A DNA stretch of 64,000 nt from Saksenaea vasiformis B4078. Its lineage: Eukaryota > Mucoromycota > Mucoromycetes > Mucorales > Saksenaeaceae. The position numbers were made by a program, and so were the translations under genes. The DNA lies in the NCBI GenBank assembly GCA_000697055.1, contig JNDT01002304.1, positions 62,001-126,000 of the forward strand, written 5' to 3'. This document shows positions 1-64,000 of the stretch, in pieces; within the stretch, counting starts at the first letter, position 1; each line of letters opens with the position of its first letter. The notes under the pieces are model-generated. The model ran no database searches. It was given only the letters and a program-made list of their open reading frames with translations, and was not told where the DNA came from.

Positions 1-483
1 GGTCACCACAGACATGATCACCCTTTTTTTTTTTTTTTTGTTCTGGACTGTTGAGACGTCATCTTTTATGGACCCGTCTGGACAAGGCTGTGAGTCTGAT
101 AGCGATGGAATTGATTCCGGATAATGTATTCAAGTTCTATCTGCTCCCTCCTCGTTTACCAATCAATAGGTCCATACACTCTAAACCTTAAGTCGTCCAT
201 AGTCTACATTCTCATTTTCTCGTGAATAAAAAGTTACCAAGTCATACAGTAGTTAGAAAGGAAAAAGGTAATTGCTTATGAAGTAATGAATAATAAAAAC
301 GCTTTCCCTTATCGTGCAGCTCACTTCCTATGTGTATGTCTATTACTTGATGTGGTGTGGGGCGGGTAAAAGCCGACCCGGTCAATGCAATTCTCGTAAG
401 CATTTCGCGTCTGCTGGGAAAAAAAAAGTTGGATAAAAGCCGGTGGGAATGACCAATTTACCCCATTTTGTTTTTACCATACC
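1..483. other. Intergenic, 5' flank of acyl-CoA oxidase
   Basis: No coding region recognised on either strand. It holds a T-run near the left edge and AT-rich sequence with a GC-richer patch at about 355-385 (GTGGGGCGGG). It presumably contains the promoter of the downstream oxidase gene. No specific factor site is claimed. Confidence 0.4.
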
Positions 484-2764
484 ATGTCGGCATCTGTACG
501 TTTCCCTGTCCATCTAAAGCCTATGGAACCACAGGGTTCCTATCGGCTTTAACGGGAGCGCAAACAGGCGTCGTTTGATGTTTCAAATTTGCGTGTAACC
601 ATTTATGGACCAGAATACATTGAACGGCAAAAGAAGATACTTTCCATCCTCGAAAACGATCCTATTCTTGGTGACAAGTCGTATCGATATTACAGCGGTA
701 GAGACGCACGATTCCGAAAGGCAACGGAAACTGCTCGACGTTTGGTAGAATTAGCAGCGTAAGCACGTATGCATTGCATAGTCAATGAGCTAACGAACAC
801 GATGCAAGTCTACATCGCTGGGATGCAGCTGATTTATCCATGGCTGATTTTCTGTTTGATGAATCAGGACCTGTAAGGCATGCTATACACTTTGTTCAAT
901 TTCGCTCAGCCATGTTAGTTTCGTCTGCATCGTTCCATGTTCATGCCGACTCTCGAAAACCAAGGGACGGAGGAGCAAAAAAAGCACTTCCTGGAACCAG
1001 CAAAGCGTTATGAAATCATTGGTTGCTATGCGCAAACTGAGGTAAGCCCCGTTGTTGCAATACAGATTGCCTAAAAGAGAAGAAAAAAGCTTGGTCATGG
1101 ATCGAATGTCCGTGGTCTGGAAACGACAGCGACCTATGATGTATCTTCGCAAACGTTTGTGTTGCATTCACCTACACTGACAGCATCGAAATGGTGGAGC
1201 GGTGGCCTTGGTGTAGCTGCCACGCATGCCATTATTATGGCACGGCTGATCACTCGCGGCAAGGATTATGGTGTCCATCCCTTTGTTGTACAAATCCGCG
1301 ACCTCAAAGACCACACGCCGCTTCCTGGGATCACGGTGGGCGATATCGGACCAAAATTTGGTTTCGGTACAGTGGACAATGGCTTTGTTCTCTTCGATCA
1401 TGTTCAGATACCTCATCTTGCAATGCTTGCGAAATATGCGCGCATCGAAAAGACAACGGGCGAATACATCAAACCACCTAATGAAAAGCTAACCTACGGT
1501 ACGATGGTGTATGTCCGTGCCAACCTTGCATTAGGTGCGTTTGTAAACAACAGGAAAGAAATTGCCTGACAATTAAATGATCAAACGATTGATTGGTTAG
1601 ATGCTCGCAATGCCATTTCGCGCGCAGTAACAGTAGCAGTGCGCTATTCCGCAGTGCGTGTCCAAGGATTCTCCGATCAAGGAGTCGAATCACCTATCCT
1701 TGACTATACCATGCAGCAGTACCGGCTTTTGCCTATCATCGCCCAGGCCTACGCATGCCATTTTACAGGGCACGCCATGCTTAAACTCTATGAAGAAAAC
1801 CAAGCCCGCATCGCCGTTGGTGACTTTTCCAAGCTAGCCGATGTACACGCGTCGTCCTCTGGACTCAAGAGTCTGACCACATCTATGGCTCTCCATGCCG
1901 TTGAAGAGTGCAGACAAAGCTGTGGTGGTCATGGTTATTCTCTTTTCTCAGGCCTTGGTCAGTTTTACCAGGACTACCTGCCAAAGGTCACGGTAAGAAA
2001 TCCGTGTTAAATCCGCTTCTGGTGTCTCATTCTTTTCAATTATGATCTAGTGGGAAGGAGACAATTATCTGTTGACACAGCAGACGACGCGTTATCTTCT
2101 CAAGACATTCCGATCTGTGCGTGCTAACCAAAACGCAGAGAGCTTCTCAGCAACCTATCTACGCCGTTATCTCAAGCATCCACAGAGGACGTGGCTAGTA
2201 AAACGGGCAGAAGACGTGACCTATGCTTCCTTATTAGCCGCCTTTGAATTCCGCGCAGCTTTCTGCATTGAACAGGCGGTACATGCCATCGATGAAGAAA
2301 AGCGATCGTGGAACGATATGCTCGTGGACATTTATCGCATCTCACGAGCGCATTGTCAACTCATCATGTTAGCCAATTTCCAAACGTCCGATCCAACCTT
2401 GTCCCGCGTTGCTCTGCTATTTGGTCTGCATACGTTGGAGCAGGAACTCACTGATTTTCTATCCACGGGCTACCTTTCCCCTGCTCAGGCCAAACTTGTC
2501 CGACAACAAACACTCCAATGGGTTAAGCAATTGCGACCGGATGCGGTGGCACTCGTCGATGTCTTTGGGCTTCCTGACTACCTTTTGCAATCCGCCCTGG
2601 GAGACTCGGAAGGTCATGTCTACGAACGATTGACTGCAATGGCTGAACAGGAACCATTGAATCAACGCAGCGTGGCGGAGAAATACGAGCCCCATATCCG
2701 TGCCCTCGTCCACGCTGGTAAGCATCGCTGGCATACCGATGCCCATGGTAAAGCGCGCTTATAA
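484..2764 (+). CDS. Peroxisomal acyl-CoA oxidase, six exons, with an in-frame stop near the N-terminus
   Basis: Acyl-CoA oxidase performs the first, FAD-dependent, H2O2-forming step of peroxisomal beta-oxidation. Model: 484-758, 809-872, 919-1041, 1090-1534, 1601-1992, 2051-2764 (2013 nt, about 670 codons, normal family length). Family motifs read through the splice junctions: RYEIIGCYAQTE then LGHGSNVRGLETTATYD (FAD/substrate region), SCGGHGY, and TWEGDNYLL. The C-terminus ends in ARL, an acceptable PTS1 peroxisomal signal. Introns are 46-66 nt with GT-AG ends. Oddity: the frame from ATG 484 is interrupted by TAA at 550-552, directly before RERKQASFDV, which matches the family N-terminus. 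A 72-nt in-frame intron (496-567, GTACGT...ACAG) would remove the stop but also the conserved RERKQ. An AATAAA lies at 2777-2782. Family call firm; intactness of the 5' end uncertain. Confidence 0.88.
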
Positions 2765-2776
2765 GCGGATCAAAAA

Positions 2777-2782
2777 AATAAA
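2777..2782 (+). terminator. Polyadenylation signal AATAAA after acyl-CoA oxidase
   Basis: A canonical AATAAA hexamer lies 13 nt after the oxidase stop codon, in the 29-nt gap before the stop codon of the converging Med5-like gene. Cleavage 10-30 nt downstream would make the two 3' UTRs overlap. Confidence 0.5.
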
Positions 2783-2793
2783 GTTTTATTTAT

Positions 2794-5700
2794 TTACATC
2801 ATGAATGCATTGGGCCATGGTTCATTGATTAAAGGATTGCTCATCAGACCTTTGATAAAGCCACGCCAAACAGCGCTCTTGACAACCTGCTCATCCCAAA
2901 GGGCAAAACCATGTTGGCGCTGCGGCCGTTCTTCTTCGTCAATTACGAGGCAATCAAAAAATTGACGACCAAGATCATCTACGGCGTGAGTATGTTTGAT
3001 TTTTTCATCGCTTTCCATGAGGACAAGGCAGTCGCTGATAAATACGCCAAGCGTCTGACCTTGGAAAAACGAACCGTTTTGTGTAGCACAGCGTTTTAAA
3101 GAGGCGGGAACAATGTCTTGCAAAAGGCAACGAAGGAGATGGAAACAGTGATTACGCTCAGAGTAAGGTGTCAAAGGCGTCGCAATGAGACAGGAACCCA
3201 ATTCGGCTAAAAGGACAATGGACTCCGTGGTAAAGAAAGAGGGAAAAAAACAAAACAAAACAAAAGATATTACCTGCACGCACTGCGCCGCCGCTTTTGC
3301 CTGCTTCAAGTACTTGGTCCACAATCATTCCGAGGAACCAGTGAGGCCCACCGACGTCTAATGCTGCCTGGAACATCACCATATCTAGATAATGAGCCAA
3401 AACACCTCTAGGTACTTTGGATTCGTCCCAAAGGGCGACAGGGTCAGCGTCTACATCTCGCATGAACATCGATCGTCCGCTCTTCACGATGTAACGGAAC
3501 ATTTCTTGGGCTTTCTGGAATAATGTGTCACGCGTAACACCTGTTGTTACAAGCTCCGTCAATGGCTGTCCTTCCTCCATCTGCAGTTTAGCTTTGATAA
3601 AGCTCTGTAATCGTTGTCCCTTTTCATCGAGTGGATCTGCCGAGTGTTCCTCGCCATGGATAGATCGCCACTGTTTCCTTTGTTCCTCCACAGATACCAA
3701 TGTTCGCAACACAAGCGGGCCGCAGAGACGCAGTAAAAGATTTGGTAATGCGTTGTCTATCATCAAGTTTTCCAGACATAACATTGAGGCTAGGCGGTTG
3801 CGTAGCAAGAGATCGTCGCAAATTGTCATTGTGATACCCGGCACAATTGTGAAATGAAGAAAAGGCTCTTGGAAGTAGGCAAGAACGCCTGTGAGCACGC
3901 TCAGGTCGACATGTCCAGCCTCGTAAGCAAGAAGACTCCGTTGAATAAGGGTAGGTATAGCCCACAGTAGCATCTGAGGTGTCGCAGCTCTTTGATAAAA
4001 AGCCAGATAAGGAAAAGAGGAAGTTTATGTCGCGTAAGTACTTTACCTGAGTAATTCGTCTGATAATCCATCCCCTCCAAACAAAGCGTCTTGCCATTGA
4101 TTGATCAAATCTTGCACTTCGATATCTGTGATATCTTCTGAATCATACATCAAAGGACCCTGCGTGAAAAAGCGGTAGCAAAACTGATCTTTCAAGGAAA
4201 AAACGCTATCGATATCGCGGTGGAGCTGTCATGGAAAAATGAGTTTCCTCCAAAACAACCATCAAGGACTTACATTAAATTTATCCATCACCATCATCAC
4301 GAAAATCCATATCTTTCCAAATTTGTTGTAGGCCGCCTGGACACCATCCAGGTCTTCATCCATTGAATCCATGTTGTCCGCCAAGTTCCAATCATTACAC
4401 ACGCGTTCCAGGGGGTTCAGCAAAACAGATGGCGGGTAATGCTGAGCAATCAGATCCACCACACACGGACATGCATTTAACGCATCACAGATACGTGCAA
4501 TAGAGGAGGTATCATACAGCGCGGCTCTTTCTTGCAATAACTACGCCTCACATCATGAGACGCTGGAGAATTGCTCGCATGCATTCACATACCTCAACCA
4601 AGAAATCGATTACTTTACGTAGATGAATAAGTGACACTATCGTCATGTGTAATAATTCATCCAATGCCTCACGCGTTACATTGGATCGAATACTTGCCAT
4701 ACGTTGGTCGATGGTCTATATATCATTCTTTTTTAGTTCCTTGACCGGCAACAAAACAGAGACAATCGCTATTATTATTTACCTGCTCAAGAAGTTCCAC
4801 ATCATCTACATTACCCATATCCATAATGTTCAGTCCCCAATTCTTGCTTTCCGAGCCATCAATATCCAACATATCTGTATCTAATATGCCCGCAAATTCG
4901 TCATTTTCTGCTTTAGTGTCTTCATGCGTCTCTTCGCGTTTAATCAACTTTTTTGCTATTTCCTTCCGGACAAAGCCGTATCGCTCACAAACAAGCACAA
5001 TGCTGTGAAAAACGTTTTCGTTACTAATACTGCGTATGGCTTTGGTAACCGCAGGCGAGTTCATATCATCCGGATTATTCGCATCGTTGATTAATTTCAT
5101 AATATCATCCTCATCGTCCTCTTCATTTCCAAATGCAATTTTATCCACAAGCTTGGAAGACATGGATGACGGCACGTAAAAATCGGAACAGCAAGCCGGA
5201 GGACTACAGGCATTTAAAAGACCAGTAAACGCCTTGAGCTCAGACAACGCAGATTCCATAGGATTCAGCTTCGTAATAACCCAACTCAGTAAACCCTGTT
5301 CCGTGTCGCTGTTGTAACCTACTTCTTCATCCTCGTCATCACTTTTTACCGCCAGACTCTGTGATTGTCGTATTCCTTCACTAGACATGGTTTGGCGGCG
5401 TTCTTGCAGCTTTTGTATCAAATGTGGAAGCTGCCGCACGCAATCAGAGACCCAACTTTCTTTTTGGTTTTACTACGTTACCTTGACCAAGACAAGACCA
5501 CGCCAAAGCAATCGGTTGGTGGCTATGACGTTATTACAGCTTTTCTCCTCCTGGACTTCATTATTCTCCTCGCTGGGGTTTTCAAAGGTCTGTCCCTGAC
5601 AACTTGTACCTAAAGACGCTTCTCGCAATCCTGTAAGGGCTGTAAACCACAGCTCAAGATAGAAAGATTCGTCGAATGAACCCTTTTCTCCCCTTTACTA

Positions 5701-7107
5701 TCAGAACAGAAAAAGGCATGTATCATTTTTTGCTCGTTTACCTTGATGGTTTGGAGCTTTATCAGATGATTAATAATATATTCATCGTCTAATGCCGGTC
5801 TGATTTGCACCTGTGTAGTTCGTTTGTTATCGTAATCTCACAAATAAAGAGGAATTACCATGTGATACAATAGACCCATCAAGCCAGCACTTGGCATAGC
5901 ACGGGCCGTGCCTTCATCCTCCAGTTCATGGTATTTCATATGTACAGCCATCTGACGCTCAAGATTTCTATCCGTCAACCGTCCAATCAGCAGCAATAGT
6001 TTCTGGATATGTGCGTTTTGTGAAACAGGAGCAGTGCTGGTTGAAGGAGAGCGTATCAGGATCGATTGACACGTTGCCCATGGTTCTGTAACATCCGCTA
6101 TCAATTTTCATTCTGTTTCCACTTTTCTTACCATCACAGGGACCTTGGCTTTCTGAAGATTGACGCTTCATACTATGTTGAACTTCAAATATACGTTTTG
6201 CACTTTTTTTCTCGATCAATTCAATCATAATCTGTGCTGCAGTAATGGCATTGGATGCATTTTTGTCTGAATCCGATGTCTGCGGTTCCGTGGCGCCAAC
6301 TTTGTTGCCATCGGCCACTGCCATGTCATCGTCTTCAAATAGATCCATTTCGATGGTTGCATCAGGATCGAATGTAGCTTCAAACGTGGAATGATTTGTT
6401 GGCCATATGAAAGAAGAGTCAACAGGCTGGGTGTTGCCACCGCCCTGATGAAATGAAATAGCCGATCGAAGCAACCTGCTTTCCTGCTTTGATGCAGCAG
6501 CTTGCGGATACAAACCAGCTGCTACAACGCGTGCTAGCAAAATAAACAGGTTGCTTAGCACGTTGCTCCATTCATCATTATTTTTCTGCGTCTTCGCGAT
6601 GATCCGATCGGCATCGAGTAAGGATAAATGAGCCGTTATTAATTTGAGAATATGCGACCATTGAAGAGCATGGCCACTAGACGCCGATTCGGCGAATTCA
6701 GTAATACATGACAAGAAGACATCGCTGGAGACGAGACAATTATCGGAGAACTTCTTCGGAAATGGTGATAAAGTTGCGGTGCCTGTCGTCGCAAAGGTAA
6801 GGTAGGATTCGAGCAGCTGATCAGGCGTCAGCGAGAACATTTGGCTGAGCAACAGCCCTAATATATAAGTTAGGGATTACATGGAAGTCCTCTAAGAAAT
6901 AATAGATAAGTTACGGGCCAATTCCTGCTCGAGATTTTGATCTGCCCTTTGAAAGCATTCTCGGGTTGGTGCCGCCCACTGATTAAGAAGATAATTCCTA
7001 AGTAAATCCGCAAAAAAAAGTAGCTTGGATAGGTCACCTACTTCTTGGCATGAATAGCCATGAACATAAGCGTAACGTAAGACTGCCTCTAATGCGCCTG
7101 CTGTCAT
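2794..7107 (-). CDS. MED5: Mediator complex subunit 5 (Med5/Nut1)-like protein
   Basis: Med5 is a tail-module subunit of Mediator, bridging activators and RNA polymerase II in the nucleus. Model on the minus strand, 11 exons: 7107-6915, 6857-6132, 6085-5859, 5810-5742, 5682-5482, 5430-4783, 4715-4593, 4540-4274, 4225-4047, 3989-3274, 3206-2794. Sum 3762 nt, 1253 aa, typical of Med5. Recognisable segments are LWRGLVLVKLPHLIQ spanning a splice, DLINQWQDALFGGDGLSDEL, the LAYFQEPFL segment, and a C-terminal AELGSCLIATPLT. The rest is helical with acidic stretches. Introns are 46-67 nt. The first ATG (7107) is the best visible start, but an upstream exon cannot be excluded. Assignment rests on recalled family patterns, not on an alignment; MED24/Med5 superfamily is the safer statement. 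Confidence 0.65.
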
Positions 7108-7660
7108 GGTGGGCCGCAATCCCTGCACAGAACCTCGCTTTGAAGTCGAAAATGAGCAAATGAGGACGTGGCAGTCACAGTAGAGTGAATCGTCCTGGAG
7201 TGCCCCATTTTGCTATGGGTAACGCCCCATACGGCCAAAGCTATAGTGACGTATAATACACCTCATGGATGTTGTTGCATTTAACCGCGTTCATAATCTC
7301 CTGAGCTCAACGCAATGGAGTAATTTTGGTCTGTATCTAAAAGCTAAACTTAAGCCGCCGCGGAAACTGCTAAGGGGACTCGGGAGCCGTCCCTTGGGGA
7401 CAATACACGAAATGTCATGTAGAACGCCCGATAAGACAGCTGTAGATATTCAAACGATTGGAAGGAGGCGAACCTTTTCTATAACGCTTTATTCAAAACA
7501 AGATGAAAGAGAGTCCATCGTAAAAAATACCGGATTTTGAATACCCGTTTGCTTAATCTAAATAATACTTTGCGTTGGTATCAAATCAATCTTGCAGTGG
7601 GTACCCGAGAGCTTTTGCGCAGAGAGACAGACACCTTTACTTCTACATCAAAGATGTTGC
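7108..7660. other. Upstream of Med5-like gene, no gene recognised
   Basis: Presumed promoter of the Med5-like gene followed by unassigned sequence. An open frame of 91 codons at 7265-7540 (+) shows no recognisable domain and no flanking exon, so it is not called. Confidence 0.35.
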
Positions 7661-9475
7661 TTTTTTTTTTATATGGGCGTGGGTAGCGCCAATTTATTAA
7701 AAAAATAAACGGTCACACGTGTAAGACAGTGGTATGCCGTGAATGGATCGAGGGGAGAGTTGAGAGTGACGAACTACAGACTATGTCTAAGGGAGAGGGG
7801 AAGGACTAGAAGTCAGTGCGCGGTTGCATTCGATGTACGGCAGAAATAATGGTAGAGGTGATGGGATGGGGAAGGAAAGGGATGTGGTCGAAAACGTGGA
7901 GCCAGTATGCGCGCCAAATGCCCACAAGAACAGCCGCAGAGAGTGCTTCAGTGGAAGGGTACTGGGCGGGGGCAGAAACGAAAGACAGACGAAGCATCAT
8001 ATCTTCAAGGACCGGAAGACTGGGGGCGGTGGAGAAGAACGACGTCCACACGCGGCACCAGATCAACCAGCGCTTTGGGCAAGACAGAAGAAAATGTAAG
8101 TCAGTTTCGGGCTCGGTGCCACAGAGGCGACAAGTAGCAGAGTCAACCGCAGGCAGGCCGATACGGTGCAATCGAGCCGCCGTAGGTAGGGTCCCGTGTA
8201 GAGCGCGGTACCACACATTCCGGGCCGAGTGGTCCATTGATAGTTCCCAAAAGGCCTGCCAACGGGGACTGGAGATGCCATCGATGGTGGCGACAGGTGG
8301 AACACAGATGCGACGGTAGGTGAAGGTGCAGATGCCTCCCTTTCGACTAGGGAAGGCGCTAGTGAAGATATTGGAGAGAGGAAGAGCGTCAACAACGCCA
8401 AGCACGCCAGAGTGACCACCATGCGGGTGGGTTGGGGGAAGGCAAAGCGGAGCAAAGAAGTCGCGGAAAACGAAAGAGAACGTTGCAATTTCGGCGAAGA
8501 ACCAACGTGTGAGGCGCGGGAAGTTTATACCATCCGACACGGTACGTCGTCGGAGGTGGCCGATGGTGCTATCAAAGACAAAAAGATCTGACACCAGCAT
8601 GCGGCGTATGCCCGGTTGGAGAGATCGTGTAGTACCCACCGAAGGGGCCAAATAGAAAACAGTTGTTAAGGCATACCGAGGAAGCTAGCCGCGGATAAAG
8701 GTTGTGTAGTCCAGTCGATCTGGAGGGCGTCAACTGCGCTATATAATAGATAGGACACGTTGAGAGACGAAGGCAGACGACGAGGACGGGCAGGCGGAAA
8801 TGCCAGTAGAAAACGAGGATCTGTAGAAGAGTGAGCTTCGTGAAGCAGATGATGACAAAGGCATGACGTGATATATGATGAAGTCGACGAGAGAGCGAAC
8901 AGTGGCTTCAACCAACGAAGTTGCAGTGCGTGTTGTTGCAGAGGCGGAGCAAGAACACCCAAACCCCCAAAAGAGCGGGGTTGGCAGAGGAGATCAAAGC
9001 CAATGCGTGGAAACATGCGTCTAGTAAGGAATGCGCTACACAGAGACTGGAGACGGCGAAAGAAAGAAACCTTGGTCGCGCCGACTAGTCGAAGGACGTG
9101 CCAAAGACGAGACAGAATTAGAGAGTTCAAAACCGTTGCACGTCCCCGCACCGAGAGTTGCCGTTGGGAGTGAGCATCACATGCGATTTGAATAGTCTGG
9201 AGCAGACGATCCAAAAAAAGACGCATTTGTTCCAGAGACGACGCTAGTGGGTAGCCCAAGTATGTGATAGGTTCCGTCCAAGTGCGATCATGACATTGCC
9301 CAATGCCGGCAGCTGCCAGATGGTCAAAGATGTATTGCGCTGGTCCATTGTAATAGGTTCCCCAACGCACCAATCGGAGCGCGTAAAATGGACAGTATTT
9401 AAAGGGACGCATGAATCCTATTTATCTTTTCTTTGGCTCCGTTTCCCACATGAAACGTCCCCGGTACGTAAAGAG
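7661..9475 (-). mobile_element. 5'-truncated LINE (non-LTR retrotransposon) with RT C-terminal and zinc-binding regions
   Basis: On the minus strand two long frames (9412-8666 and 8651-7806) encode the part after the reverse-transcriptase core: ITYLGYPLASS, RGRATVLNSLILSRLWHVL, a GGLGVLAPPLQQHALQLRWL-type segment, then the RT zinc-binding region RNVWYRALHG...CRLCGTEPETDLHFLLSCP. A frame break separates the two. The catalytic YADD core and endonuclease are absent, so the copy is 5'-truncated. The 3' end is marked by a minus-strand AATAAA (complement of 7693-7698) and an A10 tail (T10 at 7661-7670), as expected for target-primed insertion. The first ~140 bp (about 9335-9475) recurs inverted at 37225-37372. 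Not functional as it stands. Confidence 0.85.
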
Positions 9476-10139
9476 ACTCGTGCTTTTTGATCGATTGTTT
9501 AGACCACTGGTCGTTGAACTATGACACTGGCCATTCTATGAAGCCATCCACTCCCTCTCCCAACCCCACCGAAATGGTGCGGGGTATGGCGCCCGCGAAC
9601 GCGTGGGATTACCCTTCGGGGGTAAGTAAAATAAGAGAACAGACTGGTCCTTCTCCCAAGCTGAAAGTATGAGAGCGTCATTGGGGTCTTCCTTTTTCCT
9701 TTATCCATATAGTATTGCGCTGCTTACGGGTCATAGTTACGTTCTTTGGCGGAATTGCTGAAAATGGTGATAAACAGAGCTGTTCATCGATAGAATCGCT
9801 AAAAATGACTAACACCTACGCAACTTTCACGAGGCTGGGAAAAGCCGCTATATAACGGCTCATTATTGCACGTAGGGGCTGCTATTGATGGTCCCGTACG
9901 AACATCCTACGACTCGCAGCCTCCTTCATACTCAGATGACCTTGTCAGACGTCCTCAATAAAATAAACCTCTGAGTTATTCAAGTAGCTTGCAAGGAAAC
10001 AACGACTTGATATTGGCGGGGGGTCTACTGTATAGAAGTCTCAACGGGCCAATGCGCGAGTACCACTGCCACCAACAAATTCTAGCTTTTCCGAGACAAG
10101 TTAAATCGATTTATCAAGCAAATTTCATCCCAGTCAAAT
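9476..10139. other. Intergenic, no gene recognised
   Basis: AT-rich sequence with short open frames only. No splice-linked coding potential, RNA gene or repeat structure was recognised. Confidence 0.35.
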
Positions 10140-10701
10140 ACTTCCAAACATGAATACATTTTGGAAAAAGCTATCAGCACCATCAATACACTCATTGTGC
10201 AAATCACGGGTTTCAACTGCTATACCTATGCGCTTTCCTTAGTTGACAAAGACCTGTACTGCCTTCGAGATCTCTGCCAGTTTGTGTACCCACGTATGCT
10301 GCAACAATTGGAAAAAGGCCGGATGAAAGGTATGCTAGAATTTCTTACCAAGCTGCAAGTAAGTGCTTGTCTATATAAACTATTTACACATCGGTAAATT
10401 ATGACAGATGGAACATGGTTAACGAATAACCACATTATGTTTCTAGCAAATGTTTCACGATATTAATTCACGATATCAAAGACGCAAATGCTAACTTCGG
10501 TCGAGACACCACGAACGAGATGACCGACATTTTGAAGGACAGCAAAAGCAGGAATCGAAAAAAAAATTGATTGGACCGATTGGATTACTCCACTTATTCC
10601 CATTAGCAACGACAATCTCGAGGATATTATTGACGAAGATGATAATGATGACGATATTGGCCAAGGAAGTAGCGACGACGATGGCAATGGCTCGATTTGA
10701 T
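10140..10701 (+). pseudogene. Fragment of an unidentified protein-coding gene, probably broken
   Basis: An open frame without stops runs from about 10149 (HEYILEKAISTINTLIVQ) through QQLEKGRMKGMLEFLTKLQ to a plausible intron donor at 10360 (GTAAGT), with an acceptor TTCTAG at 10446. Beyond it, two different frames look coding: HDIKDANANFGRDTTNEMT, then, after a shift in an A-run at about 10557-10566, DWTDWITPLIPISNDNLED and an acidic end DEDDNDDDIG...GSI before the stop at 10701. The frame change in a homopolymer suggests decay or a sequencing error. No family recognised. It lies just upstream of a dispersed repeat. Confidence 0.35.
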
Positions 10702-10767
10702 CTTGTGAATATCATTTTCCCTTTCCATGGATTTGTAAAAATGTAAAATGCAAAATCACATCCCCTT

Positions 10768-10791
10768 CCTCCTCCTCCTCCTCCTCCTCCT
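10768..10791 (+). repeat. (CCT)n microsatellite
   Basis: About eight consecutive CCT trinucleotides. Low-complexity, no coding role apparent. Confidence 0.85.
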
Positions 10792-10837
10792 GTGGATTTC
10801 GGTTTGTTTAGTGATAGCTTGACAGACAGGAAATCCT

Positions 10838-10990
10838 TTGAGACTCTTTCTTTATTGGGATGTAAAGTAAAGATAATTGTATATATATTTACGCCTCTGT
10901 CCTTATTATTGTTCTATTCATTCAGAGATTGTAATCTTGACCCTGGTCAGTAGATCTGTGTTGCTGAGATGATCTTGACTTTGGATATAA
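10838..10990 (-). repeat. Dispersed repeat copy A, matching 63284-63440
   Basis: The segment starting CCTTTGAGACT and including GTAATCTTGACCCTGGTCAG, then CTTGACTTTGGATA, is clearly related (with substitutions and indels) to 63284-63440 in the same orientation. The second copy abuts a decayed LINE reverse transcriptase read from the minus strand, so both may be upstream LINE sequence. The coding frame is not recoverable. Confidence 0.6.
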
Positions 10991-11547
10991 TGCCGATCTT
11001 TAGATGTGGATCTATGTCCTCATATGTTACCTATACGACACCTCCTCCTCCTTCAAAAAACAAATGCAGGTTCAAACATACACTCCACAGACTCTTTTTT
11101 GGTATTTATTCCTCTTTTATATCATGCGAATGCCTTTGTCCTTTGGCTTCTTCACATATGTAGCAACAGACACATAGCTGTGTTTGAGGAACGTAAACGC
11201 AAACAGTCATTATGAGAATTAACAACTTTAAGTCTATGGACCTCCTCATCAGTGACATAATCCAAAGTTAATGATAGCCATGCTCATCAATAACATGACC
11301 CTGTCCATTTTCGTAAAGCAAGGGACGCTTCTTCTAAAATGTTGACATGTTCATATGCGGATGTGAGGGAAGGGACACAGTTTAATATACACGAACCGCA
11401 CACCAGTAAGATCTCTCAGGGTGGTTTTCAGGCTGGTTCAGGCATCCCTTGACGTTCTATCCGAGTTCCTAGCTTGCGAAAAGAGTGCTATAGCGTCACT
11501 TTTCCTGGTGCATAAATAATTCACTCCATAGAAAAAAAAGGCACCAG
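10991..11547. other. Intergenic, no gene recognised
   Basis: AT-rich, short frames only. Nothing further identified. Confidence 0.3.
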
Positions 11548-11829
11548 ATGCGACAGGGTTTCTGTTACTGGCACGAAATTTCATTTCCAGCCGATGCATT
11601 GGCGGATATCCAGAAGTTTTGTAGATATGAGATTGTTCTCCGAATCAAAAGATGACGAATAAATATACAACGTTTGAGCGGCCGCCGATGTTCGAAGAAA
11701 TATGATCGATTGAAATGATCGCCGCTGTACAATAGCATAAACGCTTCTAAAGAGGACGCACTCATTTTATTTAGAAGGGGTCGTTTGAAAGAAATGACGT
11801 GTGATGTGCGAACACGCAGCATTTACTAA
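11548..11829 (+). pseudogene. Decayed coding segment interrupted by two TGA codons
   Basis: From ATG 11548 one frame reads 94 codons to TAA 11827-11829, interrupted only by TGA at 11653-11655 and 11716-11718. The composition is protein-like: ADIQKFCRYEIVLRIKR, then RINIQRLSGRRCSKKYDRLK, then an SKEDALILFRRGRLKEM segment rich in Arg/Lys. Both stops could derive by single transitions (TGG or CGA to TGA). No family recognised. It lies 0.8 kb upstream of the Fanzor-like gene, with no evidence that they belong together. Confidence 0.35.
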
Positions 11830-12637
11830 ACTTTCGGACGTTCCGATGAGACACGACTATCTTCCTTACTATTTCGGAGTGTACTTTCCTCGGTACCGAA
11901 AGACGCTAGATCAAGCATTATCAATTAGAAGGTGTATTATTCATCATCTCCTTATTCGTCTTTTCCAATTCTTTCCCATACAACAATTGCTATTGAGCGA
12001 AGCGAAAGTCGCAACTTTCAAAAAAAGAGAAGTATGATCAAGCAAAAAATATAAAGATCTTTCTTCTTTTATACCATCTTTTCTTTCACATCATCTCTTC
12101 CTTCACAGTGCGTCTTCTTTACATCATCTTTTTCTTTACATAGATTCTTCCTTCATGCACTCTTTTTTTTTATATAGTTCTTTTTTATCCATATATTCCA
12201 GCAACAAACTTTCGGCAATTGAACAAATTATTTCTTGCCAACAGAATCATCAGCCTTCCATAAAATCTTCTCAATAATATTTCTTTTTCCCATAGAAAAG
12301 CAGTGTTGCGAAGTGAAGCGAGCACCACAGCTAGTATAATTAAGATCTTTGACTTCAAATTTTCAACGCTGATTGGATGAATAAGGCGGTGCTTCAATAT
12401 ACACTGCTTGCAACTTCAAAATAAAGTTTATAGCTGTACTGAACACCCAATACATTTGTTTTTACTCTTTTAATGTGATTTTTTTGTAATATAAATATTG
12501 TTTTCTTAAGATGACCAAATCTAAGGTGACTGGTACCTGAGTGAAGCGAAGATTTGCATGAAATCTTTTAAAACGTCACAAGAAACGCATCCATCTTCTT
12601 TCCTCTTTTTTCTTTTTCATTGTCTTCTGTTACAACC
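11830..12637. other. 5' flank of the Fanzor-like gene
   Basis: AT-rich, pyrimidine-rich tracts (about 12060-12190 and 12600-12630) and three GAAGCGA-type motifs near 11997, 12310 and 12545. No coding region and no clear terminal inverted repeat were seen. Confidence 0.35.
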
Positions 12638-14661
12638 ATGCGTAAAAGACACAGAACCAAATATAAACCTCTACCTCCAAACCAGACATTAATTACATCC
12701 TTCTTCAATCAAAGACCTGGGCCTCAAGATGTGCACAAGCCATTGACAACTCCCCCGGTGGAGTGCATGAGTGAGGACGAATTAATCCACGCTCCAGAGT
12801 GTTCGTTGCCTTCAACTGGTAAATGATATTATGTAGGAAGAATATGAACTCAAAATCATCAGGAAATGTAGGTTCTCTGAAAGGAAAAGAAAGACAGATT
12901 GCAGATTTAGATAATAATTTACAGCCACTGATCAAAACCGGAAGAGGTAAGCCATCATGACATCGTGGTCGTAAACTCAAAAAATGAACCAAAGATGCCG
13001 CAGAGGACGTGAACGAACAGGCTCATCAGGTCGAAGTACCAGAAGACGATGACGTTATTGAAGAATACTCAGGTAGGTGATGTAAAACTACCAAAGCGTT
13101 TAAAGAAGAGTCTTGAAGTGGCTGTCAGAATAGCTATCCGAAAAAGAGAATATTTGTCCCTCACAAACAAGTTCGACCTTATACCAAGCCCTGTGATCTT
13201 GAGTTTAAAGAATTTCATCAAGGAAACGGGAAAGGCTATCGATGGCGGTACATTCAAGCCGGAAAAGTACACCGACCCGCGGGGTGCAAGAAGATTCACG
13301 ATGTTGCCCATATATAGCATGCAAATGCGTCATATCACGGTGGATAATCAGGCACTGGGTCGTTTGATGTATAGATCCGGTCTACATCCTTCCATGTCGC
13401 CTATTAAGGCCACGGAAGCTAGGGAAAAGTATTTTCAATTATTCGACATGTCCAAGATCGGTTATAATACCTTGGAAAGTCTGGAAACAGACAGGAGTAT
13501 CTTTTGGTAAGTATTTTCACTGCTATGATTTATGCCATTCACTGCGTCGCCTCAGGGACAAAATACGGACGGACGGTACCGACGTCGAGTTTCTCTTTAA
13601 GAAGTACAAGGCCCCGTACAATCCGAACAAGAAAACGTTAACGCCTTCTGATATGAAAGCGAAGTACAATGATGCGGTTATTTCGGGTGTTGACCCCGGG
13701 GTATCAAGTGTCTTTGTGAGCGCCGATGGGATAGGCACTTCTCAGCATCGCGTTCGTTCAACCACCACAGAAGAATATTATACTCTATGCGGATTCAGTC
13801 ATGCTACCAGGATTCGGGAAAAATACGTGAAAGGCGAGCCTGAGGTGAAAACGCTGATCAATAATATACCATCATTGAAGACAACCAGCATGGAGAAATT
13901 AATTACTGCGATCCGATATTGCGTCCAGCACCATGAGCGTATCTCTGAATTTTTTAGCCGGGATCAAAGGTTGCTTGCTATTTTCTTTATTTATTTCGTC
14001 ATAACATGTGTATATTTTTTCAGATATGGCAAGTTAAAGTTCAAAACTTATATCCGACGACAAAAAGGTCGAAGTGAGATTGCCAAGAGATTACTCCACG
14101 GTAGCAAGAAGTACGAGCAACACAGTAAGCAAAAAGCACGGAAGCAGAGTAATTCGAAATGGGTTCCTCTTTCTCCGAACGATCAGGCTGAGGAGAAGAA
14201 CAAGCCCACTATCGTCGCTTATGGGAATGGAGGGTTTTCCGGTAGCATGAAAGGCAAAAAGGCTGCACCTACCAAGGCAATTTTTAAGGAACTACAACAG
14301 CAGGCTAGGCGACGAAAGGTAGCTCTACAGTTGTCCAAAAACTGATCGTCGACCTTAAATTCGAAAGGCACCCACATACGTTTTCCTCATAGACGAATAT
14401 CTTACGTCCCAGGTCTGTCCAGCGTGCGAGACTCGAGACTTACAGAAAGCAAATGAAGAAAACGACGCGCAAGGCCATCAAGGATCGACAATACATGCCG
14501 TGCTGACATGTCAGAAAAAAACATGTACGGCCATGTTCTGGAATCGAGATAAAATGGCTGCAACGAATATATTGCACGTGTTTCTTTATATGAGAGACAA
14601 CAACATTCAACGGCCTCCCGCGTTCCGTAGGCCAGAAAAACCTAGCAGTATTCAGTTATAG
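12638..14661 (+). CDS. Fanzor/TnpB-like RuvC nuclease (eukaryotic OrfB homologue)
   Basis: Model: 12638-12818, 12863-12946, 12995-13072, 13119-13506, 13556-13969, 14024-14318, 14368-14661 (1734 nt, 577 aa). Relatives of TnpB are RNA-guided DNA endonucleases carried by transposons; eukaryotic members are called Fanzor. Seen here: a disordered basic/acidic N-terminus (1-115), a helical region, RuvC-I GVDPGVSSVF with Asp290, AYGNGGFSG at 447-455 at the RuvC-II position, FLIDEYLTS with Glu490, a zinc ribbon C497-x2-C500 / C528-x4-C533, and RuvC-III WNRDKMAATNI with Asp541. The acidic RuvC-II residue seems replaced, with Glu490 about 40 residues on, resembling the rearranged site described for Fanzors (family knowledge). 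Six introns of 44-54 nt; the 13970-14023 donor is GTTGCT. Guide RNA and transposon ends not identified. No stop or frameshift seen. Confidence 0.82.
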
Positions 14662-15338
14662 GATACTATTCTTTAGCCTAGTTAAAAGGAAGATAAGTTT
14701 CCTCTGAACTGATGTACCTGCATTTTTATAGCGGTTTTTAAATTCTTTTTTCTTGGCAAACAGCGGCGTTTCTACTGTATGAAGCAAAAAGACCTGTCTA
14801 CTGGCGCAAACTTCACTATTGGTCGGCACAAATTGCTTTGCAAAACTCAGTAGTTATCGCCTTTTTTTTTTTTAAAAAAAAAAAGGCATTATGGTCTCGG
14901 CGAATTGCCAGCTGCATCATGAATGGAGCTCCTGGTCATTCAGACTAGAACCCTGCTCAATATAGATTTTGAGTGGCGATAGAATGGCATCCTGCTTATT
15001 TCGCGATTTGATTTTGAGGATGTTCCGTCCTGAGTCAAAATCCGATTCCCGACGGACCCCCAAAATCGAAATGATGCCAAGAATAAACAAACAAAACATA
15101 AATCTTGGAAGTAACAAAGTATAGCGCCATGTCTTGATAGCAAATTTACTGTTGTACGGTGAGCATTGACTCCATTAATCCTTTTCACGCTTTGATGATA
15201 ACGGTTTGCACTTTTTGCTCAGCCTTTCTCAGTTACAAAGGAAAAGCAGTCATTGGACCCCTTGACTGAAAAAAAAGACAGGAAAAAAAAGGTGTCCGTC
15301 CAAGCGTCCTCGAACTTTCTAAAGACAAGAACACAACC
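14662..15338. other. 3' flank of Fanzor-like gene and 5' flank of methyltransferase gene
   Basis: No protein gene recognised. In TnpB/Fanzor loci the guide RNA often overlaps or follows the 3' end of the gene, so 14600-14900 is the candidate place for one. It contains a perfect A/T palindrome (see 14859-14887). Confidence 0.35.
14859..14887. repeat. Palindrome GCC-T12-A11-GGC
   Basis: GCC, twelve T, eleven A, GGC form a near-perfect 29-nt inverted repeat 198 nt after the stop of the Fanzor-like gene. It could be a Pol III-type stop region, a hairpin, or a relic of element junctions. Function unknown. Confidence 0.7.
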
Positions 15339-16289
15339 ATGGCAACAGCACCCGTACGTTATGAACTTCCAGCTCTTTTTAAGCGGCTAGCACATCAAAA
15401 CCACCCGAGTGTTCAGCACTTGATTCGCCTGCGGGAGAAGAAGCAATACCGATTTGAGAAGGAGGGCGTACTTGTGCAGGGATTGAAGACGATCCGCGAA
15501 TTGCGAGACGATGGATTTAAAATCAGATCGCTCGCCGTTACTGTAATGAAGGATCCTCATGACGAATCCGTTATCAAATTTCCCGCTCTGCAAGTCATTC
15601 ACAACCCTGATGCATTCCCTGCCGAACGTTATTTCGCCTTGGATGTCGATCTGACAAGACGCATTCTTGGAACGGCTTCCCGTCCAGGTCGTCATGAGAT
15701 TTTTGCAGAGATACCAATTCCTGACGCGAAACTTCCTGAAAAGGAGGAAGTGGACCGTTTGCTTGTATTTGATCACGTCAACGATCCTGGTAATCTAGGT
15801 TCATTGGTGCGTACAGCAAAGGCTCTTGGATGGGGTCAAGGTTTGATCACAACAGGCACGTGCGATCTGTACAACGATAAAACAATTAGAGCGTCGCGGG
15901 CGATGTCGCTTCGTTGGCCACATCGACTTGTGCCCATCCCTCGTCTTGTAGAATTTTTAAAGTCGTATGATATGACGCCTGTTGTTGCAGATATGATCCC
16001 AGCAAATAGTTCTAGAGCAGCAGACCTATGGTCTCCTGTTTCAGGTGCGATTGGCGAAGGAAAGATGCCCAGCCCAAGTAGTGGCGTGTGGTTTTGGAAC
16101 TTCAAGGGCAAGCCTCAAGAATTTCCCAAGCGACCTGCATTGATTTTGAGCTCGGAGCACAATGGAGCACAAGGATTGGATGATGAACTAAGGATTTCTG
16201 TGCCAATGACAGCGGGTGTGGAGTCAATGAACGTGGCTAGTGTGGGTAGCATGCTGATGTATGAACTGAACCGTCATTTGGGCCAATAA
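15339..16289 (+). CDS. SpoU-family RNA 2'-O-methyltransferase, Mrm3-like (probably mitochondrial rRNA)
   Basis: Single-exon gene, 316 aa. SPOUT methyltransferases of this branch methylate ribose 2'-OH in rRNA using S-adenosylmethionine, as knotted dimers. The three SpoU motifs are visible: motif 1 DPGNLGSLVRTAKALG (from residue 149), motif 2 LILSSEHNGAQG (about 268-279), motif 3 VPMTAGVESMNVASVGSML (from about 288). The N-terminal part (RLREKKQYRFEKEGVLVQG, residues 27-47) matches the substrate-binding domain of MRM3/RNMTL1-type enzymes. Start is the ATG after ACAACC. An insert (SGAIGEGKMPSPSSG) sits between motifs 1 and 2. The N-terminus is not a strong mitochondrial presequence, so location is inferred from the family. 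AATAAA overlaps the stop codon. Confidence 0.85.
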   Translation: MATAPVRYELPALFKRLAHQNHPSVQHLIRLREKKQYRFEKEGVLVQGLKTIRELRDDGFKIRSLAVTVMKDPHDESVIKFPALQVIHNPDAFPAERYFALDVDLTRRILGTASRPGRHEIFAEIPIPDAKLPEKEEVDRLLVFDHVNDPGNLGSLVRTAKALGWGQGLITTGTCDLYNDKTIRASRAMSLRWPHRLVPIPRLVEFLKSYDMTPVVADMIPANSSRAADLWSPVSGAIGEGKMPSPSSGVWFWNFKGKPQEFPKRPALILSSEHNGAQGLDDELRISVPMTAGVESMNVASVGSMLMYELNRHLGQ

Positions 16290-16668
16290 AAAGTTGGTTG
16301 ATTGTTACGCAGAAGGAGGACATGCACGTTGTTAAAAATAAAGCAGCCAACCAGGGGCCGTCATTCTAAAATTAATGGGCTCTGTTTTTGTCCTTTCCTC
16401 CCACCCTCCTTTTCCTTGCTTTGCAATTTTGTTATATTTAGTAACCTACGGTTGAAAGAAGGTAGGAAGCAAAAAAAACACCCCATTCCCATTCCACGCC
16501 ATTTGCTCTTGTCATTCTGTACCCAAGGCCACCCAGCTATCTGTCTCTCTCTGTTGCCAACCTATCCCAACACTGGCTCCTTGTTTTTTTAACTACTTCC
16601 CACCCCTTTTAACGTATAAGTAATGTTTCTAAACAGACTATTGTTATATAGGACGCAAAAAAAAAAAA
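16290..16668. other. Intergenic, promoter of the MADS-box gene
   Basis: Pyrimidine-rich stretches (TCCTTTCCTCCCACCCTCC near 16390, TGTCTCTCTCTG near 16540) typical of fungal 5' flanks, and A13 directly before the ATG. No coding region recognised. Confidence 0.4.
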
Positions 16669-18380
16669 ATGGGACGTAAAAAGATTAAAATTCAGCTTAT
16701 CAAGGATGACCGCAATCGGCAGGTATTATTATTATAATGATGACACTACCCCATCGTTTTCCTATTCATACTGAAGGATGATGACTATCATAGGTTACTT
16801 TTCACAAGCGAAAGCTCGGTTTGATGAAAAAGGCATATGAACTCAGTGTCCTCTGTAACTGTGATATTGCCCTCATCATATTTAATAACTCCAACAACAA
16901 ACTGGTGCAATATGCGAGCAGTGACATCGATAAGACCTTGATGCGATACACAGAGGTAAAAAAAAGAAAAATAAAATGAAATTCATTCATCACCGGCTAA
17001 CCCAACGGGTGGTTTTATTAGTATGACGAACCATTTGAAAGCAAGCATAACGAGGATGTAAGCTGTTTCGGGAAAAAGGAAATGGAAATCTAATTAAAAA
17101 AATGTTGTGTGTGTTATTACAACTTTGTTTTGTTAGTTTACTGAGGCTTCAGAACAATCAAGAGATGATGATTCCTCCAATGAGTTGCAGTCCGATCAGG
17201 AGAACGAGATGGAAAATCAACGTACGCCGCAGCCCAGCATGCCGCCAAATCCGCCGCACGATCACCGTACTCAGTCTCAATCACAACAACCTGCGCCAAT
17301 ACAGTCTGCCTTGAATTACCCGCCAAGGAATCACCCACCTGAACCCATGCCACTTCGTCAGCTGGCCCCTCACCATGTGTCTGCAGTGAATTCTTCATCT
17401 TATGATATGTATAGTGGATCTCATTCGATCTATCCTTTATCGGTAGGTATCAAGAATTATTGTATTGAAAATGTCTAACCGCCCTCTCTCTCTCTGTGTG
17501 TATAGTCTATGGCGCCTTCGTCTGTCCCGCATCAAACCATGGCTGGATATGCTCCTCGCCCCATGGTCTATGCAGCCCCGCCACCACAGCAAATGATGGT
17601 CCACCCATCGAACATGCCTTATCCATCACCCCCACAACATATGTACGTGCAACCGATGCCACCGAAGCAAAGGGAAAGTAGTAGCAGCGCGGCAACGGAT
17701 GCTGCATCCATGATGCCTCCACCGCCTCCACCCGTCATGTCGGCAGCGTCAGGCACACTGTCGACGCAATCACCGGCTTCTGAAGCGGGTAGTCCAACCA
17801 CGCATGGGGACAAAAGACCGAAATTGCGGGTACAGATCCCGAGTGAAAATAACACAGAACCCTCCTCCTCAACAGACGGCAAAATGGCAGAACAACAACC
17901 AACAAGTTCAGTAGGAAGCCGAACAAGTAACAATCAGGTAAATAACAGCAAGTTATTGTTGCCATTGACAGCTAAACTGTTCTATGACGTTCTTTAGAAT
18001 CCATCATCCTCAAGAGGAGGAGGACTACCCTCTGCTCTTCCATCTCAATTTGCCCAAAATCTGCCGTCACCTTCTACGTTTTATCCGGAATTCTATCAAC
18101 AAAATGAATTGCCAAGTCCATTAAATTTCTCAGCGACACCTACCACCACGAGCACATTCAACTGGCCGCCACCAGCGTCTAGAGATTATAAACCGTCCCC
18201 TTTAGCGAGGGTCGATGGGTAAGTTCCGTGTTTTCTATAATTGTAGAAAATTAAAAAAGAATTCATTCCTTATGATATATATATAGGCCGTCAGCAACTA
18301 CTGGAACGACATCACAGAAACGGCGAGATAGTCAATCCTATGGAGATCTGTCAAAAAAGATAAAGCTAGAAGCGGCTTGA
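16669..18380 (+). CDS. MEF2-type MADS-box transcription factor (Rlm1/Smp1-like)
   Basis: Model: 16669-16722, 16794-16955, 17022-17057, 17137-17442, 17506-17937, 17998-18218, 18287-18380 (434 aa). Residues 1-57 form a MADS box beginning [20 protein letters not shown] and containing [20 protein letters not shown] and [21 protein letters not shown]2-like extension follows ([20 protein letters not shown]). MEF2-type factors bind AT-rich CTA(A/T)4TAG-like sites as dimers; fungal Rlm1 acts below the Slt2 cell-wall-integrity kinase, and an Slt2-type kinase lies in this window at 44.3-46.4 kb. The C-terminal two thirds is Pro/Gln/Ser-rich and probably a transactivation region; it contains several SP/TP sites. 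The final segment [20 protein letters not shown] is basic. Confidence 0.93.
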
Positions 18381-19121
18381 AGAAGAACAAGAAGTAATAA
18401 CCGCAGTGTGTGTCTGTTTCTTTTTTTTTTTTACGCTTCTTGGAAAAAGTCCAACTTCTCTCTTTTTTTCTTTTTCTTTCTTCTTTTTTTTTCATTTGTT
18501 TATTTTTCCAACCAAATGACAATGTAGAAACGGTTATTGTAACATAATAAGCATTGGATGATCTCCATAAACTCGAACTTCGTCTTCCAACTGCTGGTCC
18601 TGTTAGAAGAGTAGTAGTGCCTACGAAGGGCCCCATCACATCGCTGCTGCTATTGGTTAAACCACCTTTTTACTTTGTATGGAAACTTTAGATGCAAGTT
18701 ACGTACCTAGCCCGTTGGTGCAACTCGTACGGTACCACCTTACAAGAACCACATCGTTTCCCCTGGTGTTGTTGCAGGATCCTTCTGTTAAAGGAATCTT
18801 ATCAAGTTACTAAGCGCACTACACATTTCCTACCGGCAACCCCCGCATAATTCATCATTTCTCTTCCTTTCTTTTCCACATAAAAAATATTCAGATGACT
18901 CAACCCGTCAAGTAGACCAAAAATTCACTCGATAAGCACCTAGCTACTCAACTTTCCAAATAAAAATGGATACAGGCATGTGTCCTACTGTATGGTCGCC
19001 GGTCAAGGCGAGCTGAACAGATGGAGGAACAGTCACCGTCGACTTTTTTATGTGTGCGCGCGAACACGGGGAACAAAAATTATTTGTTCGCTGGTAACTT
19101 TCCCTCTTTTGACAAGAAACC
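18381..19121. other. Intergenic between MADS-box and CWC27 genes
   Basis: T-rich tract at 18418-18500 (3' flank of the MADS gene) and unassigned sequence up to the cyclophilin ATG. No gene recognised. Confidence 0.4.
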
Positions 19122-21002
19122 ATGTCGAACGTCTATGCACTTGAGCCGCATACAAAGTAAAGTAGAAAAAGGAAAGCATAATAGAATCGTTTGTTCATTG
19201 TTTCTTGTTAGTGCCAAAGTCATCCTGCACACCACGGCTGGTGATGTAGAGATCGAAATGTGGGGCAAAGAGACACCAAAAGCGACACGCAACTTTATTC
19301 AACTCTGCATGGAAGGTTATTACGACAATACCATATTTCATCGTATTGTTCCGAACTTTATTATCCAAGGTGGTGATCCCACAGGAACAGGTCAAGGTAA
19401 CAGAAAAGAGAGATCAGACGATGTCGGTTGCATAAACTCACAATGACAGGTGGCGAGTCCATTTACGATGATGAATTTCCCAACGAGTTCCATTCTCGTC
19501 TACGATTCACGCGACGTGGCCTTGTTGGCATGGCGAACACAGGGCAAGATGATAATGGCAGTCAGTTCTTCATTACACTCGATCGGGCGGATGAACTCAC
19601 AAGAAAACATACTCTGTTTGGAAGAGTAAGCTAAACGGACGAAATACTGCAATACTCATGATTCTGTAGGTGGTAGGAGACACGGTTTTCAATGTGGTCA
19701 AAATGAGTGAAATGGAGACGGATGATAATGAACGGCCTTTGTATCCACCTCGGATCAAATCGACCGAAGTTGTTCTTAATCCATTCGATGATATTATCCC
19801 GAGAATTTCTGAACGTGAAAAGATGGTGGCAAAGGCAATCGAGATGCAAAAGGCTGAACATCAACGATCAAAGAAGAAAAAGAAAGAGAAAAAGTAAGCG
19901 GGGAAGCTGTTTTTTTGTGGCCTAGTAGCTAAATGTGAATTGAAAGGAAGTTGAACCTTTTGTCATTTGGGGAAGAAGCAGCCGAATTCGAACCATCACC
20001 TGATACTTCCGTTTCAAAGATGAAAAGTAGTCATGACTTTTTATCAGGAGAAGAAGAAGAGGGGGATAACCATACCAAACAGAAGAAGTCAGAAGCTTTG
20101 CCAATACAACCAATTCCATCACGTGCTGATGAATGGAAAGCGATAGAGGAAGCAGGCGAAAAAGGAGCAAACAAGGAAGACAAAAAAGCAGGAGAATCGG
20201 TTGACTATCGCAGTGAAAATGTATGGGTAGAAAAGACGAAGGAGGAAGAAGCAGAAGAAAAGAGAAGAAAGAAGGAAAAGGCTAGAAAGGAGCAGGAAGA
20301 GTAAGTTTCTATATGGGGGGGGGTTGAGTCCAGCTGCTGATCGAAAAAAAAAATTTTTTTTTTGATAGACGCCATTCGGACAAGATAGAACAATTAAAAC
20401 AGGAGATCCGTAAAATGGGTCGCCGCTATGATGAAGACGACGAGAACAAGAAAAACAAGGACGATAAAAAGATGTCATTGATTGAACAAGAACGAGCCAA
20501 ATACATGCGTAGTGGCAATGCAATGGCAGGTGGACTAAAAGCACGAAAAAAGGCATACAAAGGAAGTGATGACGATGTAAGTTGGGGAACAGGACTTGTC
20601 ATGTATATATATACTCAATTTTTATAATAGACATTGAGAAAGCTATTGGCGTTTCAAAGGAAATTATCTACAGCTGCACCTACAACAAAAGAAGAAGAAA
20701 AGAAAGAGGAACCAGTGTGTAAATTACACGAAATCCCAGGATGCGAATCTTGTTTCGATACAACGAAAGCACCTATTGAACAACAAACAGACGAAGGGTG
20801 GCTGGCACATTCGCTTGTCTTTGAAAAGGATCTCAAAGGCAAAGATCTAATGCAACGTAGAGAAACCGTCGATGATTACGTGGTCATTGATCCACGTGAA
20901 CGTGAAGCACAAGCTATGAAGGAATTTGGAAAACGAACAAACGATACTTCATACGATAGAGAACGGAAAAGATCAAGAAGCAATAATGATCGCAGACGGT
21001 AA
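19122..21002 (+). CDS. CWC27: CWC27-type spliceosome-associated cyclophilin
   Basis: Model: 19122-19156, 19212-19396, 19450-19625, 19670-19893, 19947-20300, 20369-20576, 20631-21002 (517 aa). CWC27 is a cyclophilin-fold component of activated spliceosomes. Residues 1-170 are the cyclophilin domain: opening MSNVYALEPHT, then FHRIVPNFIIQGGDPTGTG and GMANTGQDDNGSQFFITLD. The opening and the PPRIKSTEVVLNPFDDIIPR linker are typical of CWC27 rather than general cyclophilins. The rest is charged, with long Lys/Glu coiled-coil segments (EEEAEEKRRKKEKARKEQEE) and a conserved C-terminal block (HEIPGCESCFD, DYVVIDPRER). Human CWC27 has little isomerase activity, so a scaffold role is likely (family knowledge). 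Converges on the next gene with a 214-nt gap. Confidence 0.92.
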
Positions 21003-21216
21003 AATATGACAGTTGCCTAGTTTCCTTGTCTCTTTTCTTTTTCTTTTTTTTTTTCTTTGAGCCATAATCTAAGTTGTGCATCACAGTGTAAGAAAATATA
21101 GTCGACACGGTCTTCTTTTGTGCGACATCTCATCTGATAAAAAAAATGTACAAAGCAAATGTCCCCAAACACTCTGATGTTCAGTTATGAAGATTGGTGA
21201 AAAACAGTTCATCAAA

Positions 21217-23189
21217 TTAGTCGGTTTTCTCTTTTCCTTTTCCTTTGCATTTCTTGGCTGTTTGCTCTCCATCGTCTGTTGCTTTGCGTTTTCCCAATGA
21301 ACTTTCTGACTCTGATTCCGCCGTTTCTTTTGCACTTTCCGCTTTCTCCTCTGGTTTACTTGTTGTTGACGTTGTGGTGGTGGTGGTGGAGGGTGACTCC
21401 ATTGCCATGTTACTTGCGCTTGTACGTCGTGTATCCGAACTAGTAGTAGTAGTATCATTGGAACGTGGTCTTGTTCTCCTAGAATCCACATCGGCACTTG
21501 CCAATACAGATCCAAGGAAATGATGGATAAGACTCATCCCTTGAACAACACGAGCAGTACGAAGGACCCGTCTGTACAGTTGAAGATTCCGTTGCTGTAC
21601 ATTCAGTGATTAATATCCATACGCAATATCCCTTTGTTTCTTACCTCATCCGTTTGCCTAGAATCTTCCTGTAGTGCATTGGCGACCTCTCTTAACCGTG
21701 GACCAGCAGTCTCCATGAGATCCGCCAATTCATTCAGTACAAGACCAACTTGTGCTGTCTGGCTGTTTCCACTACCTCGAAGTCTAGCCCGAATTTCCTG
21801 CATCTGTTCAGCAGACGAAGTCGAAGCTGTAGAAATGCCACTGATATCTATATACATGTGCACCATGTCTAAGTATATCTAAAACGCATGTGTACTTCTT
21901 TTTTTAACCCACCTTCATCAAGAGACGCCTCTAGAATGGATCGTACATTTCTCATTGAAGTCATTGTTCTCGATAAACGAACTTCTACAGATGACTAATC
22001 CATTTCCATGTCGGAATTAAGCGATGTGGCTCATGTTATATGTTACGTACCGGAAATGGAAGACCCATCGATGATCGGATATCTGATGTAGCATTAGAAG
22101 ATAAGGAAGGCGGTAAAGGCAGATCAGCGATACTGCGATGTCCAAAGTTCAACTCCAGCGGCGATCCAGTGACATTACCAGGTTCCCCAGTGCCTGTGAC
22201 CGGCGGTTGCTAACATAACCTCGTTGTCAATACATATCACCAAGACAACCCGTCAAACTTACGAATGATCTTCTGCCGTTATTATTCTCAGTCGCATTGT
22301 TATTGTTGTTGTTGTTGTTGTTATTATTTGCGTTGTTTGCTGTCACTGTTGTTCGCAAACCTCTTATTCCACCCGTGGAAAAACCAGATAGACCGTTTAA
22401 CACAGAGGAAAAAAGCTGCTCCATCATTAGAACTCAAATTCCTCTGCAAAAATCGATACTACTTACAGAGTTACTATCCCCCAATTCACCCATAGTGGTA
22501 TCCAGAGTAATGAAAGCGTACCCTTCCATCATAGGAATTCTGCTGGAGAACGGAAATGTGCGATTTCCTCTACCATAGGTGCGTCTGCTACTATGTATAT
22601 TGGGCTCGTCTTTTGAAAGAAAAAAAAAGAAAAAAAAGGAAAAGCGTCAGCAAACCAGTTGAAAGATCAGCGATGTAAAAAAGGACATTACCGTTCATTG
22701 GGTTTTGAGGCGCATCCTGGGGACGCACGACGAGATGAAGCACTTTCCCATCGTCTAGATTAGCTGTATATGAAATCAGCGTTAGGGAAACCAATCATTC
22801 TCAAGAGATGCAGATCACAATGCTAAGATGAGAAAAGCGAGAACGAATCGTCTGCCGGGCAGGAAGTTGGTGCTGCCCGTTCTCTTTTCTCTAACTCTTT
22901 TTTGTGCTGCGAACGAGAGAAATTTACCGTAATCCGTCAAGCGTTTGTCGTCTTTGAGGACTCGTCCTTGAAATATTAAACGCTGTCGTCCGCTTTCAAC
23001 GTCAAACACAGTCTGAATTTCATTCTTGAGATGCAACACCGAGGAATTGCGAGGCACCGTAACAGAATGAGTCCTGTGCTCCAGGGACCGGATCTGCAAT
23101 GCAATCAGCCTGGCCTGTGAACCATGAGTTGCATTAGCGGACGTATCGTTAGATCGCTGATCATCGCTATCACTCCTAGTCTCTGACAT
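21217..23189 (-). CDS. BAG6/Scythe-like ubiquitin-domain protein
   Basis: Minus-strand model, eight exons: 23189-22928, 22763-22692, 22609-22467, 22415-22263, 22209-22051, 21994-21913, 21847-21645, 21594-21217 (483 aa). An N-terminal ubiquitin-like domain (about 27-105) reads LIALQIRSLEHRTHSVTV, RQRLIFQGRVLKDDKRLTDY and GKVLHLVVRP across an intron. The QGRVL...D.GKV.HLV signature resembles the UBL of BAG6/BAT3, which chaperones tail-anchored and mislocalised proteins. Then a MEGYAFITLDTTMGEL segment, an Asn-rich tract (N11), a helical middle with ELADLMETAGPRLREVANAL, and a Ser/Thr/Lys-rich tail with KRKATDDGEQTAKKCKGKGK, a possible nuclear signal. Much shorter than animal BAG6 (over 1,100 aa). 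Other UBL families such as ubiquilin/Herp remain possible; no UBA is seen. Confidence 0.65.
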
Positions 23190-24658
23190 AAAGTGGTATT
23201 TAAGAATATAAAAGAAAATACAGGTAAGAGAAGAAAAAAAGCTGTGAAAGAGAGAAAGCGAAAGACTCAGTTCATATTTTCGAGGAAAGCAACGGCGGAC
23301 TTGAGATCACGTGCTAGCTCACTGCGCTCTCTCACTACGGGTGGCACCAGGGTATTCAGTGCCGTCCCTTTGTACGGGCTGCAAGCCTATTGACTTTTTG
23401 GGAAGTAACTTACTTTTCTGGTTTCAACATAGGTAGAGAAGTACTAGAGAATTCTAGTTTCCCTTGCAGAAATGATTGTCTTACAAGGCAAGTTTTTCCA
23501 TGGTGTTATAAATCATCAATGCATTTCAAGACCTGCATCAAACTAGCCCCCGATGCTAACAAGATACCACATTCTGGATCACACGGAACCACCATTATCA
23601 TGAATCCATGCGAGGAACATAAATATTATGTCCCCAAAGACCTATGAAACGAGTGCTGATTAATTGGCAACGATGCTTTCCTACGCATATGTCGACGTCC
23701 GACCGGGAAGAGTCAGCTGGTGGCCTATCAACGATGTGCGTTTTTGTGTATCAGGCTAAATATCCATCACAATGCACTGCATCTATGCTGCGCTGCTCAG
23801 ATTGAAAGGACTCTCTCAGTGAAGATTCCTGCATCTATCGCTGACCGTGAGCAGACGGTACCTTATCTTTCATTGTAGAAAGATGTAGCGTCTTATTCTC
23901 CAATCCATGATGCTATCGATTTCGGAGACCGCTAGCAGGGTGAATCATTTAGATGACCTATCCAGCTTCATGGCGATCTGAAATTTAGTGATTAAGAGAC
24001 AGGATAGTAAAGGATTTCGCGTGGTAAGCGCAGACATAGCTTACCGGTATCAAGACAATCAGGTTAATGGACAGTCTTTTGAATGGCGGTGGCCAGCTAT
24101 TGTTATGTTTATCCGTACATAAAGAGATATACTGTGGGTATTTGTTTTATTTTTCTTCTTTTTCACAAATGAGACCAGTACAGGATTGGTCAGCTTGATC
24201 GTAAGCATCTGTCTTTTCTTGTGTATTTTTCAAATGGCTGCGTTGCAAATTGGACAGAATTGGGAGGATAGGTACCTGTCGACCAGGACTATATGCATAC
24301 TCGTTTATAAGGAAGTACAGTAGGGTCAATAGGCAAAAAAAAAGGTGTGTTTCTCATGACGTTGTAATCGACCTCTTTTCGGAAGGCGCTTGACTTTTTG
24401 TCATGATGGACCTTTTTTCTCCTCAGCATCCATCTCATCAGTTCAGTAACAATGTCATGTATATTCATAGTCATCTTCTTTTTATTCTTCGTCTCGGTCG
24501 ATATTGCCAGGAAGAAGTTTTCTTATAAAAGTTGGTTTTCTCTAACCGGCAATAACCAGGATCCATAAAAGGAAAAGGGAAGGGATTGAAGCTTTGTCAG
24601 CAGTGCTTGATCAGGATTTGAAAATGCAGCTAGAAGTCTATCATGTCCCTGTGCAGTA
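23190..24658. other. Intergenic, no gene recognised
   Basis: Contains the promoter side of the UBL gene and the 3' flank of the kinase gene. Open frames of up to 85 codons (23390-23647 +) have no recognisable family, no good start context and no supporting splice structure. Confidence 0.35.
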
Positions 24659-26028
24659 CTATTTATTAATTGTAGTGTTATGTCGCAACTTTTCTAAGAG
24701 AATAGCGACAAAGATACGGTGGAACTGAGGCACATTGTTGAAGCCTACGCGACAGTTAATTTGATAGGTCTCTCCTGATCTCTCTTACTTGGAAAGTAAT
24801 TCACGTCAACGACATAGTAGTTGTCTGTCTGTGATTCCAAAAGTACGTCGAATCCGAAGAAGGTGAGTCCCTACAGATTGGATGAATGAACTGAAGCCAA
24901 ACGGATGGAGTTTACCAGTTCATGCCGTAAGCACTCTGCAATACGTTGTAATCGACCATGATCCAAGATGGATTCCTTTTGTTTCTGCATATCGTGGGAT
25001 TCGGGTATCGAGAAAATTTTTTCTAAACCATTGGCAAAGGCTGTCTTTGTCTCAAAGGTTTTTGGTAGCACTTGGCTGTTGAAATGGACGACCTCTTTAA
25101 CATCACAATGAGTTTAGCAAGCAGAAACAACAAGATCGTGCTTACCTGTACTTTTATCCATGTTTTTAAACGATGGTCGTGTGGAGGCATGTATTTGGCC
25201 GTCGGCTACGTACACCTTGACGATGACACCGTCATGTTGGATAAACTCTTGTAATATAACGGGCTCCTTCTCGTCAAGGTCTTGCAGCGAGCATAATGCC
25301 TGTGGTGAAGGTATAATAGCCATTTGATGGGAGGCTGTCGAAGAGCAAGCGGTGAGGGGTTTACATATCACCTACACGGCTTGTCAGTGTCGTTTTACGA
25401 TACTATATAGCTGTACCGGAAACTGGATAGCTTCTGTCGATGCAGGTCGTGCTGCCGGGGAGGACAAAACGATGTTTTTAGGCACGAAAAACAGACCTAA
25501 GTCGTCGTCGTCATTGTCAGCTACTGTCGCAAAAACAAAGTTTAAAAAGAATAACAAAAACCTTCTGTTTGCTCGATGCAGGCCAATAAATGTTCTTGCA
25601 GGTGTTTTCTGTCAAGTACTTTCTCGATATTGGACCATTCATCTAATACAACGATGTGCGGGTTCTTCTCACAAAACGCCTGAAAAACTTTCATGTCAAT
25701 CACATGTGTCATGGGTTTGGTGCCAATGCTTACAGTAAATCGCAGGTACTGATCCCTCGCTTCCTTATCATCTCGTTGCATTTTGCCAAAGACGTCTGTC
25801 ATTTTATGCACAATCAAGTCGATGGGCCCTTGTTCATCGAGCGATCGCGTTAAATCAATATGAACGATGCGTAGACCATTTTCTCTGAACAAGTTCGTTA
25901 GCTTTCCGTCGCAGCGCGATCACTACAGTAACTAACTTCGCATATTTCTCGAGGCCAATAAATCCAGACCGTTCTATCTTTTTCTTGCTAAAAACTAGCC
26001 CAACTGTTTTCATGCACCGGCCGTTCAT
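24659..26028 (-). CDS. Inositol-tetrakisphosphate 1-kinase (ITPK) family protein
   Basis: Minus-strand model, seven exons: 26028-25937, 25884-25562, 25523-25417, 25371-25146, 25094-24916, 24870-24789, 24744-24659 (364 aa). ITPKs are ATP-grasp kinases that phosphorylate inositol tris/tetrakisphosphates in the cytosol. Seen: N-terminal VGLVFSKKKIERSGFIGLEK, GPIDLIVHKMTDVFGKM, FPVICKPLTAC (ATP-binding Lys), ILQEFIQHDGVIVKVYVADG, RPSFKNM, and the metal-binding end FFGFDVLLE...VVDVNYFPS. The hallmark HDGVIVKVYV and DVNYFP motifs are intact. Most introns are 44-52 nt; one (25524-25561) is only 38 nt with an unusual GTTTTT donor. An acidic DDDD stretch lies next to that junction. ATG 26028 is the first in frame; 26013 is an alternative. 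A Tc1 element sits 0.4 kb upstream of the start. Confidence 0.9.
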
Positions 26029-26422
26029 AAAGAAAAAGCTGTAGAGAAAGTCTGGGAAATGATTTGATCAATTCTTTATGTTCGATCTTCGGAGAACCAT
26101 TCTGGATACGGATGCCAACGAAACGAAACGGTCTAAGCAATGAAACGGTTCGCTACTGTTTGCTACAACGTTGCTGCTTCTCTGTGTCAATGTCACTGTT
26201 TGTATAGCAAAGTCAGAGTCAACCTTTGGATTAGTCACTACGTCCCGGCGAAGCCAGCTGGACAAGCGCGCGTTTTGGATGAAACTGATAAGAGAATCCC
26301 TCTCGATTTTTGCTCCAACTGACAGTAAACGGTAACAGAGCCATTACTCTCATCTACTTTAGCATTACTTCCTCAATTCTCCATTGAACTTTCTATTTCC
26401 CCGAATCAGGTATCGATACAAG
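26029..26422. other. 5' flank of ITPK gene up to the Tc1 insertion
   Basis: No gene recognised. It is the probable promoter region of the divergently placed ITPK gene and is bounded on the right by the TA target site of the Tc1 element. Confidence 0.4.
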
Positions 26423-26424
26423 TA

Positions 26425-27760
26425 CAGTGGGGGACAAAAGTGTAGACCCTCCCCCTGAAATTTGATGCTTTTTTGATAAACGTGCATATTTTTCTATCAG
26501 TCTGTTTACCCTTTTCTTCTCATTTCTGCGCTATAATATTGTGTCTACAAAGAGATTTACTACTGAGCAAAAAGAACTCATCGTCACAATGCACAAAAAT
26601 GGCGTTACTCCCACGCAAATCACCAAGAATTGTGACTCTATCTGTAAGTTCTGTGAAGGGCGTCTTGAAGCGTTTTCGCGATCGCGGAAGTGTAGAGACG
26701 CCGCAGGTCACTGGAAGGCCAAAGAAGATATCAGACAGGGAAGCTAGGCACCTGGTGCAGACAAGCAAGAAACAACGTCGCAGCACACTGACAGAACTGA
26801 CGAATACTTGCACAGTAACTGTCAGCAACCGTACAGTCCGCTGCTGTCCAAACCAACAAGGCATACATGCAAGAGTTGCTCGCAAAAAGCCATTCTTGAA
26901 GCAGAAACACAAGGATGATAGGCTGGCGTTTGCCAAGAAATACATTAACGCCCCTAAAGAGTTCTGGAAAAGGATTATTTGGAGCGATGAGTCAACGTTT
27001 GAGATTGGCAAGAATTCACGCCAAGTGCATGTGTGGAGAACCTCCAGAGAAGAATACGAACTTGACTGTGTGGTTCCAACATTCCGAAGTGGAAGATCAT
27101 CCGTGATGATCTTGGGGTGCTATCTCATGGAACATGAAGGCTCCTTTGGTCTTTATGGGCGAAAAAGAGAGGACAGCTGATGCTTATGTGGATAAAGTGT
27201 ACGAAGGTGGATTGCTCGACATACTCTCTACCATGACTGCACCCATCCTAATGGAAGATGGAGCTTCTACTCATAGAAGCAAAGCCGCGAAGGAATGGAG
27301 ACAGACATACGAACTGGAAAAGCTGGAGGGGCCTGCTCAATCTCCAGATCTAAATCCAATCGAAAACATTTGGCAACAAATGAAAATCTACATCCAGAAG
27401 AGAAAAGAGCAGGTCAAATCGCCCAAAGAAATGAAGACTGCTCTTATAGAGGCTTGGGATGCAGTTGATTTGGAGAAGATCAACAAATTAATAGACACTA
27501 TGCCCAAGAGGCTTGCTCAAGTAATCAAAGCTAAAGGTGGAAGCACCTCGAATTAAATATAGTTTTGTTCCATTTTTTACATGCTTAATACTTATGAAAT
27601 TTTACATGTAGGTAAAGTATCAGCTAAAGAAAAAGCTTTCAAAGTTTCATGTTCAGAGCTATAGAGGTTGTTGACTTTCACTGAATAGAAGTACAAAGTG
27701 GCTTCAAAAAAATCAAAAATTTCAAGGGGAGGGTCTGCACTTTTGCCCCCCCCCCCACTG
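26425..27760 (+). mobile_element. Full-length Tc1/mariner-type DNA transposon, transposase frameshifted
   Basis: Terminal inverted repeats of about 50 bp: left begins CAGTGGGGGACAAAAGTGTA; the right end reads the same on the minus strand but with G11 instead of G5. Both ends are flanked by TA (26423-26424, 27761-27762), the Tc1 target duplication. Length 1336 bp. The transposase runs 26540-27556 on plus: an HTH start (KRFTTEQKELIVTMHKNGV), then VKGVLKRFRDRGSVETPQVT, a first catalytic Asp in IIWSDESTFEIG, a second in LMEDGASTH, and PDLNPIENIWQ with the third acidic residue. Two frame changes, near 26640 and 27140, split it into three frames, so this copy is non-autonomous. Confidence 0.93.
26540..27556 (+). 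pseudogene. Tc1-type transposase, broken by two frameshifts
   Basis: The catalytic DDE core is present but spread over three frames. The N-terminal HTH frame ends with ...QITKNCDSI near 26640. The middle frame carries TLSVSSVKGVLKRF to SVMILGCYLMEHEG (near 27140). The C-terminal frame runs from APLVFMGEKERTADAYVDK to the stop at 27554-27556. Each switch needs a single-base indel. A second acidic motif of MEDGASTH rather than the common QDNAPCH type is a lineage trait or a mutation. No intron consensus explains the switches. Confidence 0.85.
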
Positions 27761-27870
27761 TACAATTCTGTCATGTTCTATGATGAATGTTTTATGCTGA
27801 GTGAATGTGTATGAATTGAATTTGATTACAAAAAAGTCAACTAGCATTTTCGGATCCCCCTTCATAGCCA

Positions 27871-28848
27871 CTATGGAAGCCACAGTTGCCAGCCATGCAC
27901 TGTCGCACGGACCTCAACATCACCTGGATCCTCTTCAAACATAACATGCATCTTCTCCACTAAAAAGTGATCGGCTTTAAATCCATAGCCAACTTCGTCA
28001 CGATCTTCGGGATCAACGTCTGTCACGGGTCTTTGAGCAATGTTAAAGAATTCCAGGTCGCGGTGCGCAAGATGGGGTCGATGATGCGTATAAAACACAT
28101 ATACACGTCCCGTTTTTGGCGTTAACAGTTCGCGACATGTTCTCAGCATCGCGTGATGTTGTGAATGATTGAAAACCAGATCACTGAGGATGATGACATC
28201 GAACGTCTGGCCCTCTGGCAGGTACTGTCGCAGCTTCGCTGTAGCCGATCCCCATACAAAACCCTACAATCCACTCTCAACAAACATGAATTGCTGCTGA
28301 TGTTTACTTTACCTCGACAGCTACGTTCGCTAAGCGATTTCCATTGAGATTCGTTTCAACGTTGTATCGAATATTGTCGATCAGTTCGGAATCCGGATAG
28401 TCCGTTACCACCACTTTAGAGGCGCCACTGAGTGCTGCTACCAGACTCGGTAATGCACCTCCTGCGCCAAGTTCCAGTACGTATTTTCCTCGACACAACT
28501 CTTTGTGTTTGTCGAAGAAAGTGGCAAATACCTTGGACGCGTTCCACAAGTGATGTGCCCACAATGGATGGGATCCCACAAGTCGAATGCTTAGCGTCTG
28601 AATGTCATCACCTGTAAGTTTTATCCGTCAGATCGGGCATAACACTATTGAGCATGCTGTCATTATACCATCTTCAATATACTCGGGCTGACGCGCATAA
28701 ACCTCCGAGGTAGGCTCGGCAACAGGTGCTTCTTCTTCTTCTGCCTTTTACAATTTCTTAGCTCGACATCTCGCATGACGGTAGGCCAAATCATAGGCAA
28801 CTATACCCCAAACAGATCGCCCGCGAAACCTTCCTCTTCGTCTGACAT
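27871..28848 (-). CDS. EFM7: EFM7/NNT1-like protein N-terminal and lysine methyltransferase
   Basis: Minus-strand model, four exons: 28848-28807, 28744-28669, 28611-28313, 28263-27871 (269 aa; yeast Efm7 is about 260). Efm7 is an S-adenosylmethionine-dependent seven-beta-strand methyltransferase acting on the N-terminal Gly and adjacent Lys of elongation factor 1A. Motifs: RLVGSHPLWAHHLWNASKVF, the SAM motif YVLELGAGGALPSLVAALSG, VVVTDYPDSELIDNIRYN, then FVWGSATAKL...DVIILSDLVFNHSQH and RVYVFYTHHRP. The order and the FVWG/LSDLVFNHS block are typical of the NNT1 family. An acidic N-terminus (MSDEEEGFAGDLFG) precedes the fold. The stop lies 109 nt from the TA flank of the Tc1 element, so the transposon may lie in or next to the 3' UTR. 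Confidence 0.92.
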
Positions 28849-30979
28849 GTAAAGCACAAAATTGCACGCAGGCTTTTGCAGAGCAAAGTTGCCACGGAAA
28901 AATTTGTTTTCGTCAGCCAATAGGACTCTTGCGCCTTGCGTGGATCCAAATTTTACTTCCTGCTACAGAATTGCTGCCAAAGGAACACTGGAGGAAAGGG
29001 CGAGAGCAATTGAAACGAATACGTACATCACGTTGAAAAGAGGCCATACACAGAGAAATAGATGAGTAAATTATGATCACACTGCTCAACTCACTTGTCC
29101 TATACAGGCATCTAGCCCTATCCTGCGTTCACTCTTTCGGGCATGTGGTGGGCAGTTTTTTCAGATATTTTCAGCAAAACCGTGTTCGCATGTCCAGATG
29201 TAGGCCAATTTACCCATTGTTACTCTATATTCTTGGCTTGTAGGTATAGATGGATATGTTTCCAGGTAGTGCCTAAGCGTAAACTTGATGACGGTAATAG
29301 CTGGTAAAGTACGGAAAAAGGTTGATTCTCATAGAGTCGGTTGATAGAAGAGATGAATTTGTGTGAGCACCAGGTGTGGATTTGAGTCAAACACCAAGGT
29401 TTGCGTAAGCGGTAAAGCTTGGAGAAAAGAAAAGAAAAAGTAAAGTAACTGTTGCCGGAATCGACAATATGTGAAGGGATCTGGTTGAAATAGAATATGT
29501 TCCTTAGTAATATCGTTGGTATAGTTATCTTTGATCTCGTATTCATTCAGTCAATTAGCGATGTGTGAAGATGAAATAGAGATATTTCTTGGGTGATCAG
29601 CGAGTTGGATGGGAAGAAATACGGGATTTCGGTAGAAGGAGGAGAAAACGTAAAAGAAAATAAAAAGAGATAGCGGAATCAGCGTCGCTTGCAAGTCAAT
29701 TGAGTAAAGTAAGAGAAAATAAAAAGAATTGGTAGATTCTGATTAACGGTGATTTCTTGAAAATAACCAACGGAGGCAGATAATAAAAGCCGGCTTGAAA
29801 ATAAAAGAAAATTCTTGGGAGAGTTTTTTTGAGGTGGCTAGAGTAGACTAAGGGAACATTGTGTTTTGATAACCTAATGTTTTGTTGGATAAAAAGATGG
29901 GCTATTTATACAAAATAGACCGATACAAGGAAGTAAATGAAAATTAGCAGAGATGAAAGAAACCAGACGCTTTGTGATCGGTAAACCAGAGTTGTTTCAT
30001 CTTCAGTATACGAGAGTTGCTTCGTTTTCGGTAAACCAGAAAAGCTTCGTCTTACAATTTACCCGTGTTGCTCCGTTTTCGATTTACCTAGGTTGCTACA
30101 CGAGGTCTTTACGGCGGCAACTCATTTGTATGCGTTTTCTCTTATGGTTTCTTTTATATACATAATGCTTTTTCTGATACCCCCATTTTTATTTCTCCTT
30201 CTGCTAATACACAGACTAATACTGAATAAAATAAAACAAAATAATAACGAAAAAATATGTTACGACGCTGTTTTTTTTATGGCTGGAGCTAACTTCTCTG
30301 AGGGCACGACGCTGATTTCTGCAAAATATGTTACATAATAACGCCTGATGGTCAATGCTCTAGATTGTTCCTTATGCAGGAAATTGTCTCCAAAAATCGG
30401 ATGCTCACAGTAGGTCTAGCAATCTGACTGTTTTAGGCGTTGGAGGTTGGTAACGCCAATAGTTATCCAAGTGGTACTGTAGAACATGTTGTAATGATGA
30501 GCACACCGTACCGTTCGCAAAACTCGTCCTGTCACCCCCATATCACAGCTTGTGGTGGTTGGAGACGTCGAATAGGAAAGGTTGCCATCGGGAATCCATA
30601 GTATCAATGAAATCCCGGACCACGTTTGTGGAAAGTTTTGTTTAAGTCAGTATCATTGAGATCTCAATTCCTCATTACGGTACTTTGCCTATAATAAAAT
30701 TAGCGAGGTTTCGTGCTACTGTTTATATCTCCCCGCCGTTGTCGGGTCGACCCCTCATTGGTGTGTCTGAAGGATCTGAGTTTATTCGACAGATGCTAAA
30801 TCGGTAAAACTTCATCACGAGACTCCCGATGATGATAGAAAAACCTTAAATCAAAGCGCCACACTAGACGATTTTGTAAAATAAATATCACTATAAAAGC
30901 CCTATTCAATTTCGCTCACTGATTCCTTCCTGACGTTTAGCAGCGAATAACAGTTCTGAGATCTACACGTTATATATCT
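28849..30979. other. 2.1 kb AT-rich gap, no gene recognised
   Basis: AT-rich, with imperfect short repeats such as AGAAAATAAAAAGA (29655-29725) and a roughly 45-nt degenerate repeat around TTGCTTCGTTTTCGGTAAACCAG (29985-30090). Open frames are short and simple in composition. TATATATC at 30971-30979 sits directly before the transporter ATG. The left part is presumably the promoter of the EFM7-like gene. Confidence 0.4.
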
Positions 30980-32652
30980 ATGGCACAAAAGGGAAGAAGG
31001 TGCATCTACTGTGTTGCCGCCGTTAGCTCACTTGGCCATTTCTTGTCTGGATGTAAATTAATAATTGACAATCGCGCAAAATTGTACTAAATACCTTGAT
31101 AGACAGCCATGCAGCGTTGTCAAATTTAACCAAGGCGGATGATCTATCACAATCCACGTCCATTGAGGCAATGCCCTTCGATTTACTGCTATCCATAGTC
31201 GGTTTATGCCTGTGGCTGATGCGTTATCCATCATGCTGTACCACTGCTTTCACCAGCCGACGGTATGCGATCCTATCTTGCATTTTGGCCATACTCGGTG
31301 GAATGTCTCTTCAAGTCATACTACAGCCATCGACTATTGGGTATGAAGTTGGTCGAACACTGCATGCCGCCGGAATCGGTTATCTTCCCATGATCCTCTC
31401 TTTGTACGCGTATGAACTCAGTAATTCCTACAACGTACGTTATCATCTCTTGCGTTTCCATTATGCTTACGTTAGGTATTTCAGAGAGCAATAGCAATTT
31501 TGTTAAGTATGACAATACGTATGTTGGGGTTTACTGCATTCGATGCGAACAGGGCTGCCATCAAGGATCAACGATCATTTCTCCCAGATCCTTTGGTGGT
31601 ACAATGGATACTCGCTGTCATGATTACCATCGGGACATTGTTTCTCCCAGAATCTCCTCAATACCTTATATCCAAAGGCGAGAAGACTAAAGTCATGCAA
31701 AGCCTGGCATATATTCACGGCAAGGACCCTCAGCATCCTGTTGTCTGGGAGGCATATGAAGATCTGTTGACAACATATCAGTGCCAAGAAAAGCCTAAGG
31801 TGACAACCTGGAGAGAATTCATTATAGATCAACGCAAGACGATGATTTCGATCGTCATTCCACACGCGCTTGCCCATGTAGCTAGTGTCAATCTATTCTC
31901 CGTAAGTAAATATACATCTTCGCTTCGTACCTCTTACCGGATGGATCTGCGCTAGTATCCTATATTTGCATTGTACACACCATTTTTTGAGTTCACTTGG
32001 AAAATGGAATTTGCTGGTGTTACCGCTGGTTTGGTATGCTTTGCAATCGCCTCGATCCTCTCGGCATTACTTGCTGCAATGCTTCTTGATCGATCAAACG
32101 AGTATCCTTTGTATACCTCCAGAAGCTGCGTTGCGGTCGCGTGGCTTGTTATGACGATAGTTTGCATGAGTCCGGAGTTTAATCCATTGATGGTTGTCTT
32201 GGTGATACTCGCTGTTGTGGCGTATATCAATACCATTGGTATTACGTGGATCCGTGACGATTTTCTCGGTGAGCATTACAACGGTTGACAACAAATTGTT
32301 GATATTCGTTTGTCAGGCTTTGCTGGTGCGTCCTCATCCTACCGAGTAGCCATGCCACCAGTGATTTCACCTTCTTGGCTCTTTTCCTCGCGGGTCGCTT
32401 GCTATGCTCCATCCTTTTTGCCATTGACAGACAAGACAACGTTTATTCTGGACTTATGTTGGAACGCCATGGTTTTAGCCATAGGTAATTCTTTTTAATT
32501 CTTTGTTGAAAACTAAACTTGATGCTCTCTTAGTTTATGTGCTTTTTTTCTCAAGTCTTGAAGAAACTGGCGACATCACTAATCAATACTTCATCTCCAA
32601 GACTATCGAATCAAAGTTGCACCAAAGAGAACATAAGAATTCCCGTACCTAG
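30980..32652 (+). CDS. MFS sugar-porter-like transporter, divergent
   Basis: Model: 30980-31052, 31103-31434, 31485-31901, 31956-32268, 32317-32484, 32534-32652 (473 aa), introns 48-54 nt. Multiple hydrophobic segments in a 12-TM-like pattern: TM1 VAAVSSLGHFLSGY, then YAILSCILAILGGMSL and a WILAVMITIGTLFLPESPQY helix. PESPQYLISKG matches the sugar-porter signature PESPRYL after TM6. Other signatures are weak: TSRRYAI where D-R-x-G-R-R is expected after TM2, and LLDRSNEYP in the second half. The C-terminus lacks a clear PETKG. It is therefore probably a diverged or specialised member; substrate unknown. The model is open throughout, so there is no direct sign of pseudogenisation. Confidence 0.75.
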
Positions 32653-33669
32653 CACTTATGCTACCTGCATCTGTACCATCGTCTCTATGATATTTTTTTT
32701 TACTCCCTCAACTCCCCTTTCCTTTCTCGCTTGTCAGTCAGGTCTATATGTAAACGTGTACGCCGTCTCTCTCTCTCTCCTTTTTTTTTTAGCCATCTGT
32801 CTGCTATCACCCGCCTTAGCTGCTGCATGATATTCTCCTTCCCTTTAATCTCTGTATGTCATTCTTATTCCCTTTAATCTTTGTATGCCATTTTTCTTGC
32901 CTTAATCTCTGTATGCCATCCTTCTTTTCTTTAAACTTTGTATGTCATCATCATTACGATCTTTTTTAAATTGTTGTACAATACCCTTCATTTTGTAGCC
33001 GTTTACAATATCTTGCTTTTCCTATAGTCCCTGGTATACCTTTATGCTTAGAATACGATTTTTTTAAAAAGAAAAGATAAATAAATAAAAATACGAGTGC
33101 ATTCTTCATGGAAACTGTAGACATAATTACACTATGATGGCGTTATGTCTTTATGTCCTCCAATTGAATTTCCATGGGAGAAGAGTGCTATAGTACCATT
33201 ATGTGAGATACCATATCAAATATAACGAATGTCACCAAGTGTTCGATCCGACTATCATGGACAGTTGAGACTGCTACTTCGACAAGACAGCTAGCAAGAT
33301 CCAGATTCTAAAAGTCAGAGCGTGTTTGTATCAATACCTCCGCTTCTTATGCGTTATCAATCTGCGATATATTTACTTTTCTGAAGATATTAACGGGCGA
33401 TTTTATCAGATATAGTTGAAAAGTAGGGTAATATTGAGTGCTTGGAGGGCTCATTTTGCATTTTACGCTGCCAGTTAAATTGAGCAGACTACAGGCTGGT
33501 AGATAATAGATAATACTTTTAAGATGAACGGAGTCGTCTAAGCTAAACTGCCAGAAAGTATAGCAGAGCGTAGTATTAGGCTTAATAGTTGGGTCTATCA
33601 TGATTAATTCTTGCGACCTGGTCATAGTTCCAGGATCCAGGAAAGGGATGTGCACTTTTGTTCACGACA
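32653..33669. other. Intergenic with T-rich tandem repeats
   Basis: Pyrimidine-rich 3' flank of the transporter, a tandem array at 32838-32950, and AT-rich sequence up to the converging Kre9-like gene. No gene recognised. Confidence 0.4.
32838..32950 (+). repeat. About four tandem copies of a 28-31 nt T-rich unit
   Basis: Units share TTTAATCTCTGTATGTCATTC with variations (TTTAATCTTTGTATGCCATT, TTAATCTCTGTATGCCATCC, TTTAAACTTTGTATGTCATC). It is a degenerate minisatellite just after the transporter gene. Confidence 0.75.
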
Positions 33670-34763
33670 TCAATCCAGCCTTCCAGGAGACTGCGTCATC
33701 GGTGTAACGGTATCTGAAGCCAAGTTGTTGCCGTTGGTAGGTTGGGATTCTGCAACATTGATGTGACATCCATGATCCTGCTGCTGTTGTCCGTAAGGCT
33801 GTGCACAATTAGTTTGGGGAGTATCCACCGTGGCAGATGGAGGCATCGCTGCGTATGCTTGGTTCATAGCGGGTGGGGGCTGTATGCTGACCCTTTGATG
33901 CGAGTGACGTTCGTGTGCTTCATACGCTGGAAGGTAGCGTGGTGAGTGTGGCCCATTGAAGTTATTCATGTTTGCATGGTTCTGGCCACCAAAGGAAGTA
34001 TTTGCATCTTGAAATGCTAATATTGTAGGTTGTGGATCGCTACGGCGTCTGTAGCAAAATGTCTATAGATAAATATTAACGATATAGAAAAACTTCAGCG
34101 GTTTGTTACCCGTATGCAAATGATCAGACAGGCAATCTTGCAACATAAGACAAGAGGTATGGCAACAATTACTGGGATGGGCAACAGTAAGTTTGGTGGC
34201 CAAAGAGCATTATAAAGGCGTTCGCCGCGGTCATTGAGGTTGTCTTTATGCTCTTCTCCGTTTGACGGCAGCGGCGGCGTTGATGACGTTGTTGACGTTT
34301 GTACAGGAATCAGAGAGAAATCGTCAGCTGTTTTACTCAGAGCCGCTGGCGAACTCGTAGTTGGGTGACGTGCAGGGCCTGGATCTCCATGGGCAGAGGG
34401 ATCTATGATAGTAAAAGGACCAACCTTGGCTTTCGCTGACGAACCATCACATTGGGCAACAAGCCAGTAGTTGTTGCCAGGTTCAACAAGAGGTAGCTTT
34501 GGTACATCCGCTTCATCGGTTGCTTGTATATTACTCGCGATGGTGGCTATGTCGTAATAATCATCGCCATAATTTGTTGCCAAAGAGATATGCAATTTCC
34601 CGCAATCCCTAGGCTCATCTTTCCAGAGGACCATTACATATTCGCCCCGTGGATATCCATCATTGTTCTCAGCAAAATTGATGGAAAAGGCGGAGACATG
34701 GGCTGCCACTAAGTAGAAGGCAAGGATATACGCAATGAATAGCATAGGTTTATGTTTATCCAA
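33670..34763 (-). CDS. Kre9/Knh1-like cell-surface protein with one membrane segment
   Basis: Minus-strand model, two exons: 34763-34110 and 34062-33670 (348 aa). A signal peptide (about 1-25; hydrophobic core MLFIAYILAFYLVAAHVSAF) is followed by an extracellular domain of about 100 residues with the pattern YPRGEYVMVLWKDE, LHISLATNYG and GNNYWLVAQCD...GPFTII. This resembles the Kre9/Knh1 N-terminal domain of fungal wall-synthesis (beta-1,6-glucan) and Ser/Thr-rich surface proteins. A Ser/Thr/Pro linker, likely O-mannosylated, leads to a TM helix (NLLLPIPVIVAIPLVLCCKI) and a cytoplasmic Gln/Pro/His-rich tail. It is thus a single-pass, not GPI-anchored, protein and could be a wall-stress or matrix sensor. 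Function is inferred only. Confidence 0.75.
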
Positions 34764-36826
34764 AAAAAAAAAAGGATTCCAACAAGTAATTATACAAAAG
34801 AGGAGGAATTGCCGCAGCAGATCTCGCTATTTAGGCTCGATATGTAACAGAGAACATCGAATGTTGGAAGCGGAACCTTAAGGAAAATTTAACTTTGATG
34901 CAGCTCCGTTTCGTACAAGAGGTACGGATTTTGATCGGGACATTAAAGTGAGACGCACAAACAAGGTAGTAACCCTCAATAAGTTAATTGTTCTACGAGT
35001 GAGGAAAATTTTCACGTGGCGCACGCTTACCTTTTTGGGATTAAGGGCCCTGTATTCACCTATTTTTGGTAAAAATCAACTTATCTGCACGGGCCTCCCT
35101 CAGTTTGAACAGTCAATTCTGCCCTTACCATTCTGTTTTAGAGATGAATGGCGCCTCCTTAGAAGACTAGCTTGATCAGCTAATGTACCTGTCCCAGCAC
35201 CAATATTCTATGTACTAATCTTCATATAAAACGTAGTATGGTCACAGGAAAGAAAGTACTCTTTTCCACTCGATCTCTTTGGCCTACGTTCGATGTCATT
35301 ACAACGTACCTGACCCGTCACTCTGTTACATCTGTGGAGAAGCTTCATTGGCGATTTCTGCCTCTAGTGTGGCCCACATCCCTGCTGTTGTCATCCCGTT
35401 CACTCCACTGCTGTGACCTGCGTTCTATGTCTGGCCCTACTCACAACCTCGAGGGCCATGGACGTACCCGTGGAAGCTCCTTTGCTGTTAGAAGGCGTGT
35501 ATCTAAGCACAAGACCACAAATAGCCCTGGAGGATGTGCATCAGCTATACGCTAATCTTGAGGCAAGATATGAAATGCCACAGGAATGCATCCTGAAGGT
35601 CGCCAAGAGAAAGAACAGCTTATGCAGCATTTAGAAACGACAGTTTTGCCTTGCAGACATGTACGACTCAAGAATCACCAAACTCTCAAAGTTTCTTATT
35701 CCAACGTGTTGAAATACTGATAAAACAAATTAGAGAAGCACGAAACAACATCAACATATTAGACCTATTCATTCTGGGAGAATGGGAATAACTACACCAA
35801 CGGGTGCGATATGCGTAGTAGAATATCTCTGGTGATCTACACAAACCAGTCGAAGAAAATCAATGGCCCGCGACTAATGAATGTGTGGACCTACGAAACT
35901 CCATAGCCGTTGCAACGGGAAGACTTCGAGCACAAATGGCCAGACAAGGAACTAATGGAGACATGATGCCACTACTGAGCGAAACTACAACGACAGCGAG
36001 AACGAATCGCTTAGCTAGAGTTGTAATTGAAAAGGCAGGTGATCCGACGTAAACAAGCGTGAGTGGTACAATCAAACAAGCAGGGAATACTACTTCTGGA
36101 TATCTCGTGACGAGCAAATATAAGAGAAGGCAACGTCGCACAAAATCACCGAATTTTGGGAACGGTGGTTCAACAGAAGCGCAGCAGTGGTTGAAAAACT
36201 ACGAGAGAACGTGGCGATATCCGGGATCCGATGAACAATAACGCTAGACGAACTGGCTAGATGTCTTGGAGAACTAGTCATAAACCAGCTAGTAGGATTA
36301 TCCACAACGGCATGAAGTGATGGGGGTAATGGTGACTCAGTCCTTGTACCACTTTTGTTGGTGACGCTCAACCCACACGAGTAACAATGCCCGAGCTTAA
36401 ACAATAAGCAAAAACGAGACAGTCATGCAGGTCTTCGGAGTTCACTTGACAAAGCTACTCTATCATATACAAATATTTAACAACGAGCAACGGCAAGATT
36501 AATTTTATGGTTGGCTAACCCAACTATTCGAGCGCCCACCGCCATTCACGGCCCAAAAGCGATGAGTGAAGCAATCAAGGCCAGTGTGGAAGAGGAAAAT
36601 GCGGCAAAACGCAAGAAACTGTCGTGCCTGTATATCTCTGTCATACAGCAATTCCCAATCGGTAAACCAGGACATCATCACTCCGCTGAATGCGGGTACC
36701 TGGTACCTGGCTCTTTTTCAGGAGGATAAAGTCCTGTAACCAAATCTCACAAATCTCATCGTTTGACACCCTTGACTACCGACACTACAATGTCACGTGT
36801 CATTTCTTTTGGAAGATACCCTGTAC
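34764..36826. other. Repeat-derived or decayed region, no intact gene
   Basis: Open frames break often. A stretch around 35300-35400 (+) reads VPDPSLCYICGEASLAISASS, and 35413-35634 encodes 73 residues with LEDVHQLYANLEARYEMP. Neither could be tied to a family with confidence. The Cys pair could belong to a mobile-element zinc region. An AAA-rich T-run follows the start of the Kre9-like gene. Confidence 0.35.
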
Positions 36827-36905
36827 TGTTTACTGAATGACATTTTACGCTACTCTAAAATAAATTATGCGTCCATGAAGAGCCAATTTTGCGCTCAGAG
36901 AAAAG
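36827..36905 (+). repeat. Dispersed repeat copy, matching 62257-62335
   Basis: ACGCTACTCTAAAATAAATT and TATGCGTCCATGAAGAGCCA match 62268-62310 at most positions, in the same orientation. The other copy adjoins a LINE reverse-transcriptase relic, so this is probably a LINE fragment. Confidence 0.75.
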
Positions 36906-37224
36906 TAAAATATACGATCATCAGTTAATGAATTGGCAACAAAATCATACGTTTACTTACATCAATTTGGTCCTCACTGGATGCATAATTTATTGGAGCA
37001 GCATAAAAAATCATTCGCGGTTAGTAAATGAGAGAGGCTTGGATATCTTTTTACTTACCTCCGAAGAGCACTCCTGCCCTTCAACAGAGGCCAGCCCCGA
37101 ACCATAACGGGTGGGGACGGCGAGATTGGACCGGCACGACTTGTGGCCGGCCTGGGAGTTTAACGACCATGAATCTGAACAATAAACCATAAGACATGAG
37201 TAATCCTGCATGTATAGTCAATCC

Positions 37225-37500
37225 CAGTACGTACCGGGGATGTAATAAAGAAAACAGAGCCAAAGAAGAAAAAAAGGAATTCATGCGTCCCTTTAAGTAC
37301 TGTCCCTCTACGCGTTCCGATTGGTGCGTTGGGGAACCTATTACAATGGACCAGCGCAATACACTCTTGATCCAGATGTCAAGATATCCGCTTATCTGCG
37401 CAAAAGTTCACGGATACGGGACGCAAGATTGATTTGGCACAAACACATAGTAATATTTAGATGATGTAAACGCGTATTCAAAATCTTGTAGATTAAACGG
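37225..37500 (+). repeat. LINE-derived fragments, inverted relative to the 9.4 kb copy
   Basis: 37225-37372 (including CATGCGTCCCTTTAAGTACT and ACCTATTACAATGGACCAGC) is the reverse complement of about 9330-9475, the 5' end of the truncated LINE. 37440-37480 (AGTAATATTTAGATGATGTAAACG) resembles 62415-62440. The segment is a mosaic of two LINE pieces with no open frame. Confidence 0.75.
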
Positions 37501-37640
37501 ATGTTCCTCTTCTGGCGAGAATTGTATTGCCAGTCACGATCGTTTTGACCAATGATTCCCTTTAGAACACCAAAGTCGGTCAGACATTATGCATTCATTT
37601 GCCATCTTTCAAGAAGGAGGCCTGTTCTTTTTAAAAAGCA

Positions 37641-38560
37641 ATGTCTGTGCTACCCGACGTGTACTGCCGTTACCTCGAAAACGCGGCGAATCCATTAATT
37701 AAAAAATGTATTCAAGAAAACCGTGCAACTTTTGTCAGGAATATTACAATTATTGCCAGTAAGGAATTATATCGTCTCGTTCTTACCGACTTTTATCGAA
37801 AGGCGCTGCTGCTAGGCGAAGTCATCGTCACGGAAGAACCAGAATGGGAAGAGTCGATTGCGGGGAAAAGGGATCTTCTATTGCAACATAGTGGAGAAAA
37901 TCAAGAACCTAAGGAGTTTCCGTATCTTAACACGTTTTGCCGAGCTTACGAGCAATTCAAAGAAGAAAAGAAATGGAAACTTTCTTGAACCGGAAAATAT
38001 GTTGAGGATACGATATACGCACTCTTTTGCTAAAAGTCGTCCTATAGGACGGAAAGACATTTGGTTGACTTATATCCTCAACATTTATAACAGCTAATGA
38101 TAAGATTGGCTTTATCGCAGTCCACTATTTCGTTATCGATCCACAGAACCCGGTTTGGTTAGATCAGGGAACCTTCACAAAGGAAAAGCTTAACAAGATC
38201 GAGGCGTACAACCGAACATCATTGAAAAAGTCGGATTGAGATTGCGCAGAATTTCTCGATTTGTTCAGAATGGTAATCCAAACGAGGTCTAATATATGCA
38301 GCTGAGCGCGTCGTTATTTTTTTTTTTTAGAATAACCTCGATGATCTGCGTACCGCCCTACGTGATCATTACCAATGGTTTCCCGGTGATCACGACAAGC
38401 AGTGGACTTTCGTTGCCCTCAACCAATTTGTAAGAGCATACGACCTCGGTCTATTCCATGATTTCCGTAATAACGTGGAATCATGGTTTATGGTAAACGT
38501 GTGGATGTTGCTGATTCTTGCTACTAGTTTATCAAACTGGAAGCTGCAAAACTCCTGATA
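37641..38560 (+). pseudogene. Hypothetical gene, apparently decayed
   Basis: ATG 37641 opens 115 codons (MSVLPDVYCRYLENAANPLI...), ending in EEKKWKLS and a TGA at 37986-37988. The same frame continues with TGKYVEDTIYAL, so the stop looks like a nonsense mutation inside a longer protein. Further coding-like stretches appear in shifted frames: KIGFIAVHYFVIDPQNPVWL (about 38105) and DDLRTALRDHYQWFPGDHDK (about 38345). A typical donor/acceptor series linking them was not found. No family identified. Confidence 0.4.
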
Positions 38561-38779
38561 TAAATGGGCAGACAAACTGAATGGAACAAATATATCTTCC
38601 CAGTCTCAACGGATTTGGTCCACTTTTCCTTTTGCTACACTCCTTCAAATACCACATTAATCAGGTGGCGAAAGACTTTACGTAAGAAAAAATTTTCTTT
38701 CCAAAATGGAAACCTTGATCGTGTCAATGAGATGATGAGCGTTGTTGATGACAACACACACAGAAGCTTGACAAATCTA

Positions 38780-39180
38780 CTTCGAACTTTGAGGGTAGAA
38801 CTGTATCAAGAGGTCCTAAATACAATCCGGCTGTTAATTACTTCATACCATCCCAAACAATAAAATATCCAGTAGCTCCATTACCTTACAGGATACATTG
38901 ATGTTACAAGTGTTCCGTGGATCACAGCAAAAGACGTTTTCAGCACCTTACGGTTGGCAGTATCGCGGACTGAAACTGAAAGGGTTCATTATATCCACTA
39001 ATGATTTACCAAGCACATTGCTATCGCAAGTATTAGTACTTTTGATTTTCTCGAACGGGAAGCTTTCACATTCTATTGTTATGAATCGTGTCGCTTTTTG
39101 CAAGAAAACAACATCGCAGAGACTTTGGCATAGAGTCATAAGCTTTTACTACTTTTCCCACCGCTTCTCAAGAACCTAAC
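38780..39180 (+). pseudogene. Coding-like remnants downstream of the decayed hypothetical gene
   Basis: Short conserved-looking pieces in different frames: KYNPAVNYFIPSQTIKYPVA (about 38817), then VPWITAKDVFSAPYGWQYRG and KLKGFIISTNDLPSTLLSQ (about 38915-39030), then FDFLEREAFTFYCYESC (about 39043). They probably belong to the same old gene or element as 37641-38560. Function unknown. Confidence 0.3.
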
Positions 39181-39522
39181 AACTAATGGTTTGTTGAAGC
39201 ATAACTGGCTGTTTATTCAAGTCAATTAAATTTCTGCTTTCCATAATAACAAAACGAAAAAGATACATAGAGACAAGGGAAGAAGCAAACGAGTAATTAC
39301 GGCAAGGCAAGTATAAGATAAAATATTCATCAAAAAAGAAAAAAGATCTTGAATATAATTCAAGACCAAGTAGTGCATAGGAGCTTATAGAGGGAAAAAG
39401 GATCATAAAGCATCGTAAATAGTAATAATAGACGTTTTACTACAAAGGCTGCAACAAAACTGTAGTTGATATCTTGTTTCATTCCAGATAATACAATAAG
39501 TAGTCCGAACTTATAAATATAG

Positions 39523-40855
<1,333 letters not shown>

Positions 40856-42767
40856 CTAATGACGACCAAACAAAAATACACAGAAACTAAAAGCGCAGAC
40901 GCCACATGAAACGTTTAGAAGCATTCTAGATCCGCATTCTTGATATACTGAGCCCCCAACGATGCAGCCGAGCCCATATCCTAGACCGCTAAACAGAGCA
41001 GCTAGCACGCCTTGTGCCATTGCTCTCTGCTCAGGTGGGAAAAATGAGTCAACCTCGTTCACAGCAGTAGCCCAGATCATGGCGTAAGATAACCCTGTTT
41101 TTTCCTTCTTGTGAGCTTTGGTTCCTTTTTGTACGTTACTTGTATTTGTTACCATTGACCATCTGCATTGCCAACGCTATGGCGTTACTCCACCATTGTC
41201 CAGAAACAAGGAAGGTATAAACTAGGTTGCGGAAAATGATTGCGATGTGGGCGCAGCTGATAAGACTGGTAACAGTGAAACATTCAAAAAGCTAAAGATT
41301 CTAGGTCATTTTCTTTGTCCTCACTTTGCAGATCAGAATATTACCTGTCTAGATATGTAGAAGGTGAAAACTTCTGCTACGCCTCCTAATGGACCAGTCC
41401 ACCCAATCAAGTTGGACTGCATACCTAGATCATTTCGCAGATAGAGGAAAAGGAATTGGGCCACCATGGAATAACCGATACCAAAGAGCATCATCATCAC
41501 TAAGAACGTCCAGACAGGTCGATTAAGAAGCGTTGATCGTTCGGGTGCTTGGACTTCAGCCTGTCCCATTGCACCAAAGACAGTAAGTGAGGTATCAATT
41601 GATGGTATATTTGATAACACAAGACCCAGGGAAGGCATATGATCGATGTGTGACAGCAGATCGCTCGCTTCCATCTGGACATCCATCGCTGCAACCGAAG
41701 TTGTTTGTTTGAGCATCGGCATATTGCTGTCATACTCGTGCACGCTGTTCGTGTAAAAGGGATAGAGGTGATTAGTCGCGAGACTATCACGGCGCGGACC
41801 TGCTGGTTCCTCACCACCGCTCCCATTCGTGGGCACATGGCTAAGAGCGGAACGAAATGATGGTGAGAAGGCCGAGCCAACCGCAGCAGTCATATTGTGC
41901 TGGGAGGGGGGAATGGCGTAGTTAGGCACGCGATCATGCTTCTGCAGCAGTGGCTCTTGTTCTTCCTCTTCAAACCTTGTTGTACCATCTGCTATATTAT
42001 TCGTTCCGAGGCGTATAAACAATGAGATCAGGATGAACATTGTGGCACCAACAGCAAACACGTAAAAGGCCATATTGATTCCGCTGATGTCAATCAACAG
42101 ACCCACCGCTAGGATATTAAGACCCTTTTCTCCTTGTCAGATTTCCAACCTCATTGAAATAGTCTACCACTACCAATTTCTACATACATTGGAAATGGAT
42201 CCGTAAAGGCGCTGGTTGCCTATAAGCAAAAAGTTAGATTCTTACCCTCTCTTCCTGGATAACTTGCCATATAGAATCTTATGCTCTCCCAGCAGCTTGA
42301 GCACTGCACTATCAACCAAGGCGCTAACAGGCTGTCCGAAAAAGGCAAAGACGAGTGCGAGCGCTGATGTAGCCATAAACGTTGTTAACTTATTATCATC
42401 ATCCACCTCAGATCTTTGGGAGATCCAATCTGGTAAAAGCATCAAGGCCATTATCTAATATATCGTATTGTTATTCAACGACACTCTTCCTCTCTTGATT
42501 ATCGTCACTTACAGCCAATCCGCCGAGGAAGGTCAAGATCGCCATCAACGGCCCGTGCCATGAAGGTCGTTTATCGGCCAATATAGTCCAAAGGGGACAA
42601 GCCAGACTCTGGACGAACGGTGCAATAGCCAGCAGCAAACCAATCTGTCGACTTGACAGATGTAACGCTTCGTCATAAAACAGGTTGAGATAGGGTATAG
42701 CCGAACCGAAAACAGTGTAAAGACTGATGTACAGTAATTTGGGTACAATAAAAGACGGTTCTGTCAT
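40856..42767 (-). CDS. MFS_1-like (MFSD6-type) membrane transporter
   Basis: Minus-strand model, six exons: 42767-42513, 42454-42268, 42219-42188, 42124-41345, 41291-41153, 41094-40856 (543 aa). TM helices are visible throughout: YISLYTVFGSAIPYLNLFYD, ILFGKx-type YGNQRLYGSIS, then INMAFYVFAVGATMFILISL. A long Ser/Pro/acidic cytosolic loop (about 190-330) follows, then TFLVMMMLFGIGYSMVAQFL and SYAMIWATAVNEVDSFFPPE, a block typical of the MFS_1-like family, and a last pair of helices (GVLAALFSGLGYGLGCIVGG). Substrate unknown. The intron 42220-42267 uses a GC donor (GCAAGT), needed to join ILYG to NQRLYGS in frame. Starts at the first Met before TEPSFIVPK. Confidence 0.82.
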
Positions 42768-44304
42768 TGAAGGAAAAGACAAGGAAGAAAGAGTAACGAG
42801 AAAAAACGAGTTGAATAAAAAGGGTAAATGAACGAAACAGGAGATTCTGTGTTGTACAAGAAGGGACGCGTTTCGCACCGTTTGCTTATACCTGTGATTT
42901 TATCCCGCTACATACCGAATGGAGTGTTATTCAATGAGAGACGTGGGAACGACTTTTCCGCATTGATACATCCCATACCTCATCATGATTGGATTGGTCT
43001 GTCATGATGAAGTCATGAAACCTAATCGTCCCTTTTCAATGTCCCAGCTATTGTCAAATTCAAAGCGATAATAACCCCTGCATCTGTTTCGAGACGAGCG
43101 CTCTGATCCCTTAGTTACACAACATGATCCTTTTTCTGTTTGACATGGCCCAACTTCTAACCGTAAATTTGAAACAGAAATTTGCACATATCTGTATAGG
43201 ACCAAGACAATACGACCATCTCCTTGTCTTATCCTTACAGGGCATGGTATGCTGTTGAGTAGTTCATTTCGTTTTAAGTATAAGCATCCGATTTCTTCGG
43301 TACATTTCAGTTCCCGCAGACCACTGACCAGTACCTACCCGTGCGGCGCATTGTTTAGGATGGCAAACATTTCAGAAAACTTGTATCGTACATTAATTAA
43401 ACCATGTTTTTAAGTTTACATACCATATCGATTTGTAAACATATAACCGTGGTAAGTACGGCGTATAAGTCAAAAACGCAATAGACACGTGGTATCATTT
43501 GAATCGTAAATCGTACGAGTCCAAAGCAACGAATATAGTTTAATTACCAGAAGACCTTATCATGGCAATATGGGCCCAGAACGCTATGGTCACAGTTCTA
43601 ACCTTCTTGTTATGTGTAGTGCCTCACCGGGTCGAGTGCAGTAAGCAAGCCAACAACTGACGAACAAAATAGTACAGAACGAACCTTGTTTCCACTGCAC
43701 TACAACAAACAAACAGGATAAAAGTTGGTCCTGATTCGTTGCGGTCATAAAATGTACGCGGCGCGTAAAATCCAGCAGATGGGCTTTCAAAAATTTATAA
43801 GCTGACAGCTACTTGCAGAACCAAAGAAATAGGATAACAACATATCATTGAACTGTTCCTTCGATTTACTGCTTATTTGTTTATTCTCCTAAAAAGCAAA
43901 TAAGTATATCGTCGGATTCAAGCGCGCCGTAGGGTCCTGTTTTGTTTAGATATATAAGAGACAGCCTATCGTCACGATATCTGGCATAAAGGTCAGATGT
44001 CGCCGAAGCATTTTCGCTCCTTAATTGTCAGATCGGTTATCACTCAGATGTCTGATTTGGTTGACAAAGGACTTTGAACTCGCAACAGGAACACTATACG
44101 GTAAACATAAAATAGCCTGATTCATTCATCACATATACCAAACAAACATTGCGCATATTTGCTCGTAAAATTCATTGCTTAAGCTTGTATTTTGATCATG
44201 GAGATAGCAATAGAGTAGCACACCGAAAGACAATTATAATAAACGCATTTTGTTAAAGGTATATCATTTTTATGGCACAAAAAGAATGAAAAATAATTGC
44301 GTAG
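42768..44304. other. Intergenic, no gene recognised
   Basis: Promoter side of the transporter and 3' flank of the MAP kinase. Short frames only (up to 67 codons) without recognisable domains. Confidence 0.4.
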
Positions 44305-46448
<2,144 letters not shown>

Positions 46449-47763
46449 GTTGATGACAAAAGGGGTTCTAGATGGACTCGTCGGAAAACAAGGAAAAAAG
46501 AAAAAGAGACCAAAAACGACTAAAAAATTGCACGGGATGATGCGCGAAAGGGAGTGAGGCGAGCTGGGTTCGATGGACAGACACTGGGGCTTACTATTTA
46601 ATCTCCGGTTGATACTAGAAAAGTGATTGGCCAGTTCTATTACATATCATCAACGCTTGGCACCCACCCATTTTTCAGACAAACCGACTCGTCCCTTTTT
46701 AGGGTCTACGGATTATCCGTTTGTGTCAACTAAGAAATCACTCTGCATGGTAATTTTGCATTTATTTGTAATTATCTGGCGTTGCATTCAAACGGAATTT
46801 TGCGCTGAAAAATAGTTATTTTTACTTCCGTATGGTTGTATTGGTATACGTTATTTTTCGATGCTATATTTATGCCAGCGTCTGGCTTCATAATCTGATA
46901 CAAAAGATAGCGGGATACGATAGCTATTTGAGAAGAAAACGTACCTTTTCTCGTTTGGCTTTGTTTCTTCCCGAATCCCCGATGCGTTTGATAATTCAAT
47001 AAACGATAACCAAAGCGCACACAAAGGTTAGTCAATGGCCCTCCCATCTAAAATTTTACCTTGTGCTCTATACAGTACAGGCTCGACCTGTTTATGCCTT
47101 TTACTGGATTTTTCCTATGACTTGTACCCATTTGAAATTATTCGGCGTTACTTCAGATGAACTTTGGGCTTTGAAGTATGTACTTTTACGATCACCCAAT
47201 GCTATGACTTGCTTATCATACTTTTCCAATAAATAGATAGCAAAATAGTCCCTCAACCATATCCGAATTGACTGTGTAAGAAAGGAATCACCAGAATCAG
47301 TCCGCAGCCACTTTTACGTCAAGGGAATTCCTTTGTATGGACACTTGTCAACGAGTTAGGAAACGACAGGAAAAGTATTGCTCTTCGATAATAACCAGTT
47401 TGAAATATTATTATCAATCGATGGAACTCACAATTTCACAACGTTCATAACCTGTTTTGACCCAAGATGATATCAATCTTGGTCTCACTGTCTTTTTTGG
47501 GAGGAGGGCAATTTATCCGCTAAAAGACTGACTTTCCTCTAATGGCAACGCAGGTACTCCGATTCGGACGAGCAAGTTTTTGTGCTCGATAATACTATTG
47601 TTGCTACTGATCATATTCTTCTTGCATGATTACTTTTAAATCAAAATGATTTGTTAATTTCAGTGAGGAAGTCTGTACCGGTTGTTCTAATAAACAATAA
47701 GCTCCTTTTGAAGATCTACCTTATCTATCGTCGCTGTTCCAAGTTGCAATCTCCAATACAAAG

Positions 47764-47770
47764 TGAGTCA
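47764..47770 (+). promoter_or_regulatory. Gcn4/Cpc1 (AP-1-like) site TGAGTCA
   Basis: A perfect TGAGTCA palindromic half-site pair lies 69 nt upstream of the HIS7 ATG and about 18 nt before a TATATAT. Gcn4/Cpc1 activates histidine and other amino-acid genes through TGASTCA under amino-acid starvation (established in fungi). Position and target gene make this a credible control site. Confidence 0.65.
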
Positions 47771-47787
47771 TCCAAGCCACTGTCCCG

Positions 47788-47794
47788 TATATAT
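47788..47794 (+). promoter_or_regulatory. TATA-like element TATATAT upstream of HIS7
   Basis: TATATAT is 44 nt before the start codon and downstream of the Gcn4-type site, a usual order for a starvation-regulated fungal promoter. Confidence 0.4.
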
Positions 47795-47838
47795 CTGGAC
47801 TTTTGACAGCTCGTTTCGCAATCACACTTACACACAAA

Positions 47839-49548
47839 ATGACAGGATTATATATGTTGGATTATGGCGCAGGCAATGTCCGCAGTCTGGTGAACGCCGT
47901 CAATAGACTTGGTTATGATATTCAGTTTGTAAAGGATCCCGCCGACATTCTGAAGGCAGACGTACGTTATCGATTTGTTCCGCAATAGTGACAACGTATT
48001 AACGTATTTATATAGAAACTTATTTTCCCTGGCGTTGGTGCGTTTGGTCATGCCATGAAAGCCTTGCAAGAAAAAGGTTATGCAGAACCTTTGAAGGAGT
48101 ATATTAACTCAGGCCGACCATTCATGGGCATTTGCGTCGGCATGCAGACTTTGTTCGCAGGTTCTGATGAAAGCGAGCTGAAAGGTCTCGGAATTATTCC
48201 CGCCACAGTCCAACAATTCAATAACAAGACCAAGGCTGTACCTCATATGGGCTGGAATGCTGCACAAATCACCAAAGAACAAACACAAGAAGATGGCCAG
48301 GCCGTAAATTATGGCATCAGCGATCAATCCGTCTATTACTTTGTTCACTCCTTTGCAGTACCATACAACGAAAATCTGAAGGATTGGGCTCTCACTACCA
48401 CGCAATACGGCGACGAGATCTTTGTTAGCTCCGTTCAAAAAGGCAATGTGTTCGCTACACAGTTCCACCCAGAGAAGAGCGGTTTTGCAGGACTGAGAGT
48501 CTTAAAATCTTTCCTTACCGGCACTGGTATTGTTGATGATAGCAAGGTCATCATTAAAGATCCCCGCTTAAATTCGCAAGACCATTTCACAAAACGTATC
48601 ATTGCATGTTTGGATGTACGCGCAAACGATTCTGGTGATCTTGTCGTCACCAAAGGTGATCAATATGATGTTCGTGAAAAGGGATCAGATGGCAACGACG
48701 TTCGCAACCTTGGAAAACCTGTCGATTTGGCACGGAGATACTTCGATGAAGGTGCCGACGAGGTGACTTTCCTGAACATCACCAGTTTCCGCAACTGTCC
48801 TCTTGGTGATTTGCCCATGTTGGAGGTCCTGAGGCGCACATCTGAAACTGTGTTCGTTCCCTTGACAATTGGCGGCGGTATTCGCGATGTTGTCGACCCT
48901 GACGGTACTGTGCACTCTGCATTTGAAGTTGCCGGCAAGTACTTCCATTCAGGAGCTGACAAAGTCTCCATTGGAAGCGATGCTGTCTATGCTGCTGAAA
49001 ACTACTGGGCAAATGGAAAAGATGGAAGCAGCGCAATTGAGAAAATTGCAGAGGCATATGGCGCACAAGCTGTTGTCATTTCCGTGGATCCGCGCCGCGT
49101 GTATGTCAAAGATCCCAGTGAAACGAAGCACCACGTTGTGAAAGCAAGTCAGCCGGGCCCGAACGGGGAGCAGTACTGCTGGTATCAGTGCACCGTTAAA
49201 GGCGGTCGTGAAGGCCGTGACCTCGATGTTCATCAACTTGTCACCGCATGCGAGGCATTGGGTGCAGGCGAGATCTTGCTCAATTGTATGGATCGAGACG
49301 GCACAAACTCTGGTTATGAGTTGGAGTTAATCGACGATGTCAGGAAGGCGGTCCGAATTCCTGTCATCGCATCCAGCGGCGCAGGTCGTTTGGAGCACTT
49401 TTCAGAGGTATTTAGCAAGACCAATGTCGAGGCTGCTTTGGCAGCTGGTATCTTCCACCGAAAGGAAGTTCCCATTCAAGATGTTAAGAACTATTTGAAG
49501 CAAAGCGGGGTCAAAATTAGACCCGTGGACCCAAACTTACAACAATAA
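47839..49548 (+). CDS. HIS7: Imidazole glycerol phosphate synthase, HisH-HisF fusion
   Basis: Model: 47839-47961 and 48016-49548 (551 aa; yeast His7 is 552), one 54-nt intron. The bifunctional cytosolic enzyme uses glutamine and PRFAR to make imidazole glycerol phosphate and AICAR, linking histidine and purine synthesis. N-terminal glutaminase: [15 protein letters not shown], the oxyanion region IFPGVGAFG, nucleophile Cys81 in [10 protein letters not shown], and [11 protein letters not shown] with the catalytic His-Glu. C-terminal (beta/alpha)8 cyclase: [20 protein letters not shown] with an Asp of the acid-base pair, [22 protein letters not shown], and [18 protein letters not shown] with the second Asp. 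All catalytic residues are present. AATAAA overlaps the stop codon. A Gcn4-type site lies upstream. Confidence 0.97.
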
Positions 49549-49765
49549 AAATGCTGAAAAGGCAGATGATTGTGACACCAGCACATCACTTTCTTGTTTT
49601 GGGATCTGCGGGTGTTGATCGTGTGACTCTGTCTACACCACGTTGTCTTTCTCCCCCTCCTTACACAGACCGCTATCCATCTGCTCCTTCACTTTCCTTT
49701 ACCTTAATACTTTCCTTTTCTATATCCTGAGCGGCTTTCCTCATCTGCATTGACTTTACATCAAG

Positions 49766-52700
49766 ATGGATAGCGCCGCATCACCTCAAGCTGCTCCTGA
49801 GGGTGCACAGTCGACTAATCGTACCTTATCCTTTGATGGCATGAAGGTCAATGAGGTTCTTGCTGAATTAAAAAGCCAGCTGGACAATAAGGAACGAATG
49901 TTAAGCAGTATAACCAGCAATGGCATCGGCAGGAACGCGTTGTTAAAGCAGACCGCTGAAATACGACGAAGAATTCATGAGCTAAATCAAATGGACAGTA
50001 ATGAAGAACTTTCGCCTGCAAGCAGGAGTCGATTAGAAAACTTGGCCAACGAATTCCGCCTTGTCCAAACGGGTTCCAGGGTAAGCATGAACCAGCAAGG
50101 AAGTTTTATCGTTTCCTTTACACCAAAAACATAGCCTCGACTGGACCTGACGCAGTTACTACCACCTATGGCACACGCATCGACTTCGGTCAGACAACGC
50201 GCAAAAATCCCCAACGCTCGTAAAAACATTGACATCGAGTTCGCCACAGAAATTGGGCAAAATTTATTGGTGGAAGTGCGCAAACTGCAGGCGGCGTTGC
50301 AAGAGAAAGAGGAGCACATTAAACAGCTGGAGATCACAAAGGCCGATAAGGAACATGCACATGAAACGGTACTCAAACACCTGCGAATGCGCGATGATGC
50401 AGAAGGTAATAGTGTGTCTCCATGGGGTATGCATAACTAATTTAAATTAAATAGAAAAACTTAAGGAGGACAATTGGAACCTGGAGGTTGCTAATCAAGA
50501 ACTACGAACAAAGCTTCTAGAGACGGGCCACGTTAATGAAAAGTTAACTGCTGATTATGGAAAAGCCTCGAAACAGCTGCACGCCTCATCCGAACAAATA
50601 GAGTTTCTAAAAGCACAGGAGGAAAAAGCTCAGTCCACTATTGAGGCTATGAAAACGAGACACGAGCAAGATATCCAAGTTCTTCGCCGTAATATTGGCG
50701 CGCTGCAACGAACCAACACACAATCGCAAAAGCAAATAGATGCTCTCAATACAGAACTCAAAATTTGCAAAGCAAAATTGGCCATCAAGATGGCCGCAAA
50801 CAGCCGACAGGGTCCGAATCCCGAGGAATCTGATCCAATCGCAAATAGCGACAACGATCAGGCCGAAGGATCGGCGTCTGCACTCCTTACCCCTCCAATC
50901 TCACCTAATCCACCAGTCCGCAATCAAGCGCTTGAATCAGAAACGTTGAAACAGTCGCTGGCACATGCACACCGAATCATTTCCAACCTGCGAAGTTCTT
51001 TGCATAAAGAAAAAATCGAGAAATTCGAAGTCAAAAAAATGCTATCTGATAGTCAAGAGGCAATCGAGCAGCTTCGCAAGGAACAGGCAGCATGGGGTTC
51101 TGGAAGTGGTAATGCCACATCTCGCAGATCAGGTGGTGGTGGTGGCAGTCGTAAAAAAGTTGGAAGAAAGCGTGTTGGCGTGGCAAGACAAGCGAAGGGA
51201 CTATCAGCAAATAAAACAACGTCTCTTAGCGACGAAGAAACACAGAGTGGTAGCGACACAGAGAAGTCGGATGGCGAGCAGGTTTTCGGAGAGATGGATG
51301 GAAATTCATGGGCTGATGAAAGTCTATCTGCATTTGGAATGAACGGTATGGCGATGAAACCGTTGTCCTCAGAATTAGGAAGTCTTGGCGGGGAGATGAA
51401 GTCCCAAACGGTGGACGTTGGAGTGAATACTGATTTCGATCCACCAGTTGTACCGCAAGAGAAGATCGAAAGCCTGGAAGTAGTTGATGAGGATAGTAAG
51501 GTATCAGGGCTGGGACATTCACTTGCGACAGAGCTACATGTACAGCAGGCGGTTGGCGTCTCGGATTCGAATATACCACTGACTACCTCACGACCAGCAC
51601 CGCATCTATCGGATGCTATGATGACTTCGATATCTGAGCCACCATCGACAGTGGAACCTGCTCAACGAGCGTATGTCATGCCGGCTACTTCGAACATTAT
51701 TCAGCAGAATGGAATAACTTTATATAAAGAGACAGAGAAGGGTGAGCTCGTCCCGATCACGGTGGAGGAAGGAAGAGAAATATTTTCGGTTGTAGTATCT
51801 GGTACTTTCGTCGTGCAACAACCGTCGAATGGCTTAGTTCGCACGGAAGGGATTAAACCCGAGGCGCTAGCATCGATCCCACCTGTCTCGAAACAAGTAT
51901 CAGCTATCTCTTTAACCACTGCATCTTTCGCTCCCATTTCGCAACAACCATCCAGCGAGCTGGTTCGTACGGATGAAACCTTGGCACAAGCATCGATTCC
52001 ATCTGCATCAAAGCGAGGAGATACCGTTTCGCCGGTTGACTTGGCTACATCCTCCAGTGCCTCTTCCGGTTCACAAGAATCATCTAACACAAATGAATAC
52101 GAAGCTGAGGTACAAAAATCGAGCCTCTCTGTGTCGAAGCAAGAAGCAACTGCGTCTTTGACCGAGACCCCTGTCAATTTCGTTTCGCAGCAGCCATCAA
52201 GCGAGATCGTTCGCACGGTTGAACCTAAAATTGAGGTGCAAGCATTGACTTCCCCTGCATTAAAAGAAGAAAAAGCAGTATCGCCAGCTGCAGTACCTCT
52301 TACTTCTATTTCGCAAGAATTATCAACCGAGCGCACTCATGCAGTTAAATCTGAAGCCGAGATACAAGCATTGACTTCCCCTGCATCAAAACAAGAAAAA
52401 GCGTCCTCTTTGACTGCAGTACCTGTCGCTTTCATTTCGCAACAACCAGCTAGCGGATTGGGTGGCACGCATGAATCTGAAGCCGAGGTACAGATATTGA
52501 CTGCTGATGAAACAAAATGCGAGGATATCATTTCTCAGACCGTGGTAGCCGATCCACCCGTTTCGTATCAACTGCCTAGCGAGCTAGCACGCACAGAAGA
52601 TTCTAAAGTTAGGGCACAGACATCGATCCCGCCTGCATCAGTACAAGGAAGAACGACTTCTCTCGGTGAAGCGTCTATTATTTCTATTTCGCAACAACCA

Positions 52701-54939
52701 TCCAAAGACTTGGTTTACACGAATGAACGTGAGATAGCCGACCAAGCCAAGGAAATAGATACAGTCTCTGTAGCTACATCTACTGAAATCGTCGAAGGAC
52801 AGAAAGTCATGGATGTGGCAACATCTGTAGCCGACTCATGCCGAAACACGGTGACAAGTATTCCTCCGCAGACGACACGCATCGATCCAGTACAACCTGA
52901 ACATCAAGACGCTGCAGCAATTAGCAAGGTCCAATCAGCAGAAACAACCATACCTGTTATCCAAATTTCCGAGGAAGTGAAATCTATCGAAGGCAAGGAG
53001 TGGGTTATGGAGAAGACGAGCGCTGGACAAGGGGAACAGATGGAAGCTGAGAAGGAGGGTGCAGAAGGAACAGGACATATCCTCGTTGATCATCTGCCAG
53101 CGGAATCACTTCCTACCTGCGGCGCCGAAACCGTTAAAAGCACCACGCCTATCTTGTCTGATTGCAGATTACCGGCAGTCGAATCAATGGGAACATCTTT
53201 CTCATCGACAACGGAACCCGCTCAGATCAGTCCAGCAACTTCAGCAGATTCCCACCTATCCCCGCAGAGTAATCACTTTACCACGGTAGACATGCCTGTG
53301 TTCTCCATTGATCCTGTAAAAGAGACGCGCAAGAAAAGGCGTATGTCTTTTGTTATGCAAAATACCGAACATAGCACGAACCATCCAACTACTACAGAGG
53401 CAGCAGTCTATGTAACTGACGCGTCTTCGTCGCAACAACCGTCCGCAACGACTACATCTGAACGGTCACCTTGTATTGATGAGGCGGTTCAATGCGATCT
53501 GCTTAGATCAGAAGGTCGTGCTTCTCAGACTATCGAACACGTAGAGAGTGCCGAGTCGATTCCCACTGTCCACGTCATCCCTGACTCTCAAACACGCGTC
53601 ATCCAGGAAGGAGAACAGCACCAAAGTAACAGCGATGTCCGTCAGGCAGTGAAATCGTCGGCGCCATGTGACCAATTTGTACAGGCAGACGAAACAGAGA
53701 TGATCAGTCGAGCGGAAGCCACTGCATTGGCGAAGGCCTTTGCTGCAGAGGCCGTAGAAAAGGAACGAGCAGAGGCGGCTAGTCGTCGTCAGTTAGCAGA
53801 AGAGCAAACGCGACCAGCACGTAAATCATCGATTCAGAGCGTGCATCCTCAGCGTCCTACAGTAAATCCACCACCTTCCTTGATTGAGAGATCAATGTCG
53901 ACCTCGCGCCTTGCTAAACTTTCTGGTTTGGTGAGACCCCATCCTAGTGTATCCACACCTTCCGGCAGCAATGGCCGTCTGCGAACTTCGTCTAGTATGG
54001 CATCCTTGCGCTCTCAGAGCTCAAGAAAAAGTAGCTTATCGTGTCGACGACAGCAGCAAGATGCGGAGGCTTCCTCGTCGTTTGGAAGTGTACGGGTGTT
54101 AGAACAACGTAAATACGGTCAAAACCTGTCCAGTTCGGATGCAGCTTCAATACATACGATGAACAGAAGACGGCGCAACCAAAGCTCCGTCTCTCTTTCA
54201 ACCATGTCTTCTGATGATACCACAGAGCACCCGGTGCCTTCCCCCTCGAGAATCACTGACATGGAACTTACGAATGACATGGATATTATTGCAGCAATCA
54301 CTCAAACAATGATTGGCGAGTGGATGTGGAAACACACGCGAAAGCATGTCGGTGGAGGTATATCGGAGCACAGACACAAGCGGTTCTTCTGGGTGCACCC
54401 ATACACACGAACGCTGTACTGGGGTCCGACAGAACCTGGTGTTGTGAGCCACGAAGCAAAGTCGAAGAGTGGTACGTTTTCTTCTTGCCTTTTTTATACA
54501 TGTTTACTAAATGTGTGCAATAGCTTTGGTCGAATCCGTTTCTAGTGTGCCGAGCAATGATCACGCAGGCGGATCGCCATCCAGTCTGCTCATTCGTACC
54601 ACAAAACGTGACCTGAAACTGACCGCCACGAGCATTGATCGGCATGAAGTGTGGCTGAAGGTAAACAAATGCGGTAGTGCTTTCTTGAGATGTGTAACCG
54701 ATTTTTTATAGTCGCTATCCTACTTACTTTCACGACCCTATCTCCAATCTGACGATACCTTATCGGAAAACCTCGTGAATGAGGAGGAAAGATCTCGGGC
54801 CTCGGGCCAAGGACCACAAAGTGCTTATGGGTATGATTCCGATGAATCTGAAGATTTACTGAATGTGCGACAATGTTGCGATGGCAAACACGATCTTTCA
54901 ACACTTTCACGCGGCAGCAGCCTTCATCATCATCATTAA
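49766..54939 (+). CDS. Num1/ApsA/Mcp5-like cortical anchor protein with Mcp5-type PH domain
   Basis: Model: 49766-50080, 50156-50405, 50455-54471, 54524-54660, 54712-54939 (1648 aa). Num1/ApsA-type proteins anchor dynein and mitochondria at the cell cortex for nuclear and organelle positioning. Layout: N-terminal heptad coiled coil (ELKSQLDNKERMLSSITSNG; then LQAALQEKEEHIKQLEI up to about residue 400, including TLKQSLAHAHRIISNLRSS), a long Ser/Thr/Glu-rich region with at least seven degenerate repeats around ISQQPSSELVRTD and ASKQEK (about residues 630-960), a basic Ser-rich stretch (SSRKSSLSCRRQQ), then a PH domain starting MDIIAAITQTMIGEWMWKHT, with KRFFWVHPYTRTLYWG and LKLTATSIDRHEVWLKSLSY. 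This is the Mcp5-type PH fold, which binds PI(4,5)P2. Yeast Num1 also has an internal repeat array. C-terminus ends in four His. Confidence 0.9.
51780..52760 (+). repeat. Degenerate coding repeats within the Num1-like gene
   Basis: Seven or more units of about 40 aa carry a core related to ISQQPSSELVRTD plus a downstream ASIPPASKQ or LTSPASKQEK element. Variants include VVQQPSNGLVRTEG, VSQQPSSEIVRTVE, ISQQPASGLGGTHE, VSYQLPSELARTED and ISQQPSKDLVYTNE. Divergence between units indicates an old array. Confidence 0.8.
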
Positions 54940-55201
54940 TATCGTAAATAGGACATCCTTTCCCCGTAATACCAAGTTTGACCACTTCATCATCCATAGC
55001 AACCGTAATGTAGAGCCAGGAGCTTTAAACATAGTAGTTGTTCTGCATGACATGAAATTTGATATCATCGTCCCTCCCTCTCTTTCTCATAATTTAATGC
55101 GGTTCGCGGAACGTGTGGGGGAACAAGAACGTACATGTGATGGTGTTTTATTATAGGGTGTAAGGTGGCTTCCTGTAATGAAGGTCTATCTCTATGTTGT
55201 T

Positions 55202-55868
55202 TTACACTCTCATTTTCTTTGATTTCTTTTTAGGTGATTTCTTCTTTTCTGCGTTGCATGATTTGATCATTGAGTCGTAGTAGGCAATGGATTTTTCCAC
55301 AATCTGTTTCTCGTTGATTCGGCAAGTCAACGCGTAAAATTCTCTCTTGCTATCGCACTAAGGAATAAAAAAAAGTGATTAACCGCACGCGTAAAGATTT
55401 ATGCTCAATCTACCTCTGCTCTTGCCGCCAAATCTTCAGCAACAGAAGTCCAATCTTGATTCTCATCGAGGTAATCCAAACGTCTGTGCTGTGACAGGGC
55501 ATGGCAGACTTGGTATACTCTCAGTCTAACTTGCTTGCTTGCCTTTGGTCCGTCTTCACTGGCCAGTCCTTCGAAATATTTCACTGCAGCTTCGACATCG
55601 GCTGCAAATGTGTCAAACACTTCACCCTCAACAAACATCACATGAAGCAAGCACGTCAATGTGTCTTCGTATAAACCCTCTGCATTGACAAAGTAGGGCC
55701 GTGACTTTTGACCTTCATCATCATCCTCGTGGTCGTGATCGCAGCAGCCACCCGCATGGCAATGATCGCCTTCTTCTTCCTCGTGCTCTTCATGATCGTG
55801 ATCACAGCAACCACCCGAATGTGCCTGTTCGTGTTCATCATCATCGTGCTCTTCTTCCTCGGCCTCGG

Positions 55869-55900
<32 letters not shown>

Positions 55901-57235
55901 TCTTCCTCTTCCTCTTCGTCGTCTTCAGATGGACAGAGGACTGGTTCATTCATCAAGAAAAACTCCCATCGAGGTCTTGTTTTTTCAATTGCTTTCTGTT
56001 CGAGAACCTCATCGTCTCCCTCCACGCCTTCCGTCCGAAGGATTTCTTTGGTTATTGCAAGACATGCGTCAATCACCGCATCTTCGCTCACCGAGATGTA
56101 ATCGTTCTTATTGTTCTCGTAACAGAATCCGTACTTTCCGAGAAGAGCAATGCTAGGGTGATCGCCGTAGGTGTTGAAAACCTCTTCTCCTTTCCGGATG
56201 GACCGACTCAGAACCATGTCGCATGTGTCTTTCTTTTCCTTCTCCTCGTCTTCTTCCCAAAAATTGACACCTGTCTTCTCCAAGGCCTCCAAATCCAAAA
56301 GTGGGCCTTCATCTTCGCTATCGTCCCCATCTACCTCTGCCATCTCTGCTTCATCCATACTTTCGTCCTCATCGACCCACCCATCCTCCTCATCATTTTC
56401 GTTGTCGCTACCTCGCTCCAAGTCTTCGAGGTACTGATGTTCACAATAATCCAGGGAACCACAGGCGTCGCATACGTCGAAATCTGTTTCGAAATGTACA
56501 TGCTCATTATTATTTGTACTGTGGTTGAACAAGTCTGCGAATGGGACCATTGCGTTTCCGTGATAGGCATCGACTTCGAATGACCGGGAGGATACTAGCG
56601 TTGAGGCACGGCAGAATGCATCGAATGAAAAGTATTTCTCATGGTCTGCGGAGAATACGTAGGGATACTTCTCAAAAAGTGGCTGGACAATCTCACGGTA
56701 ATCATCCTCAAGATCTTTCTAATTGTGAAGTATAACGTGAGCTTAAAAAGTACAGGAACAGCGAAAATCGTACCAGATCATTGCGAACTGCGTCTTCCAT
56801 TTCTGTGCCTTTCAAGAGATCCTTTTCTGATTCCCAGAAAATGGGAAGATCTTCGGACGGTGGAAGTGCTTGGATATAGCCGTACCAAGGCGAATCTGTG
56901 CCTTGAGACATCTCATACATAAGAGCTATGGCAAGAGAACATCCTCCTCCAATATCCTCGTCGTCCAAAATGTTCGCAATTCCTGTTGACTTTGGAGAGA
57001 GAATCACTTCCTTCGGGATCTTGACAACTAATATGCAATTAGCCCTCTCTTTGGATGATTTTTGCCTTCATGACTTACTTGGGCTCTTCTTTTTTTGTAT
57101 GTCTTTTGTTGCGAACACGCCATAAGCGTTGTCAGTCACGCGGATATCGAGGCTCTTTTTATTCCAGTACACTTCGTTGTCGTCAAACCATTTTAATAAT
57201 ATTTCTAATTTGTCTTTTGCATTCATGTTGGTCAT
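55202..57235 (-). CDS. SET-domain protein-lysine methyltransferase (RKM/SETD6-like) with His/Cys/acidic insert
   Basis: Minus-strand model, four exons: 57235-57079, 57027-56774, 56718-55414, 55357-55202 (623 aa). This SET subfamily (Rkm1-4, SETD3/6, Rubisco LSMT) methylates lysines of ribosomal and other proteins. Seen: N-terminal WFDDNEVYWNKKSLDIRVT...YGVFATKDI, EVILSPKSTGIANIL, SPWYGYIQALP, the SET core SRSFEVDAYHGNAMVPFADL with FNHST, then VLSRSIRKGEEVFNTYGDH and LLGKYGFCYENN, and a C-terminal substrate-binding helical domain. Oddities: a Cys/acidic insert after FNHST (DVCDACGSLDYCEHQ, then a long Glu/Asp stretch) splits the SET core, and a second insert carries E-runs and a duplicated GGCCDHDHEE block. 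Ends in a Lys-rich tail (KKKSPKKKSKK). The acidic low-complexity part also yields long antisense open frames, which are shadows. Confidence 0.88.
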
Positions 57236-59024
57236 CTTTGTCGATCGCAGAATGTGTAAATGTTGCCTGAGATTTGCATCTTTGGTAACAAAAAAAAAAC
57301 CGCCTCTGCTAAGCCTTCAATACTTGCATGTCCGCGGAATCTCATTGGACAGGAGAATGACAGTTGCATGTCCCGGGACAGGAGCAAAAAAAAAAAAAGG
57401 AAAAAAGAAAAAGAAAAAGAAAAGAAAGGATCTGGGACTAAAGACGTTACTATTGTTCACTGTCTACTGAACTACCTTTTATGCTATTCTCGACAACTTT
57501 TGCACCAAGAAGAGGCAGTATGGATCTGAAAAGAAGATAAATAGACATACTTAGAATATCGATTATGGAAGAAGATCATCTGTTGCTTACATGATCTCGA
57601 AGACAAGGTTTATTGAAGCAGCATAAAGCATGTTTGTTTGTTATCTATATTGAGAATGTTGTATATCCGTGCTTAATTCTTCTGGTTTCATGTTTGAACA
57701 TGCTGGAATCGTACAGTCAATAATCTCTTTATCTCTTCCATGTCTGTGCGTTCCCATTTATCAAATTTTTATGACTTGTTATACTGATAGACATATTCAA
57801 CACGTCAGACAATTAAAATTACAATAGCAGATCGTCTTCCCCCTTAAATACCCATCGTGTCCCATTATCTGAAACTTTCTCTTTGTCAGATGACAGAAGT
57901 CGGTCTCCGGCATCGACGCGTCATGGGAAGTATGGCATTTCCCTTACAAGTATTGGATCAAAGCGAAAAGGTATTTCCACAGAATAAAGTTCATCGGGAA
58001 GAAACGAAAACCGACAAGCAAAAACCCGATAAATGGGTTGCCAAGCACGGATGACCCCACCAGGTCTCTCACATTGCTTCGGGCGACTTCAGGTAATTCT
58101 GAACTCTGCAAGATGAAGCTCGATAGATATCAAAGTGAATGTTGAATAAGTAGTAAATGTTGGAGCGGCTCCGGGAATGGATCTTGTGCCCTTACAGGGG
58201 CAAGCGGATTGATCAGTCTTCTACGGATTACTCGTCGACTTATTTTTGTATAACCTCCTTCCTCATCCACATCCGTTTTGATCGTGATTCCGTCTACTTT
58301 GTTTACCAACTTTTCTCATTTTGTCTTACCTCCTTTCCAAAAAGTTTACAGTAACATCTGTGTTTGAGTTCCTCATGGGACCTGTCAGGAACAAGCCGGT
58401 GCCCTCAGTGTCTCATTTTCAGACTCAGACGTGGGTCAGTGGTGGAGACGCGCTGATCCAGATCCATGTATAAATATATATCATTTCAACCCCTAGTATT
58501 CCTAGACATGTTATGGAAAAAGAGAAGGAAGGCCTCGCTCCGGATGGATTGTAAAAGGAATAGCTCAAAACTTTGACGCATTGTAAGTGATCATTGTACA
58601 TTTGTTTGCGCGTCCTGCTACGGAATGCATCTCGGAATTTTTGACAAGGACCAAACCGGGAGAAAGGGAGTAAATTTTGGATACATGATTAAGTTGTGCA
58701 CCAAGTGATCAAGATGAGATCGTAGAAAAGATAGACGCTGGAAAATGGGGGCATCCATCTAAATTAAAAGCTGTTTCGAAAGGAAGAACCCCTAATTCAA
58801 AATCAATAGCAGCAATTGTTTCAAAGATAACTCTTGCACGGTACGAACTTTTTTGTAATGATTGTATTCGATCTGAAACTTTAACTTTTGCTTGTAAAGG
58901 GGAAGTGGACCCATGCTTCTTGGCTGGAAATCCATCTTATCGGAGTCAACATTTTCGTGCTCCAAGCAGCGAAACAGCACGCGGGCTTTTTTTTCTTTTT
59001 CTTCTTTGAACCTGCCTTGGAATC
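57236..59024. other. Intergenic, mostly without recognisable genes
   Basis: A-rich tract at 57387-57430, AT-rich sequence, and one small open frame at 57890-58054 listed separately. TATA-like ATATATA at 58473. No other coding potential recognised. Confidence 0.4.
57890..58054 (+). CDS. Possible small protein of 54 aa (uncertain)
   Basis: ATG 57890 follows a CTTTGTCAG that also looks like a splice acceptor. The 54 residues begin MTEVGLRHRRVMGSMAFPLQ and end in a charged segment KTDKQKPDKWVAKHG. Composition is protein-like but no family is recognised. It could be a last exon whose upstream exon was not found, or chance. Confidence 0.25.
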   Translation: MTEVGLRHRRVMGSMAFPLQVLDQSEKVFPQNKVHREETKTDKQKPDKWVAKHG

Positions 59025-59640
59025 ATGTTGACATTACTCCTTGGTTATGTCCTCATTGCTATCCTATTCTTTGTGGAAGTTCGGTATGAATCCTCAAGAA
59101 CTACGACAACGCTCCAGACAGCAGGGGATGACCGGGGCACCACCCGGTTGCTAATCCTCACATCGCTGGCTTCCTTTTTGGCACCTCTGTGGATTCTTTC
59201 TGACATTGGCACTGCACCGGAATGGGTTGGAACTATTGGGTTGGCGTGGATAGTTGGTGGTATTGTTATGTTGCGCTGGACGACCTCTGTCAACCCATTT
59301 TATCTACGCGCTATGGCGACAACAGACGATCACTATATCTGTACCGATGGACCTTACAAAGTTGTGCGACATCCTGGATACGTTGCCTTTTTACTGGCTT
59401 GGTTTGGATTTGGTTTGGCGACAGCAAACTGGATGGCACTACTGACGATTGCCATACTGAATCTCTACGCCTACGTTCGCCGAATTCAGGCCGAAGAACA
59501 AATGATGCTGGACAGATTTGGCGTAGACTATCAGCAATACGTGGAAGAGACATCCAGGTAAGCTGTCTTCTCCCTCCTTCATTTAGCAATGATCTCACAC
59601 AAACGGCACCATCAATAGACTTTTCCCAGTGTTATATTAG
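59025..59640 (+). CDS. ICMT/PEMT-family membrane methyltransferase
   Basis: Model: 59025-59557 and 59619-59640 (184 aa). Isoprenylcysteine carboxyl methyltransferase-type integral membrane enzymes use S-adenosylmethionine; true ICMT methylates prenylated C-termini in the ER. Seen: an N-terminal TM (MLTLLLGYVLIAILFFVEV), two further hydrophobic segments (LLILTSLASFLAPLWILSDI; VGTIGLAWIVGGIVML), then the conserved core CTDGPYKVVRHPGYVAFLL with SAM-binding RHPGY, another TM, and RIQAEEQMMLDRFGVDYQQY with the catalytic Glu pair. The short second exon supplies RLFPVLY, completing the usual T-x-R-L-x-P end. Shorter than yeast Ste14 (239 aa), so a related small-molecule or lipid methyltransferase of the family is equally possible. 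Confidence 0.85.
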
Positions 59641-60607
59641 AATGCACACAAAAATATCTGTGGACTTACGTTTCTTTGAATGAAACAAAACCACTCAAAA
59701 TATCTACTTATCTGTTTAAAAGAAATAAAAAGCTGAAAAAAAAATGTCATACGCGAAAACAGCTTATACCAACGGACAAAAAAATAACCGCGTTGTCTGA
59801 TTAGGTTGGAGTACGAAATTTTATATCTCATTTCGTATTATGCCCATTCCAATGCAGGGTAACATTTGATAGCATGGCAGTACAGTAATTATCTTTCTTA
59901 TATTTCCAACAGCTTATGATAAGTGGATCTCTCTAGACTGTATTGCAATGCATACTGATCTTATATGGTACATAATCGTCGCGGATAGGATGATGATTTA
60001 CTGCTTGCTAAGCCAGACTTACGTTTAAGAGCCAGTAATACGCGTCATTAATATACCAGTCAAACCGCAAAACGCAATTTACATGGACTTGGCGGATGGG
60101 GTCCAATATGACTGATCGGTGATTGTGTAACACACTGCAGAGCATTCAAGCAATGCAACACCCCACGACGACTTGTCCAGAAAAAAGAATCAATGACATT
60201 GTATCCAGGATAGCATTTATCATCACGAAGTCACTCGCATAGACTAAACGATAGACAATATGACGATCCCAATATTTACCGAGGATGCTTCGGAAGAGAC
60301 AGAATGGCTCTTCCCTTTTAAGTACCCATCGCATTCCATTATCATGGGACTCCTTGCGTCATACTTCATTCTGACTTGACTATTGACAACACAAGGCAAA
60401 AGGCGCATTGGATTGACGTAAAAAACAGAGAAAGGCCTACTTCGTCGATACAAACGATTTTCAGCACGTCGGTCACTTTACCCAATTGGCCCATCCAATC
60501 TCAATGCTCTAATTTGACTTTTGAACGTAACCTAACACTTGTTTGATACAAACGATCATGCAACGACGTTTTATTTTGAGAATGAGAGGGCTAGACCGGC
60601 ACACGTT
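59641..60607. other. Intergenic, no gene recognised
   Basis: AT-rich. Short frames only; the stretch TTCCCTTTTAAGTACCCATC at about 60311 loosely resembles TTCCCCCTTAAATACCCATC at 57836, suggesting an old dispersed repeat. Confidence 0.35.
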
Positions 60608-61583
60608 TTAAAGGAGTTTAGAAATAAGGCTTGCCGCCATCTTGCTTCCAGTGCTTCCATGTGATTGTTGTTGTTGTTGCTGTTGATTTTGATGGGATCC
60701 ACCCGAAGCAGCAGCAGCAGCACCCATCAAAGAGCTCACCATGCCACCCAGACCGCTAGATCCCGAATGCTGTTGTTGTTGTTGTTGTTGTGGCTTCTGG
60801 CCTCCACCTTGATTTAACAGCATACCGAGCATGTCACCAATGCCTCCTCCACTGCCTCCATGGTTTCCGCCACTGTTACCCTGTTGCTGCTTTGCCATAT
60901 AAAGCTTAAAGGCCATCATGGCTGCTTGTTGAATTGCCTGAGATTTCGAACCATCAGACTGACCACCAGCACCACCGCCTTGGGACTTTGAAAACAGCTT
61001 GGCAGCTTCTGCCATAGCCATTCCGATCAAGGAATTCAAACTACCGTCACCACCGCTGTCCTGCTGGTTCTGCATTGCTTGGACAGCAGCAGCGTTGCCA
61101 ATGGCATTTGGACTGTGCTGTTGTTGGTGCTGTTGAGGTGGGGGATAAGCACCATATGCACCAGACTGGTTTGAGGGAACGCCGCCACCATACATCTGCT
61201 GATGTGATGTTTGTGCCTCTGCAAAATAAAGTTCAAACATGACTTCCTGTGTTGCTTTCACGTTACCTTGAATTTCATGAGATTGGGCGGCTGAGTGCTG
61301 ATTCTGCTTTCCTGTCAAGTTGGAAAGAACAGAGGAAAACATGCCTCGATCTTGTTCGTCACCATATTCAGCAGCCACTCTAGCAGCATCTTCATGATTC
61401 AATGCAGGTGTCTGGAAAGATGGTTGCGAATAGCCTCCAGCGCCTGCCGTTTCGCAAAAAAAGTAAGTACCACAGAAGGCAGATTAAAGGACGACGGTGG
61501 CTACCTTGATAACTTGATGCTTCACCACCTTGGTAGCTTGCGGATTCACCACTTCTATGAGTTTCAATAGGATAGTTGGACAT
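60608..61583 (-). CDS. DUF7721/beta-flanking-like low-complexity protein
   Basis: Minus-strand model, three exons: 61583-61505, 61443-61267, 61218-60608 (288 aa). The N-terminal half has NHEDAARVAAEYGDEQDRGM then FSSVLSNLTGKQ; the middle has SLIGMAMAEAAKLFSKSQGG, AIQQAAMMAFKLYMAKQQQG and GIGDMLGMLLNQGGG. These amphipathic Ala/Met helices between Gly/Gln/Ser-rich linkers match the fungal 'beta-flanking protein' family, whose function is not established. PolyQ and Ala tracts (QQQQQQQ, AAAAA) occur. The 48-nt intron 61219-61266 is a multiple of three and could be retained in frame. The N-terminal YQGGEASSYQG is a short repeat. Confidence 0.75.
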
Positions 61584-62256
61584 GGTTTATTCAAAAAAGG
61601 GAAGAAAAAGGAATCTGTGGAACAGTTTTCCGTGTATTCCATTTTTACATTTTTTCTCGAACCTTTCCAATCCCCGCACCATCCATTTTCGTTCCATTCA
61701 CCGGTGTCATCCTGTCGGAGCCGCAGATCAATGAAACGACTCTCATATCGGGAAGGTAACTTGGCAAAACCATGAATCATGCTGAGAAGATATCTCGCTT
61801 GTTGAAATCAAACTGCTTGATACTTTGTATATATTTGAGTTGATTTCACCGTGGCTCAAGAAACTCCTGGAAACGTACTGCTCTTACTCGCAAGCAACAC
61901 AGTGCGACCTCGGTTCATTGCTTATAAGGAAGACTTGAACAGTAACGGAGAAATAAGGAAGTCTATCAATGTTTTGCTACAGGAATGAAGCCAACCGCAC
62001 ATTAAATGTCTATCCGTTGTCTGTGTGTTACATTGTATTCGTTTTAGAATGATGGAACAGGAAGAAGCTCCATCCATAGGATCATTCAAGGCATACCGAT
62101 AACGTAAAAAAAAAAATAAAAATAAAAATAATAAAAAAAAAGGAGAGAGAGAGAGAGAGAGATAGACAGAGACACTTTCAGTTAGCATGATGTCATATAA
62201 AACTCATTTTAAAATAACGGCTTGTGATGGTTGCTTTGACAACCTATTGCTGTTTA
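61584..62256. other. Intergenic upstream of DUF7721-like gene
   Basis: Promoter region of the gene to the left plus A-rich and GA-repeat low-complexity DNA. No gene recognised. Confidence 0.4.
62142..62162 (+). repeat. (GA)n microsatellite after an A-rich tract
   Basis: About ten GA dinucleotides directly follow AAAAATAAAAATAATAAAAA. Simple sequence only. Confidence 0.85.
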
Positions 62257-62335
62257 TTGAACAATTTTTTACGCTACTCTAAACAAATTATGCGTCCTTG
62301 AAGAGCCAAGTTTGCGCTGAGAGAGAATACACCTT
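62257..62335 (+). repeat. Dispersed repeat copy, matching 36827-36905
   Basis: TTTTACGCTACTCTAAACAA and TTATGCGTCCTTGAAGAGCC match the 36.8 kb copy in the same orientation. It lies at the downstream side of the LINE relic read from the minus strand. Confidence 0.75.
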
Positions 62336-62339
62336 TGAT

Positions 62340-63262
62340 CAGAAGCAAAGGTACCTAATTCTCTGCGCAGAGATACAGTGCTTCTCACAGCAGGATTGAG
62401 TTGGTGTCGACGCAATGTAATATTTGGATGACGTAAATGTGTGTTCAATATCCAGTATTATACAAGGAGGTGTGGTCACGCCAGTCAGAAACAGAAGGTT
62501 GTGCAAGAACCTGGCGCCAATCCGAAAGTGCGTTCCCACTGAGAGCTACAAGATGTGCGTTAGACTTTTTACCATGTGTGTCAATGAGGGATAAGGGGCT
62601 CGATCTCGTATGGTTCCGAGAGAAACGCCAATACGTCATCTGCGTAAACCAAACAGTCCAGATGTGGCGGCAACGCCATAAGCGGGAATATCAACCATGA
62701 GCTCTGGTTAGCGAAACAGAAGCCAAGTGTCACCCGTGGTGGCAGTGCGGATCGAATGCGTTTTTTTATGAAGTTGACGAAACAAGCACTCTTTTGACAC
62801 TAATAAGACTTGAATGCATCCTTTTTCATGATATGAAAATAACGGGAAACCAGAACAGAATATGAGAAGAAGATATCCTCTTGCACATATATAGGATCAA
62901 GATTTTTAAAGAAAAAGAAGTCCGGGGCTGTTGCACTTCCAGGTTCCGGAAGGCAATATTGCTGAGGGCAACACGTGAAATGAAAGGAGATGTTTAATGG
63001 CCTGCAAAAGGAGCTCCAAAGCGAGGTTAAAGAGTAACGGGGAGAAAGGATCGTCCTGGCACAAACCCTAGCTTGCTGGCAAGGCGCTGACAGATGACCT
63101 TAACATTGATACAGAATATGGTTTGGAGAACAGTTCCGAAAGGACGCGGAGGACTTCTTGTGGAAAGCCCAATTAATGCAGACGAACATCCCCGATGTAC
63201 GCGGTCGTAAACTTTTTCCTGATTCGACGTTGGCGCAGCGACGATTTCTTTGTGGACTTCAG
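62340..63262 (-). mobile_element. Decayed LINE reverse-transcriptase fragment
   Basis: On the minus strand, in different frames, reverse-transcriptase landmarks appear in the correct order: NQEKVYDRV (about 63229-63203, RT motif with Asp), LASKLGFVPGRS-like sequence (about 63085), QDDPFSPLLFNLALELLL (about 63056-63003), and LDCLVYADDVLAFLSEPYE with the catalytic YADD at 62646-62635. Frameshifts and stops separate them. This portion (RT core) is the part missing from the 7.7-9.5 kb copy. Confidence 0.85.
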
Positions 63263-63283
63263 GCGTAACGAGCCGGAGATCCT

Positions 63284-63440
63284 TTGAGACTTTTCTTTAT
63301 ATTGGTGTAAAAATAAGGGACGACCACAGCCGTTTATGCGCCTGTCCTACCATTGTTTTATTAATTTCGGGGTCTGTAATCTCTGACGCTGGTTAGTAGA
63401 ATTGAGCTCCTGAGTTGGTCTTGATTTTGGATACTATGCC
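63284..63440 (-). repeat. Dispersed repeat copy B, matching 10838-10990
   Basis: CCTTTGAGACTTTTCTTTAT, then GGGGTCTGTAATCTCTGACG and TTGATTTTGGATACTATGCC align with the 10.8-11.0 kb segment in the same orientation. It abuts the RT relic, so it is probably upstream LINE sequence. Confidence 0.6.
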
Positions 63441-63626
63441 TGCTTGTGTTTAAATCGTAATCATTGCAAACTTAGGTCGGGTGTGGGTTCTTCAGAGCAT
63501 ATGCGTGTTATACCTGTGAAATATATCAAGTAGTTTATAGCTCTTGTGATTTACAGCGTTGCTAAGATTGAAACAGTCACCATCTAAAATTCATGCTCGT
63601 CTCCGTCGTATTTGCTTCTCAGTGCA

Positions 63627-64000
63627 ATGACTTCTACCATTGCCGAGATTAAACGACCTTTTCCAGAAGATCATGACGGTGAACGTACGAGTGAGTCTAG
63701 ATAAAAATTTTCAGTACTCATCCAAGCCATAGCCGTCGAAGAGCGAAAGAAGATCAAGACCGATCCTGACGATGAGGTGATTTCGTCTCTTTCAAGATCA
63801 ATGCGAAAGAAGTATTATAAAGCCCTGCGAAATGGGCAGAATTGTAAAATTGTCGGCGATCGATTGGTACAGCAAAATAGACACGTAAACGCTGGAAACT
63901 AAGTTTAAGAGAACGCTCCGTAGGTGTTGCAACCAAAGTTGATATTGAAACCGGCTGGCTGTAGCGTTCCCATGAAAGAAGTACGCTCACTTGTACTGGG
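63627..64000 (+). CDS. 5' end of a gene, possibly REX1-like RNA exonuclease (partial)
   Basis: Exons 63627-63690, 63733-63866 and 63924 to the window end; the gene continues beyond it. The protein starts MTSTIAEIKRPFPEDHDG, has a basic VEERKKIKTDPDDE (possible nuclear signal), then SLSRSMRKKYYKALRNGQ and LQPKLILKPAGCSVPMKEVR. The last segment resembles the region N-terminal to the exonuclease domain of Rex1/REXO5-type enzymes, which trim rRNA and tRNA 3' ends, but no catalytic residue is inside the window. Introns are 42 and 57 nt and exons keep frame. Confidence 0.5.

What the first reader, a model, noticed from the sequence alone, without database searches (positions are those of the whole stretch)
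12638..14661. Apparently intact Fanzor/TnpB-like RNA-guided nuclease homologue in a fungal chromosome
Hand-spliced 577-aa protein with RuvC-I Asp290, a shifted RuvC-II acid (Glu490 in LIDEY), a four-Cys zinc ribbon and RuvC-III Asp541 in NRDKMAATNI. No stop or frameshift is visible, unlike the LINE and Tc1 copies nearby, which suggests recent mobility or selection. Family knowledge: some Fanzors are programmable DNA endonucleases with guide RNA from the same locus.
Basis: partly seen in the sequence, partly recalled or inferred. Interest (0 to 1): 0.88.

Follow-up and report, generated by a model that had tools for sequence, protein, structure and literature searches.

The report
Broken fungal Fanzor transposon copy
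This is one decayed copy of a fungal jumping gene that encodes a Fanzor nuclease; it still shows the cutting site but has lost about a third of the protein, including the part that should recognise DNA targets, so it is probably not a working RNA-guided enzyme.

Summary
The locus is a real Fanzor1 homologue: its only PDB matches are Fanzor1 proteins, and the RuvC Asp/Glu/Asp residues, zinc ribbon and published Fanzor/TnpB motif are present. The claim that it is intact is wrong. Five sister copies that span the gene (94-97% identical DNA in the shared 3' part) carry about 1.05-1.1 kb more at window ~13,077. This copy lacks 1,061 nt of a 2,829-nt reading frame (codons 112-465) plus the intron-3 acceptor; read through, exon 3 meets TGA 13078-13080. 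The missing part precedes RuvC and is present in Rhizomucor and Helicostylum homologues and in ten more distant loci of this genome. By published structures it should read the TAM and hold the guide (inference; structure prediction never ran). All five full-span sisters also carry stops or frameshifts. The family has a sharp 3' end, ragged 5' ends, and no convincing TIR or TSD in the copies examined, resembling published Mucor and Chlamydomonas elements: a degenerate member of a known kind.

The parts
11601..11866 (.). ~266-bp MITE-like repeat at the 5' edge of the element; 39 further near-full copies among the 40 candidates scored. Imperfect inverted ends (GGCGGATG... / ...CATCCTCC) and a TTA target read by eye in C629
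   Evidence: 40 scored of 430 candidates, 95-100% identity; 34 of 40 rows start at query 8-13, 33 of 40 end at 276-280; 6 rows, the window's among them, start at query 1-2; for its place in C629 and C154
11867..14684 (+). Fanzor1 element remnant (5' region, gene, 3' terminus); left terminus uncertain because 5' ends of the family are ragged
12638..12818 (+). exon 1 (ATG start)
   Evidence: aligned in 5 of 5 full-span sisters
12872..12946 (+). exon 2
12995..13072 (+). exon 3; orphan intron-3 donor follows at 13073
13076..13080 (+). deletion joint: shared GG (13076-13077), then TGA 13078-13080 in the upstream frame; 1,061 coding nt (codons 112-465 of the family) missing here
   Evidence: joint read by eye
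13078..13506 (+). 3' remnant of family exon 4 (segment before RuvC)
13556..13969 (+). exon 5 with RuvC-I Asp (VDPG)
14024..14318 (+). exon 6 (RuvC)
14368..14661 (+). exon 7 with RuvC-II Glu (LIDEY), C4 zinc ribbon (TNB domain) and RuvC-III Asp (NRD); TAG stop
14651..14684 (+). conserved 3' terminus of the element (TTCAGTTATAG...CCTAGTTA); possibly also the 3' end of an omega-RNA scaffold (inferred)
   Evidence: 15 sites in genome, 0 for reversed control pattern; 82% vs 64% identity between C533 and C626
14685..14699 (+). flank outside the element; would be the guide if an omega-RNA is made from this copy (inference only, length taken from the 14-15 nt seen in SpuFz1)
   Evidence: PMC10432273 section 7

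Best explanation
It is a degenerate, internally deleted copy of a multi-copy Fanzor1 transposon family in a fungal genome, probably mucoralean (inferred from the nearest named proteins). The full family protein is about 942 aa: a long lead with a CxxC..H..C knuckle-like motif, a REC/WED-type segment (inferred), then RuvC and TNB. It would work like other Fanzor1s: the protein would bind an omega-RNA made from the element's 3' end, with the flank as guide, read a TAM through REC/WED, and cut DNA with RuvC. That mechanism is inferred from the family, not shown here. In this copy a deletion with at least 2 bp of microhomology removed codons 112-465 and the intron-3 acceptor. The predicted transcript therefore either stops just after exon 3 or, with cryptic splicing or an internal ATG, gives a protein without most of its target-recognition half. 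I expect no guided cleavage from this copy.
For: Fanzor1 identity: the three PDB matches are G. theta, Spizellomyces and Parasitella Fanzor1 (E 1.8e-6, 2.1e-6, 1.6e-5); motif and triad. Copy number: nine other contigs have 94-98% matches reaching the right end (C523, C629, C658, C633, C533, C235, C616, C329, C263), plus the short C165 (97%); 15 right-end sites, of which all but C198 were seen in other calls to carry Fanzor sequence. Deletion: 5 of 5 full-span sisters hold the extra 1.05-1.1 kb, and C658 keeps the last ~244 bp of it before its contig ends. Ten more distant loci (L034, L035, L039, L040, L043, L047, L050, L051, L057, L058; not all independent) keep 318-345 of the 354 codons against 1 in the window copy. 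P0001 and P0003 keep it too. Decay: 5 of 5 full-span sisters have stops and/or frameshifts, and C633 has also lost the RuvC-I Asp. Need for the lost part: in GtFz1, R85A abolishes and S123A, H126A, Y130A and Q278A strongly reduce cleavage (PMC11423790, passages).
Against: The remaining 476 codons carry no stop or frameshift, against 1-6 such lesions in the same part of each of the 5 full-span sisters; but 3 of 4 partial copies are also open. Between-copy dN/dS of 0.20-0.51 in this part shows past purifying selection on the family. A 52-nt cryptic intron (13073-13124) is of normal length for this gene and would restore the frame. The assignment of the lost part to REC/WED rests on order along the protein and on family knowledge, because the sequence shows no significant match to solved REC domains and structure prediction could not be run. 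The R. pusillus protein P0001 by itself matches SpuFz1 only at E 0.96, and P0002, a 579-aa annotated relative, lacks the start of the region as annotated. Some loci have none of the region: C425 (contig begins inside the gene), C651, C66 and C165 (short copies), and L006-L008. The deletion was seen in one assembly only.
Confidence: 0.9

Rival explanations
1. A shortened but functional mini-Fanzor: the orphan donor splices to a cryptic acceptor, or translation starts at the internal ATG 13049, and the RuvC/TNB half still binds the omega-RNA, acting as a decoy or repressor of full-length relatives.
For: The RuvC/TNB reading frame is open; a frame-restoring GT-AG pair exists; the internal ATG at 13049 is in frame with the downstream part; published Fanzor1 structures place part of the omega-RNA interface on RuvC/TNB (PMC11423790, passages).
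Against: The acceptor is coding in all five full-span sisters; none of the six close copies reaching the right break point shares the deletion; private changes 11 nonsynonymous to 6 synonymous give no clear selection, and one replaces the Trp three residues before the catalytic Asp.
Confidence: 0.04
2. The deletion is an assembly artefact and the true locus carries a full-length gene.
For: The genome is a draft (666 contigs) and several sister copies run into contig ends.
Against: The joint is clean, with short microhomology, and the copy has 17 private substitutions in codons 467-942, so it is not simply a collapse of the sisters compared.
Confidence: 0.05
3. An intact, recently mobile Fanzor.
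For: No stop in the remaining exons; catalytic residues present.
Against: 354 codons missing and out of frame; nearest copies are 97-98% identical over the parts compared.
Confidence: 0.01

Closest known systems
Fanzor1 proteins SpuFz1, GtFz1, PpFz1 (PDB 8gkh, 9cer, 9cf0; PMC10432273, PMC11423790)
   Same: RuvC Asp/Glu/Asp arrangement and C4 TNB ribbon; E 1.8e-6 to 1.6e-5 with the spliced window protein; SpuFz1 too is transposon-borne.
   Different: Those have REC and WED domains and tested omega-RNAs; this copy has lost most of the segment before RuvC. SpuFz1 elements have 30-nt inverted repeats; I saw none here.
MCi-2 Fanzor1 elements of Mucor circinelloides (Bao and Jurka 2013, PMC3627910, section 12)
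   Same: Fungal, no TIRs, constant 3' part with variable or fuzzy 5' regions.
   Different: MCi-2 subfamilies have 11-12 bp TSDs and one carries a partial Crypton transposase; I found no TSD, and did not search for a transposase. Sequences were not compared with MCi-2.
CRe-1/2/3 non-autonomous Helitron2-type Fanzor1 elements of Chlamydomonas (same paper, section 8)
   Same: 3' ends kept, 5' truncations coupled with internal deletions.
   Different: CRe elements have Helitron ends, and their 5'-truncated copies mostly have 7-19 bp TSDs; ours end in CCTAGTTA and showed no TSD, and no Helitron relation was shown.
Rhizomucor pusillus VTP01DRAFT_6032 (P0001) and Helicostylum pulchrum HPULCUR_003502 (P0003)
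   Same: Nearest named proteins found: P0001 is 46% identical over the C-terminal region searched, P0003 was found through P0001; both align along the family protein.
   Different: Both keep the region lost here.

Membership tests
Fanzor1 | D-X(125,275)-[TS][TS]-XX-[C4 zinc finger]-X(5,50)-RD motif (PMC3627910, section 6) | tested here: met
   Asp285, TS488-489, C4, RD; TS-C4-RD part in 0 of 10,000 shuffled proteins
Fanzor1 | Sequence relation to proven Fanzor1 proteins | tested here: met
   all 3 PDB matches at E<=1 are Fanzor1 (whether a solved Fanzor2 is in that copy was not checked; no tree was built). Pfam PF07282 gives 23.9 bits, under the 26.3 cut-off; 34.9 for P0001
Fanzor1 | REC lobe (REC + WED) before RuvC for TAM reading and guide handling | tested here: not met
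   for this copy: codons 112-465 absent. Present in the family. Domain identity of the segment is inferred; structure prediction was not obtained
Fanzor1 | omega-RNA encoded at the 3' end of the element, guide from the flank | tested here: inconclusive
   sharp conserved 3' end 23 nt after the stop; folding no better than shuffles (z 0.07, -0.69, -0.92); no compensatory change seen by eye in alignment A4
Fanzor1 | RNA-guided DNA cleavage | not testable with these tools
   needs biochemistry
Fanzor1 | Carried by a mobile element | tested here: met
   14 of 14 sister right ends compared stop at the corresponding place (CCTAGTTA or a near variant) and then diverge
Fanzor2 / IS607 or IS200/605 TnpB | Match to TnpB family models | tested here: not met
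   no NCBIfam match at E<=1 for the window protein; P0003 27.3 and 22 bits, P0001 21 bits, against cut-offs of 100-425
Helitron-type carrier | TC...CTRR ends with 3' hairpin, A|T target, no TSD (recalled) | tested here: inconclusive
   no TSD found; 3' end is CTAG (variants CTTG, CTAA) followed by TTA; no RepHel gene was searched for
Terminal-inverted-repeat transposon | TIR and TSD | tested here: inconclusive
   no TSD at the edges tested (longest shared words 8 bp, away from the edges); TIR absence judged by eye; the left end is uncertain

The most novel reading that the evidence does not exclude
A natural Fanzor stripped of its target-recognition half but with the RuvC/TNB half kept open acts in trans as an omega-RNA-binding decoy that damps full-length relatives. 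[quoted passage not shown] that they are nuclease-dead TnpB derivatives is recalled).
Probability: 0.03. Interest if true: 0.65.

Novelty: new member of a known kind. Interest (0 to 1): 0.22.

Why it matters
Mainly as a correction: hand-spliced 'intact' transposon genes need checking against sister copies, which here exposed a 1.06-kb coding loss. The family itself (about a dozen close copies, and 137 TNB-profile matches in one 38.7-Mb genome) is a useful example of Fanzor1 amplification and decay, with a 3'-anchored, 5'-ragged structure like two published cases whose transposition mechanism was left open.

Tried and rejected
Intactness: rejected. Frameshift in exon 6/7: considered because the frame changes near 14,345; rejected because a 49-nt GT-AG intron there aligns in all five sisters and the same split recurs in distant copies. 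TSDs: none convincing; the longest shared words were 8 bp (C629, C289), not at the element edges. A single true left end: the motif ATTACCAACTCAGATTGGGTG (up to 3 mismatches) occurs at 10 places, 0 for the reversed control, but several left flanks are shared beyond it, so the left terminus stays open. omega-RNA structure: not better than shuffles; in A4 the hairpin of the window group weakens in the other subfamilies, with no two-sided compensation seen by eye. Homologue search with the whole family protein: none at E<=0.001 among 7,993 candidates scored; the C-terminal region found one, and that one found two more. Structure prediction of P0003 (alignment A3): never started, machine busy, so no fold search was made. 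Host species: not identified. Lesion-free C-terminal half as a sign of selection: dropped, because 3 of 4 partial copies are also lesion-free. A first lesion count used a wrong intron-3 edge and was replaced.

Full report
What is there. Splicing by eye at GT-AG sites gives a 572-aa product at window 12638-14661. Its three PDB matches are Fanzor1 proteins from Guillardia theta, Spizellomyces punctatus and Parasitella parasitica (E 1.8e-6, 2.1e-6, 1.6e-5). It carries the Asp-Glu-Asp RuvC residues, the C4 ribbon and the published Fanzor/TnpB motif. Pfam TNB scores 23.9 bits, below its cut-off of 26.3.

It is one of many. The window is C582:62001-126000 of an unnamed 38.7-Mb assembly in 666 contigs. 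DNA search finds matches of 94-98% reaching the element's right end on nine other contigs, a short 97% one on C165, and more distant ones at 66-85% (C651, C66, C626, C289). The TNB profile has 137 matches, with 150 of 388 candidates scored; the window's own exon is not among those 137.

The deletion. In one search the sister matches break at query 1077-1081. In C523, C629, C633, C533 and C235 about 1.05-1.1 kb more lies there; C658 keeps the last ~244 bp of it before its contig ends. Aligned and spliced, the five full-span copies share a 2,829-nt reading frame, from which the window copy lacks 1,061 nt, codons 112-465. The joint shares at least GG with both sides (read by eye). The missing DNA includes the acceptor of intron 3; read through, exon 3 runs into TGA 13078-13080. 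The other five introns align in the sisters.

What was lost. A protein from Rhizomucor pusillus (863 aa; 46% identity over the C-terminal region searched) and one from Helicostylum pulchrum (944 aa) both contain the missing region. A second R. pusillus protein, P0002 (579 aa), lacks the start of it as annotated. Ten distant loci of the same genome keep 318-345 of its 354 codons; the window keeps 1 (L035/L050 overlap and L039/L040 look like duplicates, so these are not ten independent copies; L067 overlaps L034). Loci with none of it are C425, whose contig begins inside the gene, the short copies C651, C66 and C165, L006-L008, and pieces of close copies held only in part. The region lies before RuvC, where Fanzor1 structures have the REC lobe that reads the TAM and holds the guide; point mutants there abolish or strongly reduce GtFz1 cleavage (PMC11423790, passages). 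Sequence alone does not align it significantly to a solved REC domain, and structure prediction never started because the machine was busy, so this domain assignment is inference.

State of the family. All five full-span sisters carry frameshifts and/or stops; C633 has also lost the first catalytic Asp. Of four copies held only in part, C658 (from codon 384), C329 (from 656) and C263 (from 710) are free of such lesions in what is held, and C616 is not. dN/dS between copies over codons 467-942 is 0.20-0.51, window pairs 0.23-0.41; over codons 113-464, which the window lacks, it is 0.24-0.29 between the two groups of sisters and 0.55-1.31 within them. This fits past purifying selection on the family and decay of recent copies. 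Private changes of the window copy are 11 nonsynonymous and 6 synonymous, which says little about selection since insertion. Its open C-terminal frame, against 1-6 lesions in each full-span sister, is the only hint the other way; the open partial copies weaken it.

The element. Fourteen of fourteen sister right ends compared stop at the place corresponding to window 14684, 23 nt after the stop codon, in CCTAGTTA or a near variant, and then diverge; only the C633 match runs on weakly for 18 bp. A pattern for this end finds 15 places and 0 for the reversed control. The last 34 bp are 82% identical between C533 and C626, which are 64% identical overall; 53 of 1,584 windows of that size do as well. 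Left ends are ragged: 150-bp tandem units, different break points, and a motif shared by ten places. No convincing TSD was found and I saw no TIR. In the window copy the left edge coincides with a ~266-bp repeat that has 39 other near-full copies among 40 candidates scored. Published parallels are the Mucor MCi-2 elements with constant 3' and fuzzy 5' parts, and the Chlamydomonas CRe elements with intact 3' ends, 5' truncation and internal deletions (PMC3627910, sections 12 and 8); unlike both, no TSD was seen here.

How it would work. By analogy with tested Fanzor1s, the family protein would use an RNA from the element's 3' end with the adjoining flank as guide (PMC10432273 section 7). Here folding of the 3' end is no better than shuffles and the RNA is unproven. 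For this copy I expect no guided cleavage.

Literature. Full-text searches for Fanzor with TnpB (54 papers, 30 listed), with Mucor (2), with 'internal deletion' (1) and with 'non-autonomous' (3) gave listings. From them I read sections 5, 6, 8 and 12 of PMC3627910, section 7 and passages of PMC10432273, and passages of PMC11423790 and PMC10711439. Nothing I saw describes this locus; subscription papers are not held.

Verdict. A degenerate, internally deleted member of a known kind.

Noticed in passing
window 11601-11866: MITE-like ~266-bp repeat, 40 scored copies out of 430 candidates. The window, C154 and C66 copies all have their left Fanzor-element edge at or within 2 bp of this repeat's left end, which I cannot explain; C66 is only ~70% identical there.
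   Followed up: partly
window 12395-12513: About 119 bp present in the window copy and in C523 but absent from C629, C633, C533, C235 and C283, whereas the MITE is shared with C629 and C154: copies look mosaic. C523 and C629 differ by dS 0.0085 in codons 113-464 but 0.069 in codons 467-942.
   Followed up: partly
whole genome G000: 137 TNB-profile matches (lower bound) in one 38.7-Mb fungal assembly, some in long open frames (e.g. C419:64464-64676, 772 aa): a Fanzor-rich genome.
   Followed up: no
L037 (C165), L021 (C651): Copies reduced to the last ~150 and ~675 bp of the element with the exact right end kept and no TSD seen.
   Followed up: partly
   Followed up: no
window 15339-16289 (+): SpoU-family RNA methyltransferase reading frame (PF00588) about 650 bp downstream of the element.
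   Followed up: no
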